From NCBI RefSeq assembly GCF_003841485.1, contig NZ_REFY01000008.1, positions 1-64,000 on the forward strand: a stretch of DNA of 64,000 bases. The letters are read 5' to 3'. The position numbers were made by a program, and so were the translations under genes. Positions 1 to 64,000 of the stretch are shown piece by piece; position 1 is the stretch's first letter, and every line of letters starts with the position of its first letter. Below the pieces are notes generated by a model that was not told the DNA's origin, did no database searches, and was given only the letters and a program-made list of their open reading frames with translations. The stretch is from Natrarchaeobius halalkaliphilus. GTDB lineage: Archaea > Halobacteriota > Halobacteria > Halobacteriales > Natrialbaceae.

Positions 1-102
1 GGGTTCCTCCCGTACCCATCCCGAACACGGAAGATAAGCCCGCCTGCGTATTCGCAACTACTGGAGTGGGAGACCCTCTGGGAACGTGGATTCGCCGCCA
101 CC
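1..102 (+). rRNA. rrf: 5S ribosomal RNA, 3' part
   Basis: This is the 3' part of a 5S rRNA gene; the first roughly 20 nucleotides lie outside the window. The loop around CCCATCCCGAACACGGAAGA, the TACTGGAGTGGGAGACCC stretch and the closing TTCGCCGCC arm are the conserved haloarchaeal 5S elements. The exact 3' end is estimated from the last pairing residues. No tRNA-Cys, which often follows 5S in haloarchaeal rRNA operons, is seen downstream. Confidence 0.95.
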
Positions 103-128
103 ACTCATACTTCATTTCATTACACTCT

Positions 129-154
129 CCCGGAGAGCGCGGGCGCTCTCCGGG
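129..154 (+). terminator. Terminator-like hairpin after the rRNA operon
   Basis: A perfect inverted repeat: 12 bases at 129-140 (CCCGGAGAGCGC) are the reverse complement of 143-154, with almost no loop (in RNA, about 11 pairs and a 4-base loop). It lies 27 bases after the 5S end and before the next promoter. It probably marks the 3' end or a processing site of the rRNA transcript. No T-run follows. Confidence 0.6.
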
Positions 155-286
155 GGAACTCATCCCCATACCCGAGTAGACGGCGGTCCGTCCCGTCACA
201 ACCGGGTGTTTTCGAGACTGTGGATCCTCCGCGATCCCAAATTTATTTGGAACGACTGTTATCCAACTGTGTGAGTAGATTGAGCT

Positions 287-652
287 ATGGACAACCACGG
301 GAACTGGTGGCCCAGTACGGTGTACGATCTGCTTTCGAACTCTCGCCGCCGGTTAGTGCTGTACTCTTTATTGGACGGAGACAACGCGACGATCGACGAA
401 CTCACTCGAGAAATTGCGCTCACAGAGGGGCGAGCAACCGACGAAGACGTGATGGAGGAGATCGAGATCTCGTTGGTTCACAATCACGTCCCTCGTCTCG
501 TGGATCACGGAATCGTGGAGTACGACGGACGAGACGACAGGGTCGAACTCACGAAGCGATTCGATGATATCCAAGCGGCTGTCGAACGGAGCAAAGAGAT
601 CGAAGTCGACGGCGTTCCAGCGACGCAGTCGGAGGTGTTCTCGGACGGGTGA
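287..652 (+). CDS. Haloarchaeal winged-helix regulator (DUF7344-like)
   Basis: A 121-residue acidic protein. The N-terminus carries the phrase STVYDLLSNSRRRLVLYSLL, followed by an LTREIAL helix and a VPRLVDHGIVEYD wing region, the pattern of the many small haloarchaeal winged-helix proteins (DUF7344-like). These are thought to be DNA-binding regulators, each usually with an unknown target. It stands alone after the rRNA operon and faces a convergent gene 60 bases away. The ATG is preceded by the AT-rich stretch AAATTTATTTGG about 45 bases upstream, a plausible TATA element. The family call is from memory of the motif; the target is unknown. Confidence 0.7.
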   Translation: MDNHGNWWPSTVYDLLSNSRRRLVLYSLLDGDNATIDELTREIALTEGRATDEDVMEEIEISLVHNHVPRLVDHGIVEYDGRDDRVELTKRFDDIQAAVERSKEIEVDGVPATQSEVFSDG

Positions 653-711
653 TGACTGCCTACGGCATCGAAGAACCCTATCTTACCGTTCGGACCACCT
701 GCGGTTCGTCT

Positions 712-1761
712 CTATCTCCACGAGAGTCCCTGAGCAATCTCTGGCGGGGCGAGTGGACTCGTCGGTAGATTTCCGCTCGGATCGGGATCGTTGTAGGCCG
801 TCGGGGCGACGTCGTTCGGTGCATTGGGATAGAACAGCGAGGCAATCGCGTGGATGTGTTCGCGTCCGACGTCGAGTTCGAACTGTCCGCCGCCGAACAT
901 CTGTATCTCGTGGGTGTGGCAGTAGTCGATGGTGTCGAAAAGCGACCGAACCGAGCCGAACCGGGATGGCTTGATGTTGAGCCACTTCGGTTTCCAGGGG
1001 AGGTCTTCGACCGTCTCGACTCCTCGAATGGGATAATCCCACGTCACGCGTGCTTGCGCTTCCTCGAACAGCGGTCGCGTCTCTTCGTTCAGTTCTGGGT
1101 CTTCGATGAGTGCCTGGGGAAACCCCTCGATGACACGTTCGTACAGCTCTGGGTCGGCGGGTTGATCGACCGTCGTACCGTGGTACTGGCCTTTGAGATC
1201 GAGCGTCCGTACTGCGTCGGTCGCAGCAAGCCGTTCGACGACGTCTGCTGTCCACTCGGAGGTCGGGTCGAGTTTGAACTCCAGCTCGGGATTACGGTCG
1301 AGCCAGTCGATGATCCTGTCTCCGGTCGGTGGCTCCTCCAAGCGCGTACTCACGACGAATCGAATCGGATCGTACGTGCGACCGATACGCTCGGCGAGAC
1401 TGGTTTCGGACTGTTTCAGGGCGAGATCGAGTGCAGCACTCTCGAAGGCCCACCGGCGGTAGTTTCGGAAGATAGCCTGTCCGGGTTCATCACCGAAAAA
1501 GAGATCGACATCCGACAGCAGGTCCGAGAACTCATCAAAAGCGTATTCTCCCGCGACGGGGAGATCCGACGCTGCGTCGTGGAGCGTCTCGTGTGCGTCG
1601 TTGTCGTACGTGACGTCCTCCCCAGACCCGGTCACACCGTCGCCGTGTAACGAGACTATTGTCGTCGCCCGCGTGAAGCCACTGGACGTCTCTCGCTTAC
1701 GTTGTCCGAGGTCGTAATCCTCGATTCGGAGTTCGAGATCGGAGAAGTGATCGTACAACAT
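712..1761 (-). CDS. Enolase-superfamily (mandelate racemase/muconate cycloisomerase-like) protein
   Basis: A 349-residue protein resembling the haloarchaeal enolase-like family. The C-terminal half reads as a (beta/alpha)7 barrel: FKLDPTSEW (KxD lysine, about 168-176), LDLKGQY (about 196), ALIEDPEL (acidic metal-ligand strand, about 225), NIKPSRFGS (second lysine, about 273) and MFGGGQFELDVGR near 300. Members abstract a proton alpha to a carboxylate using Mg2+. The substrate cannot be told from sequence, and the order of acidic ligands is not exactly that of the well-studied racemases. A long open frame on the opposite strand over the same DNA is taken as a composition shadow. The start at the ATG at 1761 lies about 25 bases from an ATTTAAATAT element typical of haloarchaeal promoters. 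Confidence 0.75.
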   Translation of the reverse strand: MLYDHFSDLELRIEDYDLGQRKRETSSGFTRATTIVSLHGDGVTGSGEDVTYDNDAHETLHDAASDLPVAGEYAFDEFSDLLSDVDLFFGDEPGQAIFRNYRRWAFESAALDLALKQSETSLAERIGRTYDPIRFVVSTRLEEPPTGDRIIDWLDRNPELEFKLDPTSEWTADVVERLAATDAVRTLDLKGQYHGTTVDQPADPELYERVIEGFPQALIEDPELNEETRPLFEEAQARVTWDYPIRGVETVEDLPWKPKWLNIKPSRFGSVRSLFDTIDYCHTHEIQMFGGGQFELDVGREHIHAIASLFYPNAPNDVAPTAYNDPDPSGNLPTSPLAPPEIAQGLSWR

Positions 1762-1777
1762 CGTGCGTCACTATTCG

Positions 1778-1798
1778 AACGGAAACCATTTAAATATG
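1778..1798 (-). promoter_or_regulatory. TATA-like promoter of the enolase-superfamily gene
   Basis: The AT-only stretch at about 1789-1797 (ATTTAAATAT) stands about 28-36 bases upstream of the ATG at 1761 on the minus strand. That is where a TATA box would give a leaderless or nearly leaderless transcript, the usual haloarchaeal arrangement. Confidence 0.45.
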
Positions 1799-1832
1799 GA
1801 AGCGACGTTCATCGAACGTGGTAACACACGTG

Positions 1833-2012
1833 TTAGCCTCCGAGAGCCTCGCAGAACCGTGATGTAGCGGTATCCGTTTCTGTGAGCGCGCCGATCGACG
1901 CCGGAGCCGTATCGACGGCCTCGTAGAGGTCTTCAATGGTTAGTCCAGTCGCCTCCAAACCCGAGAGATAGATACGTCGAGGCCCTGGGAATGGGATCGG
2001 CTGAACGAGTCT
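1833..2012 (-). pseudogene. Possible relic of a C-terminal coding fragment
   Basis: The minus strand is open from a TAG at 2013-2015 to a TAA at 1833-1835 with no ATG. The roughly 60-codon reading has protein-like composition and helical periodicity (for example IYLSGLEATGLTIEDLYEAV, then a short helix ending in FCEALGG before the stop). The pattern suggests the tail of a decayed gene, but I cannot name the parent. It fills most of the 307-base gap between the neighbouring genes. It could be a chance open frame in GC-rich DNA. Confidence 0.3.
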
Positions 2013-2068
2013 CTAGCGGTAGATTTCCCTAGCGGCACATTGATTTTTCACCACCTCGTTTCGCGTAC

Positions 2069-2491
2069 ATGCCAACCGAAGACGCCGACGAACTTCGACG
2101 GATTCTCGGATACGACCGCGTTGCAGTCGTCGGGGCATCGACGTCGTACGAGAAAGCAGCACACATCGTTCCGGCGTATCTCCAGCGTCACGGGTACGAA
2201 CTGCGCCCGGTCAATCCGAACGCGGACGAAATATTCGGTGAGTGTGCGTTCGATTCACTGGCGGACGTTACAGAACCCGTAGACGTCGTCGAAATCTTTC
2301 GCCCGAGTGAGGACGTTCCGGAGATCATCGCGCAGACGCTCGCTCGTGAAGACGTGAAGGCGATCTGGATGCAGTCCGGAATTCAAAACGACGAGGCAGC
2401 ACTGGAGGCCGAGACGGCCGGGTTGGATGTCGTTCAGGACCGTTGTATGAAAGTCGAACACGGCCAGCTCATTCGCAACCCGATAGGTTGA
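2069..2491 (+). CDS. CoA-binding protein
   Basis: A 140-residue single-domain protein of the CoA-binding family (COG1832), the Rossmann-fold domain that opens acetyl-CoA/succinyl-CoA synthetases. Seen: a VAVVGASTSYEKAAH loop (residues 17-31), LRPVNPNADEIFGE (45-58), a VVEIFRPSEDVPEI strand-helix (74-87) and IWMQSGIQNDEAA, where the family has the WLQ-G element (97-109). The terminal DRCMKVEHG matches the usual VxDRCxxxEH ending. It probably binds CoA or a nucleotide; the physiological role of stand-alone members is unknown. A TTGATTTTTC stretch about 30 bases before the ATG may be its promoter. It is monocistronic. Confidence 0.85.
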   Translation: MPTEDADELRRILGYDRVAVVGASTSYEKAAHIVPAYLQRHGYELRPVNPNADEIFGECAFDSLADVTEPVDVVEIFRPSEDVPEIIAQTLAREDVKAIWMQSGIQNDEAALEAETAGLDVVQDRCMKVEHGQLIRNPIG

Positions 2492-2542
2492 GTAACGGCT
2501 GCTGGGCTGTATGGACCGTCTTCGAGACGCCAATTTCCGTAT

Positions 2543-2559
2543 GAATACTGACAGTATTC
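2543..2559. promoter_or_regulatory. 17-base perfect palindrome, operator-like
   Basis: GAATACTG at 2543-2550 and its reverse complement at 2552-2559 flank one central A. The site lies 52 bases after the CoA-binding gene and is far from any start codon, so a regulator binding site is only one option. A small terminator or relic is also possible. Confidence 0.3.
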
Positions 2560-2852
2560 TTCTCGAGCCGTGTCGAGGATCTGGTCTGATCGCAAAGGCG
2601 GGTCGCAGACGAGTTTGTCGATCAGGTCGTCGATTCGTTAGGAACGTATCTTCGATGGCTGTAGAAGTGTCACCCGGAACACTAACGTCCAGCCTCATCC
2701 CGTGGCGGCGTGCCGCGTCGGCTGGCTAACCCTCGTGCCGGGTGGGGGAACGACTATGGCTCCCCAGTCGCTGTCGCGCGCCCGGGTTCGCCGTGCTGTC
2801 ATCGCACCCGAATGGGTATGCTCGGACGGGGACTAAAGGCGCGCACTCGTTC

Positions 2853-2869
2853 TACGGCCGTGGGCCGTA
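2853..2869. terminator. Hairpin downstream of the minus-strand oxidoreductase gene
   Basis: TACGGCC at 2853-2859 pairs with GGCCGTA at 2863-2869 around a GTG loop. It ends 10 bases beyond the stop codon of the minus-strand gene that finishes at 2879, a position suited to transcript 3'-end formation. No T-run follows on that strand. Confidence 0.4.
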
Positions 2870-2878
2870 TAACGGTTT

Positions 2879-4264
2879 TCAGTAGAGGTAGTCGTTTTCT
2901 GTGAGCTGGACGTAGCGTCCGTCCCGATAGGTGAATTTGCGTCGCTTGTAGGCGGCGACGATCCTCGTCGCGTCGAGACCGGCGGAGTATCGCTTCGAGA
3001 TCAGAACGTTGTCTCCGCCGCCGCGTTGCATGTCAGTGACGACGTCGAACGCCCAGTCCCAGTCGTCGGGTTCGTAGTCCTTGACGATATCCGCGAATGC
3101 GACGTTTCGAAGGATTTCATCACCGATGGCGTTCTTCCAGCGGTCGTTGTAGTTCTCGAGCGAGTCCGTCGCCGCGAGTCGGCCGGCGATTTTCCCGGAG
3201 CGAACGGCGACGTGGTAGCCGCCTTCGTGGAACGCGGAGGTCGTTCCCATCGCGCCGCCGGCGACGGCGATGTTCGCGCCGACGGGGGATTCGATCGGTC
3301 GAGTCGAGGAGATCGGATAGGTCTCAGTTCCCTTTGATTTGCCGCGATCCTCGACGAGCGGAAAATCCGTTTCGACGTCGTACTCGTCGCCGTACTCGTG
3401 TTCGAGGAGCCGAGTGATGTACTCCGAACCCGATGGAAGCCCGTCGTCGGTGGGCTCGAGGAGCTTGTAGGAGCCGGGGTTGTCGACGTCTTCGAGGCGC
3501 ATTCCGATCGGCATCGTGAGTCCGACGCGGGCGACGGTGCCGTCGTTTGGGAACACCCAGGGATAGGCGGTTTCGCCGGGCATGTATCCCCACCAGAACG
3601 TGAGCCAGTCGTCATCGAAGAGTTCCTCGGGGAACTCCCGGTACTCCTGATAGGCGATGTGATTCGCCTCGGGTGGCGAGAGGTAGTCGGAGACGCTCCG
3701 TCCGGGTGCGGTAAACTGATCGAGCGCGTCGAGGGTGATTCGGCGCTGGGGTCCGTCGGCGAGGACGACGTACTGGGCCTCGAGTTGGCTTCCGTCCGAG
3801 AGGGAAAGCGTGTGGGTCGGCCCGTTCGCACTGGACGCACGAAGGTCGGTCTCGAGGTCGGAGACGCCGATACCGACGCGAAGATCGGCACCAGCATCGG
3901 CTGCGCGTTCGTGTAACCAGTCGTCCATTCGGGTTCGGTTGAACGTGTAACCGAACTTCGGATAGCGCGCGTCGATACCCGTCGTCGCCAGTTCGACGGA
4001 GCTTTCGGGTCCGATGAATTCGGTGCCTTCGAGCTCCTGGAGGATTACGTCGTCCGGAATCTCCTCGTAGTCGAAGTCCATGATGTCGATCCAGTAGTCG
4101 AGCATACCCGCAGCGTCGGTCGAATCCGGGCCGGGTCCGTCGCGGTCCTCGCGAGGGACACCCTGCTCGAAGAGGACCACCTCGGCGTCGTGGGCTGCGG
4201 CTCGCTCGGCAGCGGACGCTCCGGCGGGACCGCCACCGACGATCGCGACGTCAACGTGTTCCAT
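2879..4264 (-). CDS. FAD-dependent geranylgeranyl-reductase-like oxidoreductase
   Basis: A 461-residue flavoprotein of the digeranylgeranylglycerophospholipid-reductase-like family. The N-terminus VDVAIVGGGPAGASAAERAA is the FAD dinucleotide-binding loop (GxGxxG). A GYTFNRTRMDDWLHERA region (about 112-128) matches the family's R-x3-D-x-L-x4-A motif. GANIAVAGGAMGTTSAFHEG (about 345-365) is the second FAD-contacting loop, here GGAMG rather than the common GDAAG. Related proteins saturate isoprenoid double bonds in membrane lipids or menaquinone; which substrate applies is unknown. The start at 4264 (MEHVDVAIV) is chosen because it places the FAD loop at the terminus; the frame stays open upstream only as a shadow of the divergent gene. 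Confidence 0.8.
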   Translation of the reverse strand: MEHVDVAIVGGGPAGASAAERAAAHDAEVVLFEQGVPREDRDGPGPDSTDAAGMLDYWIDIMDFDYEEIPDDVILQELEGTEFIGPESSVELATTGIDARYPKFGYTFNRTRMDDWLHERAADAGADLRVGIGVSDLETDLRASSANGPTHTLSLSDGSQLEAQYVVLADGPQRRITLDALDQFTAPGRSVSDYLSPPEANHIAYQEYREFPEELFDDDWLTFWWGYMPGETAYPWVFPNDGTVARVGLTMPIGMRLEDVDNPGSYKLLEPTDDGLPSGSEYITRLLEHEYGDEYDVETDFPLVEDRGKSKGTETYPISSTRPIESPVGANIAVAGGAMGTTSAFHEGGYHVAVRSGKIAGRLAATDSLENYNDRWKNAIGDEILRNVAFADIVKDYEPDDWDWAFDVVTDMQRGGGDNVLISKRYSAGLDATRIVAAYKRRKFTYRDGRYVQLTENDYLY

Positions 4265-4393
4265 ATACCGTGGCCTCTCGGCCGGATGTATTAAACGGCA
4301 TGAAATTCCCGCCGGAGAATGCGGTCGTGGTTCCACGGGATAACTCGAGCGTTGAGACGAACGCTTTTGGCGCATCCAGCCGAGGGGATCGGT

Positions 4394-5365
4394 ATGGCGA
4401 ACCCAGAGACGGACGTTCTCGTTCTCCGGAAGGGGACACACGGAATGCCGATCGAACAGTACGTGGCTGCACTCAGAGAGCGGCTGCCGAACGGTCGCGT
4501 TCGGCTCGCGCGGACGCCTGCGGAAGAACGCGAGGAAATCCGCGACGCCTCGTTCGTCGCCGGAATGGTTCTCGAGGACGACGTTCTGGATGCGGCCGAG
4601 GAGCTCGAGGTGTTCGCGTGTGCGTACGCCGGGACCGGCCACCTTCCCCTCGAGCGCCTCGCGGAGCGGGGGGTGACGGTGACGAACGCGTCGGGCGTTC
4701 ACGGACCGAACATCGGCGAGCACGTTCTCGGTGCGATCTTGCGGTTCGCACGTCGGTTTCACGTCGGAGCGCGCAGGCAGCGACGACGGGAGTGGCGCCA
4801 TTATCAGAGCCACGAGCTCGAGGGATCGACCGTGACCATCGTCGGGCTGGGTGCGATCGGGAACGCGGTCTGTGATCGACTCGAGCCCTTCGGCGTCGAG
4901 ACGGTCGGAGTTCGGTACTCGCCGGAAAAGGGTGGGCCGACGGACGAGGTCATCGGATTCGAAACGGCCTCGGTTCACGATGCGCTCGCACGGACGGACT
5001 ACCTCGTGCTCGCGTGCCCGCTGACGGAGACGACCCAGGGATTGATCGATCAGGACGCGATGATGACGATCGATCCCGACGCGGTTATCGTCAACGTTGC
5101 GCGCGGGCCGGTTATCGACACCGATGCGCTGGTCGGTGCGCTCCGGTCGAACTGGATACGGGGCGCGTCGCTGGACGTGACCGACCCCGAACCGCTTCCG
5201 GAGGAGCACCCGCTGTGGACGTTCGACAACGTGCAGATCACGCCGCACAATGCGGGTCACACGCCGAAATACTACGATCGGCTGGCGGATATCGTTGCCG
5301 GAAACGCACGCCTGTACGTCGAAGACGGACTCGACGCGGATTTCGAAAACCGGGTCCGAATCTAG
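4394..5365 (+). CDS. D-2-hydroxyacid dehydrogenase
   Basis: A 323-residue NAD(P)-dependent dehydrogenase that interconverts 2-ketoacids and D-2-hydroxyacids. Seen: the dinucleotide loop VTIVGLGAIGNAVCDRL (about 144-160), the catalytic Arg in VNVARGPVIDTDAL (about 232-245), the Glu in DPEPLPEEHPLW (about 264-275) and the catalytic His in QITPHNAGHT (about 281-290). The histidine region reads PHNAGHT where PHxAxxT is usual. The start MANPETDV at 4394 fits the family's N-terminus; the in-frame ATG at 4319 would add 25 unrelated residues inside the promoter region. Substrate (glyoxylate, hydroxypyruvate, ketoisocaproate) is not predictable. It is divergent from the flavoprotein gene with a 129-base shared promoter region. 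Confidence 0.85.
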   Translation: MANPETDVLVLRKGTHGMPIEQYVAALRERLPNGRVRLARTPAEEREEIRDASFVAGMVLEDDVLDAAEELEVFACAYAGTGHLPLERLAERGVTVTNASGVHGPNIGEHVLGAILRFARRFHVGARRQRRREWRHYQSHELEGSTVTIVGLGAIGNAVCDRLEPFGVETVGVRYSPEKGGPTDEVIGFETASVHDALARTDYLVLACPLTETTQGLIDQDAMMTIDPDAVIVNVARGPVIDTDALVGALRSNWIRGASLDVTDPEPLPEEHPLWTFDNVQITPHNAGHTPKYYDRLADIVAGNARLYVEDGLDADFENRVRI

Positions 5366-5369
5366 TACA

Positions 5370-5380
5370 CTTTTTTCACA
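5370..5380 (+). terminator. T-tract terminator
   Basis: Six consecutive T residues directly follow the TAG stop of the dehydrogenase gene (TACACTTTTTTCACAC). T-runs are the usual archaeal intrinsic termination signal. No hairpin is needed or seen. Confidence 0.5.
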
Positions 5381-5400
5381 CACTGACTCGAACGTGGGGT

Positions 5401-5481
5401 ATGGAACCGATGAAGACGCAGGCGCTCGAGACCGTGCCAGTAAACCGAGCGACCGTCACTCGAGCGGGGGGATCGCCGTGA
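5401..5481 (+). CDS. Possible 26-residue upstream ORF coupled to the UspA gene
   Basis: An ATG preceded by GTGGGGT begins a 26-codon frame (MEPMKTQALETVPV...) whose TGA overlaps the GTG start of the next gene in the sequence GTGA at 5478-5481. Such overlaps are typical of translationally coupled genes in this window. It may be a real leader peptide, or show that the next gene is reached by reinitiation, or be chance. No family is recognised. Confidence 0.3.
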   Translation: MEPMKTQALETVPVNRATVTRAGGSP

Positions 5482-5903
5482 CGCTGACGTTCGACGGGAC
5501 GGTCGTCGTTCCAGTGGCGGATCCCGACGACGGTGAGCGGACGACCGCCGCGCTCGAGCCCTATCTCACGTCCACGAGCACTGTCGTCGTCGTCAACGTC
5601 ATCGAGAAAGCCGGCGGCGGAATCGATAAGGCACCGATGGCGCAGCGAGAGGAGTACGCCGAGAAGATATACGAGCGAGCGCGACGAGCGCTTGAGGATT
5701 CGCCGGCGTCGGTCGAGTTCGACACGCTGTACGGAACGGACGTCGTTGAGACGATTTTCGCGGCGGCAGAAGACAGAAGCGCGGACGCGGTCGCGTTCAC
5801 TCCGCGCAAAGGGAACCGACTCGCGGAACTGCTGACCGGCGACGTGGCGCGACGAATCGTCAGGGAGGCCACGATTCCGGTCGTCGGGCTCCCACAGGAG
5901 TGA
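5478..5903 (+). CDS. Universal stress protein (UspA family)
   Basis: A 141-residue UspA-like alpha/beta protein. The GTG start at 5478 puts the first beta strand FDGTVVVPVADPDDGERT at the N-terminus, where UspA proteins have V-P-V/L-D. AVAFTPRKGNRLAELLTGDVARRIVREATIPVVGLP at the end corresponds to the family's G-x2-G-x9-G-(S/T) ATP-binding tail, though the glycines are only partly kept (KGNRLAELLTG), so ATP binding is uncertain. Haloarchaeal genomes hold dozens of these; specific roles are mostly unknown. It overlaps a short upstream frame by four bases and is convergent with asd, 21 bases away. Confidence 0.8.
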   Translation: MTLTFDGTVVVPVADPDDGERTTAALEPYLTSTSTVVVVNVIEKAGGGIDKAPMAQREEYAEKIYERARRALEDSPASVEFDTLYGTDVVETIFAAAEDRSADAVAFTPRKGNRLAELLTGDVARRIVREATIPVVGLPQE

Positions 5904-5924
5904 GGGCGGGAAAAACCGTCGCCG

Positions 5925-6959
5925 TTAGAGGTAACCGTTTTCGAGCAGCAATTCGCCGTTCAGCACGCTCGCGCCGGCAGCGCCGCGAATCGTGTTGTGT
6001 GCGAGGCAGTTGTACTGTAGACCGAACGTGGACGCGCGGTGGCCGCCGGCGGCGATCGCCATTCCGTCACCGAGAGTACGATCCATTCGCGGCTGCGGTC
6101 GGTCCGGTTCGTCGAAGACGTAAATGAATTGATCGGGCGAGGACCGAAGGTCGAGCGACGGGTACTCGCGCATCGCGGCTTTCGCGTCGTCGGCGGTGAG
6201 TTCGTCTGCGGCTTCGACCCAGACGTTCTCGAGGTGGCCATCGATCGTCGGGATGCGGTTACACGAGGCCGCGACCTCGACGCTGTCGTGCGTGAGCGAT
6301 GCACCGTCGAACTCGCCGAGCAGCTTGCGGGATTCGGTTTCGAGTTTGTCCTCCTCGCTGCCAATGTAGGGGACGGCGTTGTCGATGATCTCCATCGAGC
6401 TGACGCCGTCGTAGCCCGCTCCCGAGACTGCCTGAAGCGTCGCGACGTGGACGCGCTCGAGTCCGAACTCCGCGAGCGCGGCGAGCGTCGGAACGAACGT
6501 GATCGTCGAGCAGTTCGGATTCTTGATGAGCGCACCGTCCCAGCCGCGCTCGTCTCGCTGAACCTCGAGCAAGTCGAGGTGATCGGCGTTGACTTCGGGG
6601 ATGACGAGCGGAACGTCCTCGGCCATGCGGCTGTTCGAGGAGTTCGACGAGACGACGTAGCCCTCCTCACAGAACGCCGGCTCGACGGCCGCGCCGACGC
6701 TCGAGGGAAGCGACGAAAAGAGTAGATCGACGTCGTCGTCGACGTCATCGGGGTCGGTCGCCGTCACGGTCATGTCCGCGATGTCGTCGGGAATGGGGCT
6801 GTCGACGCGCCACTTCGCTGCTTCTCTGTACGTTTTGCCAGCGCTCGATTCGCTGGCGGTCAGTGCTGCGATCTCGAACTCCGGGTGGGGCTCGAGAAGC
6901 TGAATCAGTCGTTGTCCAACGGCACCCGTTGCGCCGAGTACGCCTACTCGTACTGCCAT
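5925..6959 (-). CDS. asd: Aspartate-semialdehyde dehydrogenase
   Basis: A 344-residue enzyme that reduces aspartyl phosphate to aspartate semialdehyde with NADPH, the branch-point step to lysine, threonine and methionine. Seen: the NADP loop VRVGVLGATGAVGQRLIQLL at the start, SSNSSNSRM (phosphate/substrate region, about 104-112), the catalytic cysteine in LIKNPNCSTITFVPTLAAL (about 146-164), QAVSGAGYDG (about 176), the catalytic His in SVEVAASCNRIP-type context, and GHLENVWVE (about 245). The length is normal for the archaeal/fungal class. It is monocistronic, with start ATG at 6959 and an ATTAGAATGGTATACTAT region farther upstream as possible promoter DNA. Confidence 0.95.
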   Translation of the reverse strand: MAVRVGVLGATGAVGQRLIQLLEPHPEFEIAALTASESSAGKTYREAAKWRVDSPIPDDIADMTVTATDPDDVDDDVDLLFSSLPSSVGAAVEPAFCEEGYVVSSNSSNSRMAEDVPLVIPEVNADHLDLLEVQRDERGWDGALIKNPNCSTITFVPTLAALAEFGLERVHVATLQAVSGAGYDGVSSMEIIDNAVPYIGSEEDKLETESRKLLGEFDGASLTHDSVEVAASCNRIPTIDGHLENVWVEAADELTADDAKAAMREYPSLDLRSSPDQFIYVFDEPDRPQPRMDRTLGDGMAIAAGGHRASTFGLQYNCLAHNTIRGAAGASVLNGELLLENGYL

Positions 6960-7114
6960 TTTCCGCCACTCGGAGACGTGTCCGCAAAACCGTTTGGGTT
7001 TTCGTCGCTGTCCTATCGGATTAGAATGGTATACTATCGTGTATTTCTGTCGAGAGTACGAGCGCTCGCGTCGTATAGAAGAGATTAAGAAAACCCAGTT
7101 GGACCTAGAGATCG

Positions 7115-7375
7115 ATGACGAGTACTGCCACGAACTCGAGTGAGAATACCGGACTGCTCAAGACCCGATTCAGTATCGGTGCGGCTGGGCTCGCTGCGAT
7201 CAGCGTCCTCGTTGCACTCCTCTTTGCCTGGACTGGATATCGGGGGGATGAGTTGTTGATCGTCGGGACGGAGATGGACGTCGTGACGGGGATGGCCGGG
7301 GCGATGATGGCGTTGTTCATCGCCGTCGTTGCGCTGATCGCCGCAGCCTACATGGAGCCCGGCTTCGATCACTGA
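7115..7375 (+). CDS. Small membrane protein, two transmembrane helices
   Basis: An 86-residue protein. After a polar N-terminus there are two hydrophobic spans, roughly residues 22-42 (IGAAGLAAISVLVALLFAW) and 55-80 (VVTGMAGAMMALFIAVVALI), joined by a short acidic loop. No enzymatic motif is seen. It resembles small haloarchaeal hypothetical membrane proteins. The ATG at 7115 is preceded by AGAAGAGATTAAGAAAACC, with a TATA-like ATTAAGAAAA about 25 bases upstream. Confidence 0.7.
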   Translation: MTSTATNSSENTGLLKTRFSIGAAGLAAISVLVALLFAWTGYRGDELLIVGTEMDVVTGMAGAMMALFIAVVALIAAAYMEPGFDH

Positions 7376-7493
7376 TCTCTCGACCCGGAACCGGGTCTCG
7401 TCCGGTAGTACGCGTGAGAACCACTTCGAACGGCGTCGACGATCGTGAGTCGCGCCGCTCGAGATCGTGATCGCTCGAGGAACACTCGAAAAA

Positions 7494-7685
7494 TTATGCG
7501 GGAATCTGAGCGCTTTTCTTCCGGGTGACGTAGCCCGCGATCCGATTTCGAACGCCCTTGGATTCGACGTTGGTGAGCTTCGTGACGCTGTCTTTGTTCT
7601 GCTCGAAATCGGTCGTGAACGCGTCCGGGTACCGCTCTAAGAGGAGGTTCCCGGTCTTCTTGACGTAGGCCGGTTTGATTGCCAT
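7494..7685 (-). CDS. rps17e: 30S ribosomal protein S17e
   Basis: A 63-residue basic protein matching archaeal S17e: [20 protein letters not shown] at the N-terminus and [19 protein letters not shown] near the end. It belongs to the small ribosomal subunit and is shared by archaea and eukaryotes; the archaeal form is a short core. It is one of the few non-acidic proteins in the window, as expected for an RNA-binding protein. It has its own short upstream region, 48 bases from the stop of the next gene on the same strand. Confidence 0.95.
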
Positions 7686-7733
7686 AGAAAGTGCTTCCGT
7701 CCAGAGGCTCTTAATCCCTTTCTTGTTGGCGTG

Positions 7734-8720
7734 CTACTGTGCCTTTGCTCCGGTGACGGGCGTTCGGTCGGGCTGCTCGGATCGGTCGTCGGGCGTTTCC
7801 TCGTCCGCTTTGCTCATCAGTTCGGTGAACTTCTCCGAGCGGTCGGCGATCCGATCCATCGTAGCGCTGTCGGGGGACGTCTCCCCGGCTTCGATCAGGA
7901 ACGTCGTGATGACGACGGTCTTTACCCAGGGTTTGAGGAAGCCGACGTAAATGGTGAGAAACAGCCCACCGACGACGGCCCAGCCGGTGACCTCGAGTGC
8001 CGGTGAGAGGTTTCCGAGCACGTTCGCGAGTGGCGTCAGTGCGAGGAGAACGCCCAGCCCGGCTGCGTACATTCCGAGCACGATCAGCATGGTCGATCCG
8101 AGCACCGGTCTCCAGTTCTTTCCGTAGAGGACGACGCCGTCTCTGGCGGCGGTCCAGGCGTTTTTGTCCGGATTGGTGAACATGTAGGCGATGATCGCTT
8201 CGTCGATGTAGGATGCCGCGATCGCGACGGCTTTCCCGACGATCTGGATCAGTTGGCGCAACGCCGGAACGACGGCGAAGGATTTCGCGAACGAGAGGGC
8301 GCCGTCGTTGAACTGCTTGATGACGCCTTTGATCAGCGCGTCCACGGCGAAGAGAGCGCTCGCTTCGGTGAAGTGTTCCGTCACCCGCTCTTTTCCGTAC
8401 TGGAACTGATTCGGCGGGACCTCGCCCGTTTCGACGATGTGGGCGATCACGGCGATGTGTCCGGCTTTGACCATATACAGGATGTACCTCGCGGCCAGTC
8501 GCCACGCGCCGACGAACAGGACAACGGCAACGAGCAACCCGACGCCTGCGATCGGGCCCGAGAGCGTTCCCGAATCGAGAAGACTCAGTCCGAACCAGAG
8601 GATCACCCCGAAGTACAGTACCGTAACGAGCCCGAGAAGGATGCCGACTCCCATTCGAAGCAAGACGAACGGCATCGTTTTCCGAAAGATGCTCGTTGCT
8701 TTCCTGAAGTGTAGTACCAT
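7734..8720 (-). CDS. Polytopic membrane protein of unknown function
   Basis: A 328-residue haloarchaeal membrane protein. Hydrophobic spans are visible near residues 17-50, 58-85, 150-180, 205-240 and 245-275. The segment VKAGHIAVIAHIVETGEVPP followed by GKERVTEHFTEASALFAVD is a soluble, conserved-looking loop. The C-terminal 55 residues are acidic and probably cytoplasmic, ending in a disordered DRSEQPDRTPVTG stretch. I know similar proteins only as hypothetical membrane proteins. The ATG at 8720 is preceded by TAAATCTACATG on the sense strand, and by a TATA-like TTTTAACACG region. It lies just upstream of the S17e gene and could be co-transcribed with it. Confidence 0.7.
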   Translation of the reverse strand: MVLHFRKATSIFRKTMPFVLLRMGVGILLGLVTVLYFGVILWFGLSLLDSGTLSGPIAGVGLLVAVVLFVGAWRLAARYILYMVKAGHIAVIAHIVETGEVPPNQFQYGKERVTEHFTEASALFAVDALIKGVIKQFNDGALSFAKSFAVVPALRQLIQIVGKAVAIAASYIDEAIIAYMFTNPDKNAWTAARDGVVLYGKNWRPVLGSTMLIVLGMYAAGLGVLLALTPLANVLGNLSPALEVTGWAVVGGLFLTIYVGFLKPWVKTVVITTFLIEAGETSPDSATMDRIADRSEKFTELMSKADEETPDDRSEQPDRTPVTGAKAQ

Positions 8721-8869
8721 GTAGATTTATCGTTGTTCGCCACGTGTTAAAAACCTATAGATATACGAGCACGATCGTGGACTCCACGGCAGATCCTGTT
8801 CGGATCGGTTTCCTCAGTCGCCACGCGAGACCGCGCTCAACTACCGGATAGTCACCTCACCAGGACGAG

Positions 8870-9490
8870 TTACCACTTCGAGTGCTCACGCACGCGCTCG
8901 AGCGCGGCCCGGTCGCGTGAGTCGCCGGCCCGGTCGACGACCGCCGCGTAGTACTCGAGACGCCGTCGAAGCTCGTCCTCGTCGTAGCTATCGACCTCGA
9001 GGCGCGAGGCGGCGACGGTCGCTTCGACGACGGCATTGAATCCGCGGCCGATCGTGGGGACGGTCGTCGAACGAACCGCGGAGTCGACTGGTTCGAGCTC
9101 CCACTCCTCCCAGTCGGTTCCGTCGTCGGCTCCAGTCGACATCCGAGACACGGAGACGCGAACCCAGGCGGTTGCGTCGTCCAGAACGGGCTCGCCAACC
9201 TCGAAGATCGAGAGCGCGGCGTCGGTGAACACGACGGGATCGTCGACGAACTGGACGTACCCCGCACCCCGTCGGTGGAAGTTCCGTCGAGTTCGGGTGT
9301 TCCCCCAGGTTCTCGCGGTCACCGGATCGCCCGCGAACAGGCCGAGTGCGGCGACGTTCCACCGATCGTTCGGACCGAGCGTCGCGACGACGGTTTCGGT
9401 GACGCCGGTGAGTGAGACCGGCCATCCCGCTGACGGCTCGCTGTCCGGAACCGACTCGTCCGACGATTTCGAAGGCGGTCTGTCGGTCAT
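8870..9490 (-). CDS. DUF447 family flavin-reductase-like protein
   Basis: A 206-residue protein of the DUF447 (COG2457) family, whose fold is related to FMN-binding split barrels. Seen: VSLTGVTETVVATLGPNDRWNVAALG near the start, the TWGNTRTRRNFHRRGAGYVQF strand/loop (about 62-82) and GRGFNAVVEATVAASRLEV (about 148-166), all typical of the family. The start MTDRPPSK at 9490 overlaps the stop of the upstream CitG-like gene in the sequence ATGA, so the two are translationally coupled. In methanogens and methylotrophs the same two families cluster with tetrahydromethanopterin-linked C1 genes, which haloarchaea are not known to use. The reaction is unknown. Confidence 0.75.
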   Translation of the reverse strand: MTDRPPSKSSDESVPDSEPSAGWPVSLTGVTETVVATLGPNDRWNVAALGLFAGDPVTARTWGNTRTRRNFHRRGAGYVQFVDDPVVFTDAALSIFEVGEPVLDDATAWVRVSVSRMSTGADDGTDWEEWELEPVDSAVRSTTVPTIGRGFNAVVEATVAASRLEVDSYDEDELRRRLEYYAAVVDRAGDSRDRAALERVREHSKW

Positions 9491-10338
9491 ATTTCGAGGG
9501 TTTCGCACTCGAGGGCGATGAACAGTCCGGCTGCGGTGACGTCCGCCGTCGTTCCGGGGTTGACCCCTCGCTCGACGAGCTCGTCCGCGAACGTCTCGAC
9601 GGCCTCCGGCTCGGTCTCGAGTGCGTCTCGGTCGAGCAGTTCGCTGGCACGGTCGGTGACCTCGCGTGCGACCGCGTCGCCGTGTCGTTTGGCGATGAGG
9701 GTGTCGGGTCGCTCCGCAAGCAGGGAGAGAAAGACCGCTGCCGTTCGATCGAGTGGTGTTCCGTTTGCGGTGGCGAGGAGCTCGCTCGCGAGGAAGGATC
9801 GCTCGAACCCGTAAACCCACTCGCGGGCGACGTCGTCCCCGGGTACGCTGCGCTCTAGCACGTCGAACAGCGTCAGGGATCGGTCCTCGAGCGTCGGGAC
9901 CGCGTCGCGTCCCCGGCGGACGTCGAGGGACTCCATCTCCTCGGGCGGGTCGGAGACGAAGACGTCGACGTGTTCGAAGGCGCGATAGAACGCCGCGGCG
10001 TCGTCGACCGTCGTCCCCTCGACGACCGACTCGACGGCGGACGGTGACAGCTCCTCGCGAGCCGCCCGGACCAGCGGGACGGTCAACAACAGTGCGCCGA
10101 ACTGGGTGTTATCGCCACGCTGATCGGACATCCCCTCGATTGCGACCTCGAACGACCGACCGACCGCCGCACCGTTTGCCGCCATCTCGAGGCCGCGCTG
10201 AGCGCCCACCGCTCCGGCGAGGAAGTGTTCGAACCGGAGGTCGTCGAGGTCGCGGCGACGGTCCACGTTACCGGGCTTGGGCGTGCCCGCAACCTCGAGC
10301 AGGAGGGCCAGTTGTGCGTTCTGGGCTGGCGTTCGCAT
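9487..10338 (-). CDS. Triphosphoribosyl-dephospho-CoA synthase-like (CitG/MdcB family) protein
   Basis: A 283-residue protein of the CitG-like family (COG1767). The diagnostic AGTPKPGNVDRRRDLDDLRFEHF (about 17-39) matches the PKPGLVD motif; GDNTQFGALLLTVPLVRAA (about 77-95) matches the family's NT-x-x-G-x-L-x-P segment; the later AKRHGDAVARE (about 213) fits the xxRxG region. CitG makes the citrate-lyase prosthetic group from ATP and dephospho-CoA, but there is no citrate lyase here. In archaea these homologues are thought to act in another pathway. The start MRTPAQNAQ at 10338 is chosen because the motif follows directly; the upstream in-frame extension runs into the mutY promoter. The stop overlaps the DUF447 start by four bases. 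Confidence 0.75.
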   Translation of the reverse strand: MRTPAQNAQLALLLEVAGTPKPGNVDRRRDLDDLRFEHFLAGAVGAQRGLEMAANGAAVGRSFEVAIEGMSDQRGDNTQFGALLLTVPLVRAAREELSPSAVESVVEGTTVDDAAAFYRAFEHVDVFVSDPPEEMESLDVRRGRDAVPTLEDRSLTLFDVLERSVPGDDVAREWVYGFERSFLASELLATANGTPLDRTAAVFLSLLAERPDTLIAKRHGDAVAREVTDRASELLDRDALETEPEAVETFADELVERGVNPGTTADVTAAGLFIALECETLEI

Positions 10339-10454
10339 GGGTTTCGATCGAACGGCCGCGGATTTAGCGGTGGCGGCTCGGTGAAGCGGGAGTGGTTCGG
10401 AAATGGTGGGGAAAATCACCACGGCTAAACGGACGCCCTACCAACCGCCCGTCG

Positions 10455-11384
10455 ATGACCGCCGAGGACGACGAACCGACGTGGGACCGGCCGGACGACC
10501 TAGAGGCCGCTCGCGAGGCGCTGATCGGGTGGTACGAGGACGACCACCGCGAGTTCCCGTGGCGTCGGACCGACGACCCGTACGCGATCCTCGTAAGCGA
10601 GGTGATGAGCCAGCAGACTCAGCTGGGACGGGTCGTCGAGGCCTGGAACGCGTTCATCGAGCGCTGGCCGACGACGGCGGCGCTCGCGGCGGCCGACCGG
10701 GCCGAAATCGTCGGGTTCTGGACGGATCACAGCCTCGGCTACAACAATCGGGCGAGGTACCTCCACGAAGCCGCCGGGCAGGTCGAAGCCGAGTACGGTG
10801 GCGAGTTCCCCGAGACGCCCGCCGAACTCGAGGAGCTGATGGGGGTCGGACCCTACACCGCGAACGCGGTGGCGAGTTTCGCGTTCAACGCGGGCGATGC
10901 CGTCGTCGACACGAACGTAAAGCGGGTTTGCTACCGCGCGTTCGGCGTCCCGGACGACGACGCTGCGTTCGAAGCGGCCGCGAACGAACTCATGCCGGAG
11001 GGCCGGTCGCGGGTGTGGAACAACGCCGTCATGGAACTCGGCGGAGTTGCGTGTGGTCAGACGCCCCGGTGTGACGAAGCAGGTTGTCCGTGGCGCGAGT
11101 GGTGTGGTGCCTACGCGAGCGGGGATTTCACCGCGCCCGACGTCCCGACGCAGCCGAGTTTCGACGGAAGCCGCAGACAGTTTCGGGGTCGTGTGATCGC
11201 CGTCCTCCGGGAGTACGACGAACTCGCGGTCGATACGCTCGGCCACCGGATTCGCGTCGATTACGCGCCGGACGGCGAGAACGGCCGCGAGTGGCTCGAG
11301 GAGCTACTTTCCGACCTCGACGACGACGGGCTGGTCGACGTCGAGCGACGCGATGACGGGACGGTCGCCCGACTTCGCCGGTAG
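10455..11384 (+). CDS. mutY: A/G-specific adenine DNA glycosylase
   Basis: A 309-residue base-excision repair enzyme that removes adenine mispaired with 8-oxoguanine. Seen: the catalytic Glu in ILVSEVMSQQTQ (about 46-57), the helix-hairpin-helix LMGVGPYTANAVASFAFN (about 127-144), the catalytic Asp in AVVDTNVKRV, and a four-cysteine iron-sulfur loop, CGQTPRCDEAGCPWREWC (about 206-223). Cys spacing here is 5-4-5, against 6-2-5 in the E. coli protein. The C-terminal NUDIX-like 8-oxoG recognition domain is missing; a short domain (QFRGRVIAVLREYDE...) that looks winged-helix takes its place. The start MTAEDDEP at 10455 is preferred over an upstream ATG inside the divergent promoter. Confidence 0.9.
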   Translation: MTAEDDEPTWDRPDDLEAAREALIGWYEDDHREFPWRRTDDPYAILVSEVMSQQTQLGRVVEAWNAFIERWPTTAALAAADRAEIVGFWTDHSLGYNNRARYLHEAAGQVEAEYGGEFPETPAELEELMGVGPYTANAVASFAFNAGDAVVDTNVKRVCYRAFGVPDDDAAFEAAANELMPEGRSRVWNNAVMELGGVACGQTPRCDEAGCPWREWCGAYASGDFTAPDVPTQPSFDGSRRQFRGRVIAVLREYDELAVDTLGHRIRVDYAPDGENGREWLEELLSDLDDDGLVDVERRDDGTVARLRR

Positions 11385-11432
11385 GGGAAACTGATACTAG
11401 TTACTCAAATAAGCTATTGAAACCACGAGAAG

Positions 11433-11439
11433 TTATATA
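11433..11439 (+). promoter_or_regulatory. TATA box of the tungstate/molybdate transporter operon
   Basis: TTATATA lies about 27-31 bases upstream of the ATG codons at 11464/11467. The transcript is therefore probably leaderless. The preceding AACCACGAGAAG could be the BRE region. No obvious metal-responsive operator is seen, although ATACTAGTTACTCAAATAAGC just upstream is AT-rich. Confidence 0.6.
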
Positions 11440-11463
11440 CCTCGGCAAAGAATCGTTTTCCAG

Positions 11464-12417
11464 ATGATGGAGTCTGGGAGAGACGACAGTACCCGGACGA
11501 CGCGCCGAACGGTTCTCGCGGCGGTCGGCGGGGTCGCAGGCGCTGGCGTCGTCGGTGGCTGTCTGGGACGGGCCGGCGGCTCCGTCAGCGTCCTGTCCGC
11601 GGGGAGCCTCGCTCACACCTTCGAGGACCACGTCGGACCGGCGTTCGAAGATGAGACGGGAATCGCCGTCCACGGGGAGTACTACGGGGCCAACGCGGTG
11701 ATGCGAATGGTAGAGGACCGGACCAAACATCCGGACGTCATCGTCAGCGCGGACGCTACCCTGCTCCGCGACAGGCTCTACGGCGAGTTCACCGACTGGG
11801 ATATCGAATTTGCGACCAACAGTGTTGGTCTCGCGTACGCTCGCGAGAGCGAGTTCGGTCGGCGTCTCGAGGACGGCGAGCCCTGGTACGAACTGGCTCG
11901 AGAGACCGACGCGCGCGATCTCGCTATCGGTGATCCGAACCTTGATCCGCTCGGGTATCGTGCCGTCCAGGCGTTCGAACTTGCCGAGCGGGAGTACGAT
12001 CTGGACGGGTTTCGCGAGGAGATGATGGAACTGGTCTACGAGGAGCCCGAAGAGCCACAACTGCTGACCGGAGTCGAAAGCGGATCGCGCGCCGCAGCCG
12101 TCGCCTACCGAAATATGGCGGTCGATCACGATATCCCGTTCTTCGAGTTTCCCGAGACGTACAGTTTCGCTGATCCGGAGCGAGCGGATCACTACGCCAC
12201 GGTCGAGTATACGACGGACGAAGGCGACTACACCGCGGAGGGACGACCGGTGGTGTACAACGCGACGGTGAACGACGAAGCGGACGAACCGAACGCTGGC
12301 CTCAGGCTCGTTCAGTTTCTCGGCGACAATCCCGAGAGACTGGTCGACGCCGGGTTGACCGTTGGCGAACAGATTCCACGAGCGTCCGGCGAAGTTCCCG
12401 GAGCGATCGACGTATGA
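11464..12417 (+). CDS. wtpA: Tungstate/molybdate ABC transporter, substrate-binding lipoprotein
   Basis: A 317-residue extracellular binding protein for tungstate or molybdate. The N-terminus TTRRTVLAAVGGVAGAGVVG followed by GCLG is a twin-arginine signal ending in a lipobox cysteine, so the protein is probably a Tat-exported lipoprotein. The mature part begins VSVLSAGSLAHTFEDHVGPAF, the family's SAGSL anion-binding loop; HPDVIVSADATLLRDRLY (about 97-114) and NSVGLAYAR match the second lobe. The ATG pair at 11464/11467 makes the exact start uncertain by one codon. The first gene of a three-gene operon in which each junction is an ATGA overlap. It would feed the molybdopterin enzymes encoded 12 kb downstream. 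Confidence 0.85.
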   Translation: MMESGRDDSTRTTRRTVLAAVGGVAGAGVVGGCLGRAGGSVSVLSAGSLAHTFEDHVGPAFEDETGIAVHGEYYGANAVMRMVEDRTKHPDVIVSADATLLRDRLYGEFTDWDIEFATNSVGLAYARESEFGRRLEDGEPWYELARETDARDLAIGDPNLDPLGYRAVQAFELAEREYDLDGFREEMMELVYEEPEEPQLLTGVESGSRAAAVAYRNMAVDHDIPFFEFPETYSFADPERADHYATVEYTTDEGDYTAEGRPVVYNATVNDEADEPNAGLRLVQFLGDNPERLVDAGLTVGEQIPRASGEVPGAIDV

Positions 12418-13232
12418 GTCTCTCCGCGGAGTCCGCTTCCGGCCGGTCGAGGCGGACCCCGGAACTGCTCGTTCCGGCACTGCTCGGCGGGGTTATCCTC
12501 GCTTACTTTGCCCTCCCGTTTCTGACGTTTCTCTCGAGAACCGGGACGGCGAACGTCGTCTCCGGGCTGACGACGCCGAACGCACAGGTGGCGATTCGCA
12601 ACTCACTGATCACCGCCCCGCTCTCGACGACGATCGCGACCGTTTTCGGGGTCCCGCTCGCGTACGTCCTCGCGCGGCGATCGTTCGTCGGGAAACGTCT
12701 CGTCGAGGCGCTGGTTATCCTACCTCTCGTCGTCCCGCCCGTCGTCGGCGGAGCGATGGTCCTCACCGCGGTCGGCCGGTTCACCCCGATCGGATCCGCG
12801 GCCGCCGCGGTCGGGATCTCGCTCACCGACAGCCTCGTCGGCGTCGTCCTCGCCCAGACGTTCGTCGCCGCACCGTTCGTTATCATCACGGCTCGAGCGG
12901 GGTTCGGGGCCGTCGACGAGCGCCTGGAACGCGCCTCACGATCGCTCGGATACGGACCGCTCGCGACGTTCTGGAACGTCTCACTTCCGCTGGCTCGCGG
13001 CTCGATCGTCGCGGGAATTACGCTGACGTTCGTCCGGGCGATCGGGGAGTTCGGCGCGACGATGATGGTCGCGTACAACCCGCGAACGATGCCCACGCGG
13101 ATCTGGGTCGACTTCATCGCCGGCGGGATCGACGCGATCGTTCCGCTCGGCGTCGCGCTGCTCGCGATCACGCTCGCCGTGTTGGCTGCAGTACAGCGTT
13201 TCGGTCGGGTTCCGACGGTGATCGACCGATGA
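12414..13232 (+). CDS. wtpB: Tungstate/molybdate ABC transporter, permease
   Basis: A 272-residue permease with about six transmembrane helices (first near residues 22-42). The ABC-permease EAA loop is visible as LERASRSLGYGPLATFWNVSLPLARGSIVAG (about 176-206), which docks on the ATPase. FVRAIGEFGATMMVAYN (about 210-226) is the family's conserved REFGAT-type segment near the pore gate. The start overlaps the stop of the binding-protein gene (ATGA, 12414-12417), and the stop overlaps the ATPase start. The length is normal. Confidence 0.85.
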   Translation: MSLSAESASGRSRRTPELLVPALLGGVILAYFALPFLTFLSRTGTANVVSGLTTPNAQVAIRNSLITAPLSTTIATVFGVPLAYVLARRSFVGKRLVEALVILPLVVPPVVGGAMVLTAVGRFTPIGSAAAAVGISLTDSLVGVVLAQTFVAAPFVIITARAGFGAVDERLERASRSLGYGPLATFWNVSLPLARGSIVAGITLTFVRAIGEFGATMMVAYNPRTMPTRIWVDFIAGGIDAIVPLGVALLAITLAVLAAVQRFGRVPTVIDR

Positions 13233-14320
13233 TTCTCGAACTCGAGAATCTCACGCACCGGTACGGAAGCGAATCGGCCGTCGACGGCGTCTCGTTCGGC
13301 CTCGAGTCGGGAGAGCTCGTCGCGCTTCTCGGTCCGAGCGGCTGTGGGAAGACGACGATCGTTCAGGCGATCGCCGGCCACGTTCGTCCCACGTCCGGGG
13401 AAGTCCGCCTTCGCGGAACGGCGGTCACCGACGATCCGCCGGAGTCGCGGACGGTCGGTCTCGTATTTCAGCAGACGACGCTGTTTCCGCACTTGACCGT
13501 GGACGAAAACGTCGGATACGGACTCGCCGCCCAGGGTATCGACCGCGAACGGCGAGCCGACCGCGTCGGGGAGTATCTCGAGCTGGTCGGGCTCGAGGAG
13601 CGAGGCGAGGCCTACCCGGCGGAACTGAGCGGAGGTCAGCAACGTCGGGTCGAACTCGCACGAGCGCTCGCGCCGCAACCGGACGTCCTGATTCTCGACG
13701 AGCCGTTGTCGGGACTCGATCGAGCGTTGCGCGAACGGATGCGCGGGGAGATCGCTCGCATTCAACACGAAACCGGCGTGACGACGCTCTGTGTCACTCA
13801 CGACCAGGAAGAGGCGATGGCGCTCGCCGACCGTCTCGTCGTGATGAACGACGGGAGTCTCGAGGGCGTCGGTACCCCGCGCAGCCTCTTCGAGTCGCCA
13901 CCGAACCCGTTCGTCGCCTCATTTCTGGGGCGCTCGAACGCGCTCACGGGGACCGTCGTCGATCGTGGACCGCCAACGATCGAGGTCGAGGGTGCGACCG
14001 TCGAACTCGATGACGCTTCGCGGACGGGTTCTGCGGGGGACGAACTCACGTGTCACGTTCGTCCGAAAGACCTCTCGCTGGCGAGCCGCGGCGCTCGGAA
14101 CTCTGGGCCGTCGATGACGGGAACGGTCACCTACGTCGCGGACGTCGGCAGACGGTTCGACGTGAGCCTTCGCCTCGAGTCCGGTGCGGAACTCGTCGTC
14201 GAGCACACCGGTGATCCGCCGGCGATCGGGGACGACCGACCGATCGTGATCGATCCGACGGCGCTAACGGTCTTCGACGGTTCCAGCGGGAACGACGAAC
14301 CGACGGCGACCATCGCGTGA
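13229..14320 (+). CDS. wtpC: Tungstate/molybdate ABC transporter, ATP-binding protein
   Basis: A 363-residue ABC ATPase. Walker A LLGPSGCGKTTIVQAI (about 33-48), Q-loop LVFQQTTLFPHLTV, signature LSGGQQRRVELARAL (about 131-145), Walker B VLILDEPLSGLD (about 151-162) and the H-loop VTHDQEEAM are all intact. The roughly 120-residue C-terminal part (from FLGRSNALTGTV) is an OB-type regulatory domain as in the molybdate/sulfate importers. The start at 13229 overlaps the permease stop by four bases; the frame remains open upstream only as a shadow. It energises import by the WtpAB partners. Confidence 0.88.
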   Translation: MILELENLTHRYGSESAVDGVSFGLESGELVALLGPSGCGKTTIVQAIAGHVRPTSGEVRLRGTAVTDDPPESRTVGLVFQQTTLFPHLTVDENVGYGLAAQGIDRERRADRVGEYLELVGLEERGEAYPAELSGGQQRRVELARALAPQPDVLILDEPLSGLDRALRERMRGEIARIQHETGVTTLCVTHDQEEAMALADRLVVMNDGSLEGVGTPRSLFESPPNPFVASFLGRSNALTGTVVDRGPPTIEVEGATVELDDASRTGSAGDELTCHVRPKDLSLASRGARNSGPSMTGTVTYVADVGRRFDVSLRLESGAELVVEHTGDPPAIGDDRPIVIDPTALTVFDGSSGNDEPTATIA

Positions 14321-14416
14321 GAGACGGGACAATCGGCCGTCGAGCGATTGTACATTCGAATCCGACGGAAAGGTCCGAACACGGGATATTTGGGAACGCC
14401 GCTCCTTTAGATCGGT

Positions 14417-15004
14417 ATGGCCGACGTTCACGTCGTTGCACTCTGTGGAAGCCTGCGTGGCGATAGCGTCACTCGGACCGCACTCGAGCAAACCCTGGAG
14501 GCCGCAGCCGATCTCGGTGCAAACACCGAACTGATCGATCTTCGGGACTACGATCTCCCGGTGTTCGATGCCGACCGCGACCGCGAGGATGCGGGCGATG
14601 CGGAGCGGCTAGCAGACCGGATGCGACGGGCAGACGCAATCGTTCTTGGGTCACCGATGTATCACGGTTCGTACTCCTCGCCGCTGAAGACCGCCCTCGA
14701 CTACTGTGGCTTCGACGAGTTCGAAGACACGACCGTCGGCTTGCTCGCGGTCTCTGGAGGGGCGTTTCCGGTGACGGCTCTCGAGCACATGCGATCGGTC
14801 TGCCGGGCGCTGAACGCGTGGGTGATTCCCCACGAAGCCGCAGTTTCGAACTCGAACTCGGTGCTCGAGGACGGCGAGTTCGCGGATTCGACCCTCGAGA
14901 AGCGAATCCGCACGCTCGGTCAGCGAGCGGTCCAGTACGCGACGATCGAGCCGGATCCGGATTCCTTCGAGAGCGACCAGAACGTGGGCGCAACGGGGAA
15001 GTGA
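14417..15004 (+). CDS. NADPH-dependent FMN reductase
   Basis: A 195-residue flavodoxin-fold protein. It begins VHVVALCGSLRGDSVTRTAL (residues 4-23), the phosphate-binding GSLR-x-x-S loop of the NAD(P)H:FMN reductase family, and has AIVLGSPMYHGSYSSPLKTALDY (about 75-97), the SPxYxxSxxGxLK flavin-contact motif in slightly changed form. It reduces FMN or quinones using NADPH. It is preceded by a promoter with GGATATTTGGG about 30 bases upstream and is monocistronic, convergent with the next gene. Confidence 0.85.
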   Translation: MADVHVVALCGSLRGDSVTRTALEQTLEAAADLGANTELIDLRDYDLPVFDADRDREDAGDAERLADRMRRADAIVLGSPMYHGSYSSPLKTALDYCGFDEFEDTTVGLLAVSGGAFPVTALEHMRSVCRALNAWVIPHEAAVSNSNSVLEDGEFADSTLEKRIRTLGQRAVQYATIEPDPDSFESDQNVGATGK

Positions 15005-15033
15005 CCGGCGACCGAACGTCTAGCTCGAGCGGC

Positions 15034-15678
15034 TCACTGCTCGAGACGTCGAGTAAACCGATACTGGTGGGCGAGAAAGGCACAGATTCCGAACGCGAGC
15101 GAACCCAACTGGACGGCCTCGAGGCGGAACACGATCGTCGTCACGTCGAACGAAAGCGGTGGAGTGACGAGGGTGAGATCGACGAACCAGACCGACGCGA
15201 GCAGTATTGCGCCACCGACGGCGAGTGTGATCGCCGTCAGCGCCGACTCCACCGTCGGCCGAGGCGACGGTCGCTGTTCGAATACGCACCGTTCGAACGC
15301 GAACTGACAAACGAGAACGACGACGAGCGTCACGGTCGCGATGGCGATTCCCTGGGTTCCGCCGACGAGTTCGGCAACGAGCAGCCAGATCACCCAGCCG
15401 GCCGTAAGCGAGAGCGCAACGGCGAGTCGGTGTGGCCGGAGGAGATCGTTCAAATCGCTGACTGCAACACCGAAGACGCCCGTTCTGAGCAGCGAGCCAC
15501 AGAACAGGATTCCGAGTCCGGCGAGCGCTGTCGTGGTCGACCGAGAGCCAACGACCAGAACGAACCAGAGGCCCACCGCGAGGGTTTCGACTGTCGCTGC
15601 CGTGAGCGCCACCGTCAGTCCGACGACTCGGTGACGGGTAGTCCGACCGAGCATTCCGGGCTGTCGAATAACGCTCAT
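15034..15678 (-). CDS. Polytopic membrane protein of unknown function
   Basis: A 214-residue protein from MSVIRQPGM with about six hydrophobic spans (near residues 18-42, 46-66, 82-100, 104-124, 142-163 and 180-200). The loop after the second span has a SDLNDLLRPH phrase. The C-terminus AHQYRFTRRLEQ is basic and probably cytoplasmic. A longer start 12 codons upstream (15714) is possible, but the shorter form leaves a cleaner promoter region. No transporter or enzyme motif is recognised. Confidence 0.65.
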   Translation of the reverse strand: MSVIRQPGMLGRTTRHRVVGLTVALTAATVETLAVGLWFVLVVGSRSTTTALAGLGILFCGSLLRTGVFGVAVSDLNDLLRPHRLAVALSLTAGWVIWLLVAELVGGTQGIAIATVTLVVVLVCQFAFERCVFEQRPSPRPTVESALTAITLAVGGAILLASVWFVDLTLVTPPLSFDVTTIVFRLEAVQLGSLAFGICAFLAHQYRFTRRLEQ

Positions 15679-15714
15679 AGTCCGAACTCGAGCGCGTCCG
15701 GTTTCGTTATGCAA

Positions 15715-16011
15715 GACGTTACCGTGGCGAACGGATACCGTTCGTGACTTTATAGGAGAGAAATACGCTGTTTCTTCGTGCGTGTTTCTGAGTTATCCCA
15801 CAGCCGACACCAGCCGTGTGTTCGATACGAAACCCGACTGACCGCCCGCGAAGACCGGGTTTCGCGGCGACGATCGAGAGATGTCGCGACGTCGTAATAT
15901 CGTGTTTCGCTCCCACTCACTCGAGTAATATTCTGTTAGTCGGACCTGTCATCGTGGATGATCGCGAAACGTTGGACAGAATTATGTACAGCGATGTGGT
16001 CGTGACGGATT
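15715..16011. other. 297-base intergenic region with no gene seen
   Basis: This lies between a minus-strand and a plus-strand gene and probably holds both promoters. A CTTTATAGG element at about 15748-15756 and a TAATATTCTG element near 15927-15936 are TATA-like. No start codon with a believable frame was found. Confidence 0.4.
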
Positions 16012-16572
16012 ATGCCCGAAACGGAACAACAGGACAAGACGCTATCCGAGCTCGTGGTAAAGGAAGCGATCGGGAAAGGCCTCGATACCCCACTCCGGGA
16101 GTCGATTCTCGAGGCGGTCGACGAAAGCGAGGCCGGCGGATCTGACAGCCGAGTTCCGCTCGCGGGGGCGTTGTTCGGCCTCGGTGCAGCAGTCGGCTTT
16201 CTCGCAGGTCGACACAGTCCGTCGCTCGAGGAGACGCCGCTCGAGGATCTCGACGAGACGGAACTCATCGACGTCGATGAGAGCGACGACGAGAGGCCAC
16301 TCGAGGTGGGTTCGGAGGAAACGGACGAAGCCGAGGAAGAGGGTTCCTCGAGCCGTCTCGCACGGCTGGTACTCGTTCTGGGAGCGATCGCGGGGATCGC
16401 GCTATTGCGACGGCGACTCGGCGACGACGAGGACGACTGGGAGCCGATCGAGGAGTTCGAGCCCGCGACGAGCATCGACGCGGACGAGGGGGCGGAGGCG
16501 ACCGACGAGAACGAGGCGGACGCGGACGACTCCGACGACCTCGAAAGCGATCTGGGCGCGGACGACGAGTAA
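16012..16572 (+). CDS. Acidic protein with two short hydrophobic segments, unknown function
   Basis: A 186-residue, extremely acidic protein. Two short hydrophobic stretches, about 49-65 (PLAGALFGLGAAVGFLAG) and 118-136 (RLARLVLVLGAIAGIALL), are glycine/alanine rich like weak membrane anchors and separated by acidic linkers. The C-terminal 45 residues are almost entirely Asp, Glu, Ser and Ala and must be disordered. The start has the ordinary PETEQQDKTLSELVVKEAI helix. It precedes the DNA methyltransferase gene by 123 bases. No function is suggested. Confidence 0.65.
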   Translation: MPETEQQDKTLSELVVKEAIGKGLDTPLRESILEAVDESEAGGSDSRVPLAGALFGLGAAVGFLAGRHSPSLEETPLEDLDETELIDVDESDDERPLEVGSEETDEAEEEGSSSRLARLVLVLGAIAGIALLRRRLGDDEDDWEPIEEFEPATSIDADEGAEATDENEADADDSDDLESDLGADDE

Positions 16573-16695
16573 CGCTCCGAACGGACAAGAACGACGCCGA
16601 ACAGGGCGCTCTAACTGGCACGATTATTGGTACGGTTTCGTCGTAGCGTCGCCTGACGAAGGAGCTAAGGGGACGACGACGCCAGTGTACATCCA

Positions 16696-17772
16696 ATGGA
16701 GACGACCCATCGCGTCTACGTCGAGGATTCGCGCGACCTCTCGAATCTCGACGACGATTCCGTCGAACTCGTCGTCACGTCCCCACCGTATCCGATGATC
16801 GAGATGTGGGACGACCTCTTTACCGACCTCGACCCGGCCATCGGGGACGCACTCGAGTCGGGCGACGATCGGGCCGCCTTCGACGCGATGCACGCCCAAC
16901 TCGAGGCCGTCTGGGACGAACTCGAGCGGGTCCTCGTCGACGGCGGCCTCGCGTGTATCAACGTCGGCGACGCGACGCGGTCCATCGGCGGGCGCTTTCG
17001 AGTCTATCCGAATCACGCACGAATACTGGAATCGTTCGAAGCCCGCGGGTTCGACCCGCTTCCCGACGTCCTCTGGCGAAAGCCGACCAACAGCGCCGCC
17101 AAGTTCATGGGGAGCGGGACGCTACCGCCGAACGCCTACGTCACCCTGGAGCACGAGTACGTTCTCGTCTTCAGAAACGGCGGAGAAAAGCGGGAGTTCG
17201 AACCGCGAGCCGACCGACGGTACGAGGCGGCGTATTTCTGGGAGGAACGAAACCGGTGGTTCTCGGACGTCTGGACGGACGTCCGCGGCGAGCTACAGGA
17301 CCTCGAGTTCGACGGCGAGGGAAGCGACCTTCGCGAGCGTTCGGCCGCCTATCCCCTGGAGATACCCTACCGGCTGATCTGTATGTATTCGACCTACGGT
17401 GATACCGTTCTGGATCCGTTCTGGGGGACCGGTACGACCTCGCGTGCGGCGATCTGTGCCGGCCGAAACTCCGTCGGCTACGAACTCGAGGACGCCTTTC
17501 TCGAGGTGTTCGACGATCGGGTCGACGCCGTTCCGGAACTGTCGCGTTCGATCGGCCGGTCGCGTCTCGATCGTCACCGCTCGTTCGTCGAAAACCGTCG
17601 CGATGACGGAAAGAGCCTCGGCTACGAGGCCGTTCACTACGAGACGCCGGTCGTCACGAAGATGGAGCGATCGATCAGGCTTCGCGAGGCGACCGCCATC
17701 GACGAACGTTCGGACGGCTACCGAGTCGAACACCGGCCGCTGTCGATCTCGCTCGAGTCACCCACCGGGTGA
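16696..17772 (+). CDS. zim: DNA methyltransferase, probable CTAG N4-cytosine methylase
   Basis: A 358-residue beta-type amino-methyltransferase. The catalytic motif IV VVTSPPYPMIEMWDD lies near residues 26-40, before the SAM-binding FxGxG motif, VLDPFWGTGTTSRAAICAG (about 237-255); SPPY fits N4-cytosine or N6-adenine methylation. The PYPMIEMWDD context matches what I remember of the haloarchaeal orphan CTAG methylase (Zim). There is no restriction-enzyme gene beside it. CTAG is strongly depleted in this window (see findings), consistent with such a system. The symbol rests on memory of the motif and is tentative; the methyltransferase class is certain. Confidence 0.8.
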   Translation: METTHRVYVEDSRDLSNLDDDSVELVVTSPPYPMIEMWDDLFTDLDPAIGDALESGDDRAAFDAMHAQLEAVWDELERVLVDGGLACINVGDATRSIGGRFRVYPNHARILESFEARGFDPLPDVLWRKPTNSAAKFMGSGTLPPNAYVTLEHEYVLVFRNGGEKREFEPRADRRYEAAYFWEERNRWFSDVWTDVRGELQDLEFDGEGSDLRERSAAYPLEIPYRLICMYSTYGDTVLDPFWGTGTTSRAAICAGRNSVGYELEDAFLEVFDDRVDAVPELSRSIGRSRLDRHRSFVENRRDDGKSLGYEAVHYETPVVTKMERSIRLREATAIDERSDGYRVEHRPLSISLESPTG

Positions 17773-17930
17773 GTCCTCGTGGGAGCTGCTGTTCCGCCGG
17801 ACGGTATCCGTTGGATGGTACTATTCCACCGCATCGCCTCCGCTGGATAGTTTCGTGGAGCGCTCGGACGGGCGAGTTATCGGTACCGATCCGACGAGTG
17901 TTTTTGTTGGTGGCGCTCGCAGGATGGATC

Positions 17931-19610
17931 ATGACCGATTCCTTCGATCACCGGGTGGATCTCGATCGGTTCGATTCTCGACGGTCGACGGTGTACGGTA
18001 ATCGCGGCATGGTCGCGACGAGCCAGCCCCTTGCTGCCCAGGCTGGCCTGACGATCCTGCGCGAAGGCGGCAACGCGTTCGATGCGGCCGTTGCGACTGC
18101 GGCGGCGTTGAACGTCGTCGAGCCGACTTCGACCGGGCTGGGCGGGGACGTCTTCGCGCTCTATCGAACCGCCGACGGCGAAGTAGGGGGGATGCGCTCG
18201 TGCGGCCCGGCGCCGCGGGGGGCGACGATCGAGGCCGTCCGGACCGCACTCGAGACCACGGACGATCCCGGTCGGTACTACCCACGGTCTCGCGGCTACG
18301 CCGTCGACGCGAACGCTCATCCGGACGAACTGGAGATGCCGTTTCTCGGGCCTCACGCGGTGACCGTCCCCGGAACCGCTCGCGGCTGGGAGACGACCAT
18401 TCGCGAGTTCGGTCGACTGTCGCTTTCGCGAGTCCTCGAGCCGGCGATCCACTACGCGACGGAGGGGTTTCCCGTTTCTCCGGTGATCGCCCATCACTGG
18501 ACCGGAGCAGCGGAGCTGTTTACGAACGAGAACGCCCGACGGGCGTATCTCGTCGACGGACGCGCACCGAAACCGGGACAGACGGTGACGCTGTCGGAGC
18601 TGGGACGGTCCCTCCGAATGGTCGCGAACCAGGGTGCAGACGTGGTCTACGAGGGCGAGATCGCCGCCGCGATCGTCGAGGAGGTACAGTCAGCCGGCGG
18701 GTTCATGCGTCACGACGACCTGGCGGAGTTCGAACCGGAATTCGTCGATCCCGTCAGCACCACCTACAACGGAGCCGAAGTCTACGAACTGCCGCCGAAC
18801 AATCAGGGGTTGATCGCCCTCGAGGCGTTGAATATCGCGGAGGAGATCGGTGCGGGCGAGCACGATTACGATTCGCCAGAACGCGTCCACGCCTTCGCAG
18901 AAGCCACGAAACTCGCGTTCGTCGACGGCCACCACTACATCACGGATCCGGAGTACGAGTCAGCTCCTCCGCTGGGTTCGAAGACGTACGCACGAGAGCG
19001 CGCTCGCGCGATCGGGGACGAACCGATCGTGAATCCGGTCGTGGGCGTTCCGAACTCGAACGCCGAAGACGCAGACACCGTCCTGTTGACCGTCGGTGAC
19101 GACGACGGAAATCTCGTCAGCTACATCAACTCCCGGTTCGCAGGCTTTGGCTCCGGACTGGTGGCCGGCGACACCGGAATCGCCCTCCAGAACCGCGGCG
19201 CGTCGTTCTCGCTCGATCCAGACCATCCGAACTCGCTCGAGCCTGGAAAACGACCGTTTCATACGCTCGTTCCGGCAGTTGCGAAGCTCGACACGGACGA
19301 TTGGCTCGCGTTCGGCACGATGGGCGGGTACATGCAGCCACAGGGACACGTCCAGGTGCTCTCGAACCTCATCGACTACGGAATGGATCTTCAGGCGGCG
19401 CTGGATGCGCCCCGCTGGCGGTACCGCGAAAACGGATCGCTCGCCGTCGAAGAACGACTCCCGAACGCGGCGAAGCTCGCTCGGATGGGACACGAGGTAA
19501 CCGTTTCACCGCCCGTGCTGTTCGGCGGGGCACAGCTCGTTCGTCGACGACACGGAACGCTCTCGGGAGCGAGCGAGCCCCGAAAAGACGGCGTTGCGAG
19601 CGGCTACTGA
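17931..19610 (+). CDS. ggt: Gamma-glutamyltransferase family protein
   Basis: A 559-residue Ntn-hydrolase precursor that normally self-cleaves before a catalytic threonine and hydrolyses or transfers gamma-glutamyl groups. N-terminal GMVATSQPLAAQAGLTILREG (about 26-46), GGNAFDAAVATAAALNVVEP and STGLGGDVFAL (substrate binding) are typical. Aligning backward from DDDGN, the Thr of DTVLLTV (about 384) falls at the nucleophile position; the residue after it is Val rather than the usual Thr/Ser. MGGYMQPQGHVQVLSNLIDYG (about 464) is the conserved end region. No signal peptide is seen, unlike bacterial periplasmic enzymes. The start at 17931 is favoured over an upstream frame lacking family similarity. 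Confidence 0.85.
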   Translation: MTDSFDHRVDLDRFDSRRSTVYGNRGMVATSQPLAAQAGLTILREGGNAFDAAVATAAALNVVEPTSTGLGGDVFALYRTADGEVGGMRSCGPAPRGATIEAVRTALETTDDPGRYYPRSRGYAVDANAHPDELEMPFLGPHAVTVPGTARGWETTIREFGRLSLSRVLEPAIHYATEGFPVSPVIAHHWTGAAELFTNENARRAYLVDGRAPKPGQTVTLSELGRSLRMVANQGADVVYEGEIAAAIVEEVQSAGGFMRHDDLAEFEPEFVDPVSTTYNGAEVYELPPNNQGLIALEALNIAEEIGAGEHDYDSPERVHAFAEATKLAFVDGHHYITDPEYESAPPLGSKTYARERARAIGDEPIVNPVVGVPNSNAEDADTVLLTVGDDDGNLVSYINSRFAGFGSGLVAGDTGIALQNRGASFSLDPDHPNSLEPGKRPFHTLVPAVAKLDTDDWLAFGTMGGYMQPQGHVQVLSNLIDYGMDLQAALDAPRWRYRENGSLAVEERLPNAAKLARMGHEVTVSPPVLFGGAQLVRRRHGTLSGASEPRKDGVASGY

Positions 19611-19671
19611 CTGACAGCGGTCCGTCCGAACCGACGCGAGGTTTTTATCCGTTCCCGAACACAACGATTGT

Positions 19672-22600
19672 ATGGATGGCAGCCTCGAGGCGCTCGACAC
19701 CTCCCCGCTTCGAGTCCTGGTTGTCGGATCGCCAGGGTGGGGACGGACGACGACGGCGGCGCTCGAAGAGAGTCCCCTCGGGATCGAAGGGCCGGTCTCG
19801 TCGCGGACGGACTGGGATCGGGACTCGCTCGATAGCCGCGAACCGGGGGCGATCGACTGTCTCCTCACGGACGACCGCGACGTTCTTTCGAGCGTCGAAG
19901 ACCGCTGTCCAGTCGTCTACGTCACCGGCGACGCTGACCTCGACTGCGATGGTTCGTCCGTCGAGCAACTGCTCGAGGATGGTGCGACCGACGTCGTTTT
20001 CGCCGAAACGGACTCACAGGCGGTGCTGGAGCACCGAATCAGGCGAACGGTCGAGTTCGCCTCAACCCGGTCCGCCGACGGACCAGAGTCGAAGCGCTAC
20101 CGGAAGCTGCTCGAACACGCATCGGATACGGTAATCGTTCTCGACGAGCGCTACAGAATTACGACGATCACGCCGAACTCCGAGTCGAGTGATGGGGAGG
20201 ACCTGAGATCGCACCGCGCCAAGAGCTTCCTCGATACGATTCACCCCGACGACCGAACGGTCGTGCTCGACGCGCTCGACACGCTCAGTGCGGAAGCTTA
20301 CGGCTCGACGACGACCGTCGAGTACTCCCATCGTCACGACGACGGCAGTCGTATCTGTGAGGCGACGTTTACGAACTGCCTCGGTGACGGCGTCCTCGAT
20401 GGAATCGTCGGATCGGTTCGAGACGTTACGGCGTATCATCGAGTCGAGCGGGAACTCGACGAATCGCTTCAGCGGGTTACGGACGCCTTTTTCGCACTGG
20501 ACCCCGAGTGGCGGTTTACGTACCTCAACGACCGAGCCCTCGAAGGGCTGGCGGTCGACCGATCGAAACTCGTTGGACGAAGTGTCCTCGAGATCTTTCC
20601 GGAACTCGAGGGATCCGTCTTTCACCACGCGGCGATCGATGCGATGGATCACCAGGAGTCTCGAACGGTCGAGGGCTACTTCGAGCCCTACGACAGCTGG
20701 ATCGAAGCGAGAATCTATCCGTCACCGACGGGCGTCTCGGTCTACTGGCGGGACGTGACCGATCGCATCGAACGCGAATGGACGCTGAACGAACGAACCG
20801 AGCGTCTCAAGACGCTCATCGAGAACGTTCCCGTCGTGCTGTTCGATCTCGACAGCGACGGGACGTTTACGTTTGCCGAAGGCCGAGCGCTGGAGGATCT
20901 CGAGATCGATTCGAGCGAGGTCGTCGGGAACTCGATATCGGACATCCTTTCGGAATATTCTCGGGTGGAGGCGGATCTCCGGGCGTCCCTCGAGGGGTAT
21001 CCGGTCTACGAACAGTGGCGGATTTGTGGTCGGGCCTTCGAGGCGTGGTGTCGACCGATCGTCCGTGACGGAACGATCGAGCGGGTCACCGGTATCGCCG
21101 TCGACGTGACCGATCGGGCGCAGTATCGAGATGCGCTGAGCGCCCTCCACGATGCGACCAACCACCTGTTGACCGTCGAATCGAAAGAGGCCGCTTGCGA
21201 GTATATCGTCGACGTCGCGTCCGGCGTTCTCGATCTCGAGGGGATCGTCTACCGGTTCGACGACCAACAAAACGAACTGATCCCGGCAGCGTACTCTCCG
21301 GGTCTGGCGGAACTGGTCGGATCGCCGCCCGATCTTCGTCCGCGCGACGACAGCATCACGTGGGAGACGTTCGTCTCGCGAACGCCGGTGATGTACGACG
21401 ACGTGCGAGAGTCCGAACGGGTGTACAACAGCCAGACTGACGTTCGGAGCGGACTGTACGTACCGCTCGGAGAGCACGGCGTCTTCGTCGCCGCCTCGCC
21501 GGTAGACGGGGCGTTCGACGAGCAGATCGCCGAACTCGCTCAACTGTTCGCGACGACGGCCGAGGCAGCGCTCGATCGCATCGGACGAACTCAGCGTCTG
21601 CACGATCGGGAACGGGAGCTGAAACGCCAGAACCGATATCTCGAGCGCCTCAACGAGACGAACGAGGTACGCCAGGAGATCGGACAGCACCTCCTGATGG
21701 CCGATTCGAGAGCGGAGATCGAACGGAAGATCTGCGAACGATTTGTCGACCTCGATGCGTGTTCGATGGCCTGGCTCGGAGAGCCGAATCCGAGTGGAAA
21801 CCGACTTGAGAGCCGGACCAGCGCAGGCCGCGACCACGGCTATCTCGAAGCTATCACGGTGACGACGGCCGACGATTCCGCGACGGAGCCGACGGGACGT
21901 GCCGCTCGAACCGGCGAGGCGGTGTACGTCGAGAACGTTGCCGGTTCCGTCCACGACGGGTCCTGGCGAGCCCAGGCGTTGTCTCGAAACTTCCAGTCAG
22001 TGTACGCGGTTCCGCTGGTGTACGACGGGTTCTTGTACGGTGTCCTGTCTCTTTACGGAGAGGAATCAAACGCATTCGACAGCGTCTTCAGATCGACGCT
22101 CGCCGACCAGGCCGAGACGATCGCCTACACCATCGACGCTGTCAAGCGAAAAACTGCTCTCCTTGGCGACGAGGTCACCGAACTCGAACTCGAAATCGAT
22201 CGACAGTCGATCCTGCTCGAGCTCTCCGAACACCTCGACGAGCGGATCGTCTTCGAGGGATCGACCACCCGCGACGAGGTGACGATCGTGTTCGTCTCGC
22301 TCGAGGAGCCGATCGACGAAGCGATTCTCGACGACGAACTCGAGGATATGGAGGGGATCGTGGACGTCTCGATCATCGAAAACGACGAACGAACGCTGCT
22401 CCAGCTGGTGACGGAGGATCCGGTTCTCGACTCTATCGTCACCGCCCATGGGGGAACGGTTCGGGAGTTCGTTGCCGGTAATGGAACCGCGTGGGCGACC
22501 ATCGACATACCGGGAACTGTCGACGTCCGCGAAGTCGTCTCGACGATCAACCGACGCGGCATCCCAGCAACGATGGTCGCGCGACGCGAACAGTCGACGG

Positions 22601-22845
22601 ACGACCGTCCGACGCTCGATGCCTCGAGCCGAACGCGGTTGCTCGATCTCCTCACGGAGAGACAGCGAGAAGTGGTTCAGACGGCCTACCACGGCGGCTT
22701 CTTCGAATGGCCCCGACGAACGACGGGCGAAGAGATCGCCGCGTCGTTGGACATCTCCTCCCCCGCGTTCCACAGGCACGTCCGGTCGACCGAACAGAAA
22801 CTGCTCGAGACCCTTTTCGACGACCGTCTCGAGGAGAGGGGTTAA
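19672..22845 (+). CDS. Multi-PAS/GAF bat-type transcriptional regulator
   Basis: A 1057-residue sensor-regulator like haloarchaeal bacterioopsin-activator homologues. Layout by reading: a degenerate receiver-like domain (about 8-125; CLLTDDRD in place of the phospho-Asp strand), PAS domains near 140-260, 262-375 and 378-490, GAF domains near 495-640 and 670-835, a bat-associated domain (about 850-985), then a C-terminal HTH_10: LLTERQREVVQTAYHGGFFE and ASLDISSPAFHRHVRSTEQK (about 1000-1045). No histidine-kinase motifs are present, so it is a one-component regulator. Ligands and targets are unknown. It lies just upstream of a HalOD1 gene. Confidence 0.88.
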   Translation: MDGSLEALDTSPLRVLVVGSPGWGRTTTAALEESPLGIEGPVSSRTDWDRDSLDSREPGAIDCLLTDDRDVLSSVEDRCPVVYVTGDADLDCDGSSVEQLLEDGATDVVFAETDSQAVLEHRIRRTVEFASTRSADGPESKRYRKLLEHASDTVIVLDERYRITTITPNSESSDGEDLRSHRAKSFLDTIHPDDRTVVLDALDTLSAEAYGSTTTVEYSHRHDDGSRICEATFTNCLGDGVLDGIVGSVRDVTAYHRVERELDESLQRVTDAFFALDPEWRFTYLNDRALEGLAVDRSKLVGRSVLEIFPELEGSVFHHAAIDAMDHQESRTVEGYFEPYDSWIEARIYPSPTGVSVYWRDVTDRIEREWTLNERTERLKTLIENVPVVLFDLDSDGTFTFAEGRALEDLEIDSSEVVGNSISDILSEYSRVEADLRASLEGYPVYEQWRICGRAFEAWCRPIVRDGTIERVTGIAVDVTDRAQYRDALSALHDATNHLLTVESKEAACEYIVDVASGVLDLEGIVYRFDDQQNELIPAAYSPGLAELVGSPPDLRPRDDSITWETFVSRTPVMYDDVRESERVYNSQTDVRSGLYVPLGEHGVFVAASPVDGAFDEQIAELAQLFATTAEAALDRIGRTQRLHDRERELKRQNRYLERLNETNEVRQEIGQHLLMADSRAEIERKICERFVDLDACSMAWLGEPNPSGNRLESRTSAGRDHGYLEAITVTTADDSATEPTGRAARTGEAVYVENVAGSVHDGSWRAQALSRNFQSVYAVPLVYDGFLYGVLSLYGEESNAFDSVFRSTLADQAETIAYTIDAVKRKTALLGDEVTELELEIDRQSILLELSEHLDERIVFEGSTTRDEVTIVFVSLEEPIDEAILDDELEDMEGIVDVSIIENDERTLLQLVTEDPVLDSIVTAHGGTVREFVAGNGTAWATIDIPGTVDVREVVSTINRRGIPATMVARREQSTDDRPTLDASSRTRLLDLLTERQREVVQTAYHGGFFEWPRRTTGEEIAASLDISSPAFHRHVRSTEQKLLETLFDDRLEERG

Positions 22846-22921
22846 TTGGTTAACCCCTACTGTTCATCACCATTATACAGTTAACAATCAGGCTCTTTAC
22901 AGGGAACGTCCATAGGTAAGG

Positions 22922-23260
22922 ATGTCTACCCACTGGGCGTACTGGGGGTACGTACAACCAATGACCGAGATGACTTCACGATCGCCATCCGCACAAACGG
23001 GGGCGCAGTATTCTGTACAGTACGATCGACTCGACGATGAACCACTCAGCGTCGCCGTAGCCGACGCCGTCGCGACAGTCTGTAACGTCGATATTACCGA
23101 TCTCGATCCGCTTCACTACTCGATCAACGCCGACGCACTCGAGCGACTGTTCGAACCGCGCTCGGATGGGCTCCGATCTAACGGCTCAGTAGCGTTCGAA
23201 TACAACGATTGCATGGTAACGGTCACCGCTTCCGGTGATATTCAGGTCGATCAGCTCTAA
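22922..23260 (+). CDS. HalOD1 domain protein
   Basis: A 112-residue protein with one HalOD1 (halobacterial output domain 1) unit: YDRLDDEPLSVAVADAVATV, NVDITDLDPLHYSINADALERLF and GSVAFEYNDCMVTVTASGDI. HalOD1 is found alone or fused to response regulators in Halobacteria and is thought to be a signalling output module. An in-frame ATG at 22961 would remove 13 residues and may be the true start. It follows the bat-type regulator by 76 bases and may be its functional partner. A second HalOD1 gene is at 60654-60920. Confidence 0.8.
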   Translation: MSTHWAYWGYVQPMTEMTSRSPSAQTGAQYSVQYDRLDDEPLSVAVADAVATVCNVDITDLDPLHYSINADALERLFEPRSDGLRSNGSVAFEYNDCMVTVTASGDIQVDQL

Positions 23261-23465
23261 GTCGACGTCGCCACTATCCGGTTCTGGGGTGGTTATGCAT
23301 CAGGTACACCAGTCGGCTGCGGAGTTGTCACTCTCCGTATCGATAGCTGAGAGGCCCATCCGATCCGATCTCGCTTCAGGTCTCTAACCGCTTCGACGGA
23401 GTGGAACGGGGAGGGCGTAGATCAAGGCAGCGATCGACCACCGCTTACGGACGTTCTCGAGAGAG

Positions 23466-23714
23466 TTAGGTAGAAAACTGATTACCGCAGACTGGACAGT
23501 AGACCTGCCCGTTCTTACCGATCAGGTACGATTTGTTGCAGTGAGTACACGGCCCGGATATCGTGACTCCCGACTCGCGTGCGAGGGCGAAAAGCGTGTT
23601 CTTCAGTACGCGCTCGTCCTGTTCGATCGCCTCGATGCGACGGTATATCACCTCCAGACCGGTTCGGTCCGACTGGCGCTCGTTCTTCCGTCGTGAGTGA
23701 TAGTGGGGATTCAT
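23466..23714 (-). CDS. Small zinc-ribbon protein
   Basis: An 82-residue protein. The N-terminal half is charged and helical (YRRIEAIEQDERVLKNTLFA). The C-terminus has two CxxC knuckles, CTHCNKSYLIGKNG and CPVCGNQF, forming a zinc ribbon. Many such small CPxCG-related zinc-finger proteins exist in haloarchaea, mostly without a known function. It lies 72 bases downstream of the next membrane-protein gene on the same strand. Confidence 0.7.
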   Translation of the reverse strand: MNPHYHSRRKNERQSDRTGLEVIYRRIEAIEQDERVLKNTLFALARESGVTISGPCTHCNKSYLIGKNGQVYCPVCGNQFST

Positions 23715-23786
23715 CGCGGTACGCTACGCGCCGTACGGACAAAAGACCGCCGTTGAATGCCGTGACTGCCGTCGGATCCATGCTGT

Positions 23787-24119
23787 TCACCGTTCCATCT
23801 TCGCGCCGGAGTCGGTTGTCCGGAGGGCGCGACTCACCCAGCGCTGATACCAGTCGAAACACGGAAGCAACACGATACTGACGAGGAACGCAGCAATCCA
23901 CGAGAGGGGGTCTGTGGCCCGTTCGGATGCAATTTGATGGATCGATAGCGTAGCGATGACGTCCGTCATTGGAACTCCCAGAAGAAGGCCAAATGCGGTA
24001 TAGGCCACGGTACTGACCGCGACGACGACCACAGCTACGGCCGCGAGAAAAACGAGAAATCCGGCCAGTATGAACGGGATTCGGAGCCACCGAGACCTGA
24101 TGTAGATCCATCCAGTCAT
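23787..24119 (-). CDS. Small membrane protein
   Basis: A 110-residue protein with two strong hydrophobic spans, about 12-50 (IPFILAGFLVFLAAVAVVVV continuing to FGLLLG, perhaps two passes) and 74-90 (LSWIAAFLVSIVLLPCF), and a basic C-terminus WYQRWVSRALRTTD. No motif is recognised. Sense-strand order suggests possible co-transcription with the zinc-ribbon gene. The region is less GC-rich than its surroundings. Confidence 0.6.
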   Translation of the reverse strand: MTGWIYIRSRWLRIPFILAGFLVFLAAVAVVVVAVSTVAYTAFGLLLGVPMTDVIATLSIHQIASERATDPLSWIAAFLVSIVLLPCFDWYQRWVSRALRTTDSGAKMER

Positions 24120-24270
24120 CAGTCCGAATTCGTGAAGTCGTACCTTGAAGTTAGCGCACTATATTTTCGTGACCGCTTCGAAAAATACCCGGGAAGGGCA
24201 CCCGTAGAAAAGGTACAAAATCCTGTTACATTCGCAAAGCGTGGTAGCTCTATGCCGACGGCGTCGACGA

Positions 24271-24963
24271 TCAATACTCGTCCCGACACGCAGCAAGCGC
24301 GTCCGGCGTGTCGATCGCCCGCAATCGGCGTGGATCAGTCCACGATTCGACATCGTCGATGGTCGTCACTGCGAGATGATCGAGGACGTCGAACAACCGT
24401 CGCCGCTCGGTCTCGAGTACCCGTTCGCATGCGATCTGTGTCGCAGCGACGTCGTAGACCGCACACAGCAGCTGGCTGTAGTCATCCGCGTACGGAACGA
24501 CGGCGTCAGTGTCTGTCACACGGTCGTACTCCCCAACGAGTTGAGCGACGAACTCCGCCTCGAGCAGCGCCAAATCACAGGGAACGGCGACTGCAGTCGT
24601 TCCCGAAACCGCCTCGAGCCCGCGTCGAAGTCCCGCAACCGGACCCTGGTCGCGTTCGTCCGATCGATCGAGCGCGAATCGGACTTCGAGTGCTAGTGCT
24701 GGGCCAGACTGCTCGAGTGCCCGTTCGAACGCAGGCCGCTGCTCCGCTCGGCAGTTGATTACGAGTTCGTCGACGGCCGGTGCGACGGCGTTCCCAACGC
24801 GAGCGAGCATCGGTTTGCCATCGACCGGTACGAGGGCTTTCTCCTGATCGCCGAATCGCTCCGAAAAACCACCGGCGACGATAACGCCACTGGTCGTCGA
24901 CGATGGCTCATTCGAGGTCGTACGATCGGTCTCTGAGGGACGTTCTCTCGAGTGGACTGCCAT
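24271..24963 (-). CDS. mobA: Molybdenum cofactor guanylyltransferase
   Basis: A 230-residue nucleotidyltransferase that transfers GMP to Mo-molybdopterin to form the guanine dinucleotide cofactor used by nitrate reductases. GVIVAGGFSERFGDQEKALV (about 26-45) is the LAGGxSxRxGxDK loop in slightly changed form; VPCDLALLEAEFVAQL (about 124-139) holds the metal-binding Asp. The start ATG at 24963 shares a base with the stop of the nitrate reductase gene (TGATG), so the two are coupled. Codon one base upstream (TTG) is a less likely start. In Haloferax mediterranei the assimilatory nitrate operon also includes a MobA-type gene, which supports a dedicated maturation role. Confidence 0.88.
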   Translation of the reverse strand: MAVHSRERPSETDRTTSNEPSSTTSGVIVAGGFSERFGDQEKALVPVDGKPMLARVGNAVAPAVDELVINCRAEQRPAFERALEQSGPALALEVRFALDRSDERDQGPVAGLRRGLEAVSGTTAVAVPCDLALLEAEFVAQLVGEYDRVTDTDAVVPYADDYSQLLCAVYDVAATQIACERVLETERRRLFDVLDHLAVTTIDDVESWTDPRRLRAIDTPDALAACRDEY

Positions 24964-27089
24964 CAAGCGCTGCCCTCTGCGGAGGCGATTTCCTCGGAGT
25001 TACGGGGGGCCTCGAGTCGAATGGCACACTGCTTGAAATTGGGCTCGTTCGACCGGGGATCGACCGTGGGAAGTGTGAGGTCGTTCACTGCGGGGTGGTG
25101 AATCGGGAGCCAGACGACGCTGTCCGGGATGGCATCGTCCTCTTCGACACGGGCGTCGATACTCGCCCGTCTGGACGTCACTCGGACTGTGGACTCGCCG
25201 TCGCTGTCACCCTCGTGCCCGTCGATCTCGGTTGCCATCGCAGAAGCCGTTGCCGGATTGATGCGAGCGATCGGCGGTTCGTCCTCGCGGGTTCGGACGC
25301 CGGTGTTGTAGGCGTCTGCTCCTCGAGCGGTCGTCAGCGTCAGCGGGTAGGCCTCACTGGGGGGCTCTGGAACCGAGTCGGCGACAGCGCTCGAGAAGCG
25401 TGCCCGTCCCGTGGGCGTCGGGAACTCCCAGTTCTCGTTCACCGTGTCTTCGTCGGCCTCGTCCGTATAGTACCGGTAGCCGCCCGCCGTCGTCGGTGAC
25501 GGGGCAGGCCACCGAACTGCGTGTTCGGCCTCGAGACGCTCGTAGCCGATTCCAGAACAGTCGGCGACCGTTCCCTCGGTGAGGTTGACGAACTCCTTGA
25601 ACACTGCTTTGGGTTCCGGTGGCTCGTCGAACAGCCCCGGAACCACGCGGGTCGCGACCTCGCCGATCAACTCGAGGTCCGTCTTAATGCCGGACGGTGT
25701 GTCGGTCGCAGCACGCACGCGTGAGATCGTCCGTTCCATGTTCATGACGGTTCCTTCGGATTCGCCCCAGGTCGCCGCCGGCAAGACGACGTCAGCGAGT
25801 TCGACGGTCTCGCTGTGGAAGGCGTCCTGGACGACGAGGAAACTCTCCTCGAGGCGGTTGCGGGCAGCGCCAGCGTCGGGTAAGCCGGCGGCGGGGTTCG
25901 TCGCCACGGCGTAGATCGCGTCGATGTCGGTATCGATAGCCTCGACGATCCCGACGGGTCCAGGGCCAGTGTCGTCGGGTAGTCTCGAAGGAGAGACGCC
26001 CCAGGTGTCGGCGACGATACCGCGATGAATCGGATCGTCGAACGACCGGTGACCGGGCCAACTTCCCTTCGAGGAACAGACGCGTGTCCCCATCGAGTTT
26101 GCCTGTCCCGTCAGTGAGAACGGTCCGGAACCCGGCTTCAGGTTGCCCGTCGCGAGACAGAGGTCGATCAGGGCGCCTGCAGTTGCGGTCCCCTGGGCGC
26201 TCTGATTGACGCCCATTCCCCAGTAAACGAGCGTCCGTGTCTCGAACGCACGCGCGAGTTTGTCGACAGCTGCGAGCGAGACGCCCGCGTCGTCGGTGGC
26301 CGCCTCGCCGCTCGGAAGCGTCTCGAGTAACTCCTCGAAGCCCTCGGTCTGTTCGGCGACGAACGTTTCGTCGACGCGGTCGGTCTCGACGATTCGGGCG
26401 AGAATCGCTCGCGCGAGTGCGAGGTCCCCACCGGGTTCGACCGGGACGTGGTAATCTGCTACTTCTGCGGTCTCGCTGTGGACCGGGTCGATGACGAGCA
26501 GTTCGGAGTCGTTGTCGGCCACACTCTGTCGGATCCAACTGAACATGACCGGATGGGCCACGGCGGGGTTCGCTCCCCAGATGAGGTGTGTTTCCGCATC
26601 CGGGATATCGCCGTAGGTCGGTGGCGGCGCGTCGCTTCCGAAGGCATCGTAGTAGGCCGTGACGGCACTGGCCATACACAGCGTCGTATTCGCGTCGTAG
26701 TACCGAGTTCCAAAGCCACCGCGGGCGAGTTTGCCGAGTGCGTAGGCTGCTTCGTTCGTCTGCTGGCCACTTCCCAACACTGCAACGGCGTCGGAACTCG
26801 CCTCGAGTGCCTCGGCGAGTCCATCCGCGGCTTCCTCGAGCGCGTTGTCCAGTGTGGTCGCGACGAGTTCGCCGTCGCGCCGAACGAGCGGGCGGGTAAG
26901 CCACTCGCCGTCGGGGTCTGCGGTCTCGCGAACGCCACGCTGGCAGGCAAGGCCGTTGTTGACCGGGTGTTCGGGGTTTCCTCTGACGAGATCCAGCCCG
27001 TAGCCGTTGTCGACGGCTCGCTGGACGTGACCACAGCCGACCGCACATCGAAGACAGGTCGTCTGGATAAATTCGCTCACGAGGACCAC
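24963..27089 (-). CDS. nasA: Assimilatory nitrate reductase, molybdopterin subunit
   Basis: A 708-residue molybdopterin oxidoreductase. The N-terminus TTCLRCAVGCGHV plus LACQRG supplies the four cysteines of a [4Fe-4S] cluster, as in NasA/NarB-type cytoplasmic nitrate reductases; no Tat signal precedes it. LARGGFGTRYYDANTTLCMA (about 122-141) is the region around the Mo-ligand cysteine. The C-terminal WLPIHHPAVNDLTLPTVDPRSNEPNFKQCAIRLE is the typical assimilatory ending. The GTG at 27089 is used; another GTG nine bases inside is also possible. Ferredoxin is the likely donor. No nitrite reductase or nitrate transporter gene is present nearby, which is unusual for a nas operon. Confidence 0.88.
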   Translation of the reverse strand: MVLVSEFIQTTCLRCAVGCGHVQRAVDNGYGLDLVRGNPEHPVNNGLACQRGVRETADPDGEWLTRPLVRRDGELVATTLDNALEEAADGLAEALEASSDAVAVLGSGQQTNEAAYALGKLARGGFGTRYYDANTTLCMASAVTAYYDAFGSDAPPPTYGDIPDAETHLIWGANPAVAHPVMFSWIRQSVADNDSELLVIDPVHSETAEVADYHVPVEPGGDLALARAILARIVETDRVDETFVAEQTEGFEELLETLPSGEAATDDAGVSLAAVDKLARAFETRTLVYWGMGVNQSAQGTATAGALIDLCLATGNLKPGSGPFSLTGQANSMGTRVCSSKGSWPGHRSFDDPIHRGIVADTWGVSPSRLPDDTGPGPVGIVEAIDTDIDAIYAVATNPAAGLPDAGAARNRLEESFLVVQDAFHSETVELADVVLPAATWGESEGTVMNMERTISRVRAATDTPSGIKTDLELIGEVATRVVPGLFDEPPEPKAVFKEFVNLTEGTVADCSGIGYERLEAEHAVRWPAPSPTTAGGYRYYTDEADEDTVNENWEFPTPTGRARFSSAVADSVPEPPSEAYPLTLTTARGADAYNTGVRTREDEPPIARINPATASAMATEIDGHEGDSDGESTVRVTSRRASIDARVEEDDAIPDSVVWLPIHHPAVNDLTLPTVDPRSNEPNFKQCAIRLEAPRNSEEIASAEGSA

Positions 27090-27117
27090 CTGCTCGAGTA
27101 CTGTCCAGCGCAGTCAG

Positions 27118-27127
27118 ATATGCATAT
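27118..27127 (-). promoter_or_regulatory. TATA-like palindrome upstream of nasA
   Basis: ATATGCATAT is a 10-base palindrome 29-38 bases upstream of the GTG at 27089 on the minus strand, at TATA-box distance for a leaderless transcript. Regulation by nitrogen source would be expected for this gene, but no operator is recognised. Confidence 0.45.
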
Positions 27128-27414
27128 GGACGTTTTTGGACCAAAATCGGGAGTATACGAGCACATATTCACGAGAAAGGATAACAATCTACGATACTAA
27201 AACCCTGTCCGTTTAAAAACACGAAGCTATCTGGTGTCAAACGCACATCTCGACCAATCTGGGAACGGATACTGATTATATAAGGACATATTGTGTGGTC
27301 GAGACGGCAGTTGATCGATCGACCGTCAATATCCAGACGACCATAACAAACCTTGTTCAACCGGCTGAGTCGGACAAACACTGGACACGAGCTCTGACAC
27401 ACTCAGTAGGGAGT

Positions 27415-27564
27415 ATGACCGACGAGACAGATCTCGAGTTCGATCCGCCAGGAGCACATCGACGAGTATCCGTTAACGAGAAAGTCAAGGAGCTGGTCTT
27501 CGTGGATTTCACTGTCTACTTGCTGGTGTTTGCTGGGCACGTTCACAGCAAGCAGACGTTCTAA
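27415..27564 (+). CDS. Hypothetical small protein, possibly a gene fragment
   Basis: A 49-residue frame from an ATG after GGGAGT (TDETDLEFDPPGAHRRVSVN...), ending in a hydrophobic VFVDFTVYLLVFAGHVHS stretch. In-frame codons continue upstream to a GTG at 27295, which lies close behind a good TATA-like element (GATTATATAAGG, 27274-27285). The protein looks cut off and I recognise no family. The neighbourhood holds another gene relic, so this may also be debris. Confidence 0.3.
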   Translation: MTDETDLEFDPPGAHRRVSVNEKVKELVFVDFTVYLLVFAGHVHSKQTF

Positions 27565-27590
27565 CTGAGCGGCTTTGCGAAGTACTGAAT

Positions 27591-27858
27591 CTACACTATC
27601 GAGTGATCCACCAATAAATTCACCGTATCTGGAATGGATCCAAGTTGTTTCTCGGTGTTTGGTTCACGGAATCCGTTCGCGGAAGCATAGACGATCATCA
27701 AATCTCGGCGCACAGTCGCATTCGTCAGGCCCGTCCTCAGCGAAGCTGAGAGTACCGCCGTCAGCCACTACGACCCGTGGAGTACCGGTAACGTGGGGGC
27801 AAATTTGCTCATCGGTTGTGCTTGGATCGACACTACCGGGAATCGTCCGTGTTTGCTT
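27591..27858 (-). pseudogene. Frameshifted relic of a small cysteine-containing haloarchaeal protein
   Basis: The minus strand reads protein-like from a stop at 27859-27861: GTPRVVVADGGTLSFAEDGP, then DECDCAPRFDDRLCF, ending in a TGA at 27664-27666. Shifting frame just before that stop restores an open reading (FREPNTEKQLGSIPDTV) to 27591. The CxC...PCF pattern followed by a GFRE-type tail resembles small zinc-finger-like proteins I remember from haloarchaeal mobile regions. There is no start codon at the upstream end. This is a decayed gene by inference; the parent family is not certain. Confidence 0.45.
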
Positions 27859-27968
27859 TCAGTTGCGCGGTATTGAGCGTCAGGACATTCTTCTCTAACC
27901 AGATTGTGGCTACAGACGTCTCTTTAAGTATTTGGAACGCAAGAGGGCGTTGTAACCCTTTTTATGTA

Positions 27969-28119
27969 TGCCCGGGGAGGGCTCCGAACCCTCGATCTCC
28001 GCATGTCCCAGGTTCGAGGCTCGGCAGTCCTCGAGGGACACGGAGGCTTCCAAGGCGAAACCGCACCGAATCTCTGAACCCTATGAGTGCGGCGCTATGT
28101 CCAGCTAAGCCACCCGGGC
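27969..28119 (-). tRNA. trnM: Elongator tRNA-Met (CAT) with a 77-base intron
   Basis: The minus strand folds as a tRNA: acceptor GCCCGGG/CCCGGGC with discriminator A, D-arm GCTTAGCTGGACATAGC, anticodon stem CCGCA/TGCGG, and T-arm GAGGGTTCGGAGCCCTC. Exon 1 is 28082-28119 and ends CTCATA just after the CAT anticodon; exon 2 is 27969-28004. The intron, 28005-28081, sits after position 37, the usual archaeal site cut by the splicing endonuclease at a bulge-helix-bulge. Haloarchaeal elongator tRNA-Met genes are known to carry an intron of about this size. No CCA is encoded. Exact splice points may differ by a base. Confidence 0.92.
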
Positions 28120-28222
28120 TCGTTCTCCCGTAGAGCGGAGCGTTTCATTAAGCTTCTCATTCGCTGGCGCTGTGCAACGGGGACCCACGGATTTATGATA
28201 TACGCTTACGAACTACCGCGAT

Positions 28223-29359
28223 ATGAGCGTTCCCGGCATCGTCCAGTCTACTCTCACTGACGAGGATATCGCAGCGCGAGTCTCTCTCGGCGGCGACGAC
28301 GAACTCTTCATCACACCAACACGGACGATCGTCTACCGTGCCGAAGGGCTCTTGAGCGACGAATCGGTCGATGAGTATCCCCACGACGCCGACCGCCTCA
28401 CTCTCTCCGAAGGACGGCGGAAAACGAAGTTTTCTCTCGAGTATCCACTCGACGGTTCCTACGAATTCACCGTCCCCTCGAGCAAGACCGACGCCGTGCT
28501 TCATCCGGTGCTGGCCGGCGTCTTAAACGGAAACGAGATCACCGATCCGGGCGAAACCGTCGTCCAGACCTACCGCTTCAGTGAACTCACGTTGATCATC
28601 ACCAGCGATCGGCTCGTCAAACACATCGGTGGTGCAGTCTGGGACGACGACTACGAGGAGTATCACTTCGGAGACGTGACGAACCTGTCTTTCGAGGACG
28701 GGAGTGTCGCGACCCAGATCGTACTCGAAGTCGGGGGTCGTCCACAGCGAATCAAGGCACCCAACGAAGAGGCGAACGATCTTCGCGAACGTCTCAAACG
28801 TGCCCTCTTCGATTATCACGACGTCAAGTCACTCGAGCAACTCAACGAGGAAGTCGGTGACGACGGGGATGATGACGCGCCGACCGATTCTGGAATGGAT
28901 TTCGGTGGCGGAATCGATCCGCTCGACACCTCTTCTTCGGAAGACGGCGAAGGCGACACAGTCGAAGAAGCGGACGGACGCGAGGCCGCCGTTCCCGATT
29001 CGATCGACGCACAACCGGACCGTCCGGACGACGATGAGCGAACGCGAGGGCAGTCCAGTTCGAGCGCCTCCGCAGCAACAGTACCCTCGGATCCGAACGA
29101 GTCGGCGTCCGACTCGAGTGAGGGCCAGCGAGTCGCGACGGTCGAAACCGGTGACGTCTTCGAAAACCCGGACGATTCGATCGAAACGCGGGACGCCGAC
29201 CGGAAAAAAGTGCGTTCTACGACCGGCGACGTTTCTCGATCGGACCTCCTCGAGCGCATCGAAACGCTCGAGGAGTCACTCGCTCGTCAGAACGATCTCC
29301 TCGAGCAACAACAGGAAACGATCGAACAACTGATCGTCGAACTTCGACAGGGCCGCTAG
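28223..29359 (+). CDS. Haloarchaeal DUF7115-like protein with coiled-coil tail
   Basis: A 378-residue acidic protein. Residues 1-200 look like a folded domain of two related halves, each with a beta-rich ITPTRTIVYRAEGLL or LTLIITSDRLVKHI strand pair, suggesting duplicated PH-like units. Residues 205-335 are a disordered Asp/Glu/Ser linker. The last 40 residues, RSDLLERIETLEESLARQ onward, form a clear heptad coiled coil. I remember similar proteins as DUF7115 in Halobacteria, with no function known. It starts 104 bases from tRNA-Met, divergently. Confidence 0.65.
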   Translation: MSVPGIVQSTLTDEDIAARVSLGGDDELFITPTRTIVYRAEGLLSDESVDEYPHDADRLTLSEGRRKTKFSLEYPLDGSYEFTVPSSKTDAVLHPVLAGVLNGNEITDPGETVVQTYRFSELTLIITSDRLVKHIGGAVWDDDYEEYHFGDVTNLSFEDGSVATQIVLEVGGRPQRIKAPNEEANDLRERLKRALFDYHDVKSLEQLNEEVGDDGDDDAPTDSGMDFGGGIDPLDTSSSEDGEGDTVEEADGREAAVPDSIDAQPDRPDDDERTRGQSSSSASAATVPSDPNESASDSSEGQRVATVETGDVFENPDDSIETRDADRKKVRSTTGDVSRSDLLERIETLEESLARQNDLLEQQQETIEQLIVELRQGR

Positions 29360-29422
29360 CGACCCGTCCGATCGGCGTCGCCGATCCGGATTCCGTTCGA
29401 ACCGATCTCCCGTCACCGACGC

Positions 29423-30070
29423 ATGGACCACCACACGAGCACCGAACGAGCTGGAATCGTCCTCGCGGGTGGACAGTCGACCCGTTTTGACGACACGGAC
29501 AAAGCCGTGGCGGAGCTCGCCGGAATCCCGATGATCCGTCGCGTTCTCGAGCGTCTCGACCCGATGGTCGACGAACTCGTCGTCAACTGCCGAGGTGAGC
29601 AAGTGGCCTCGATCCGGGAGACACTTCGAGATGGGCCAGGCGTTACGTTCGCCGTCGATCCGGTGCCGGATCGGGGTCCGATGGCCGGGATTCTAGTCGG
29701 CCTTCGTGAGACGACGGCGACGTACGCCGTCGTAGTCGCCTGTGACATGCCACTCGTCGATCCAGCGTTCGTCGACTACCTGTTCGAGCGGGCACGCGGA
29801 TGCGATGGCGCAGTCCCGCAACTCGAGGATCAGTGGTTCCAGACCACCCAGGCCGTCTACCGGTGCGAGCCGATGGCTGCTGGTTGCGAACGCGCTCTCG
29901 AGGACGGCGACGGACGGATCGTCACGGCACTGGCCGACCTGGAGTACGTCGTCGTCGAGGAGACGGAGGTTCGCGAACAAGCGTCACTCGAGACGTTCGA
30001 GAACGTCAACACGCGTGCTGAACTCGAGGGCGTCGCTGATCGTCTGGACGGGAACTCTTCGTCTGAGTGA
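29423..30070 (+). CDS. mobA: Molybdenum cofactor guanylyltransferase-like protein
   Basis: A 215-residue second MobA homologue. GIVLAGGQSTRFDDTDKAVA (about 11-30) is the nucleotide-binding loop, with the glycine before the DK replaced by Asp-Thr. DRGPMAGILVGLRET (about 82-96) and VACDMPLVDPAFVDYL (about 103-118) match the GPLAGI and CDMP metal-site motifs. It may load a different enzyme from the nasA-linked copy; a YqeC homologue two genes away points to molybdenum hydroxylases, for which the CMP form (MocA) would be expected. GMP versus CMP specificity cannot be told here. Confidence 0.82.
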   Translation: MDHHTSTERAGIVLAGGQSTRFDDTDKAVAELAGIPMIRRVLERLDPMVDELVVNCRGEQVASIRETLRDGPGVTFAVDPVPDRGPMAGILVGLRETTATYAVVVACDMPLVDPAFVDYLFERARGCDGAVPQLEDQWFQTTQAVYRCEPMAAGCERALEDGDGRIVTALADLEYVVVEETEVREQASLETFENVNTRAELEGVADRLDGNSSSE

Positions 30071-30154
30071 TCTCGGGAAACGGAGTTCTCTCCCTCTGAC
30101 AGGGACTCTTCGTCGTTGCCGTGCTTCTAGCGGAGTGACTGGTGACCGTCGGGG

Positions 30155-30259
30155 ATGAACTACTACGACAAAATCCTCGTCGGCATCGCAGGAAGCGTTC
30201 TGGGCGGGATTCTCCTCTGCATCCTCACCGCCAATAAATCAGAACGTTTTCGGTCGTAG
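30155..30259 (+). CDS. 34-residue single-pass membrane protein
   Basis: A short gene: MNYYDKILVGIAGSVLGGIL, then LCILTANKSERFRS and TAG. One hydrophobic helix (about residues 7-25, glycine-rich) is flanked by a polar N-terminus and a basic C-terminus, in the positive-inside pattern. A GGGG lies just before the ATG. Small one-helix proteins with similar beginnings (xYYxKIL) occur in haloarchaea as I recall. It precedes the transporter gene by 17 bases and may be co-transcribed with it. Confidence 0.5.
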   Translation: MNYYDKILVGIAGSVLGGILLCILTANKSERFRS

Positions 30260-30276
30260 CCAATCCAGCTTCCGAA

Positions 30277-31464
30277 GTGCCAACCGACGGTTCGGAACGT
30301 CCAGACAGCCGACGCAGCTGGATAGTAGCGATTACCGGTGCGATTGCGATGATCTTCACGTTCGGAACGCCGGTCTCGTACGGCATTTTTCGCGAGCCGT
30401 TCAGCGACGCGTTCGGCATCTCCCCGGTCGCTCTCTCCGGGGTATTCGCGATCATGCTCTTTACGTTTTTCATCGGCTCCGGTCTCGTCGGCGTGTTCGG
30501 CGTACGGTTTCCGGCTCGAGCGGTGTTGCTCGTCTGTGCGATCACGACCGGTGTTCTCGCACCGGCGATCTATCTCACGGAGTCGATCATCGGGCTGACT
30601 GTCGTGTTCGCCGTCCTCGGTCTCTCCCTCGGGACCGTTTTCGTTCTCGTCGCATCGGTCGTCCCGCGCTGGTTCGATACCCGTAGCGGCGCTGCCACCG
30701 GACTCATCTTCGTTGGCAACGGCCTCGGACTATTCGTGCTCCCTCCCGTCTGGCAGTTCGCTCTGGCTGAAGTCGGCGTCCGTCGAGGCTTTTTTATCAT
30801 TATCTCGGTGAGCGCACTTGCGTTCGCCCTCACCGGTTTCGTCTGTCGACGACCGACCTGGGTCGAGCAATCGACCGCGACCGCCGACGAACTCCTCGAG
30901 TGGATCGCTCGACTCGCGCGGATGCGAACGTTTCAATTCCTGTTCGTCGGGATTGCCCTCTCTTTCACCTGGTATCAGTTGCTGGCCGCATACGCGGTCG
31001 ACCTGTTCGTCGCCCGTGGATTGACGGAGGCCGGTGCGTCGACGGCGTTCGGTCTGATCGGCGGAGTCAGTATCATCTCGCGGATCGGTGGCGGCTATCT
31101 CGGTGACGTCGTCGGCTCCCGGAAAGCGTTCCTCGCGTCGCTCGTCAGTATCACTGCCGGCCTCCTCCTGTTGTTCGTCTCCGCCGTTCCGACGCTGGTG
31201 ATCGCAGTTTTCCTGATCGGACTCGGTCTGGGCGGTACCGCAACCCTGTACATTCCGCTTCTCATGAGTATCTACTCGCCCGAGAAGGACACCGCTATCG
31301 TCGGCGTTTTCAACCTCGCCGGAGGGATTGCCGCGCTAGCGATGCCACCGCTCGGAACGATCACCGTCGCCTACACCGGTGATTTTACGATGGCGATCGC
31401 CCTGACGGTCGCGATGAGCGTCATCGGGTTCTGGACGGTCGCGGTCGGCACGGGAGGATCCTAA
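30277..31464 (+). CDS. MFS transporter (oxalate/formate antiporter-like)
   Basis: A 395-residue major facilitator with about 12 helices and a GTG start (MPTDGSERPDS). N-terminal FTFGTPVSYGIFREPFSDAF, GLSLGTVFVLVASVVPRWF and RSGAATGLIFVGNGLG resemble the MCT/OxlT (monocarboxylate, oxalate:formate) subgroup. ISRIGGGYLGDVVGSRKAF after helix 8 is the second-half copy of the MFS loop motif G-x3-D-x-x-G-R. Substrate is unknown; an organic anion is likely. It is convergent with yqeC, 7 bases apart. Confidence 0.8.
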   Translation: MPTDGSERPDSRRSWIVAITGAIAMIFTFGTPVSYGIFREPFSDAFGISPVALSGVFAIMLFTFFIGSGLVGVFGVRFPARAVLLVCAITTGVLAPAIYLTESIIGLTVVFAVLGLSLGTVFVLVASVVPRWFDTRSGAATGLIFVGNGLGLFVLPPVWQFALAEVGVRRGFFIIISVSALAFALTGFVCRRPTWVEQSTATADELLEWIARLARMRTFQFLFVGIALSFTWYQLLAAYAVDLFVARGLTEAGASTAFGLIGGVSIISRIGGGYLGDVVGSRKAFLASLVSITAGLLLLFVSAVPTLVIAVFLIGLGLGGTATLYIPLLMSIYSPEKDTAIVGVFNLAGGIAALAMPPLGTITVAYTGDFTMAIALTVAMSVIGFWTVAVGTGGS

Positions 31465-31471
31465 GCGAGCG

Positions 31472-32233
31472 CTACAACACTCCGTTCCCTGCGTGGACGA
31501 CGTCGACGATCGGGTCGTCGTCGATCATCCGCGCGAGGACGACGTGGCTCACGCGATCCGTGCGATCGAGTAAGTCCGAGGCGATCTCGGTTCCGACAGC
31601 CCGGTCATCGGAGTCGTCGACTTTGTTGAGCAAGGCGACGACCGTCGCGTCTTCGGGCACGGCCGACAGTCCGCCGCGATCGCTCGCGAGCACTCGAGCC
31701 ACGTCCGTCGCCCGGATCGGTGCGCCGAGTTCCCGGCCGGTGATCGCCGCCACCCGTTCCGGGCGATGGACCAGGTCTGCCGTAAGCGGTGCTCCGACGA
31801 CCTGAACGCTTGCGATCGGGACGACCGTCTCGACGGTCCGTGGGAGCTGTGGCTCGTGTTCGTCGGGCGCTTTGAGATCTCGCGTTCGCGCACCGTCGGC
31901 TTTGACCAGAATCGGACCGGCCGTGTCAGCCGCTGCGAGTTCGTCGATCACCGACGGATCGTAGCCGAGGTACCGATCCTCTCGCTCGCGTTCGGGAACC
32001 ACACCTACCGGCCAGCGTTCCGAACGCTCGAGCGTCTCGAGGGGTTCTTCGGTGATGGCGACACGCTCGACTGCCGAATCGAAGATCGGGATGCGAACCG
32101 TCGCGGTGACGACTGACCGGTGTCCCTCTCGAGCGGCGCGTTCGGCCAGCGTGTAGAGCGTCGTTTTCTTCCCGCCCGCACCGACGACGGCGACGAGTCC
32201 AGACTCCGCACACAGTGCCTCGAGAACGTCCAT
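31472..32233 (-). CDS. yqeC: YqeC-like molybdenum-hydroxylase maturation protein
   Basis: A 253-residue protein of the YqeC family (putative selenium-dependent hydroxylase accessory protein). The N-terminus MDVLEALCAESGLVAVVGAG, followed by GKKTTLYTLAE, is a P-loop-like GAGGKKT. ILVKADGARTRDLKAPDEHEPQLP (about 114-137) is the family's EADGSRxxPLKAPAxHEPVxP motif in haloarchaeal form. VALLNKVDD (about 208-216) resembles the G-protein NKxD. Family members are linked to maturation of xanthine dehydrogenase-type enzymes. The start at 32233 is set by the P-loop; upstream in-frame codons have no similarity. Confidence 0.8.
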   Translation of the reverse strand: MDVLEALCAESGLVAVVGAGGKKTTLYTLAERAAREGHRSVVTATVRIPIFDSAVERVAITEEPLETLERSERWPVGVVPEREREDRYLGYDPSVIDELAAADTAGPILVKADGARTRDLKAPDEHEPQLPRTVETVVPIASVQVVGAPLTADLVHRPERVAAITGRELGAPIRATDVARVLASDRGGLSAVPEDATVVALLNKVDDSDDRAVGTEIASDLLDRTDRVSHVVLARMIDDDPIVDVVHAGNGVL

Positions 32234-32453
32234 GCGTGCGATACCGGTTCCGCATGCTAATGGTTTACTGTCGAACGGTACCCACCCGAAGATCCGTCGA
32301 TGTTCGTCTATAGCGATCTGGACCAACCAACGATCCGACCCCGCTCGCGACCCAACGGTCGGTCCCTTTCCCAGATCAACACGCCTCCGCGTGTGGAAAA
32401 ATTCGCCGTTTACCGCGGAGCATGTCATCGATATCCTCTCGTCATCCCCACCG

Positions 32454-32535
32454 ATACGGTCTACTGTAAGTCGTTACCGGAGCGACCGCAGGACGGCTCG
32501 CGGTCGCTCCGGTAAAAAGTCACAGCAAACCGTAT
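32454..32535. repeat. 82-base long inverted repeat element (copy 1)
   Basis: The two arms start ATACGGTCTACTGTAAGTCG and, read from the other side, ATACGGTTTGCTGTGACTTT, then both continue TTACCGGAGCGACCGC. The inner 16 bases (32474-32489 and 32500-32515) are perfect complements around a 10-base loop. The outer parts pair with a few mismatches. A related element with the same arm plan (GGTCxGCTGTAAxT...CCGG) is at 51711-51787, so this is a dispersed family rather than a simple terminator. It has no coding capacity. Confidence 0.75.
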
Positions 32536-32665
32536 GAGGTCGCGGGGAATCTTAGAACTCGTCCGTTCCACCAGCTCGTCTTCGGTAGCCACGGGTAACA
32601 CCGATCCTGTAACTCGAACAGTCTGACACCACTCAATTGAGCCCAACTTAGGACAGTGACGATAC
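32536..32665 (-). pseudogene. Decayed tandem duplicate of the 3' end of the neighbouring gene
   Basis: The block 32536-32665 matches the last ~130 bases of the minus-strand gene ending at 32817 (about 32831-32960). Both contain GAGGTCGCGG near one end and share an identical 28-base segment beginning CACCGATCCTGTAACTCGAA. A one-base loss (CTACC for CTAACC on the sense strand) shifts the frame, so this copy is not coding. It directly abuts the inverted repeat at 32454-32535, which seems to have replaced its final codons. Confidence 0.75.
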
Positions 32666-32816
32666 ATCACGGCCGGCAAGCCGTTCTGTGAAGTCATTTG
32701 TCGCGGGTTAAAACGGCGATACGAGAACGAGATTGGCCGTTGGTAGCTGATGTCGGAAACGATGCCTCTCCAACTCACTGGGCTCGTGTGGCTGGGTTGC
32801 GTAATTACGAAAGTGT
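32666..32816. other. Noncoding remainder between duplicate and parent gene
   Basis: About 150 bases with no supported gene. They may be further decayed sequence of the duplication or spacer. A TAATTACGAAAGTGTTTAT AT-rich end adjoins the parent gene's stop. Confidence 0.35.
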
Positions 32817-33596
32817 TTATTCTTCCCACTGAGGTCGCGGAGAACCTGGTAATTCGTCTGTTCGTTCCACCAACTCATCTTCGGTTAGCCATGGGCAACA
32901 CCGATCCTGTAACTCGAACAGTCTGAAATCGTTTAACTGGACCCAACTGTAGGAGGGAACCGCTAAATCGTGATCGACAAGCCACTCTGTGAGGCCCTCA
33001 ACAGTCACATCGATCCCAGCCGCAGTGGCTCGATCGACGAGTTTCGATAGCTCGGACTGTTTCGTCTCCTCGTCAGCACCAGTTGCGGTCTCGATTTGAG
33101 CCGCTGCAGCGAGGACGTCTTCCCTGTCTCGAAGATTTGATTCTGTGTCCCACCGGTAACCTCGCGGCAGAACATACGCCTTCCTGAAATATTCTGTCTC
33201 CGAAAGTTTGCCCAGTTCGTTAATCTCGCCGCCTGCATCCTGCTCGATAACGGTCGTGATGTAGTCAGCGAGCGCCGCTGTCAGATGAAACTTGACGCGA
33301 AACTCGGGAAGTCGTGATACGTCGATATCGTCCAGGTCACCGATCAGGAATGCATAGGTCCCGTAGCGGCGGTTGAGTCGGTCACTTACCGACCGCACCC
33401 GGCGAATATAGGGCGACCGATAACTTCCTAAGACGAGATATGCCGTCTGATCCCGTTCGTAGATGGCTGGAAGTTCATCCTGAGCCCACGAGAGAATATC
33501 CATCGCTTCTGTCGGTGTGACATCAACGTTGCGCAGAGCGCGACGGACAGCACCCATGATTTGTCCTGCGTTCGGCGGTACAGATGGAGTCGTCAT
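32817..33596 (-). CDS. Unknown protein with nucleoside-deoxyribosyltransferase/TIR-like pattern
   Basis: A 259-residue protein. Residues about 38-150 follow the NDT/TIR-like Rossmann pattern: a first strand AYLVLGSYRSPYIRR, helix, YGTYAFLIGDL, then ALADYITTVIEQDAGGEINE followed by LGKL, where these families have S-D-x-V-x-x-(L/V)...G-x-x-x-E-(L/I)-G with a catalytic Glu, and finally KAYVLPRGY. The C-terminal 100 residues are helical with no recognised motif. In defence systems such folds often cleave NAD or modify nucleotides; that activity here is inference. The ATG at 33596 is preferred over one 20 codons upstream. It is divergent from a winged-helix gene, 114 bases away. Confidence 0.6.
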   Translation of the reverse strand: MTTPSVPPNAGQIMGAVRRALRNVDVTPTEAMDILSWAQDELPAIYERDQTAYLVLGSYRSPYIRRVRSVSDRLNRRYGTYAFLIGDLDDIDVSRLPEFRVKFHLTAALADYITTVIEQDAGGEINELGKLSETEYFRKAYVLPRGYRWDTESNLRDREDVLAAAAQIETATGADEETKQSELSKLVDRATAAGIDVTVEGLTEWLVDHDLAVPSYSWVQLNDFRLFELQDRCCPWLTEDELVERTDELPGSPRPQWEE

Positions 33597-33637
33597 ATTT
33601 TGTTCGACAACTAGTACAGTGATACGTCTTCTGATTA

Positions 33638-33672
33638 ACTTAGTCATTCGGGGCATCTACTCACTTAGTTAT
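33638..33672. promoter_or_regulatory. Direct repeats between divergent genes, possible operator
   Basis: ACTTAGTCAT (33638-33647) and ACTTAGTTAT (33663-33672) are 25 bases apart, start to start, in the short region between the two divergent genes. They could be binding sites for the adjacent winged-helix regulator, or part of its own promoter (TTAAATGC lies nearer the ATG at 33711). Confidence 0.35.
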
Positions 33673-33710
33673 CCCAAATCGTTAAATGCAGAGCTCTGCT
33701 ACAGTCCACT

Positions 33711-34181
33711 ATGAGCCATACGGCGGACGATGTCTTCGACGATCCTTTCGCCGAGCAACGCGAAATGCGGGAGCTACTCTCCCAGGAGACTCGTCATCTG
33801 ATCGTCCAGTGTCTGCTGGGCCATCCTCACCATCTTGCGTCGCTTGCCGAACTTACCTACATGATCCAGAAAAATGAGGGAGCGGTTCTTGATCAACTCG
33901 AGACGCTTCAAGAGGCCGGTCTCTTGGACGTCTACGTCCACGAGCCCAACATCTCCACACGTGATCTGCCGTCTCGGTTTTGGGGCCCAACCGAACGTGG
34001 CGTCGACGTACTGTACGAACACAACTTCCTTCGCGGTGTCCCGGTCGCCCGGGCAGTCTACGAAGAGACGAACAAATCAGAGAAAGTTCGCCGACACGAA
34101 ACGGCTCCACGACCATCGCTTCCTGATGCCGTCCGAGAGGCGCTCCAATTCGAGGAACCAGTTCCCGAAGAGATAGAATAG
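33711..34181 (+). CDS. Winged-helix transcriptional regulator (ArsR/MarR-like)
   Basis: A 156-residue regulator. DPFAEQREMRELLSQETRHL, IVQCLLGHPHHLASLAELTY, then LDQLETLQEAGLLDVYVHEP and RFWGPTERGVDVLYEHNFLR form the wHTH of a family common in haloarchaeal mobile and accessory regions. The C-terminal EKVRRHETAPRPSLPDAVRE is also characteristic. It probably autoregulates and controls the divergent gene at 32817-33596. ATG start with a TTAAATG element about 25 bases upstream. Confidence 0.75.
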   Translation: MSHTADDVFDDPFAEQREMRELLSQETRHLIVQCLLGHPHHLASLAELTYMIQKNEGAVLDQLETLQEAGLLDVYVHEPNISTRDLPSRFWGPTERGVDVLYEHNFLRGVPVARAVYEETNKSEKVRRHETAPRPSLPDAVREALQFEEPVPEEIE

Positions 34182-34218
34182 GCCCAACTCCGTCGTAGAG
34201 GCCGTCCCGCCGCTTCCG

Positions 34219-34264
34219 CCTTACCAACCGACTCGAACGGAAGTGATCCAATTCCTTGGTAAGG
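34219..34264. terminator. Spaced 9-bp inverted repeat after the regulator gene
   Basis: CCTTACCAA at 34219-34227 is complementary to TTGGTAAGG at 34256-34264 with a 28-base spacer. It lies 38 bases after the regulator's stop codon. It may act in 3'-end formation or be a binding site for the downstream promoter. Confidence 0.35.
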
Positions 34265-34374
34265 TAGGCGCTTCGGTGAAATGATGTCCTGGGTACGTGC
34301 TTTCTCGTCGGTTCGTAGTGCACGTCTTGTTGACACCTGTTGCTTTTTCCACCTGCATACATAGCTCTCAAATA

Positions 34375-35481
34375 ATGGTCCAGTGTCGCTATTGCGAGCA
34401 AACCTTTGAGGAAGAGTCTGCGCTCCGTGAGCATCTCTACGAGGTCCACGAACGTGACGAATTCAGTCGGATTGACCAAAAGCGAGTTGAGCAATACGTC
34501 GATGAACACGGCTTGGACGAGAGTGACAACGAGGAAGAGCAGAGTCCCGATCAATCCATTCAGCGTGAGCAACGAACAGTCGATACATCAGACGGTATCT
34601 ACCCCGCTGATAGGTGGGAACTCAGCGACGTCGAAGCACTCTCGACGGATGAAATCGTCGCGAAACTCACAGAGCACGGCATTGAAACGAACGAGACGAC
34701 GTTTCGGAACCGAGTTGAAGACCTCGATTCGGCGACGACACTCTCTGAGCAGTGGGAAGCCGAATACGAGGTTGACGCCACGGGCTACGATCAGGACTTC
34801 ATCTGGATGGCGGCACAGGAACTCTGGGAGCGGTGGGCACCCGAAACTCCGAATAAAGAACGGATCTACGACTTCGTGCAGGAGGGACGCGATCTCCGAG
34901 AGAAGGGAAACCGCGCTGAGGCCTGCGATCAGTGGCTAACTGCCTGGGAGGACATCCTCGCCGTTATACCCGACGACAGTACGACCATCGAAGAGGCAGA
35001 CCGAACATTACCGACGTTTCTCTCGCTCGAGGCGTTCATTCGATCGTTCGACAACGATCTTGCCACCGTCGCTGAGGACGATCCCACGTATCACGAGCAC
35101 CGACTCGAGTTCTGTCGGCAGGTCTGTGAGAAGTTTCCGGACGCAGACGAGGAGTTCCTGCTTGACTTTCGCCACTTCGTCGCCGACTCGCTCGCGGAAC
35201 TGGACAGAACCGCTGCCAGCAGGGCCGAGTTCGAGGCGCTCATCGAGGAGTATCCCGAGGATTCCTGGGCGTACAAGAAACTCGCGGATAACTACTGGCT
35301 CGATGATCCCAACGAACTATCGATCGATGAGCTGGAGCGTACTGCGGAACTGTACCGAGCAGCGCTGGACGTCGAGGGTCCTCTCGAAGGAGCGACGATG
35401 GTAGCCGACCGTCTCGAGGAAGTCGAACGACGACTGACTGACGCGAGGGCGTCCAACGAAAGGGGAGCTGAAGAGCCATGA
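34375..35481 (+). CDS. C2H2 zinc-finger protein with helical-repeat domain
   Basis: A 368-residue acidic protein. VQCRYCEQTFEEESALREHL followed by YEVH (residues 2-25) is a classic C2H2 finger (C-x2-C-x12-H-x4-H). A linker (about 30-75) is acidic. Residues 76-130 (ADRWELSDVEALSTDEIVAK...) look like a SAP-like or helical domain; 160-360 contain TPR-like helix pairs (FVQEGRDLREKGNRAEACDQ, AYKKLADNYWLDDPNELS). Such a layout suggests a scaffold or nucleic-acid-binding adaptor. The stop overlaps the next start in ATGA, so the two proteins probably act together. The start at 34375 places the finger at the N-terminus. Confidence 0.65.
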   Translation: MVQCRYCEQTFEEESALREHLYEVHERDEFSRIDQKRVEQYVDEHGLDESDNEEEQSPDQSIQREQRTVDTSDGIYPADRWELSDVEALSTDEIVAKLTEHGIETNETTFRNRVEDLDSATTLSEQWEAEYEVDATGYDQDFIWMAAQELWERWAPETPNKERIYDFVQEGRDLREKGNRAEACDQWLTAWEDILAVIPDDSTTIEEADRTLPTFLSLEAFIRSFDNDLATVAEDDPTYHEHRLEFCRQVCEKFPDADEEFLLDFRHFVADSLAELDRTAASRAEFEALIEEYPEDSWAYKKLADNYWLDDPNELSIDELERTAELYRAALDVEGPLEGATMVADRLEEVERRLTDARASNERGAEEP

Positions 35482-36392
35482 AGCTTCGATACTATGCAGA
35501 CGCACCGAACGTCGACGATCACGAGCAGATCATCGACCTCCTGTACACGATCTCCGACAAGTACGGCATCACAGTCGATATCGAGCGAGTGAACAACCGG
35601 TATGGGTCGATCCAGGTATTTCCGGGAAGTATACGCGAGAACTCGCCGGAAGACGTCTACGACCGGGATTTCCACTACAACCGGACGCTCGGCTCGAACA
35701 TCGACGAATCGCCGTCACAGGCGTTCAAAGCCAGTGGCCGACACGTCGACATCGATGGATACGTTGGCATCATCGACGACGGACTCATCTGGGCGACGAC
35801 CTATCGCGGTGATTCAATCGGCCATGGGCCGGACGTCGACGCTACGGACACCACACTCGGATTTCTCGATCAGGTCGCCACTCACGGGTTGGAAGTGATC
35901 GAGGAGAAGTACATGGATGAAGACGAACGCGAGCGAACCGTCCTTGAGCAGTTCCTCGCAGCAGACGTCGTTGACGGCACTGTTCATCGAGATGCTGTTA
36001 TCGGGACGTCACAACTTCCCGACTCGCCTGCGCATGGAGTGAACAGTTCCGTCGGAAAAATAGTCACTCGGACGGTCGATGCCATCATCGAGACGGACGA
36101 GAGTGACTGGATCGTTCAAACGGCGAAAACCTTCGAGGCATCGAGGTTCGACACCGCTCTCGGCCAGGACCTCGTTCGCGATCGTCTCTACCGTCTCGAT
36201 ACGGGCAAGAATACAGACACGACTCTCGCGATCGTATTCAATACGGTTCCCTGGGAACTGGATACCGACGCTGTTCCGACGACAGTAGACCAGTTGACTG
36301 CGAAGACCACACGTTCAGTGAAGCGGAAGATTTGCGTTGGCACAAGCCGCACTCTTCCGCTTCATCTTCCTTACTCTGGCGACCTGATCTGA
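35478..36392 (+). CDS. Unknown protein coupled to the zinc-finger gene
   Basis: A 304-residue protein with no recognised family. The N-terminus, LRYYADAPNVDDHEQIIDLL, has a thioredoxin-like strand/helix look (KYGITVDIERVNNRYGSIQV), suggesting an alpha/beta start; residues 75-115 contain DGLIWATTYRGDSIGHGPD. The C-terminal half is mixed alpha/beta. Its ATG overlaps the upstream stop by four bases, so the products are expected in matched amounts. It ends just before a short hairpin. Confidence 0.6.
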   Translation: MKLRYYADAPNVDDHEQIIDLLYTISDKYGITVDIERVNNRYGSIQVFPGSIRENSPEDVYDRDFHYNRTLGSNIDESPSQAFKASGRHVDIDGYVGIIDDGLIWATTYRGDSIGHGPDVDATDTTLGFLDQVATHGLEVIEEKYMDEDERERTVLEQFLAADVVDGTVHRDAVIGTSQLPDSPAHGVNSSVGKIVTRTVDAIIETDESDWIVQTAKTFEASRFDTALGQDLVRDRLYRLDTGKNTDTTLAIVFNTVPWELDTDAVPTTVDQLTAKTTRSVKRKICVGTSRTLPLHLPYSGDLI

Positions 36393-36414
36393 CGCCGTCT
36401 AGGGATTAAACACG

Positions 36415-36431
36415 GCCCTTCAACCAAGGGC
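36415..36431 (+). terminator. Terminator hairpin after the zinc-finger operon
   Basis: GCCCTT at 36415-36420 pairs with AAGGGC at 36426-36431 around CAACC, followed by TTTTATCC. It stands 23 bases after the stop at 36392, a plausible transcript end. The T-run may double as promoter DNA for the small frame that follows. Confidence 0.5.
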
Positions 36432-36464
36432 TTTTATCCCTTCGAAACCAATATTTTGGTAGAA

Positions 36465-36569
36465 ATGAGCCTTGATGAGGCAGTTGAAGAAGCACTTGCT
36501 ACGTACGATATGGAGCGTAGTAAGCAGGCGGAAGAAGCGGGTGAAACAGTCGCCACACTTCAGGACTGA
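36465..36569 (+). CDS. 34-residue acidic helical protein
   Basis: A short gene: MSLDEAVEEALATYDMERSK then QAEEAGETVATLQD and TGA. It is strongly acidic and helix-forming throughout. A CTTTTATCC element about 30 bases upstream is a fair TATA box. Its stop is 10 bases from the end of the convergent Doc-like gene. It could be a small antitoxin-like partner, but it is not placed as a classical antitoxin gene and no family is recognised. Confidence 0.4.
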   Translation: MSLDEAVEEALATYDMERSKQAEEAGETVATLQD

Positions 36570-36578
36570 CGAGTCTTT

Positions 36579-37454
36579 TTAATCGAGGTTTCTGATTTCC
36601 TCTGCAAATGCCGACTTAGACAGCGCGGGCGTGTCCTTTAGATCTGAGCGCTCAACACGTTCAACAACCTCTTCGACGAATGATATCCACAGTTGCTCGT
36701 GCTCTTCGGCGTATCGCTTTTTTGCTTCGCTGGGATACAGATCGAGGGTATACGACGTAAGATCAATTTCGACGTTGTGCTTTCGTTCTACAGTGGTTGC
36801 ACCAAATTGACGAAGGATTTTGAAAATCACATTCTTTCGTCTAACGGTGAGGATTCGCTTGGATTCGTTGATGTACGCATTTACCCAATCCTGCCAATCG
36901 AATTCATTCGGACCAGCCTCTCCTTTGGTTTCTGGCAGTGAGAAATCAGGATCGTAACATCGCAGATAGACCTGGATAACTGCAACCGCAGCTCGATGAT
37001 TGGCATTCGGGAGAGCATGTTTCAGGATCAGGTTTGAGGACAGGCGACCTGCGACATCAGTTGCAGAGCCAGTCCACGAAACTCGATCGAGAACCTCCCC
37101 TAATGCTTCAATGTCGGGGTCTTTGTAGGCGATCACTGGCGACCCCTCCTCTTCTTCATTCCGCTGAATGAGAGCACGATAGGTTTCTAACAGGCGCGCA
37201 ACGATTTGGCCGTTCTCAGCTTCTAATTGTTCGAGAGCCTCGGAGACATCTAACTCCAGTTCACTTACCGGCTTCCCCCCTCCACGGGAGGTATATATCG
37301 CGTAGAAGTGTTCGTCGAGGTCATATTCGCTCACCTTTACCGACACATCATCTCTGTATGAGGTGATTTGAGAGACTACCTCCTCGGGAGTTTGGGTAAT
37401 ATAATCCAGTGAGAATTGCTTGTCCCCTGGGTGATGATAGTAGACATGACCCAT
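36579..37454 (-). CDS. Doc/Fic-like protein
   Basis: A 291-residue protein. Residues about 152-171, LILKHALPNANHRAAVAVIQ, resemble the Doc/Fic core motif H-x-F-x-(D/N)-x-N-x-R, here HALPNANHR: histidine, Asn, second Asn and Arg are kept, while Phe is Leu. Doc phosphorylates and Fic AMPylates target proteins. The protein is over twice the length of Doc, with an N-terminal region (YHHPGDKQFSLDYI...) and a C-terminal helical region of unknown type. No Phd-like antitoxin is seen upstream. The G before the second Asn of classical motifs is Ala, so activity needs testing. Codon use is less GC-rich than chromosomal neighbours. Confidence 0.55.
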   Translation of the reverse strand: MGHVYYHHPGDKQFSLDYITQTPEEVVSQITSYRDDVSVKVSEYDLDEHFYAIYTSRGGGKPVSELELDVSEALEQLEAENGQIVARLLETYRALIQRNEEEEGSPVIAYKDPDIEALGEVLDRVSWTGSATDVAGRLSSNLILKHALPNANHRAAVAVIQVYLRCYDPDFSLPETKGEAGPNEFDWQDWVNAYINESKRILTVRRKNVIFKILRQFGATTVERKHNVEIDLTSYTLDLYPSEAKKRYAEEHEQLWISFVEEVVERVERSDLKDTPALSKSAFAEEIRNLD

Positions 37455-37882
37455 TTTCTACTTCATAGTAGAGATACCCGATATGTATAGGTGATTGTTG
37501 GGATCGGGGAGTGGACCGAAGAAGATCTCTCCGATGGATATCATTAACTAATCGATCGATAGAAACACCTGAAATTGTAAAACACAACACGATTGGTCGT
37601 CTCTCTATAATCAGCTAATCAAGTAATATATCATCCCCGTTTCAAAATGGCATAATTAATTCGGTTGGTACAGACCTTGATAAGGCGATATTCATCGAAT
37701 TGTCATCCGCTGCATCTCACACGGCGAGAGATTTTAAGTACCCAATTCATTGGGCTGTGTGCAATGAACGACAGGCGTCGTACCACGCAATTGGGCAGAC
37801 GCAGGCTGTATTTATCCTGCATTCAACGCCTCGATCTAACCACGCCTATCGGTGGGCAATTGCCATCACAAGGAGGTATATA
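37455..37882. other. 428-base AT-rich region with palindromes before the integrase gene
   Basis: No gene is supported. It is clearly AT-richer than the chromosome and contains the inverted repeat CCCAATTCATTGGG (37741-37754), the palindrome GGCAATTGCC (37855-37864), and related CAATTGGGC strings at about 37787-37796. Such repeats are common at recombinase-binding or autoregulatory sites. A TTTTAAGTA element at 37732-37740 is TATA-like. Confidence 0.4.
37871..37877 (+). promoter_or_regulatory. Strong Shine-Dalgarno that sets the integrase start
   Basis: AGGAGGT ends five bases before the ATG at 37883. Nearly complete complementarity to the 16S 3' end is uncommon in this window, where most starts have no clear RBS. 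It argues for 37883 as the start although the frame is open upstream to 37700. Confidence 0.7.
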
Positions 37883-39007
37883 ATGAGCAGCCGTGAAGAA
37901 GATCCTGAGCAACCCGTCTCTGACGACCAGTTAGCGCTGCTCAATGCGCGGCAAAAAGAGGTCTACAACGCAAAGTTGGTTCGATTTAGTGAGTATCTAG
38001 CGACCGAAGCCAAAGAGCCAAAACGGAATATCGGTTACTCGGACGGTGTAGTTGCCGAGCGAGTTTCTCGCTTCCACAGGATGATAAAGTGGCTCTGGAC
38101 CTCAGAAGAAGTTATAACGGAAATTGGTACCGATGATCTAGACAAAATCAATCTTGCACTAGAGAAGGATCAGCTCCAGAAGTTCGACGGAGATCCATAC
38201 GTGGACGGTAGCAAACGTAAATTTAACGACGTACTGAAGAACTGGTGCTCATTCCAGAATGAAGATTGGCAGCCAGAGTATGAGTTCAGTGATAACGGTC
38301 CACAGAAGGAAAACAGACCAGATCCGTTTACGAAGGAGGAACTGAAGCTCTTGACGGAAGCAGCACTCACCTACAAGTCCATCAAGAGTTACAGCAATCA
38401 GACGCCTGATGAACGAGACAGGTGCAGAGCCTATATTGCTCAGGAGCTTGGCAAGCCAAAAGAAAACGTACATCCCGATGACTGGGAGAAAATCAATCGC
38501 TCTTGGAAGATTCCCTCGCTCATCCGAACGAGCCGTGGGCACGGATGGCGACCGGATCTGGTTGGACGAATGAAGCTGCAGTGGTACGAACCGAAGACCC
38601 AAACAATTCACATACCGGCGGGTGAAGCTCCGAAAAACGATGATCCGTGGAACGTTGAACTGACTGATGAAGAGGCCCTCTATCTTGAGAATTGGTTAGA
38701 ACAGCGAGAACTGTTGGAGTGCTATGATGGCCGCGATGAAATCTGGCTCAACCGAAAAGGCAACCCGTACGATTCCGGGCCGTTGAATTATCTTCTAAGA
38801 AACCTCATGGAGGAGGCTGGCATTGAAACACGTGGCCGAATGCTTGTCTGGTATTCATTTCGGCATGCGATCGGGACCTACATCTACGACGAATACCGGG
38901 ATCTCGAAATCGTTGCAGAGCAACTCAGACAGAACACGACTGAAGCTGCGAGTAAGTATGTTCACAAGTTGCCGGAACTCAAACGCGAAGCGGCTGAGAT
39001 TATGTGA
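37883..39007 (+). CDS. Tyrosine recombinase/integrase
   Basis: A 374-residue site-specific recombinase. The N-terminal part (about 20-110) is an SAM-like core-binding domain. The catalytic domain has the first Arg in TSRGHGWRPDLVGRMKLQW (about 212-230), a RHxxG box in WYSFRHAIGTYIYDE (about 321-335) and the nucleophile Tyr in SKYVHKL (about 360). The usual second-His LGH box reads LRQNT, as in several haloarchaeal integrases. It lies tail to tail with a second integrase, 10 bases apart, and probably belongs to an integrated element beside tRNA-Glu. Confidence 0.85.
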   Translation: MSSREEDPEQPVSDDQLALLNARQKEVYNAKLVRFSEYLATEAKEPKRNIGYSDGVVAERVSRFHRMIKWLWTSEEVITEIGTDDLDKINLALEKDQLQKFDGDPYVDGSKRKFNDVLKNWCSFQNEDWQPEYEFSDNGPQKENRPDPFTKEELKLLTEAALTYKSIKSYSNQTPDERDRCRAYIAQELGKPKENVHPDDWEKINRSWKIPSLIRTSRGHGWRPDLVGRMKLQWYEPKTQTIHIPAGEAPKNDDPWNVELTDEEALYLENWLEQRELLECYDGRDEIWLNRKGNPYDSGPLNYLLRNLMEEAGIETRGRMLVWYSFRHAIGTYIYDEYRDLEIVAEQLRQNTTEAASKYVHKLPELKREAAEIM

Positions 39008-39017
39008 TGGTGAAGAG

Positions 39018-40121
39018 TTATCCCATACGATCCAGAGCGTCCCGTCGGTCTTCAACTGGAGTTTGATCGTATTTCATTGTTGTCTCCGGACTCTTGTGAC
39101 GAAGTTGTGTCTGCGCTGCAGCGAGATCTTCTTCACGAGTCATATAAGTGCCAACGGAGTGGCGTATGGTATACCAACTCATTTGACGATGTTCGATATC
39201 GATACCAGCAATATCACACAGTCGGTGCAGGACATCACGGAGTGCTGACTGACCATACGGGTTCCGTTGACGGGTCAACCAGAGCGTGTCAGTTCCATCG
39301 TACTGCGGATACGTTCGGCGCTGCTGGCACCACTTTCGGAGGATTTCCGCGGTTCGGTCTCGCAGGCCGACGACCCAGTGCTCTGTGTTTTTCGAGCTCT
39401 CCTCTTTCGGAATTCGAAGCACACTGTTGTCGGCATCAACCCATGAGAGCGTTGCCCGCTCGACCTCGATAGGCCGTAGCCCAGCGTCGAGACTCGTCCA
39501 GACGAGTGACGGGAATTTCCACCCGTTGGCTCGTTCCCAATCGTCCGGTGTGATTTCTGATTTCGGCTTCTCGAACCTCTGTGATAAGTACTGTTTCCAG
39601 CGATCTCGTTCAGCAGAGGTGAGGTTGTTGTACGAAGGTACGGATCCGTACTCAAGCGCGGCATCACGGATCTCCCGTCGTTCTTCCATGGTGAGGTAGT
39701 CCCGAGGCTGATTACTGCTATCAGCAGAGAATCTGAACTCCGGTTCCCACTCACCGAGTCCGCGTTCGTGATGGAGCCACTTGTACAGCATCATGAGTGA
39801 CTTCATACAGTTTCGCTTGTGCGTGGCGCTCACGTCACGGCGAGCGAGATGGTTCATCCAGGAGTCGGCATGTTCGTGTGTGAGATTCACAGTATAACCG
39901 TCTTCCAACTCCCATACGTACCGATAGAAGCGGTCCATACGGTAGCACCGCGGTTTTACCGTACCTGGGGCGTACCCAGTCGCTTCCACTGGCTTCTTTC
40001 CGAACGTAAGTAGCCACTCCAGACACTCCTCACGTTCTGATCGATAGTCGAGTAGCTGTCGTTTGTTCAGGTACGACTCCGAATTTTCGGTAGTGATTGG
40101 GTATTCGTCGAGATCGATCAT
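39018..40121 (-). CDS. Tyrosine recombinase/integrase next to tRNA-Glu
   Basis: A 367-residue site-specific recombinase related to the convergent one but divergent in sequence. Core-binding domain about 35-130. Catalytic residues: Arg in LDAGLRPIEVERATLSWV (about 218-235), the RH box in WYTIRHSVGTYMTREE (about 318-333), LRHKSPETT with an intact His-Lys (about 343-351), and Tyr in MKYDQT. The start at 40121 (MIDLDEYPI) is preferred to an upstream codon in the noncoding spacer. Its start faces the 3' end of tRNA-Glu, the classic arrangement for tRNA-targeting archaeal elements. Confidence 0.87.
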   Translation of the reverse strand: MIDLDEYPITTENSESYLNKRQLLDYRSEREECLEWLLTFGKKPVEATGYAPGTVKPRCYRMDRFYRYVWELEDGYTVNLTHEHADSWMNHLARRDVSATHKRNCMKSLMMLYKWLHHERGLGEWEPEFRFSADSSNQPRDYLTMEERREIRDAALEYGSVPSYNNLTSAERDRWKQYLSQRFEKPKSEITPDDWERANGWKFPSLVWTSLDAGLRPIEVERATLSWVDADNSVLRIPKEESSKNTEHWVVGLRDRTAEILRKWCQQRRTYPQYDGTDTLWLTRQRNPYGQSALRDVLHRLCDIAGIDIEHRQMSWYTIRHSVGTYMTREEDLAAAQTQLRHKSPETTMKYDQTPVEDRRDALDRMG

Positions 40122-40368
40122 TGTTACGCCTCCGTCCTGTGGCTTTGAGCAGCTTTTTGCGAATCCATCAATTGTGGCCAAATCCCGAAATCACCAGACG
40201 ACTCCGAGTTTGCTGCGGAGTCCTGCGAATCGGATAGCCCGGCAAAACAACGGAATCGCAAGAAGGCGTGGCTGTATGTGAATCCTTCGAGTTTACTTGG
40301 CCTGAGCGTTGAGTCGAACATTGGTGACCTCCGCAGGCCAAAACCGAAAGAAGGCGTCGGGAAAGGAG
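40122..40368. other. Candidate attachment region between integrase and tRNA-Glu
   Basis: Noncoding, 247 bases. It contains inverted repeats, GACTCCG...CGGAGTC (about 40199-40221) and TGGCCTG...CAGGCCA (about 40300-40339). The region touches the 3' end of the tRNA gene, the usual recombination site. I looked for a second copy of the tRNA 3' end in the 27-40 kb region and saw none. A frame crossing the tRNA is rejected as an artefact. Confidence 0.4.
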
Positions 40369-40443
40369 TGCTCCGACTGGGATTCGAACCCAGGTCATTG
40401 CCGTGAGAGGGCAATATGATTGGCCGGACTACACCATCGGAGC
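40369..40443 (-). tRNA. trnE: tRNA-Glu (CTC)
   Basis: The minus strand folds as a tRNA: acceptor GCTCCGA/TCGGAGC with discriminator A, D-arm with GTCCGG, anticodon stem TTGCC/GGCAA around loop CTCTCAC (anticodon CTC, glutamate), and T-arm with GGTTCGAATCC. No intron or encoded CCA is present. It borders the accessory island. Confidence 0.95.
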
Positions 40444-40603
40444 GCGCGACGTGTGCGTTCTGCAGTAGCGCCGTACGGTGTTTAAGCATTCCGTTTCGAA
40501 TTACCCGTGAGCACTCGTCTCACGTTTTAACTGAAGCGGTAGCGCGGAGTCCTCTTTCTCGAGGAACGAGCGAAGCGAATGAGGTGAGGAAGTTGACGGA
40601 CGA

Positions 40604-41884
40604 TTACTTTTCGAACGGCGACTTCGTCGCCTCGGGTTCGAACCCGTCGAGACTGATGATGTTCTCGCGGCCCACCCGAAGCTTGCTGATCGTCCCTTCG
40701 TCTTCCATATCCGAGAGGAGCATGCTGACTTTGGATTTCGACCAGCCGGTATCCTCGACGATGTTGACCTGTTTCATTCGGCCACCGTTCTCTCGAATGA
40801 GCTTGATTACCCGATCCTCGTCGGTGAGCAAGTCGTCGTCGTTCAGAGATCCGTCGGATATCGTCTCCGCCTCCACGCCTTTCTCAGGCTCAGATCGGAG
40901 TTCGGCACCCCCGCTATCGGCTGCGACAGCGTCGGTTTCGGCCGGCCGAGAGATCTGCGAGACGTCACCGTGATCGTCGTCGGCGTTCGTGCCTCGACGA
41001 CGATGCCAGACGAAGACCGAAGCGAGCGCGGTCAGGATGACGCCGCCGAGGACTGGCGCGACACTGGACCACGAGCGTTCCCCGTCGTCTCCGCCGGTGA
41101 CACTCGAGAGCGGTCCGGTGTTCGAGTTGCCAGATTCGGGCTCCGCGTGCTCGAATACGACCCGTGGGTGACCATCGAGGAACTCGCGCTCGCCGCTCCA
41201 CTGGACCGAGTCTGCGTTCTCGAGGTTCGCTCCGACGTACTGTGGATCGGGTTCTGCGGTCTGGAAGACGAGGTCGTCGTCGGCCTCGATGAGGATCGAC
41301 TGGTCGTCCGTGATGTAGATGTCCTGAAAGACGTCGCCCACGACGACCGTGCCGTTATCCGCGGCTGCGAACCCGTGCCAGACGAACGACATCTCGACGA
41401 TCCCCATCGGGTTGAGTTGCTCGTCGATCCTCGCGGATCTGGTAAAATCGGTGGCGTCCATTTCGCGGTCCGTGACTTCGTTCCCTCTGTCGGTCAGGGC
41501 CAGAGCCTGGTCGGTAAAGCGCTGGTAGAGCCCCGGTTCAGCGTCCTCGGATTCGAACTCCTCAGCGAACGCCTGAAAGGTACTGCGCGCCTCGGCTTCG
41601 CTTTCGTCCTCGGAGCCGTCGAGGCGCTGTTCGTGGCGGAACGTCCACGTCGCGCTACCGTTTTTGTGGACGACGATTTCGAAGGTCGTCGTGTCGAAGT
41701 CACTCGAGTCGATGTCGCTTTGGCTGATCGGCAACGTCGACGGAGCGATCGGTTCCTCGACCGTCTGATACGTCTCGGAACCGTCTCCGGCCGCGGTGTG
41801 GGTCAGCATCGTCGGACTACTGACACCGGCGACTGAGAGGACGACGAGAAGAACGACGAACCCAACGGAAACCGACCGAATCAT
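40604..41884 (-). CDS. Membrane-anchored winged-helix regulator
   Basis: A 426-residue haloarchaeal protein. An N-terminal signal-like helix (about 1-22) is followed by an extracellular domain of about 230 residues (IVVHKNGSATWTFRHEQRL...), then one transmembrane helix near 280-298 (SVAPVLGGVILTALASVFVW) with a following RRR stop-transfer. The cytoplasmic tail ends in a winged helix: EDRVIKLIRENGGRMKQVNI, then VEDTGWSKSKVSMLLSDMED (DUF7343-type). It may sense an outside signal and bind DNA directly or after cleavage. The ATG at 41884 is used; a GTG four codons upstream is the alternative. Confidence 0.78.
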   Translation of the reverse strand: MIRSVSVGFVVLLVVLSVAGVSSPTMLTHTAAGDGSETYQTVEEPIAPSTLPISQSDIDSSDFDTTTFEIVVHKNGSATWTFRHEQRLDGSEDESEAEARSTFQAFAEEFESEDAEPGLYQRFTDQALALTDRGNEVTDREMDATDFTRSARIDEQLNPMGIVEMSFVWHGFAAADNGTVVVGDVFQDIYITDDQSILIEADDDLVFQTAEPDPQYVGANLENADSVQWSGEREFLDGHPRVVFEHAEPESGNSNTGPLSSVTGGDDGERSWSSVAPVLGGVILTALASVFVWHRRRGTNADDDHGDVSQISRPAETDAVAADSGGAELRSEPEKGVEAETISDGSLNDDDLLTDEDRVIKLIRENGGRMKQVNIVEDTGWSKSKVSMLLSDMEDEGTISKLRVGRENIISLDGFEPEATKSPFEK

Positions 41885-42028
41885 TCGTGCTATCACTACG
41901 TGCCGGAGCTAAAAATCCTTGTGAATACCGGGTGTCTACGATCTCGCCCGAATCAGTATCCTGCCTGACAGATTTGTCCTCGAGTCCGTGTCGATACGCA
42001 CAAACGGATCGGGGCTGTATCCACGGCT

Positions 42029-42607
42029 ATGCTCAGCAACCTCGCACAGGGTGTACAGGCGTTTACCAGCAACGTCTACCTCCTCAAGGGCCAGCGAACG
42101 GTCCTGATAGACCCGGGTTCGAACTTCGACGTCGTCGAGCGAATTCGGGATCGCGTCGACGGTCTCGATGCGGTCGTTCTCACGCATACACATCCCGATC
42201 ACGTCGGTAATCTCGCGGCAGTCAAAGACGCGTTCGACGCGGACGCGTGGGGGTACGACGCGTCGGTCGACGGCGTCGATCACGCGATCGAGGACGACGA
42301 ATCAGTCCGGCTGGGCGACCACGAGTACGTCGCCCTTCACACGCCCGGCCACAAGGACGACCACCTCTGTTTCTATTCCGAGGAGGCGGGCGTCCTGTTG
42401 GCCGGCGATCTCGTCTTTCAGAACGGAAGCTTCGGTCGAACGGATCTCGAAGAAGGAAACCGAGAGATGCTGATACGAAGCATCGATCGCCTCGTAGACC
42501 GGATCGACGAGGACCTAGAAGAGATGCACACCGGCCACGGGCCGAGCGTGACGGTCGATCCGTACGACCACGTCGAGCTATCGGCGGAGATGGCCCGTCA
42601 GGTCTGA
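42029..42607 (+). CDS. Metallo-beta-lactamase fold hydrolase
   Basis: A 192-residue glyoxalase-II-like hydrolase. Zinc ligands are all visible: VVLTHTHPDHVGNL (HxHxDH, about 49-62), LHTPGHKDDH (about 104-113), LLAGDLVFQNGSFGRTD (Asp, about 126-142) and MHTGHGP (about 171-177). It hydrolyses thioesters or similar substrates; the exact one is unknown. It overlaps the convergent ABC ATPase gene by ten bases at its 3' end. Confidence 0.88.
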   Translation: MLSNLAQGVQAFTSNVYLLKGQRTVLIDPGSNFDVVERIRDRVDGLDAVVLTHTHPDHVGNLAAVKDAFDADAWGYDASVDGVDHAIEDDESVRLGDHEYVALHTPGHKDDHLCFYSEEAGVLLAGDLVFQNGSFGRTDLEEGNREMLIRSIDRLVDRIDEDLEEMHTGHGPSVTVDPYDHVELSAEMARQV

Positions 42608-43737
42608 GACGGAGTCGCGTTCAGGAGCCGCGCGTCCGCGGGATCGAATCCGACAGTTACCTCTTCGCCGTCCGGAACGTCCGAGAGTCGTAACACGATC
42701 GGAACCTCGTTCCAGCACCCGTGGACGCGAACGCTCTCTCCAAGGAACTCACAGGTTTCGACGGCGACCGAGAACCGATTTCGATCGGCGGTTCGTGTGA
42801 GCGCCTCCGGACGAACGCAGAAACTGACCCGATCGCGTTCCCGGTCAGTGGGGGGTCCGATCGGATCCGCCGTCCGATCGACGGGTGAACCGAGCTCGAA
42901 CGTCACGCCGTCGACGGTAACTCGAATCCGGTCCCCGCTCGAGTGACGGACGCTCCCGTCGAAGACGTTGTTGTCACCGACGAAATCCGCGACGAATCTG
43001 GTAGCCGGCTCGTGGTAAATCTGCTGTGGCGTCCCGATCTGCTCGACTCGTCCCCGGTTCAGTACAGCGAGTCGGTCAGAGATCGCGAGCGCCTCTTCCT
43101 GGTCGTGCGTGACGTAGACGGTCGTGATTCCGAGTTCGGACTGGATCTGTGCGAGCTGGAGGCGAAGGGACTCCCTGAGGCGCGCATCGAGGGCGCTCAT
43201 CGGCTCGTCGAGCAAGAGCAACTCCGGCTGCGGGGCGAGCGCGCGAGCGAGCGCCACCCGCTGTTGCTGGCCGCCCGACAACTGATCCGGATCTCGATGG
43301 CCCATTCCCGAGAGGTCGACCAGCTCGAGGAGTTCGCTGACGCGCTCGTCTGACGTCGTTCCCGCCGGTGGCTCCTGGAACTGGAGACCGTAGGCGACGT
43401 TCTCCGCGACGTTCATGTGTGGAAAAAGCGCGTAGCTCTGGAAGACGACGCCGATATTACGGCGCTCCGGTGGCACGCCGGCCATCGATTCACCGTCGAA
43501 CGTCACGACTCCGGTCGTCGGCTCCTCGAACCCCGCGATCGTTCGGAGCGTCGTCGTCTTTCCACAGCCCGATGGACCGACGAGCGTAAAGAACTCGCCG
43601 TCTCGGACGGTCAGGTCGACGCCCTCGAGCGCGACCGTCCGGCGTTCTCCCGTCCGCTCGTCGTCCTCGTCGTCGGCAGCCCCGGATCCGCTCGCACCGT
43701 AGCGTTTCGAGACCCCCTCGAGTCGGAGCTCTGTCAC
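42598..43737 (-). CDS. Thiamine/iron-type ABC transporter, ATP-binding protein
   Basis: A 379-residue ATPase. Walker A LVGPSGCGKTTTLRTIAGFE (about 53-72), Q-loop VVFQSYALFPHMNV, signature LSGGQQQRVALARAL (about 149-163), Walker B LLLLDEPMSALD and H-loop VTHDQEEAL are intact. An unusual acidic insertion (GASGSGAADDEDDERTGER, about 14-32) lies between the first two strands, a halophilic feature. The C-terminal domain (from FVGDNNVFDGSV) is TOBE-like. Its ATG overlaps the permease stop by four bases. Confidence 0.85.
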   Translation of the reverse strand: MTELRLEGVSKRYGASGSGAADDEDDERTGERRTVALEGVDLTVRDGEFFTLVGPSGCGKTTTLRTIAGFEEPTTGVVTFDGESMAGVPPERRNIGVVFQSYALFPHMNVAENVAYGLQFQEPPAGTTSDERVSELLELVDLSGMGHRDPDQLSGGQQQRVALARALAPQPELLLLDEPMSALDARLRESLRLQLAQIQSELGITTVYVTHDQEEALAISDRLAVLNRGRVEQIGTPQQIYHEPATRFVADFVGDNNVFDGSVRHSSGDRIRVTVDGVTFELGSPVDRTADPIGPPTDRERDRVSFCVRPEALTRTADRNRFSVAVETCEFLGESVRVHGCWNEVPIVLRLSDVPDGEEVTVGFDPADARLLNATPSQT

Positions 43738-45629
43738 AGTTCGTACCTCCCGCCGACGCGGTCGATGACGACGAAGCTGGCCGCGGTGACGAGCAACAGT
43801 AGCGTCCCCATCGCGATCGCTGGCCCCGAGCGGCGGCCGAGGTATCGTTCGACGGCGACCGGCATGGTGTAGCTGTCGCTCCCGCTCGCCAAAATCACCG
43901 TCGAAGAGAACTCACCGATCGAGATGGCGAACGCGAACGCCGCGCCGGCGACGATTCCGCTCGCGACAAGCGGAAGCTCGATGTCGACGAGCGCGCGGTA
44001 ACGCGAGGCGCCGAGCGCGCGGGCCGACTCGACCATCGCGGGATCGAGACTCGAGAGCAGCGGGGAGACGGTTCGCGTGACGAACGGGTAGGCGGCGACC
44101 GCGTGTGCGATGACGATGGCGACTGCACCCGTGATCTGAATCCGCCAGCCGCCGGGGAGCGAGACGCCGAAAACGAGTCCCTGCAACAGGCCGATCCCGA
44201 AGACGATCCCGCTGACGGCGAGTGGAAGCATCGCGAGCGTGTCGACGACGGTTCCACTGCGGCCGGCACGAACCGTGAGCACGGAGATGACGACGCCCAT
44301 CGGAACCGCAACGAGGAGCGTCGCGAATCCGAACAGCAGCGAGTTTCGAATAGCCGGCAACGGCAGCGTCTGGAAGCTCGCCCCCTCCAGTTGGCGCTCG
44401 AGCAAGAACGCGTAGTTCCGGAGCGTGAACCCGCCCCCGTCGGTGACGCTCCCGGCGACGAGACTCGCGAGCGGACCGGCGAAGACGACGAGGGCGACGA
44501 GTCCGTACGCCACGACGGCGAGTCGTTTCGGCGTGAACGTCGTTCGAAGATCGGGGAACAGCGGCTCCTTGGGGGAGGACGACGCGCTCTGGGCGAATCC
44601 CGTCTGGGCCGACTCGTACCTGAGATAGGCGTAGGTGAGTCCGAGCGAGAGGAGCGTCTCGAGGATCGCGAGCGTCGCGGCTTCGGCGTAATCCAGTCGC
44701 TGGATCCGGTCGTAGATCCAGACTTCGACGGTCGCGAGGCCGAGCCCGCCGAGCGCGAGGACGATGGGGAACGTCATGAACGTAAAGATGAACGTCAACA
44801 GCGCGCCGGTGAAAATCGCGGGCGTGAGCTGTGGGACGACGACGTCTCGAAACGCACGGCGTTCGTTCGCTCCGAGGCTGCGGGCGGTCTCGACCGCTCG
44901 TCTATCGACCGATTCCCAGGCCGCGACGGTGATCCGGGCGACCAGGGGCGCGTTGTAGAAGGCGTGGGCGACGACGACGATCGCGAGCGGGTTGGCCTCG
45001 ATGAACGCGAACGGGCCGAGCCCGACGACGCTGAGGATCGAGTTGAGCGTTCCCGTCCGACCGAACATCGCGTAGAAGCCGACGGCGACCATGATTCCCG
45101 GCAGGACGAACGGCACGATCGTCAGCGAACGGAGCGTGCGTCGTCCGTAGAACTCGTAGTTCGCGAGCACGTACGCAGCCGGCAATCCGAGTGCGAGACT
45201 CGCGATCGTCGAGAGCCCTGCCTGATAGGCCGTAAACCCGAACAGGCCCATCCGAACGCCGGGCGTCTCGAGAGCGATCCACGGCACCGGAACGTCGACG
45301 ACGGGTACGGGATACTCGAGTGAAACCGAGAGCGAGACCGCTCCGAGCCATCCCGCGAGCGAGCCGAGATGCGTGCCGACGGCGAGGGGATCCGCGAAGA
45401 CGTCCGCCAGCGCGCCGAAGTAGAACGGATCGGTCAGGACCTCCGCGAAGTGTCCCAGCGTCGGAGCTCCGTCCTCGAGGATTGCCTCGACGAACACGAC
45501 GCCGACGGGAAGGTACAGCATCACGACGAGGACGGCTCCCGTGACGATCGCAGCCAGCCAGAGCAGGCGCTGCTCGAGCCAGTTCAGAACGCGATCGAAC
45601 GCTGCGGGAAAACGACGCGTTGTGGGCAC
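43734..45629 (-). CDS. Thiamine/iron-type ABC transporter, fused two-domain permease
   Basis: A 631-residue permease with two homologous halves, each with about six helices, as in ThiP and FbpB. EAA loops are visible in both: VETARSLGANERRAFRDVVV (about 239-258) and VESARALGASRYRALVDIEL (about 534-553). The GTG start at 45629 is 15 bases after the binding-protein stop. AAFAFAISIGEFSSTVILAS near the end resembles ThiP. With the binding-protein gene upstream and ATPase downstream it forms a complete importer. Confidence 0.85.
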   Translation of the reverse strand: MPTTRRFPAAFDRVLNWLEQRLLWLAAIVTGAVLVVMLYLPVGVVFVEAILEDGAPTLGHFAEVLTDPFYFGALADVFADPLAVGTHLGSLAGWLGAVSLSVSLEYPVPVVDVPVPWIALETPGVRMGLFGFTAYQAGLSTIASLALGLPAAYVLANYEFYGRRTLRSLTIVPFVLPGIMVAVGFYAMFGRTGTLNSILSVVGLGPFAFIEANPLAIVVVAHAFYNAPLVARITVAAWESVDRRAVETARSLGANERRAFRDVVVPQLTPAIFTGALLTFIFTFMTFPIVLALGGLGLATVEVWIYDRIQRLDYAEAATLAILETLLSLGLTYAYLRYESAQTGFAQSASSSPKEPLFPDLRTTFTPKRLAVVAYGLVALVVFAGPLASLVAGSVTDGGGFTLRNYAFLLERQLEGASFQTLPLPAIRNSLLFGFATLLVAVPMGVVISVLTVRAGRSGTVVDTLAMLPLAVSGIVFGIGLLQGLVFGVSLPGGWRIQITGAVAIVIAHAVAAYPFVTRTVSPLLSSLDPAMVESARALGASRYRALVDIELPLVASGIVAGAAFAFAISIGEFSSTVILASGSDSYTMPVAVERYLGRRSGPAIAMGTLLLLVTAASFVVIDRVGGRYEL

Positions 45630-45644
45630 GGATTCGGCGTCCGG

Positions 45645-46817
45645 TTACTGACTCGCGAACTCGCGTGCCCAGTCGTCGACCCACCCGTCCAGATTTCCGC
45701 GGAGCTGATCGTAACCGACCGTCACCGCCTCCAGGGGAACGTGGGCGTACTCGTCGAACTCCTCGTCGAGGTCGACGTACTCCTCGTCGACCGCTGGGAA
45801 CTGGACGTTTCGCTGGGCGATCTCGGCCTGAGGTTCGTTCGAGAGGACGAAATCGAAGAAGGCCGCAGCGAGATCCGCGCTCTCGCTGTCGTCGAAGATC
45901 GCCATCCCCTCGGGATTTGCATAGCCCTGATCGTTGGGGAACGCGATCTGGTGACGGGTCATATCGTTGCCCTCCGCGACGGCGAACACCTGATCGGTCG
46001 AATAGGAGACGACCATCGGTCGCTCCTCTTCCATGTACGCGCCGTAGTACGACTCCGTCCAGTCTTCGAGGACGCGAACGCCGTTCTCCTCGAGGTCGCC
46101 CCAGTAGTCGAGATAGCCGTCCTCTCCGAATGCGTCGATCGTCCACAGGAGGAACGCCTGCCCGGGGTCGGACGTCTGGGCGTTTTGAGCCAACAACGCG
46201 TCTTCGTACTCCGGCTCGGTCAGATCGTCGAACGTCTCAGGTGCGTCGACCTCACTCTCGTCGTAGACGAGGCTGATGTAGCCCGTGTCGTAGGCGAGGG
46301 CGCGACCGTGTGGGTCGCCCATGTCGAGGCCGTCACGGATCCGATCCGCGTGTTCGATCGCTCCGGTGTCGAGTTCCTGGAACAGCCCGCCGTCCGCTAA
46401 GTTGTCGTCGACGGTGACGAGATCGTCGATGTTCAATCCGAGATAGACGTCGGGATCGATGTCCGCCCCCTGATCGGCCCGCTGGATGTAGTGGTTGATC
46501 CCGCCGTCCGGCAGGAGCGTCCACTCGAGTTCGACGTCGGGATATTCGTCCTCGAAGGCGTCTTTGAGCCAGGGACCGGCGGGATTTTCGCCGTCGATCA
46601 TCGACTCGTAGGTGACGACCTCGAGCGTTCCCGATAGCTCGTCTTCGCCCGAATCGGTACTCGAGTCGTCGGTTCCGTCCGCGGGATCGTCCGACCCGGA
46701 TCCGTCGTCCGACCCGTTCCCACCGTTCCCACCGTTTTCGTCGTCTCGAGTTACACAGCCTGCAAACCCGAGCGTCGCTCCACCACCGATCGCACCGACG
46801 AAGGTTCGTCGTCTCAT
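45645..46817 (-). CDS. Thiamine-type ABC transporter substrate-binding lipoprotein
   Basis: A 390-residue binding protein. RRRTFVGAIGGGATLGFAGC is a twin-arginine signal with a lipobox Cys at residue 21, followed by a disordered acidic linker (about 25-60). The mature domain begins LEVVTYESMIDGENPAGPWL; ALAYDTGYISLVYDES (about 193-208) and VVSYSTDQVFAVAEG (about 277-291) match the ThiB-like family. Thiamine or a phosphate ester is the likely ligand; iron is less likely. There is no TPP riboswitch in the short upstream region. It heads the three-gene operon. Confidence 0.82.
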   Translation of the reverse strand: MRRRTFVGAIGGGATLGFAGCVTRDDENGGNGGNGSDDGSGSDDPADGTDDSSTDSGEDELSGTLEVVTYESMIDGENPAGPWLKDAFEDEYPDVELEWTLLPDGGINHYIQRADQGADIDPDVYLGLNIDDLVTVDDNLADGGLFQELDTGAIEHADRIRDGLDMGDPHGRALAYDTGYISLVYDESEVDAPETFDDLTEPEYEDALLAQNAQTSDPGQAFLLWTIDAFGEDGYLDYWGDLEENGVRVLEDWTESYYGAYMEEERPMVVSYSTDQVFAVAEGNDMTRHQIAFPNDQGYANPEGMAIFDDSESADLAAAFFDFVLSNEPQAEIAQRNVQFPAVDEEYVDLDEEFDEYAHVPLEAVTVGYDQLRGNLDGWVDDWAREFASQ

Positions 46818-46865
46818 TACACGGTTGTTCCACCGGGTGGTCTTAACGCCTGTGATCCGGGATTC

Positions 46866-47132
46866 TCACTCCGTCAGGCCGTAGTAGCCGGGTTCGTCCC
46901 CGCTTCGCGGCTCAGCAACGACGAGATCGTCCGCGTTGGTCATGATCCACGGAATCGCCCAGTCGAGCAGAACGTCCTCCGTCTCCCGGTCGATCTCCGC
47001 GTCGGGATCGAGACCCTGGAGCAGACGGGCGATCTCGTAGACCGTGTACATCTGCTCTTGCTCGAAGAGTTCGTCGGGCGTATAGAAGTCACAGGGTGAA
47101 AGACTGTCGAACTCGGATTTCGGAACGGGCAT
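46866..47132 (-). CDS. DUF5827 family protein
   Basis: An 88-residue haloarchaeal protein: FDSLSPCDFYTPDELFEQEQ, MYTVYEIARLLQGLDPDAEI and VLLDWAIPWIMTNADDLVVA are the conserved helices. I recall this family as DUF5827 with no known role. It is acidic and probably soluble. Located upstream of the transporter operon on the same strand with 48 bases between, so it may be co-transcribed. Confidence 0.7.
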   Translation of the reverse strand: MPVPKSEFDSLSPCDFYTPDELFEQEQMYTVYEIARLLQGLDPDAEIDRETEDVLLDWAIPWIMTNADDLVVAEPRSGDEPGYYGLTE

Positions 47133-47243
47133 ACGCCATAGTTACTTCCTCGAGTGCCTAAATCGTTCGTTTATCCGGCGGACGAGGACGCGGTCGCTGC
47201 TCGTCGATCGGCACCAAAAAATCGAGATTGACTGACTCGTCGC

Positions 47244-47846
47244 TTACTCGAAGTGGTCGAGGCACTTCTGGTACTCCTCGTCGACGGAGTCCCAGTTGAC
47301 GACGTCGAAGAAGCCGTCGATGAAGCTGCCGCGGTCTGGGCCGTAGTCGTAGTAGTACGAGTGCTCCCAGACGTCCAGCGCGAGGATCGGGTGCGAGCCC
47401 CAGAGTGCGCCCTGGTCGTGTTTGTCGACTGCGACGTTACGCAGCTGCTTTGCGACGGGGTCGTACACGAGCAGTGCCCAGCCACCGGCGGCACCGGCTG
47501 CGGCCTCGAACTCGCCTTTCCAGCCCTCGTAGGAACCGAAGTCCTCTTCGATTCGGTCGGCCAGATCCCCGTCGGGCTCGCCGCCTCCGTTCGGTGCCAT
47601 GTTCTCCCAGAACAGCGTGTGGAGATAGTGTCCACAGCCGTTGTGAGTGACGTTGCCAAGCGCGCCGGGGGTCGAGCCGAACTCGCCGGATTCGCGATTC
47701 TCAGCGAGGGTTTCTTCGGCCGAGTTCAGGCCGTTTACGTAGCCCTGATGGTGGGTGTCGTGATGCCAGGTGACGACCTGTTCCGAGATCGATGGCTCGA
47801 GTGCGTCGTAATCGTATGGAAGTGGTGGAAGTTCGTGATCAGTCAT
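47244..47846 (-). CDS. sod: Superoxide dismutase, Mn/Fe type
   Basis: A 200-residue enzyme that dismutates superoxide. Metal ligands and family motifs: WHHDTHHQGYVNGLN (first His, about 27-41), GCGHYLHTLFWENM (second His, about 70-83), and LDVWEHSYYYDYG (Asp and His, about 156-168), the DVWEHxYY signature. ALWGSHPILALD is the residue group before it. Haloarchaeal forms use manganese. A strong TATA box sits just upstream. Confidence 0.95.
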   Translation of the reverse strand: MTDHELPPLPYDYDALEPSISEQVVTWHHDTHHQGYVNGLNSAEETLAENRESGEFGSTPGALGNVTHNGCGHYLHTLFWENMAPNGGGEPDGDLADRIEEDFGSYEGWKGEFEAAAGAAGGWALLVYDPVAKQLRNVAVDKHDQGALWGSHPILALDVWEHSYYYDYGPDRGSFIDGFFDVVNWDSVDEEYQKCLDHFE

Positions 47847-47860
47847 GGATTACACCTGTT

Positions 47861-47868
47861 ATTTATAA
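47861..47868 (-). promoter_or_regulatory. TATA box of the superoxide dismutase gene
   Basis: TTATAAAT on the minus strand lies 15-22 bases upstream of the ATG at 47846. That would put transcription a few bases inside or at the start codon unless the real start is slightly downstream; the related AT-rich stretch TTATAAATAAC is the only promoter-like sequence here. Confidence 0.45.
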
Positions 47869-47873
47869 TGGGG

Positions 47874-48230
47874 TCTCTCCTGTTAAGTGTTGAGGAGTGA
47901 AATGATATCACACCTCATCGAAGAGCCGCTTTCAGTCGGTGGTCGAACGGCTCTAGACGCCAAGTTGATCCACGGTAGACACCGTGTTAAACCTTTCAAC
48001 GAAAAGGCGGCGGACACTCGTTCGAAATCAATCCGACTCCCTCGAGTCCTCGGGCGCGGAACCGACTCCCTCGAGCGGCGTAATGGATTAGCTAAGTCCT
48101 GGGAATAGTTCTACTCCACCTGCCGACAGCTGGTTCCTGTAGTGGTACTATCTCGGACAGCTGTTCCCAATACTTCTCTCGATCATTACCCCCGCTCGAG
48201 GATCGAACCAGTCGATAGTAGACGGACTAC
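47874..48230. other. About 355-base intergenic region with no gene seen
   Basis: This separates the superoxide dismutase promoter from the Cdc48 stop codon. Open frames here lack haloarchaeal codon bias or family similarity. Several CTCGAG-type half sites and a GGGCGCGGAACCGACTCCC stretch occur, but no coherent structure. Its 3' part could hold the Cdc48 terminator. Confidence 0.4.
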
Positions 48231-50495
48231 TTACTGGAAGGTCCGTCCGAGCTGATCCTGTTCTTGACCCGGCTCGGCCTGCTGGAACTCCTGTTCGATC
48301 TCTTCGTATCGCTCTCGAGTCTCCGTCGTCACGCTCGGTTGGACCTCCTCGAGTGCGTGTTCGAAGTGCGCTTTGGCGATACGGACGTTGTCGAGCGTCT
48401 CGGTGATATCCTCGGCGCCGACGGAGTTGATGAACTCCCTGCTTGCCGCCATCGACGCTTCGCGACAGACCGCTTCGATGTCCGCTCCGACGTAGCCCCC
48501 GGTCTCAGCGGCGAGCCAGTCGAGGTCGATCGCGTCGGCCAGCGGCTTGTTGCGGGTGTGGACCTCGAAGATCCGTCTGCGACCGTCCTCGTCGGGAACG
48601 GGGACGTGGACGTGTCTGTCGAGGCGGCCCGGACGGAGCAGTGCCGAATCGATCAGATCCGGTCGGTTAGTCGTCGCGATGACGACCACGTCCTCGAGTT
48701 CCTCGAGGCCGTCGAGTTCGGTCAGCAGCTGGGAGACGACGCGTTCTCCGACGCCCGAATCGCCATGGCGCTGGCCGCGTTCGCCCGCGATCGAGTCGAT
48801 CTCGTCGAAGAAGATCACGGTCGGTGCGTTCGACCGTGCCTTCTCGAAGATCTCGCGGACGCCCTTTTCGGACTCACCGACGTACTTGTTGAGGAGCTCC
48901 GGGCCCTTGATCGAGATGAAGTTCGACTGGGCCTCGTTGGCGACCGCCTTCGCAAGCATCGTCTTCCCGGTCCCCGGCGGACCGTACATCATCACGCCTT
49001 TTGCGGCCTGCATGTCCATGGCCTCGAACACCTCGGGGAAATCGAGCGGCCACTGAATCGTCTCGCGGAGCCGTTCTTTGGTGTCCTCGAGACCGCCGAC
49101 GTCGTTCCAGGTGACGTCGGGAACCTCGACGAAGACCTCGCGCATCGCCGAGGGTTGAATGCCCTTGAGGGCCTCTTTGAAGTCCCCTTCGGTGACGTGC
49201 AGCGACTCGAGAACGTCCGCGTCGATCTCGTCTTCCTCGAGGTCGAGTTCCGGACGGATCCGGCGCAACGCGTTCATCGCGCTTTCGCGTGTAAGCGACT
49301 CGAGGTCGGCACCGACGAAGCCGTGGGTGTTCTCGGCGTAGCGGTCGAGATCGATCGACTCCGTCAGGGGCATGCCGCGCGTGTGGACCTGAAGGATCTC
49401 CTTGCGGCCGTCCTTGTCCGGGACGCCGATCTCGATCTCGCGGTCGAAGCGACCGCCACGGCGGAGCGCGGGGTCGATGTCGTCGACGCGGTTGGTCGCG
49501 GCGATGACGGTAACGCGTCCCCGTTCCTCCAGGCCGTCCATCAGCGAGAGGAGCTGGGCGACGACACGGCGTTCGACGTCACCGCCGGCCTCCTCGCGCT
49601 TTGCGGCGATGGAATCGAGTTCGTCGATGAAGATGATCGCGGGCGCGTTCTCTTCGGCCTCTTCGAAGACTTCGCGCAGCTGCTCTTCGGACTCGCCGTA
49701 GTACTTCGACATGATCTCCGGACCGGAGATGGTTTCGAAGTAGGCGTCGATCTCGTTGGCGACGGCTTTCGCCATCAGCGTCTTCCCGGTTCCCGGTGGT
49801 CCGTGCAAGAGGACGCCTTTCGGCGGCTCGATACCGAGTTGCTGGAACAACTCGGGGTGGCGCATCGGCAGTTCGATCATCTCCCGGACCTGATCGAGTT
49901 CGTCGTCCAGGCCGCCGATGTCCTCGTACGTGATGTTCGGAACGCCCTCGGTGGAGGGGCCACCGCCGGCGCTGACCTGTTCAGCGGGCGTCTCGGAGAT
50001 TTCGATGCTCGTCGACTCGGTGATGACGACCGTCCCCTCCGGGGACGTGCCGGCGATTTTCAGCGGGACGGACTGACCCGAACTCGCCATCGGTCCGAAC
50101 GACAGCGAGAACGGAACCGTCTGACCCTCGGTGACGGCCTGCCCGGACAGCTTATCCCGGACGAGCGGCCCGATGTCACCGCGAATCCGGAGGTTCTGTG
50201 GCAGCGCGACGGTGACCGACGTCGCCGGCTTGACGTCCGCGGGCTCGACGGTCACGCGATCGTCGATTCCGACGTTCGCCTCCTGGCGCAGTCGACCGTC
50301 GATTCGCACGATCCCGCGACCCTCGTCTTCGGGGTAGCCGGGCCAGACGCGAGCGACCGCTTGTCCGTCGCCGTTGCCCGAGATGACGATATAGTCCCCG
50401 TTCTCGAGGTCGAGTTCGCTCATCGAGACGCGATCGATCGCGGCCAATCCGCGACTCGCGTCCTTCTGTTTGAGTGGTTTGACGGTGAGTTTCAT
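48231..50495 (-). CDS. cdc48: Cdc48/VCP-like AAA+ ATPase
   Basis: A 754-residue protein-unfolding ATPase. The N domain (about 1-185) begins [20 protein letters not shown]; two AAA domains follow with Walker [21 protein letters not shown] (about 226) and [20 protein letters not shown] (about 500), Walker [12 protein letters not shown] and [11 protein letters not shown], and arginine-finger [11 protein letters not shown] and [12 protein letters not shown] regions. Archaeal Cdc48 forms a hexamer that unfolds proteins for the proteasome. Its start overlaps the DUF7127 gene in ATGA. The whole opposite strand is open, a composition shadow of this gene. Confidence 0.95.
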
Positions 50496-50737
50496 AGGTC
50501 GGCCTCCAGTTCGATAGTGAGCACGCCGTTTTTCATAAACGTGTGCGCGTCACCTGCGTCGTCGGGCAACTCGAGTTCGTACTGATCGCCACCGTCGACG
50601 ACGATGACGGTGCCGCCGACCAGATCGACAGTAGCCTCGCTTCGTGGGCCGAAATCGACCGCGAGCATCGAGTGATCGTCGTACTCATAGCGTCGGACCG
50701 CCTGGCCTGTTTCGTGGGCGAAGTGTTCGATGTTCAT
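50492..50737 (-). CDS. DUF7127 family protein coupled to Cdc48
   Basis: An 81-residue acidic beta-rich protein: [40 protein letters not shown] and [17 protein letters not shown]. The ending resembles small heat-shock (Hsp20/alpha-crystallin) strands. I recall it as DUF7127, found next to cdc48 in haloarchaea. The stop TGA overlaps the Cdc48 ATG in ATGA. It may be a co-factor or substrate adaptor for Cdc48; this is inference from coupling only. Confidence 0.72.
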
Positions 50738-50768
50738 GTTGTAACTAACCAGAAGTAAGCTATCAAAC

Positions 50769-50776
50769 TATATAAA
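50769..50776 (-). promoter_or_regulatory. TATA box of the DUF7127-cdc48 operon
   Basis: TTTATATAG (minus strand) lies about 32-40 bases upstream of the ATG at 50737. It is followed by TTTGATAGCTTACTTCTGG and would give a very short leader. Confidence 0.6.
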
Positions 50777-50933
50777 CCCTTCGCCCAATAACACGGAGAG
50801 GGCGGTACGATAGGCGAAAGACCATTGTTCGTAGTTCAGGTATTTCGACGATTCGTATCGATCGACCTCCGTCGCGGTCACCGGCTCCGGCAGAAATCCA
50901 GTCTTTATGCGGTCGCCGCTCGTGTGAGATGGT

Positions 50934-51710
50934 ATGCACACGGTATCACACCACGGGCGCGAGACCGCCTACGAGGTGACCGACCGGGGTGGAAACGGGC
51001 CGTCGGTCTGTTGCGTCCACGGAACCGGATCCACGCACGCTCGCTGGCGTGCACAACTGCCTCTCGCGGATCGGAATCCGCTCGTCGCCCTCGATCTCAG
51101 CGGCCACGGCTCGTCCGACGATATCGAGGCGGAAGCGGGGTACTCGGCCCTTTCGGCGTACGCTGACGACGTACTCGCCGTCACCGACGCGACGGGTGCG
51201 AGCGTCCTGCTCGGAAGTTCGCTCGGCGGTGCAGCGATCATGCACGCCATCGTCGAACGGGACGTCCGCCCCGATGCGGCGATCCTGACCGGAGCCGGCG
51301 CACGACTCGGCGTTCTCGAGGACCTCCTCATCTGGCTGGAAACCGACTTCGATCGGGCGATCGAATTCCTCCACGAACCGGGACGTCTCTTTTCCGACCC
51401 CGAGCCGGCGTTACTGGAGCGATCCAAGGCGGCGATGAGCGACTGCGGACAGCCGGTCGTCCGACGTGACTTCGAAACCTGCCACACGTTTGACGTTCGT
51501 AGCGATCTTTCAAAAATCGACGTTCCCGTTCTCGCGATCTGTGGGGAACGCGACCAGTTAACGCCGCCCTGGTTTCACGAGTACCTCGCCGACGAGATTC
51601 CCGACGCGTCGGTCGTCACCATCGAAGACGCCGCCCACCTCGTGATGTTGGAGCAACCGGCGGCGTTCAACGAGACCGTTCGGGAGTTTCTGGAGACGGT
51701 CGAGGGCTGA
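50934..51710 (+). CDS. Alpha/beta hydrolase
   Basis: A 258-residue alpha/beta-hydrolase-fold protein. Oxyanion loop VCCVHGTGSTHARWRAQLPL (about 25-44, HGTG), nucleophile elbow SVLLGSSLGGAAIMHA (about 88-103, GSSLG with Ser 94), the acid in CGERDQLTPPWFHEY (about 201-215) and the catalytic His in EDAAHLVMLEQPAAF (about 231-245) form a complete triad. It probably hydrolyses an ester; the substrate is unknown. It ends directly at an inverted repeat. Confidence 0.85.
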   Translation: MHTVSHHGRETAYEVTDRGGNGPSVCCVHGTGSTHARWRAQLPLADRNPLVALDLSGHGSSDDIEAEAGYSALSAYADDVLAVTDATGASVLLGSSLGGAAIMHAIVERDVRPDAAILTGAGARLGVLEDLLIWLETDFDRAIEFLHEPGRLFSDPEPALLERSKAAMSDCGQPVVRRDFETCHTFDVRSDLSKIDVPVLAICGERDQLTPPWFHEYLADEIPDASVVTIEDAAHLVMLEQPAAFNETVREFLETVEG

Positions 51711-51787
51711 TACGGTCCGCTGTAAGTCAGTATCGGCGTATCCGGAGCCGGGTTCCGGGTGCGCCGGTAAACAGTTACAGCAGACCG
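51711..51787. repeat. 77-base long inverted repeat element (copy 2)
   Basis: The arms read TACGGTCCGCTGTAAGTCAG...GTATCGGCGTATCCGGA and, from the other side, CGGTCTGCTGTAACTGTTTA...CCGGCGCACCCGGA, so most of the arm pairs with mismatches around a short GC loop. The arm plan and outer GGTCxGCTGTAA sequence match copy 1 at 32454-32535. Sitting between convergent genes, it may serve as a bidirectional terminator as well as being a dispersed element. Confidence 0.7.
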
Positions 51788-51797
51788 CCGCGCGTTC

Positions 51798-52610
51798 TCA
51801 GTACAGATCCTCGAGGTCGTCCGCTTCGTGGCTGTGTTCTGGCGCGGGGAAGCTACCGGATTCGACGGCCGAAACGTACTCATCGATCGCAGATTCCATC
51901 TCCCGGCGGACCGTTCCGAACTGTTTGGAAAACGAGGGGGACCACGCACTCAACCCGACCACGTCGTCGACGACGAGCACCTGTCCGTCGCAGTCGGGGC
52001 CGGCACCGATTCCGATCGTCGGTATGTCGAGGGCGTCGGTGACGTCGGCCGCGAGGTTCGACGGGACGTGCTCCAGGACGAGCGAGAACGCGCCGGCGTT
52101 CTCGTGTGCACGCGCGAGTTCCAGAATTCGTTCGGCCCCGTCCTGGTCGGTCCCCTGTCTCGGATACCCGCCGTACTGATTGACGTGTTGTGGTGTCAGG
52201 CCGAGGTGTGCCATCACCGGAATGCCGAGTTGAACCATTCGTTCGGTGAGCGAGACGGTGTGTTGACCGCACTCGAGTTTGACCGCGTGGGCACCCTCGT
52301 CTTTGAGCATTCGGCCGGCGTTCTCGATGCTGTCTGCCTCGTCGACGCCGATCGAGAGAAAGGGCATATCCGCGACGACGAGAGCGTCCTCCGTCGATCT
52401 GGAAACCGCGCCGACGTGGCGAGCAAGGTCTTCGACGGTGACGGGAAGCGTCGTCTCGTATCCGAGACTCGTGTTACCGACGCTGTCACCGACGAGGATC
52501 ACGTCCACGTCGGCCTCGTCGACGATTTCGGCCGTTGGGGCGTCGTAAGCCGTCAACATCGTGATCGGTTCCTCCCCGGATTTCGCCCTGACGTCCCGTA
52601 CGGTGGGCAT
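51798..52610 (-). CDS. panB: 3-Methyl-2-oxobutanoate hydroxymethyltransferase
   Basis: A 270-residue (beta/alpha)8 enzyme of pantothenate and CoA synthesis that makes ketopantoate. TMLTAYDAPTAEIVDEADVD (about 18-37), VGDSVGNTSLGYETTLPVTV (metal-binding Asp, about 41-60), VADMPFLSIG (about 80-89), AHAVKLECG (about 106-114, catalytic Lys), and TIGIGAGPDCDGQVLVVDDV (about 200-219) are the family motifs. The start MPTVRDVRAK at 52610 is standard; a longer frame upstream lacks homology. Tetrahydrofolate or tetrahydromethanopterin-type C1 donors are used by different archaea. Confidence 0.93.
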   Translation of the reverse strand: MPTVRDVRAKSGEEPITMLTAYDAPTAEIVDEADVDVILVGDSVGNTSLGYETTLPVTVEDLARHVGAVSRSTEDALVVADMPFLSIGVDEADSIENAGRMLKDEGAHAVKLECGQHTVSLTERMVQLGIPVMAHLGLTPQHVNQYGGYPRQGTDQDGAERILELARAHENAGAFSLVLEHVPSNLAADVTDALDIPTIGIGAGPDCDGQVLVVDDVVGLSAWSPSFSKQFGTVRREMESAIDEYVSAVESGSFPAPEHSHEADDLEDLY

Positions 52611-52745
52611 AGACGCTGATTCGCCTCCGTGGACTAAACGCCATCGTTCCGCGGCGCTCTCGGCACGAACGCTCTCCGGAACGAGGCGTGCGCGGTCACG
52701 CAACGACCCGCGACGCTTAAGAGGACCGGGTCAGGAGTGACAGTC

Positions 52746-52988
52746 GTGCCAGAACCCGTCGAAACGACCACGCCCGACGGCGTCGACTACGGCTGGGTGA
52801 TGCAAGTTACCTTCGTCGTCACGATCGTCGTCGGCGCGCCGATCGTCGCCCTACTCTCGCTGTCCGCCGAGCTTCCGACCTGGGGTGTGCGAGCGGAGTT
52901 CGCGATCCGGGTGGGTGCGCCGATCTGGTTCGCGACTGCCGTCGTCGTCTTCGTGTACGCAAAGCGGACACGGACGGACCGGACGTGA
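52746..52988 (+). CDS. DUF5822 family small membrane protein
   Basis: An 80-residue protein, starting at a GTG. PEPVETTTPDGVDYGWVMQV is the conserved N-terminus; two membrane spans follow, about 17-39 (MQVTFVVTIVVGAPIVALLS) and 54-73 (VGAPIWFATAVVVFVYAKR). I recall the family as DUF5822, restricted to Halobacteria. A GTG nine bases upstream (52737) is a possible alternative start. It is divergent from panB with 135 bases between. Confidence 0.7.
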   Translation: MPEPVETTTPDGVDYGWVMQVTFVVTIVVGAPIVALLSLSAELPTWGVRAEFAIRVGAPIWFATAVVVFVYAKRTRTDRT

Positions 52989-53070
52989 CCCAACTCGACC
53001 GCTGAACTGAGTGCGAGGAAACCCGCCACCGGTCGACGTGACGTCGCCCGGGTGCGCCGGTGATGAGGAT

Positions 53071-53595
53071 CTATTCGTGGACGTACTCGAAGGCCGTTCC
53101 CGCCCGTTCGGCCGTCAGTTCGTCGCTCGGGGAGTCTCCGATGAACAGCGTCCGCTCCGGGACGGCGTCGAGTTTGTCGACTGCCTCGAGTAACGGCTCC
53201 GGGTAGGGTTTTTGGCGCGCAACGGTGTCGCGGCCGACGACGATGTCGACCGCCTCGTCGAGGCCGTGTCGATCGAGCGCGATTCGACAGGCCGTTTCGC
53301 AGTTGAGCGAGCAGACGCCGACGGGGACCGACCGCTCTTCGAGGTCGTCCGCGTGGGCCAGTCGCGGGGACGTCGGCGCACCCTCGCGTTCGTGGGCGGC
53401 GACGGCCGAGTGAGCCTCGGTTTCGAGGTCGAACTCCGGTGCCCTCTCGAGGAGATCCCAGATATCCGTCGTCGGCGGTTCGACGTCCGCCGAGTCGTAC
53501 ACCGCGAGAACGTCGGCGGCGACTGCGTTCCAGTCGACGTCGAGTTCGACGAGCGTTCCATCCAGATCGTAAACGACGGCGTCGTAGTCGGTCAT
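53071..53595 (-). CDS. HAD-superfamily phosphatase (phosphoglycolate-phosphatase-like)
   Basis: A 174-residue HAD hydrolase. The nucleophile motif AVVYDLDGTLVELDVDW (DxDGT, about 6-22), motif II VCSLNCETACRIAL (about 93-106), the Lys in ARQKPYPEPLLEAVD (about 124-138), and LFIGDSPSDELTAERAG (about 149-165, motif IV GDxxxD) are complete. The cap domain is short, as in subclass IA. Substrate is unknown. The stop is 60 bases past the end of the small membrane-protein gene, convergently. Confidence 0.83.
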   Translation of the reverse strand: MTDYDAVVYDLDGTLVELDVDWNAVAADVLAVYDSADVEPPTTDIWDLLERAPEFDLETEAHSAVAAHEREGAPTSPRLAHADDLEERSVPVGVCSLNCETACRIALDRHGLDEAVDIVVGRDTVARQKPYPEPLLEAVDKLDAVPERTLFIGDSPSDELTAERAGTAFEYVHE

Positions 53596-53673
53596 ACCCG
53601 CAGTTCGTGGTCGATGCCGATATACTGTCGGTCGTGATCGCAGTCGGTGAGACGACCGCCCTGCCGGTAATCG

Positions 53674-54945
53674 CTATTCGAGGCGAGCCAGCCGGTTGAG
53701 GGCGTACACCGTTCGGAGGACGTCGACGCTCTGTCCCCGATCGAAAACGAGTTCGTCCGTCTCGAGGACGTGAGCCAGGGTGTCCTCGGAGGCGTGTTCG
53801 GGCGCAGCCGAAATGCCTGCGTCGTTCTCCGTGACCCATTCCATGACGCGGAGATCGCTCTTCGAATCGCCCATCACGAGCGCGAACGGATCGTCGACGC
53901 CGAGTACGTCGAGCGCTCGTTCGACGCCGACCACTTTGTTCAACTCGAGGCTTCCGATTTCGGCCGCGTCTGCCTCGTAGTACGCGACGTCGATTCGCTC
54001 GAGGACGGCCGAGAGTTCGTCCGGAACGCCACCGACGTCGAGGTCGGGGTACGCACCCTCGCGCTCGAGAACGGTCCGGATTTCGGGGTCCTGGGTGGCG
54101 TAGAAGGTTCGGGTCCAGTCGACGACGGCTTCGGAGTCGCTCTCGCCGTCGTCGCTCACACCGATCGAGTCGAGTTCGATGGCGATCGCATCGGCCAGCA
54201 GGTCGATCAGGTAAACCAGCGCCTCGTCGATGATCTCCCGGGCGCTCGTCGAACCGGTCTCGTAGTTCGGCTTCATCGTCACGTTGAACTCGTTGCCCTG
54301 GAGGTGACAGCCCCGCCGAAGCTGCTCGGGAGCCTCCGGAAGCACCCGTGAGCGAATATCGTCGAAAACGTCCCTGATTTCCGGCTCGAGGTCCTCGTAA
54401 AGTAGCTGTTTGGTCTCCGCGCCGTGGCCCGGCGTGAACACTCCGGTCCCGGCCTCGTAGACGATCGAGAGATCGCCGGAGTGGACGATTTCGCTTCCGA
54501 GACCCTGGATCGCGAACCCCTTGACGTTCTCGAGTGTCTGGCCGGTACAGATGACGATCGGAACGCCGGCGTCGTAAAACTCCGTCAGGACGTACAGCGT
54601 CTCCCGCGGGATCTCGTTGTCGGTTCCGCCGGCCGACCGTAGCGTCTCGTCGACGTCGAGAACGAGGACGTTCACGTCGCGTCCGTACTTGGTCTCGAGA
54701 TCCAGCGCGGTAAACGCCTGATCCCGGTTCGCCCGCGAGGCGACCTCCGCGAACGTCTCTCCCGCTGCGAAGCCCGTTCGGATCTCGTCCTTTCGGCGTT
54801 CGAGTTCCTCGGTCGCCGTCTGCCAGTGCTCGAGTGCCACTCGGGAGTCGACGGCCGGAAAGATGTCGACGAACTCCTGATATTCGCGCAGCGTCTGCGT
54901 ATCGTACTCATCGAAGAGCCGATAGACGAGATCGTATCGTTCCAT
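53674..54945 (-). CDS. HAD-superfamily IIB-like hydrolase
   Basis: A 423-residue protein. The first 90 residues are helical and unlike other HADs (YDLVYRLFDEYDTQTLREYQ...). The HAD part begins VNVLVLDVDETLRSAGGTDN (about 91-110) with the DxDET nucleophile, then VPIVICTGQTLENVKGF (motif II Thr, about 127-143), a long cap (about 170-330), LNKVVGVERALDVLGV (catalytic Lys, about 350) and FALVMGDSKSDLRVM (motif IV, about 368-382). This resembles sucrose-phosphatase-like type IIB. Substrate is unknown. The start at 54945 follows a promoter shared with gfcR. Confidence 0.75.
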   Translation of the reverse strand: MERYDLVYRLFDEYDTQTLREYQEFVDIFPAVDSRVALEHWQTATEELERRKDEIRTGFAAGETFAEVASRANRDQAFTALDLETKYGRDVNVLVLDVDETLRSAGGTDNEIPRETLYVLTEFYDAGVPIVICTGQTLENVKGFAIQGLGSEIVHSGDLSIVYEAGTGVFTPGHGAETKQLLYEDLEPEIRDVFDDIRSRVLPEAPEQLRRGCHLQGNEFNVTMKPNYETGSTSAREIIDEALVYLIDLLADAIAIELDSIGVSDDGESDSEAVVDWTRTFYATQDPEIRTVLEREGAYPDLDVGGVPDELSAVLERIDVAYYEADAAEIGSLELNKVVGVERALDVLGVDDPFALVMGDSKSDLRVMEWVTENDAGISAAPEHASEDTLAHVLETDELVFDRGQSVDVLRTVYALNRLARLE

Positions 54946-55008
54946 ATCACGAACAGGCTGTTTCAGGGAGTTATAGGTTCCCCACGGCGCTCGCCGGACG
55001 ACGATACG

Positions 55009-55035
55009 ACTATAAAAACGGCGACCGAATCGCCG
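55009..55035 (+). promoter_or_regulatory. TATA box and operator-like inverted repeat of gfcR
   Basis: TATAAAAAC starts at about 55010, some 30 bases upstream of the ATG at 55040. It is followed by CGGCGA (55019-55024) and its complement TCGCCG (55030-55035) around five bases. A regulator bound here would cover the likely transcription start. Autoregulation by GfcR is possible. Confidence 0.5.
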
Positions 55036-55039
55036 GTAT

Positions 55040-55690
55040 ATGAAGAACGTTGACGATCTGATCGAGAGTGCAGCCGAGCTCGCCACTCGCGGGCTGTCCA
55101 AGGGTGAGATCGCGGACGAGCTCAACGTCTCCCGCGAGACGGCGAGCTGGCTGGTCGAACGGAGCGACACGGCACCGACGGGTCAAAGCGCCGCGGACAC
55201 GAACGAGCGATCCGTCGGCGGACCACAGGACATCCACGTCGACTGGTCCGCGATCGGCCGCGACAGCAAGCGGATGGAATACATCGCGGCTGCGATGGCG
55301 GATATGCTCGCCAAGCACGGCGAAGACGTCGATCTGACGGTCGGTATCGAGAAAGCCGGCGGCCCGGTCGCGACGCTCGTCGCACGCGAACTCGAGACCG
55401 ACCTCTCGACGTACACTCCGGCGAAGCATCAGTGGGAGGAAGGCGACATGGACGATCTCGGCGGAACGTTTTCGCGGAACTTCGCCGGAATTCGAAACCG
55501 CGAATGCTACGTCGTCGACGACACGATCACGAGCGGGACCACGATGCGCGAGACGATCGACGCGATCCGTGCACAGGGTGGCGATCCGCTCGCGTGCATC
55601 GTCCTCGCGGACAAACAGGGGATCGAAGAGGTCGACGGCGTTCCCGTCTACTCGCTGTTACAGGTCATCAGCGTTGGCAAGGACGAGTGA
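55040..55690 (+). CDS. gfcR: GfcR transcriptional regulator (phosphoribosyltransferase-like)
   Basis: A 216-residue protein combining an N-terminal helix-turn-helix (about 14-45, RGLSKGEIADELNVSRETAS) with an orotate phosphoribosyltransferase-like domain. The PRPP loop ECYVVDDTITSGTTMRETID (about 155-174) is intact. In Haloferax volcanii GfcR activates genes for glucose and fructose breakdown, apparently sensing a sugar-derived metabolite through this domain. The protein is well conserved in length and motifs, so the same role is likely here. Confidence 0.92.
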   Translation: MKNVDDLIESAAELATRGLSKGEIADELNVSRETASWLVERSDTAPTGQSAADTNERSVGGPQDIHVDWSAIGRDSKRMEYIAAAMADMLAKHGEDVDLTVGIEKAGGPVATLVARELETDLSTYTPAKHQWEEGDMDDLGGTFSRNFAGIRNRECYVVDDTITSGTTMRETIDAIRAQGGDPLACIVLADKQGIEEVDGVPVYSLLQVISVGKDE

Positions 55691-55708
55691 TCGGCGTCCC
55701 GGTCGGAC

Positions 55709-56533
55709 TCAGTCCTCGAGTGATAGTCCGGCGTGCCAGCTGTCGACGCCCTCCTCGCGCTTTCGTTCGTCCATCTTCGCGAGCAGATGGACCGCGAGCG
55801 TCGCGGTTTCTGCGGCTCGCGACTCGCCCTCGACCCGGAACTCGCCGCCATCGCGGTCGGCGTAGACGGTACAGACTGCACCCGCCCGAAGCCCGTACAA
55901 CGTCGCGAGCGTACAGATCGCGCTGGCTTCCATCTCGATGTTCGCGACGTTTGCCTCGGTAAGCTGATCGACGAGGTCGCTCGAGCCGGCGGCCTCGAAC
56001 CCGTCGAATCCGGGTCGACCCTGACCCGCATAGAAGGAGTCGGCGCTCATCGTCAGCCCCGTGTGGTAGTCGTAGCCGAGACGTTCGGCCGCCGCGATCA
56101 ACGCGGAGACGACCTCGTGATCCGCGACGGCGGGGTAGTCCTCGCGAACGTACTCCGCGGTCGTTCCCTCCTGGCGGACTGCGCCTGTCGTGATGACGAG
56201 GTCACCCACGTTCATTTCGGGCTGGAGCGCGCCGCACGACCCCACCCGGATGAACGTCTTACAGCCCACGCGTGCGAGCTCTTCGACCGCGATGGCCGCG
56301 GACGGACTGCCGATTCCCGTCGAGGTGACCGAGATCGGGGTCCCCTCGACGGTCCCCGTCGCCGTCCGGTACTCGCGGTGGTGTGCCCTGCTCTCGTGGT
56401 CGTCCCAGTGTGCGACGATCTTCTCGAGTCGCTCGGGGTTTCCCGGCAGGAGAACGGTCTCCGCGACGTCGTCCGCGCTCACCTCGAGGTGGTACTGTTC
56501 GTCGGCGTTCGGATCCTCGCTGTCCGCGTTCAT
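55709..56533 (-). CDS. udp: Nucleoside phosphorylase (uridine-phosphorylase family)
   Basis: A 274-residue NP-I family enzyme that cleaves nucleosides with phosphate. VLLPGNPERLEKIVAHWDDH (about 28-47) is the phosphate-binding PGNPxR, TSTGIGSPSAAIAVEELARV (about 69-88), FIRVGSCGALQPEMNVGDLV (about 94-113), and EANVANIEMEASAICTLATL (about 189-208) carries the MEx(A/S) substrate site. The uridine assignment is based on overall pattern; purine specificity is not excluded. It is convergent with gfcR, 18 bases apart. Confidence 0.85.
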   Translation of the reverse strand: MNADSEDPNADEQYHLEVSADDVAETVLLPGNPERLEKIVAHWDDHESRAHHREYRTATGTVEGTPISVTSTGIGSPSAAIAVEELARVGCKTFIRVGSCGALQPEMNVGDLVITTGAVRQEGTTAEYVREDYPAVADHEVVSALIAAAERLGYDYHTGLTMSADSFYAGQGRPGFDGFEAAGSSDLVDQLTEANVANIEMEASAICTLATLYGLRAGAVCTVYADRDGGEFRVEGESRAAETATLAVHLLAKMDERKREEGVDSWHAGLSLED

Positions 56534-56592
56534 CTAGTCGAGGCGGTTCGTCGCGGCGCTGTATATAACTGCAGGGCGGTCGTGGACGTGAT

Positions 56593-57024
56593 ATGGAGCA
56601 CGGACGGCTCACGGACACCTACGTGGCGGCGGTCCAACACGATCTCGTTGACCTTCCCGAGGGGACGACGCTGGTTGGGGTCGTTCGAAAGCCGACGGCG
56701 TGGTTTCACGCCGCCGTCGACGAGAATCGACCGTCACTCGGCCCGCCGAGGACGCTCCTCGAATCGACCCGGGAAACCGTAGACGATCTGAAAATGCGCG
56801 GCATCTGCGACGAGGGTGCACACAACGCGGCCTGGGAGCAGGTCGAATTCGACGAGCGGTACCGGACGTACATAGAGACGTCACCGGAGGCACAGGCTGC
56901 ACTTTCCGATCTCGAAGGACGACTCGCGTCCGGCGAGTCGCTTGCACTCGTCTGTTTCGAGAACACCGACAAGAAGCGCTGTCACCGGTCGATCCTTCGT
57001 GACCGCCTCGACGAACGGGCGTGA
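56593..57024 (+). CDS. DUF488 family protein
   Basis: A 143-residue protein of the DUF488 family of small alpha/beta proteins. It has a central TLVGVVRKPTAWFHAAVDEN (about 24-43), FDERYRTYIETSPEAQAALS, and the tail SLALVCFENTDKKRCHRSIL (about 116-135), which matches the family's LLCxExxxxxCHR motif. The function is unknown. It is divergent from the nucleoside phosphorylase. Confidence 0.8.
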   Translation: MEHGRLTDTYVAAVQHDLVDLPEGTTLVGVVRKPTAWFHAAVDENRPSLGPPRTLLESTRETVDDLKMRGICDEGAHNAAWEQVEFDERYRTYIETSPEAQAALSDLEGRLASGESLALVCFENTDKKRCHRSILRDRLDERA

Positions 57025-57089
57025 GACGACCGGCGCAGGGAGTCCAGAACCGCCGGCCTGGGCAATCCTCGAGCCGGTCTCGCTGGTTC

Positions 57090-57290
57090 TCACAGCCGAT
57101 CCGTGAGAGCGGTGACGACGTTCGTCGACGCGAGCACGGCCGAGACGATCGCCGCGACGACCACTGCCACGAACACGTACCGAGCCACGGTGAACGGGTC
57201 GGGCGGGGAGACCATCGACGCGACCACGATAGCGACGCCGCCCACCACCAGAAACGTCCCTAGAAACTGACCGACGGGTGACGAACTCAT
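57090..57290 (-). CDS. Small membrane protein, two helices
   Basis: A 66-residue protein: MSSSPVGQFLGTFLVVGGVA leading to IVVASMVSPPDPFTVARYVF and a second helix VFVAVVVAAIVSAVLAS. The V-S-P-P-D-P-F loop is a conserved feature of a haloarchaeal family that I recall as DUF7534. The start at 57290 is preferred since upstream in-frame codons read as noncoding. The function is unknown. Confidence 0.65.
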   Translation of the reverse strand: MSSSPVGQFLGTFLVVGGVAIVVASMVSPPDPFTVARYVFVAVVVAAIVSAVLASTNVVTALTDRL

Positions 57291-57540
57291 ACCGAACTGT
57301 TCTCCCTCAGTGAAATATCTGTTGCGCCCGAGAGGAGCCGTCCAGATTCGAGGGGTCGACGATTTCCATACCGGAACGGAATATCTCATCGGATCGGCTG
57401 GCGAACGAACCGTACCCGCAGCGCACTCGACGCTGATCGATCGAACGTCCGGTGAACATCATTATCGATAGTTAGATATTCTCACAATCATGTCTATTAG
57501 CGTATTCTTATCGTCTCTCACGACGTACGTTCACCCTCAC

Positions 57541-58389
57541 ATGGGATCAACTATCGACGACCCATCTTACACCGATGGTGAATCCGAACCGGTGGACGCA
57601 CGCAAAGACCGCTCGAGGCTGGCCGCCGTTCGGTTCGGGATTTTCTACGTGCCGCTGGCAGTGGCCGGCGCGATGACAGTCGTGTTTCTCCCGGACTTAC
57701 TCGCTACGCTCGTGACGGGCTGGACCGCCGAGGGTGGTGCCGAACTCGGCATCCACCGACTGCACGTGATGGGCATCGCCACCGTCGTGGGGGTGTTCTT
57801 GCTCGGGCTGTTTGCACAGGCGATCCGCCCGAAACAGCGCGTCGCCTCGATGTGGGGCGCGTTCGTCATCATTCTCGCCGTAACCGCCGGAACCGTCGGA
57901 TACGGAGTCGGACGCCCGGAAGAGGTCATTCCGTTTCTCATCGTGACGACCGTCGCACTCGTTGCCCACCCGGCGGGTCGACAGCTGTTCCGTCGGAGTG
58001 ACTCCTACAGTCCGGCGCTCCTGGCGCTGGTCGCCGTCGCCGCCGTGCCGCTGCTCGCGTTCGTCGCGACGCAGCTGAGTCTCTCCTCGAGCCCGGTCGA
58101 TCCGCACGCGCTCGACGGTCACTACGTGATGATGGCCGGTCTCGCGATCGCGCCGCTCGCCTACGGCGTGTTCGCGGCAACCGGGTTCGTCGGCTGGCGC
58201 CTCGCCGCGTGGCTCGCCGCCCTTCCGATGGCCTACTACGGCTTGCTGGCGATCTCGTTTCCCGCACAGTCCGGAGCGGCGGGACCGGGCTGGGCGGTCG
58301 CGGCGATCCTCTGGGCGATCGCGTTCGTCGCGGTCGCGGAATACTCACGCACGGGATCGTCCACGCTGCTCCGGCGGGATCGGAACTGA
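57541..58389 (+). CDS. Polytopic membrane protein
   Basis: A 282-residue protein with about seven hydrophobic spans beginning near residue 29 (FGIFYVPLAVAGAMTVVFLP). GIHRLHVMGIATVVGVFLLG near residues 73-92 has a conserved-looking H-R-x-H in a membrane context. There is no transporter signature. The ATG at 57541 is used; an upstream ATG at 57490 would add 17 residues next to a likely promoter. The next gene is an ACR3-like transporter in the same direction, 92 bases later. Confidence 0.6.
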   Translation: MGSTIDDPSYTDGESEPVDARKDRSRLAAVRFGIFYVPLAVAGAMTVVFLPDLLATLVTGWTAEGGAELGIHRLHVMGIATVVGVFLLGLFAQAIRPKQRVASMWGAFVIILAVTAGTVGYGVGRPEEVIPFLIVTTVALVAHPAGRQLFRRSDSYSPALLALVAVAAVPLLAFVATQLSLSSSPVDPHALDGHYVMMAGLAIAPLAYGVFAATGFVGWRLAAWLAALPMAYYGLLAISFPAQSGAAGPGWAVAAILWAIAFVAVAEYSRTGSSTLLRRDRN

Positions 58390-58481
58390 ACCATTCGGCG
58401 ACGTGGTCCGTCCGGATCGGTCGGATCGGATGGTCGAGTCAGTTCCGGGTTTGTTAACCGATATCCCCTCCGAGGGTACCC

Positions 58482-59477
58482 GTGAACGTCCTCGAGCGGT
58501 ATCAGACGGTCGTCGTCGTTCTCGCGATCGGCGGCGGCGTTCTCGTCGGACAACTCGCCTGGGTTCCTGCCGTCGCGGAACGGCTGATCCTCCCGTTTTT
58601 GCTCGGTATGCTGTTCGGAACGTTCGTTCAGGTTCCGCTGACGGGTCTTCGGAACGCCGTCGCGAACCGGCGCGTCGTCGGATCGAGTCTGGTGATGAAT
58701 TTCGTCTGGAACCCGCTGTTCGCGATCGGCCTCGGGTACGTCTTCCTGCGAGAGTACCCCGCGCTGTGGGTCGGCCTGCTCATGCTTATGGTCACACCGT
58801 GTACCGACTGGTACCTCATCTTCACCGACATCGCGGACGGCGACGTCGCGCTCGCCACCTCGTTGCTACCGTACAACCTGCTCTTGCAACTGGTTCTCCT
58901 GCCGGTCTACCTCTCTCTCTTCGCAGGCGAACTCGTTTCGTTGCCACTCAAGACCCTGCTCGAGAGCGTCGCCCTCGTCCTCGTCGTCCCGCTCGTGCTG
59001 GCCGCGACCGGTCGGGTAACGCTCCCGAAACTGCTGGGAGAAGCTTCCTTCAGGCGGACCCTCGTTCCGGCGCTCGGACAGGCCCAGATACTCTTTCTGG
59101 CGCTCGCGATCGCCGCGATGTTCGCCTCCCAGGGCGAGGTTATCCTCGAAAACCCCGGCGTTTTGGCGGTGCTCGCCGTTCCGGTGATCGCGTTCTACGC
59201 GATCAATTTCGCGCTCGGACTGGGAATCGGCCGAGTGGCCGCGTTCAGCTACGAGGAAACCGTCTGTTTCAACTGTACGATTCTGTCGCGCAACTCACCG
59301 GTCGCCCTCGCGATCGCAGTCGTCGCGTTCCCACACGAGCCACTCATCGCCCTCGCACTGGTGATCGGACCGTTGCTCGAGCTCCCGCTCTTGAGCGTCG
59401 TCTCTCACCTGTTTTTGAACCTTCGAGAACGGGGTCTCTGGAAATCAACGACGTCTCATTCTGGTGAATTCGAGTAG
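58482..59477 (+). CDS. ACR3-like arsenite/bile-acid-type transporter
   Basis: A 331-residue membrane protein with about ten helices and a GTG start. LLMLMVTPCTDWYLIFTDIA (about 106-125) carries the cysteine of the ACR3 PCTxMV motif, needed for arsenite transport in characterised members. FGTFVQVPLTGLRNAVANRR (about 47-66) and SSLVMNFVWNPLFAI are also family-like. Arsenite efflux is likely, but no ArsR, ArsC or ArsM gene is nearby, so a bile-acid/sodium symporter-like role is not excluded. Confidence 0.75.
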   Translation: MNVLERYQTVVVVLAIGGGVLVGQLAWVPAVAERLILPFLLGMLFGTFVQVPLTGLRNAVANRRVVGSSLVMNFVWNPLFAIGLGYVFLREYPALWVGLLMLMVTPCTDWYLIFTDIADGDVALATSLLPYNLLLQLVLLPVYLSLFAGELVSLPLKTLLESVALVLVVPLVLAATGRVTLPKLLGEASFRRTLVPALGQAQILFLALAIAAMFASQGEVILENPGVLAVLAVPVIAFYAINFALGLGIGRVAAFSYEETVCFNCTILSRNSPVALAIAVVAFPHEPLIALALVIGPLLELPLLSVVSHLFLNLRERGLWKSTTSHSGEFE

Positions 59478-59552
59478 TTCACCGCGTTCTCGAGGATCGT
59501 TCTTCCGTGATACCGTCTCCAAAACGTTGTTCTATTCTTCCTGATAAACAAT

Positions 59553-59562
59553 AGATATAAGT
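59553..59562 (+). promoter_or_regulatory. TATA box upstream of the RNA candidate
   Basis: GATATAAGTT sits about 30 bases upstream of 59583, the predicted 5' end of the structured RNA. The preceding TAAACAATA could be the BRE-like upstream part. It lies 76 bases after the ACR3-like gene stop, so it does not serve that gene. Confidence 0.5.
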
Positions 59563-59582
59563 TACTACGGAGAGGTAATTAC

Positions 59583-59653
59583 GATGGAAGCCGCCCTCCA
59601 TCGGGGGCTGCAAAATGCCCCGGGTGCTCTAACACCCGAGACGCGGCTTCCAA
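59583..59653 (+). ncRNA. Candidate structured small RNA or leader element
   Basis: TGGAAGCCGC (59585-59594) pairs fully with GCGGCTTCCA (59643-59652), closing two strong internal hairpins: GGGGC (59604-59608) with GCCCC (59617-59621) around TGCAAAAT, and CGGGTG (59621-59626) with CACCCG (59633-59638) around CTCTAA. A possible smaller hairpin forms at CCC...GGG (59594-59607). The element starts at the correct distance from a TATA box and has no open frame of its own. It is not a tRNA: the hairpin next to the closing stem lacks a TTC loop and the junction is too long. No Rfam family comes to mind. Confidence 0.55.
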
Positions 59654-59671
59654 CCTCATCCGGTTGTCGCC

Positions 59672-59845
59672 ATGATTGCATACCTACTCGCGGGATATAA
59701 ACGTCTCGCACGATCGACGGATCGGCCGCCACGAACAGCGACGTCTGCGGGCGCGAGAGGACGTGCCGCGCGACGACGGGCGCGTCGGGAACGCCGACGG
59801 CTGCGCGACAGACACCACGAACGGGCTCGTCAGGCGGGACTCTGA
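59672..59845 (+). CDS. Possible 57-residue arginine-rich protein
   Basis: An ATG 19 bases after the RNA candidate opens a frame starting MIAYLLAGYKRLARSTDRPP, continuing with a stretch dominated by Arg (about 20 of 57 residues). It is the most basic frame in a region where proteins are acidic. It may be translated from the structured leader or be chance. Frames on both strands overlap it, which lowers confidence. Confidence 0.25.
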   Translation: MIAYLLAGYKRLARSTDRPPRTATSAGARGRAARRRARRERRRLRDRHHERARQAGL

Positions 59846-60173
59846 CCCTCGGTACGGTGGTCTCACAACACGCAGCGGCCGCGCTCGAGGTTCGGTTCGC
59901 GGTCGCCGAGTGACCGAGTCACGGTGACTCGAGTCTCGGCGGCCAGCCGGGGTCTCGATCGGTGTAGCGCCCGATTGGCGTTACAGTTCGGAACCACCCG
60001 CTCATCGATCGGGGCTTTAGCCCGTACCCGCGGCTCGAGCAGTTCGAAATAAAATACCGACGCGGGAATGTCATAGATGAGTTCTTGTACCCACATGTAG
60101 ATGTCCGCCGAACGGCAAGTACAGGAGACTCATGTTCCACAGAGTCACTTCGGCGGTCGTCGAAGCGAGAGAA
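59846..60173. other. 328-base region with no supported gene
   Basis: Between the short basic frame and the response-regulator stop. GC-rich to about 60030 and more AT-rich (AAATAAAATACC) after that. Short open frames exist on both strands without family similarity. Nothing else is recognised. Confidence 0.35.
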
Positions 60174-60647
60174 TTACTGCTGGAGTGGGGGGAGTTGTAC
60201 CTGCTTGAACCGGAACTGCTCGACTGCCTCCACCAGCGCAGTGAACTCGGCGGGGTCTGCCGGCTTCGTCAGGTAGGCGTTGGCCTGAGCATTGTAGCAC
60301 CTCGCAATATCCTCGCTGGCCCCGGAACTCTTGAGCATAATCACTGGAAGCGGCCTGAGTTGTGGATCGTCTCTGATCGCTTCGAGAACGTCACACCCGT
60401 CTTTTCCGGGGAGATTCAGATCGAGGAGGACGAGATCCGGGAGCGACGCTGACTCATACGCACCCTGCTGGGTCAGAAAGTCCAAGGTATCATCCCCGGT
60501 GGTGACGACATGAAGTGTCGTCTCACAGTCCGTTTCCTTGAATGCCTCCCGAGTGAGACGCGCATCGCCGGGATTGTCTTCGACGAGGAGGATTTGGAGG
60601 GTTTCATCGGAACGTGGCTGGGTAGAGTGACTCATGGTGGACGTCAC
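60174..60647 (-). CDS. Response regulator (CheY-like receiver)
   Basis: A 157-residue single receiver domain. ILLVEDNPGDARLTREAFKE (acid pair Glu-Asp, about 19-38), LVLLDLNLPGKDGCDVLEAI (phospho-Asp, about 72-91), VIMLKSSGASEDIA (Thr/Ser, about 102-115) and AYLTKPADPAEF (Lys, about 128-139) are all present. No output domain is attached. In-frame ATG at 60635 could be the true start. It follows the HalOD1 gene by six bases and is probably co-transcribed with it. Confidence 0.85.
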   Translation of the reverse strand: MTSTMSHSTQPRSDETLQILLVEDNPGDARLTREAFKETDCETTLHVVTTGDDTLDFLTQQGAYESASLPDLVLLDLNLPGKDGCDVLEAIRDDPQLRPLPVIMLKSSGASEDIARCYNAQANAYLTKPADPAEFTALVEAVEQFRFKQVQLPPLQQ

Positions 60648-60653
60648 GAGTGT

Positions 60654-60920
60654 TCAACAGGACACCTCCAGTATATCGACCTCAATCGCATCGGTTGTCT
60701 CAACCTGTACCGTGCATCCGTTATACTCGAAGGTGACCGACCCACTCCTCGGCCCATTCTTTGTTGATTCAAAGAGGTCGTTTAGTGCCTCAGTATCGAT
60801 TGCAGAGTAGAGTGGTGGTGTAAGTTCCTGTGGATCTATCCCTTTGCTCTCAGCAACTTTTTGAACAATCTTCAGGGTCACTGCGTCTGATTCTGGCCGC
60901 TGTGGTGGGTTCGAAATCAT
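60654..60920 (-). CDS. HalOD1 domain protein
   Basis: An 88-residue HalOD1 protein: TLKIVQKVAESKGIDPQELT, PPLYSAIDTEALNDLFEST and RSGSVTFEYNGCTVQVETTD are the family features, comparable with the copy at 22922-23260. It is the first gene of a two-gene operon with the response regulator. The gene pair may be a two-component signalling output, with an absent sensor kinase elsewhere in the genome. Confidence 0.82.
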   Translation of the reverse strand: MISNPPQRPESDAVTLKIVQKVAESKGIDPQELTPPLYSAIDTEALNDLFESTKNGPRSGSVTFEYNGCTVQVETTDAIEVDILEVSC

Positions 60921-61047
60921 ACAATCATTGTAGTGGTGTCAGACGTTTAAACAGGAGGAAGAGTCTCTTTGCCAAACACCAGAAGAGAACTTCTAAGCTG
61001 GCCGTTACCCAATATCAAATATAGTGTTTATAAGGCAATATCTTCAG

Positions 61048-61530
61048 CTACTCAATATTTGATTTATCCACCATCTCCTGGATGATATGATTGAAGGGTT
61101 GCGTGCTTTTCCGACGGAGAATGTCGGACTGATCTATATCGATACCTTTTGATTCAAGTTCTTCAGAGCAGGATTCTACAGTACTTATATCTATACTAAC
61201 AACCTCTACATGGAGATTTCGTCTTCCAGTTAACAATTCTCTGGTTTCTACGACACCATCTACGGCTAGTGCCTCTTCCGCGAGACTTCTCCGTTTTTCT
61301 ACCGGAACAGTACACACAAAAAGGACGTGATAAGGGATTCCGGCTTGTTCGTAATTAACCTTCGGCTGGAAACCTTCTAAAATCCCCTCGTTCTTGAGTT
61401 CTTGAATTCGGTTAGTAACCGTGGAAGAGGATACGTCAATTCGTTCCGCTATCTTATCATGTGTGAGGTTAGTTTCCGTCTCCTTCTCAAGAAGATATAA
61501 TATTTTCCGGTCAGTCTTATCGATGTCCAT
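61048..61530 (-). CDS. Lrp/AsnC family regulator
   Basis: A 160-residue transcription factor. The N-terminal HTH (DIDKTDRKILYLLEKETETN and IDVSSSTVTNRIQELKNEGI) is standard. The C-terminal RAM-like domain VLFVCTVPVEKRRSLAEEAL followed by RRNLHVEVVSID is present. Codon use is more AT-rich than most neighbours, suggesting recent transfer. Next to no obvious target gene; the ligand is probably an amino acid. Confidence 0.82.
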   Translation of the reverse strand: MDIDKTDRKILYLLEKETETNLTHDKIAERIDVSSSTVTNRIQELKNEGILEGFQPKVNYEQAGIPYHVLFVCTVPVEKRRSLAEEALAVDGVVETRELLTGRRNLHVEVVSIDISTVESCSEELESKGIDIDQSDILRRKSTQPFNHIIQEMVDKSNIE

Positions 61531-62143
61531 ACTACAGTGAGGTTGTCATCTCAGTTTAGATTTTTCCCAACAGAACTAGGATCTCAGTTCTCTCTAACAG
61601 TAGTTGGTAGCACGGTTTCTTTATCCAGAAACCTGGTTGAGAATGAATTATCCGATTCGACAACTACGTGTGCTTACTAATCGATGATAGTAGCGATAAT
61701 TACAGACGGCTCAGTTACCGCTCGCTACGCTCACGGTGCCTTCGCCGTACCGCAGAGAGACGCGCTGTCGCGCGTCTCGAACAGCGATCTACCCGTGTAG
61801 AAACTGCGAGCGAAGCGAGCAGTTTGCACGTGTAGTGTACGCTCATTATCCGACTGCCCTCCGTTATCGGACACTGATTTACCGGTAAGTACGGGTGGAG
61901 CAGTTACCAGAGCAACTACCGGTCTCTCTGAAATTTCTCAAGATCAATTGCTGATTATAGAGGGGAAGTTTAGCAGAGCACGTCCTCATTTTTGAGAGCG
62001 TTAGAATGTGTTGGTAGGAATTTGGCCTCTGTTCTGGCTGAGTAACCGAACCACCGGCTTAACCCCTCCCTAATTTGGCTCCTTCACAATCTGTCGTTCG
62101 GAACTCCTGACGACACTCGAGATAACTCTTGAGGACGTTACGA
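61531..62143. other. 613-base noncoding stretch with hairpins
   Basis: No gene is supported. It contains a perfect hairpin, GAGACGCGC (61757-61765) with GCGCGTCTC (61770-61778), flanked by CGCTCGCTACGCTCACGG (about 61728-61745) and GCGAGCGAAGCGAGC (about 61807-61821) strings that recur in haloarchaeal intergenic and mobile DNA. It may be a decayed element or terminator. The rest is AT-richer and featureless. Confidence 0.4.
61757..61778. repeat. Perfect 9-bp hairpin
   Basis: GAGACGCGC and GCGCGTCTC flank TGTC. It lies far from the nearest stop codons (227 bases from the Lrp start, 366 from the CoA transferase stop), so it is not an ordinary terminator for either. Confidence 0.5.
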
Positions 62144-63316
62144 TCAGTCGTCGATAGCCGTCTCGAGGTCCTCGCCGAGTAGCTCCTCGCGGTGCTCGTC
62201 CAGCAGTGGCGCGCGGCCGCCTGGCTCGGGTGGGGTTTCGGTCATTTTGATTGGGGTGCCCGCGATTTCGACCTCGGTGTCGGCACCGGGCTGTTCGACG
62301 GAGACGAGTAGCTCTCGCGTGCGAACGTGTGGGTCGTCGAAGATGTCGTCGGTGGTCTGGACCGGCGCGGCCGGCACGTGTCCCTCGAGCGTCGCCACGA
62401 GTTCCGCGGACGTCCGGCGGATGGCCCAGTCTGCGATCTCGTCGCGAAGCGTGGCCCTGCTCTCGAGGCGGTCGGCGGCGGTCGGGTAGGCCTCGGCGAG
62501 ATCGGTGCGGTCCATCGACTCACAGAGGGCGAGCCAGTGGTTCGTTCCGAAGGCGGCGATGACGACGTGACCGTCTGCGGTCTCGAACGCGTCGTAGGGA
62601 AAGAGCGTGGGGTGGGCGTTTCCGCGCCGCGTCGGAGCCGATCCGGTATAGGAGTGCTGGTAGATCGCGCGTTCGGTCATGCTGATCATCGCGTCGTACA
62701 GTCCGGTGTCGACGTACTGGCCCTCGCCGGTCCGGTTCCGGTGGGTGATCGCGGCGAGGATTCCGATGCAGTTCAGCGTCGCGGTAAAGAGGTCCCCGAT
62801 ACCGGGGCCGACTTTCGTCGGCGGGCCGTCCGGCTGGCCGGTGATCTCCATGACGCCGCCGAGCGCCTGTGCGATCAGGTCGAACGACGGCTGACCCTGT
62901 CGGTCCGTTTCGCCCGTGCGCGGATCACCGAAGCCGCGGATCGACGAGTAGACGAGCGCCGGATTGCGCTCGGAGAGGGTTTCGTAGCCGAGATCGTATT
63001 TTTCCATCGTCCCCGCGCGGTAGTTCTCGGCGACGACGTCGGCCGTCTCGACGAGCGAGAGGAAATCGGCGCGGTCGCGTTCCTCGCGGAAGTCGAGTTC
63101 GACGCTTCGCTTCCCGCGGTTGACGCTCTGGAAGTAGCCACCGTAGGCCTCCTCCCCCGGATCGGAGACGAACGGCGGATTCGATCGGATGAGGTCGCCC
63201 CCCGGCCGTTCGATCTTTACCACGTCCGCGCCCAGATCCGCGAGCAACATCGTACAGTACGGTCCGGCGAGCACCTGCGTGAGATCGAGTACGCGCAGGT
63301 TCGACAGCGCACCCAT
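62144..63316 (-). CDS. CoA transferase family III (probable mesaconyl-CoA transferase)
   Basis: A 390-residue family III CoA transferase. LRVLDLTQVLAGPYCTMLLA, DLGADVVKIERPGGDLIR (about 7-46) and QSVNRGKRSVELDFRE (about 63) are the N-terminal signature; GEGQYVDTGLYDAMISM (about 198-214) carries the catalytic Asp. Next to glutamate mutase genes it matches the methylaspartate-cycle enzyme that moves CoA from mesaconyl-C1-CoA to C4 (Mct). That specific role is inferred from context. The start at 63316 is set by the family N-terminus. Confidence 0.82.
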   Translation of the reverse strand: MGALSNLRVLDLTQVLAGPYCTMLLADLGADVVKIERPGGDLIRSNPPFVSDPGEEAYGGYFQSVNRGKRSVELDFREERDRADFLSLVETADVVAENYRAGTMEKYDLGYETLSERNPALVYSSIRGFGDPRTGETDRQGQPSFDLIAQALGGVMEITGQPDGPPTKVGPGIGDLFTATLNCIGILAAITHRNRTGEGQYVDTGLYDAMISMTERAIYQHSYTGSAPTRRGNAHPTLFPYDAFETADGHVVIAAFGTNHWLALCESMDRTDLAEAYPTAADRLESRATLRDEIADWAIRRTSAELVATLEGHVPAAPVQTTDDIFDDPHVRTRELLVSVEQPGADTEVEIAGTPIKMTETPPEPGGRAPLLDEHREELLGEDLETAIDD

Positions 63317-63467
63317 GCGCCGAGAGTCCCGGCACAGGCCCAAAAACCTTTGCTAATAATCATTATGTTTGTGTCCTTATCCCACACCCACTCCCTAAAC
63401 GCCATTAAAGAATATTATCATGGAAGATCATTAACTTTATCACCCCGCTCCGCATGCCACAGGATGC

Positions 63468-63908
63468 ATGTCGCAAACGGTTGTCCTCGGCGTGATCGGC
63501 TCCGACGCACACGTCGTCGGGATCACGATCCTCGAGCAGGCGTTCAGTGCAGCAGGCTTCGACGTCGTCAACCTCGGCGTTCAGACCTCTCAGGAGGAGT
63601 TCGCAGAGGCAGCGGTAGCACACGACGCCGGGGCTGTACTGGTGTCCTCGCTGTACGGCCACGCCCGACAGGACTGCCAGGGGTTCCACGACGTTCTCGA
63701 GTCGGCCGAGATCGATGCGGTCACCTACATCGGCGGCAATCTCGCCGTCGGTCAGGACGACTTCGAGCGGACGCGAGAGACGTTTCGCGAGCTCGGTTTC
63801 GATCGCGTCTTCGACTCCGAAACCGATCCCGAGGAGGCGATCGCCGCACTCAGACGGGATCTCCAGATCAGACCGACCGAGACCGAACGAGTTACCGTGA
63901 GTTCGTAG
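63468..63908 (+). CDS. mamA: Glutamate mutase subunit S (B12-binding)
   Basis: A 146-residue B12-binding subunit. VVLGVIGSDAHVVGITILEQ (DxHxxG, about 5-24) donates the His ligand to cobalt; SSLYGHARQDCQGFHDVLES (about 60-79) and AVTYIGGNLAVGQDDF (about 84-99, GG motif) are complete. With subunit E it converts glutamate to 3-methylaspartate. The stop TAG is followed directly by the next gene's ATG. Confidence 0.92.
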   Translation: MSQTVVLGVIGSDAHVVGITILEQAFSAAGFDVVNLGVQTSQEEFAEAAVAHDAGAVLVSSLYGHARQDCQGFHDVLESAEIDAVTYIGGNLAVGQDDFERTRETFRELGFDRVFDSETDPEEAIAALRRDLQIRPTETERVTVSS

Positions 63909-64000
63909 ATGATACGCGACGAACGCCTTCGATCCGACGAGCTACGGCGAATCGACCGGGAGATTCGGGCCGACTGGTCCACGGGTGCGGCGGTGGAGTT
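63909..64000 (+). CDS. mamB: Glutamate mutase subunit E, start only
   Basis: Starts one base after the previous stop: MIRDERLRSDELRRIDREIR, then ADWSTGAAVE at the window edge. The beginning is like glutamate mutase epsilon subunits. Its position after subunit S is the usual gene order. Only about 30 codons are visible. Confidence 0.82.
   Translation, partial: MIRDERLRSDELRRIDREIRADWSTGAAVE

Follow-up and report, generated by a model that had tools for sequence, protein, structure and literature searches.

The locus examined here lies in a window of 64,000 nucleotides of Natrarchaeobius halalkaliphilus DNA and consists, on the plus strand, of a putative promoter, a structured RNA element and a short open reading frame (ORF). 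The TATA box region (GATATAAGTT) occupies 59554–59563. Its TATAA starts at 59556, 30 nt upstream of the GGAAGC in the closing stem, which is the distance that the original prediction had called for. A TATA-like box is found 30–32 nt upstream of this motif in 103 of 110 copies of the element; promoter spacing is therefore conserved, and the transcript would be expected to start at about the closing stem, in the window near 59583.

The predicted fold, a perfect 10-bp closing stem with two internal hairpins, was borne out: the segment 59583–59653 has a minimum free energy of −39.9 kcal/mol (z −5.4), and none of 200 shuffled sequences was equally stable. The closing stem, P1, pairs 59585–59594 with 59643–59652. 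Within it the fold places P1b (59596–59598/59638–59640), the P2 hairpin (GGGGGC...GCCCC, 59604–59621, pairs 59604–59608/59617–59621) and the P3 hairpin (GGGTG-CTCTAA-CACCC, 59622–59637, pairs 59622–59626/59633–59637). A further hairpin, P4 (CAACC/GGTTG, 59651–59666), supported by the fold and by comparison of copies, lies between P1 and the AUG. The leader RNA proper is the 5′ untranslated region up to the last base before the AUG (59583–59671), and is recognized by covariance model R1 with an E-value of 1.7e-27, which, like all our covariance-model E-values, is rough because calibration was shortened. The Arg-rich ORF anticipated 19 nt beyond the stem is present at 59672–59845 (57 aa, MIAYLLAGYKRLAR...RQAGL), as judged from its translation and from related loci. 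Two features go beyond the prediction. The structure extends into the ORF, as hairpin P5 (CGGGA-TATAAACG-TCTCG, 59691–59708), and the P1 3′ arm has a second possible partner in the segment preceding the AUG. The P1 5′ arm in the window can also pair locally (GATGGA 59583–59588 with TCCATC 59597–59602), which would free the 3′ arm; many copies show a recognizable GGA/TCC hairpin.

Copies of the leader and their genes

A blastn search with this region of the window found matches in 16 of 41 genomes of relatives, several with at least 10, all belonging to the same family. Scanning named genomes with a sequence pattern yielded 120 loci, nearly all in Natrialbaceae (Natrialba, Natrinema, Halopiger, Halovivax, Halostagnicola, Natronorubrum, Natrarchaeobius and others). 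The common order in this family is TATA box, P1 (GGAAGCC/GGCTTCC), P2, P3 (GGGTG/CACCC), P4, followed by GAAGCC-AUG, where an ORF opens with MIAYILPGYKRPAR or a similar sequence; P4 is a small, variable hairpin, often with a GNRA-like loop. The genome studied here has 9–11 copies by covariance models, some of them decayed. Four loci on its other contigs (L266, L267, L268 and L269) are decayed leader cassettes, marked by stop codons and a lost ORF; L269 has kept P1 to P3, with P3 compensated (GAGTG/CACTC), but neither the start codon nor P5 survives there.

The first ORF has a median length of about 40 codons (134 non-redundant copies). In 103 of the 128 readable non-redundant copies, a small zinc-finger ORF (with motifs such as CPxCG...CGC or CYRCD...CPDC) starts between −17 and +2 nt from the first ORF's stop, the junction being ATGA in 64 of the 103. 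Such an overlap of stop and start is the arrangement expected for termination–reinitiation coupling. The window has no zinc-finger ORF downstream; in its place stands the 57-codon Arg-rich frame, which by sequence comparison is a lengthened form of the small upstream ORF seen in the family. Three loci of related genomes resemble it in length (56–61 aa) and C-terminus, and a dN/dS of about 0.5–0.8 among related loci points to weak constraint. Pfam, NCBIfam and PHROGs gave no name to the leader-linked zinc-finger or Arg-rich proteins. The coupled zinc-finger proteins of three Halostagnicola loci (L159, L181, L219) carry at their N-terminus a domain with a weak resemblance to HalOD1 (PF18545; E 0.018 in one). 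In two plasmid records, the downstream hypothetical protein is annotated and the first ORF left unannotated.

Weak matches beyond Natrialbaceae turned out to be copies of this RNA built from other stem sequences. With retrained models (R2, R3), 18 of 40 non-Natrialbaceae genomes gave matches; overall, covariance models detected the leader in 227 of 292 Halobacteria genomes and 70 of 77 genera (E up to 1e-3, on the same rough scale). A search of 120 genomes of the phylum returned 13 with matches, all within the order and none outside it. A false-positive check of model R3 on about 1.3 Mb of other sequence gave two extra matches above 30 bits; both are plausibly real, and false positives look rare. 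The non-Natrialbaceae copies head genes or operons for SWIM zinc-finger, PadR, integrase or unknown proteins, and the orientation and gene linkage of the leader are constant across the order. At two loci (L365, L371) the leader and small ORF are followed by a gene that we take to resemble a CRISPR Cas7/Csf2-type protein; the one tested had no Pfam match.

Mobile replicons carry the leader as well. Copies reside on a 10.8-kb Halomarina plasmid, on plasmids of Halalkalicoccus, Halorussus and Halobaculum, on IMG/VR contigs and in haloviruses BJ1 and Humcor1. One Halorussus caseinilyticus plasmid (NZ_CP119811) has 10 matches, among them near-identical pairs about 142 kb apart, which suggests a duplicated segment. 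In Humcor1 the annotation already starts the gene at the leader's AUG. In BJ1 (NC_008695, 3507–3652) the leader is flanked by a winged-helix gene and gp07. It places an AUG at 3598 in the reading frame of gp07, for which the annotation gives a valine codon at 3547 as the start; the true start thus probably lies further downstream than annotated. No leader match was found in phiCh1, SNJ1, HGPV-1, HHPV-1, HFTV1 or plasmid pHS1, and blastn of the element against phages gave no match. A scan of viral sequences with the pattern GGTGCTCTAACACC returned mostly chance matches and was abandoned for a narrower one, which gave a single full-length copy.

With up to 20 or more matches per genome, and decayed copies in the genome studied here, one might wonder whether the family is a dispersed repeat or MITE-like mobile element. 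This is highly improbable: the copies have diverged with compensating changes, are conserved deeply and across the order, and keep a single orientation relative to promoter and gene together with their gene linkage. Only slightly less remote is the idea, one of two put forward in the original prediction, of a stand-alone small RNA made from its own promoter. The conserved TATA box and compact fold would suit such an RNA; however, the start codon, the hairpin in the coding region and the downstream gene are conserved along with it across the order. The other option, a structured leader of the ORF that follows, is the one that stood, since the position of the AUG is conserved, a covarying hairpin marks the ORF start, and orientation and gene linkage are constant order-wide.

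Strand and covariation

The opposite strand of 59583–59653 folds just as well, as perfect stems do, so the strand of the RNA needed settling by comparison. Among 81 non-redundant copies, found by covariance model with the arm sequence not fixed, P1 cells contain 51 G-U against 7 A-C combinations, an excess that places the RNA on the plus strand. The same asymmetry ruled out a reverse-strand reading, to which a resemblance of the ORF start to a minus-strand promoter (CGTTTATATCCCG) had given rise.

In an alignment of 51 sequences, 93.3% of the cells in stems are paired versus 73.4% after shuffling, and 142 cells are changed on both sides, where shuffles give 32.5 and sliding the structure gives no more than 37. 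Because the alignment had been fitted to the structure, the paired fraction is inflated and the counts lean towards the structure. Two-sided changes occur in all nine pairs of P1, four of five in P3 and all five in P5 (18 of 19 in total). Homologous structures and compensating changes, by which the original prediction was to be judged, are thus both present across Halobacteria. RNAalifold, run on a sequence alignment, did not recover P4 and P5. From these comparisons we regard the RNA, its strand, stems P1, P3 and P5 and the linkage to a start codon as established.

P5 occurs as CGGGA-loop-TCCCG or CGAGA-loop-TCTCG, both sides changing together, and the first-ORF peptide switches between GYKRP and RHKRL with these variants, which argues that conservation of the peptide is partly conservation of the RNA. 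Codon 10 of the first ORF, inside the P5 loop, is AAA, GAA or AAG nearly throughout and encodes Lys or Glu. Codons 9 and 10 (59696–59701 in the window) form what, from the alignment, is a nucleotide-level motif, roughly YWWRAA at +25 to +30.

Pairing at the start codon and probable translational control

The segment just upstream of the AUG is complementary to the P1 3′ arm even where P1 sequences are unrelated, as in GGTCTT/AAGACC-AUG (L359), GTCGTGG/CCACGAC-AUG (L377), GGGTTTC/GAAACCC-AUG (L375) and GGCTTCTC/GAGAAGCC-AUG (L386). The mean stem score of this pairing over 27 non-Natrialbaceae loci is 6.57; permuting the pre-AUG segments between loci gives 4.71 ± 0.22 (none of 2000 permutations reaching the observed value) and shuffling their letters 4.88 ± 0.19 (none of 1000). 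The competing pairing, which shares the P1 3′ arm, can on this comparison be considered conserved. In the window, the alternative anti-P1 hairpin (59645–59671, ending directly at the AUG) would combine GGC 59645–59647 with GCC 59669–59671 and the P4 pairs CAACC/GGTTG, leaving an internal loop.

Folded singly, some loci choose P1 and others the start-codon hairpin. Outside Natrialbaceae the two states lie within 6 kcal/mol of each other in 17 of 27 loci (median difference 3.5 kcal/mol); in Natrialbaceae the median advantage of the P1 state is 6.7 kcal/mol; for the window copy, constrained folding gives −41.7 kcal/mol for the P1 state and −36.5 for the alternative, about 5 in favor of P1, all with standard parameters that do not describe molar KCl. 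Most copies can refold into a hairpin against the start codon, and the leader therefore probably controls translation of the gene that begins there. The comparative evidence points to two exclusive conserved folds, one of them occluding the initiation region, as in a riboswitch.

We are inclined to think, with some reserve, that the leader acts in cis as a translational switch working through strand exchange, the closing stem and the start-codon hairpin being mutually exclusive. One could envision a transcript that starts close to the 5′ end of P1. In one of its states, the P1 arms would pair around P2 and P3, and the pre-AUG segment would be free except for P4. In the other, the P1 3′ arm would pair with the pre-AUG segment, often a near copy of the P1 5′ arm, forming a hairpin that stops at the start codon, so that initiation should be blocked. 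We infer that translation is regulated through these two states, with the start-codon hairpin as the OFF state. Any factor favoring either state would set how frequently the first ORF is translated and, in most Natrialbaceae copies, the overlapping zinc-finger gene would then be read by termination–reinitiation. Masking of the AUG is a feasible step, since a synthetic AUG-masking riboswitch works in Haloferax (PMC8241225).

Several observations count against such a switch. P1 is the more stable state in Natrialbaceae, and the pre-AUG match in the window is imperfect, with its internal loop; some subgroups (e.g. L358, L372, L381) exchange via an outer stem instead of P1; the P3 loop and the gene content vary among copies; and no aptamer or ligand came to light, the gene content offering no candidate for the latter. 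The stability of P1 in most Natrialbaceae copies, together with its position at the predicted transcript end, would also suit a leader that does not switch, its 5′-terminal P1/P2/P3 structure protecting the mRNA or presenting the start codon and the pre-AUG complementarity being a by-product. We think this unlikely: a third segment tracks the P1 arm across unrelated loci, as the permutations show, and a stabilizer has no need of a P1-arm copy beside the AUG.

The trigger of such a switch could be a small ligand, the kinetics of folding, or a protein, perhaps the zinc-finger product itself; our leading guess is that this product regulates its own synthesis. Spelled out, this is a version of the switch reading with the trigger named: the encoded small zinc-finger or SWIM protein would bind its leader and lock the start-codon hairpin, in the manner of ribosomal protein leaders. 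Small zinc ribbons commonly bind nucleic acids, and many copies, including that of the BJ1 operon, precede genes for zinc-finger or SWIM products. However, operons outside Natrialbaceae also encode PadR, integrase and unknown proteins, and the copy in the window has no zinc-finger gene, and we consider this specific form rather doubtful.

Should the switch be real, RNA control of translation in the absence of a Shine-Dalgarno sequence could be tested directly in a natural system, one that most sampled genera of Halobacteria possess, and there would be a handle on gene regulation by haloviruses and plasmids. The leader family also helps to annotate missing small genes and to correct wrong start codons.

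Relation to known RNAs

As predicted, the shape is not that of a tRNA (neither ARAGORN nor RF00005 finds a cloverleaf) and the element has no Rfam family: it stays below every gathering threshold in Rfam 15, and scanning nine homologous loci by E-value turned up nothing at the element. Among open-licence papers, we found none describing it. The element covaries and, across many genomes, keeps a constant place and orientation ahead of a start codon, as a cis-regulatory leader RNA should; the downstream genes do not include one for a ribosomal protein, as a ribosomal protein leader would require. The S15-Halobacteria leader (RF03143; PMC7247131) is likewise a structured cis leader in Halobacteria but has another structure and precedes rpsO; in the nine homologous loci its model found no match except at an unrelated place in one (L286).

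Translational riboswitches resemble the element in being 5′ leaders that adopt one or the other of two exclusive folds and shut the initiation site in one of them; the element differs in that it closes the start-codon region rather than a Shine-Dalgarno sequence, has another structure and has no known ligand or aptamer. The sole natural archaeal riboswitch cited as experimentally tested in PMC8241225 is the fluoride riboswitch of Thermococcus kodakarensis. The synthetic theophylline riboswitches of Haloferax volcanii control translation through a hairpin masking the AUG region (PMC8241225), as proposed here; these, however, are engineered and their ligand is known, whereas the natural leader has none known. 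Archaeal overlapping gene pairs with termination–reinitiation coupling (Huber et al. 2019, as cited in PMC12542753) share the ATGA overlap seen between the first and the zinc-finger ORF, the difference being that the first ORF of the leader family starts at a conserved structured leader.

It is tempting to speculate, although we would stop a little short of expecting it, that the family represents a novel, naturally occurring class of translational RNA switch in archaea with a specific trigger, one that closes the start codon, does without a Shine-Dalgarno sequence, includes a hairpin within the coding region, heads operons of haloarchaeal viruses and plasmids, and has expanded in Natrialbaceae chromosomes to set the levels of many small zinc-finger proteins. 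In kind, the leader belongs with the known cis-regulatory leaders, among which it appears to form a new family whose unusual features are closure of the start codon instead of a Shine-Dalgarno sequence, an element that is partly coding, and an occurrence common to chromosomes, plasmids and viruses.
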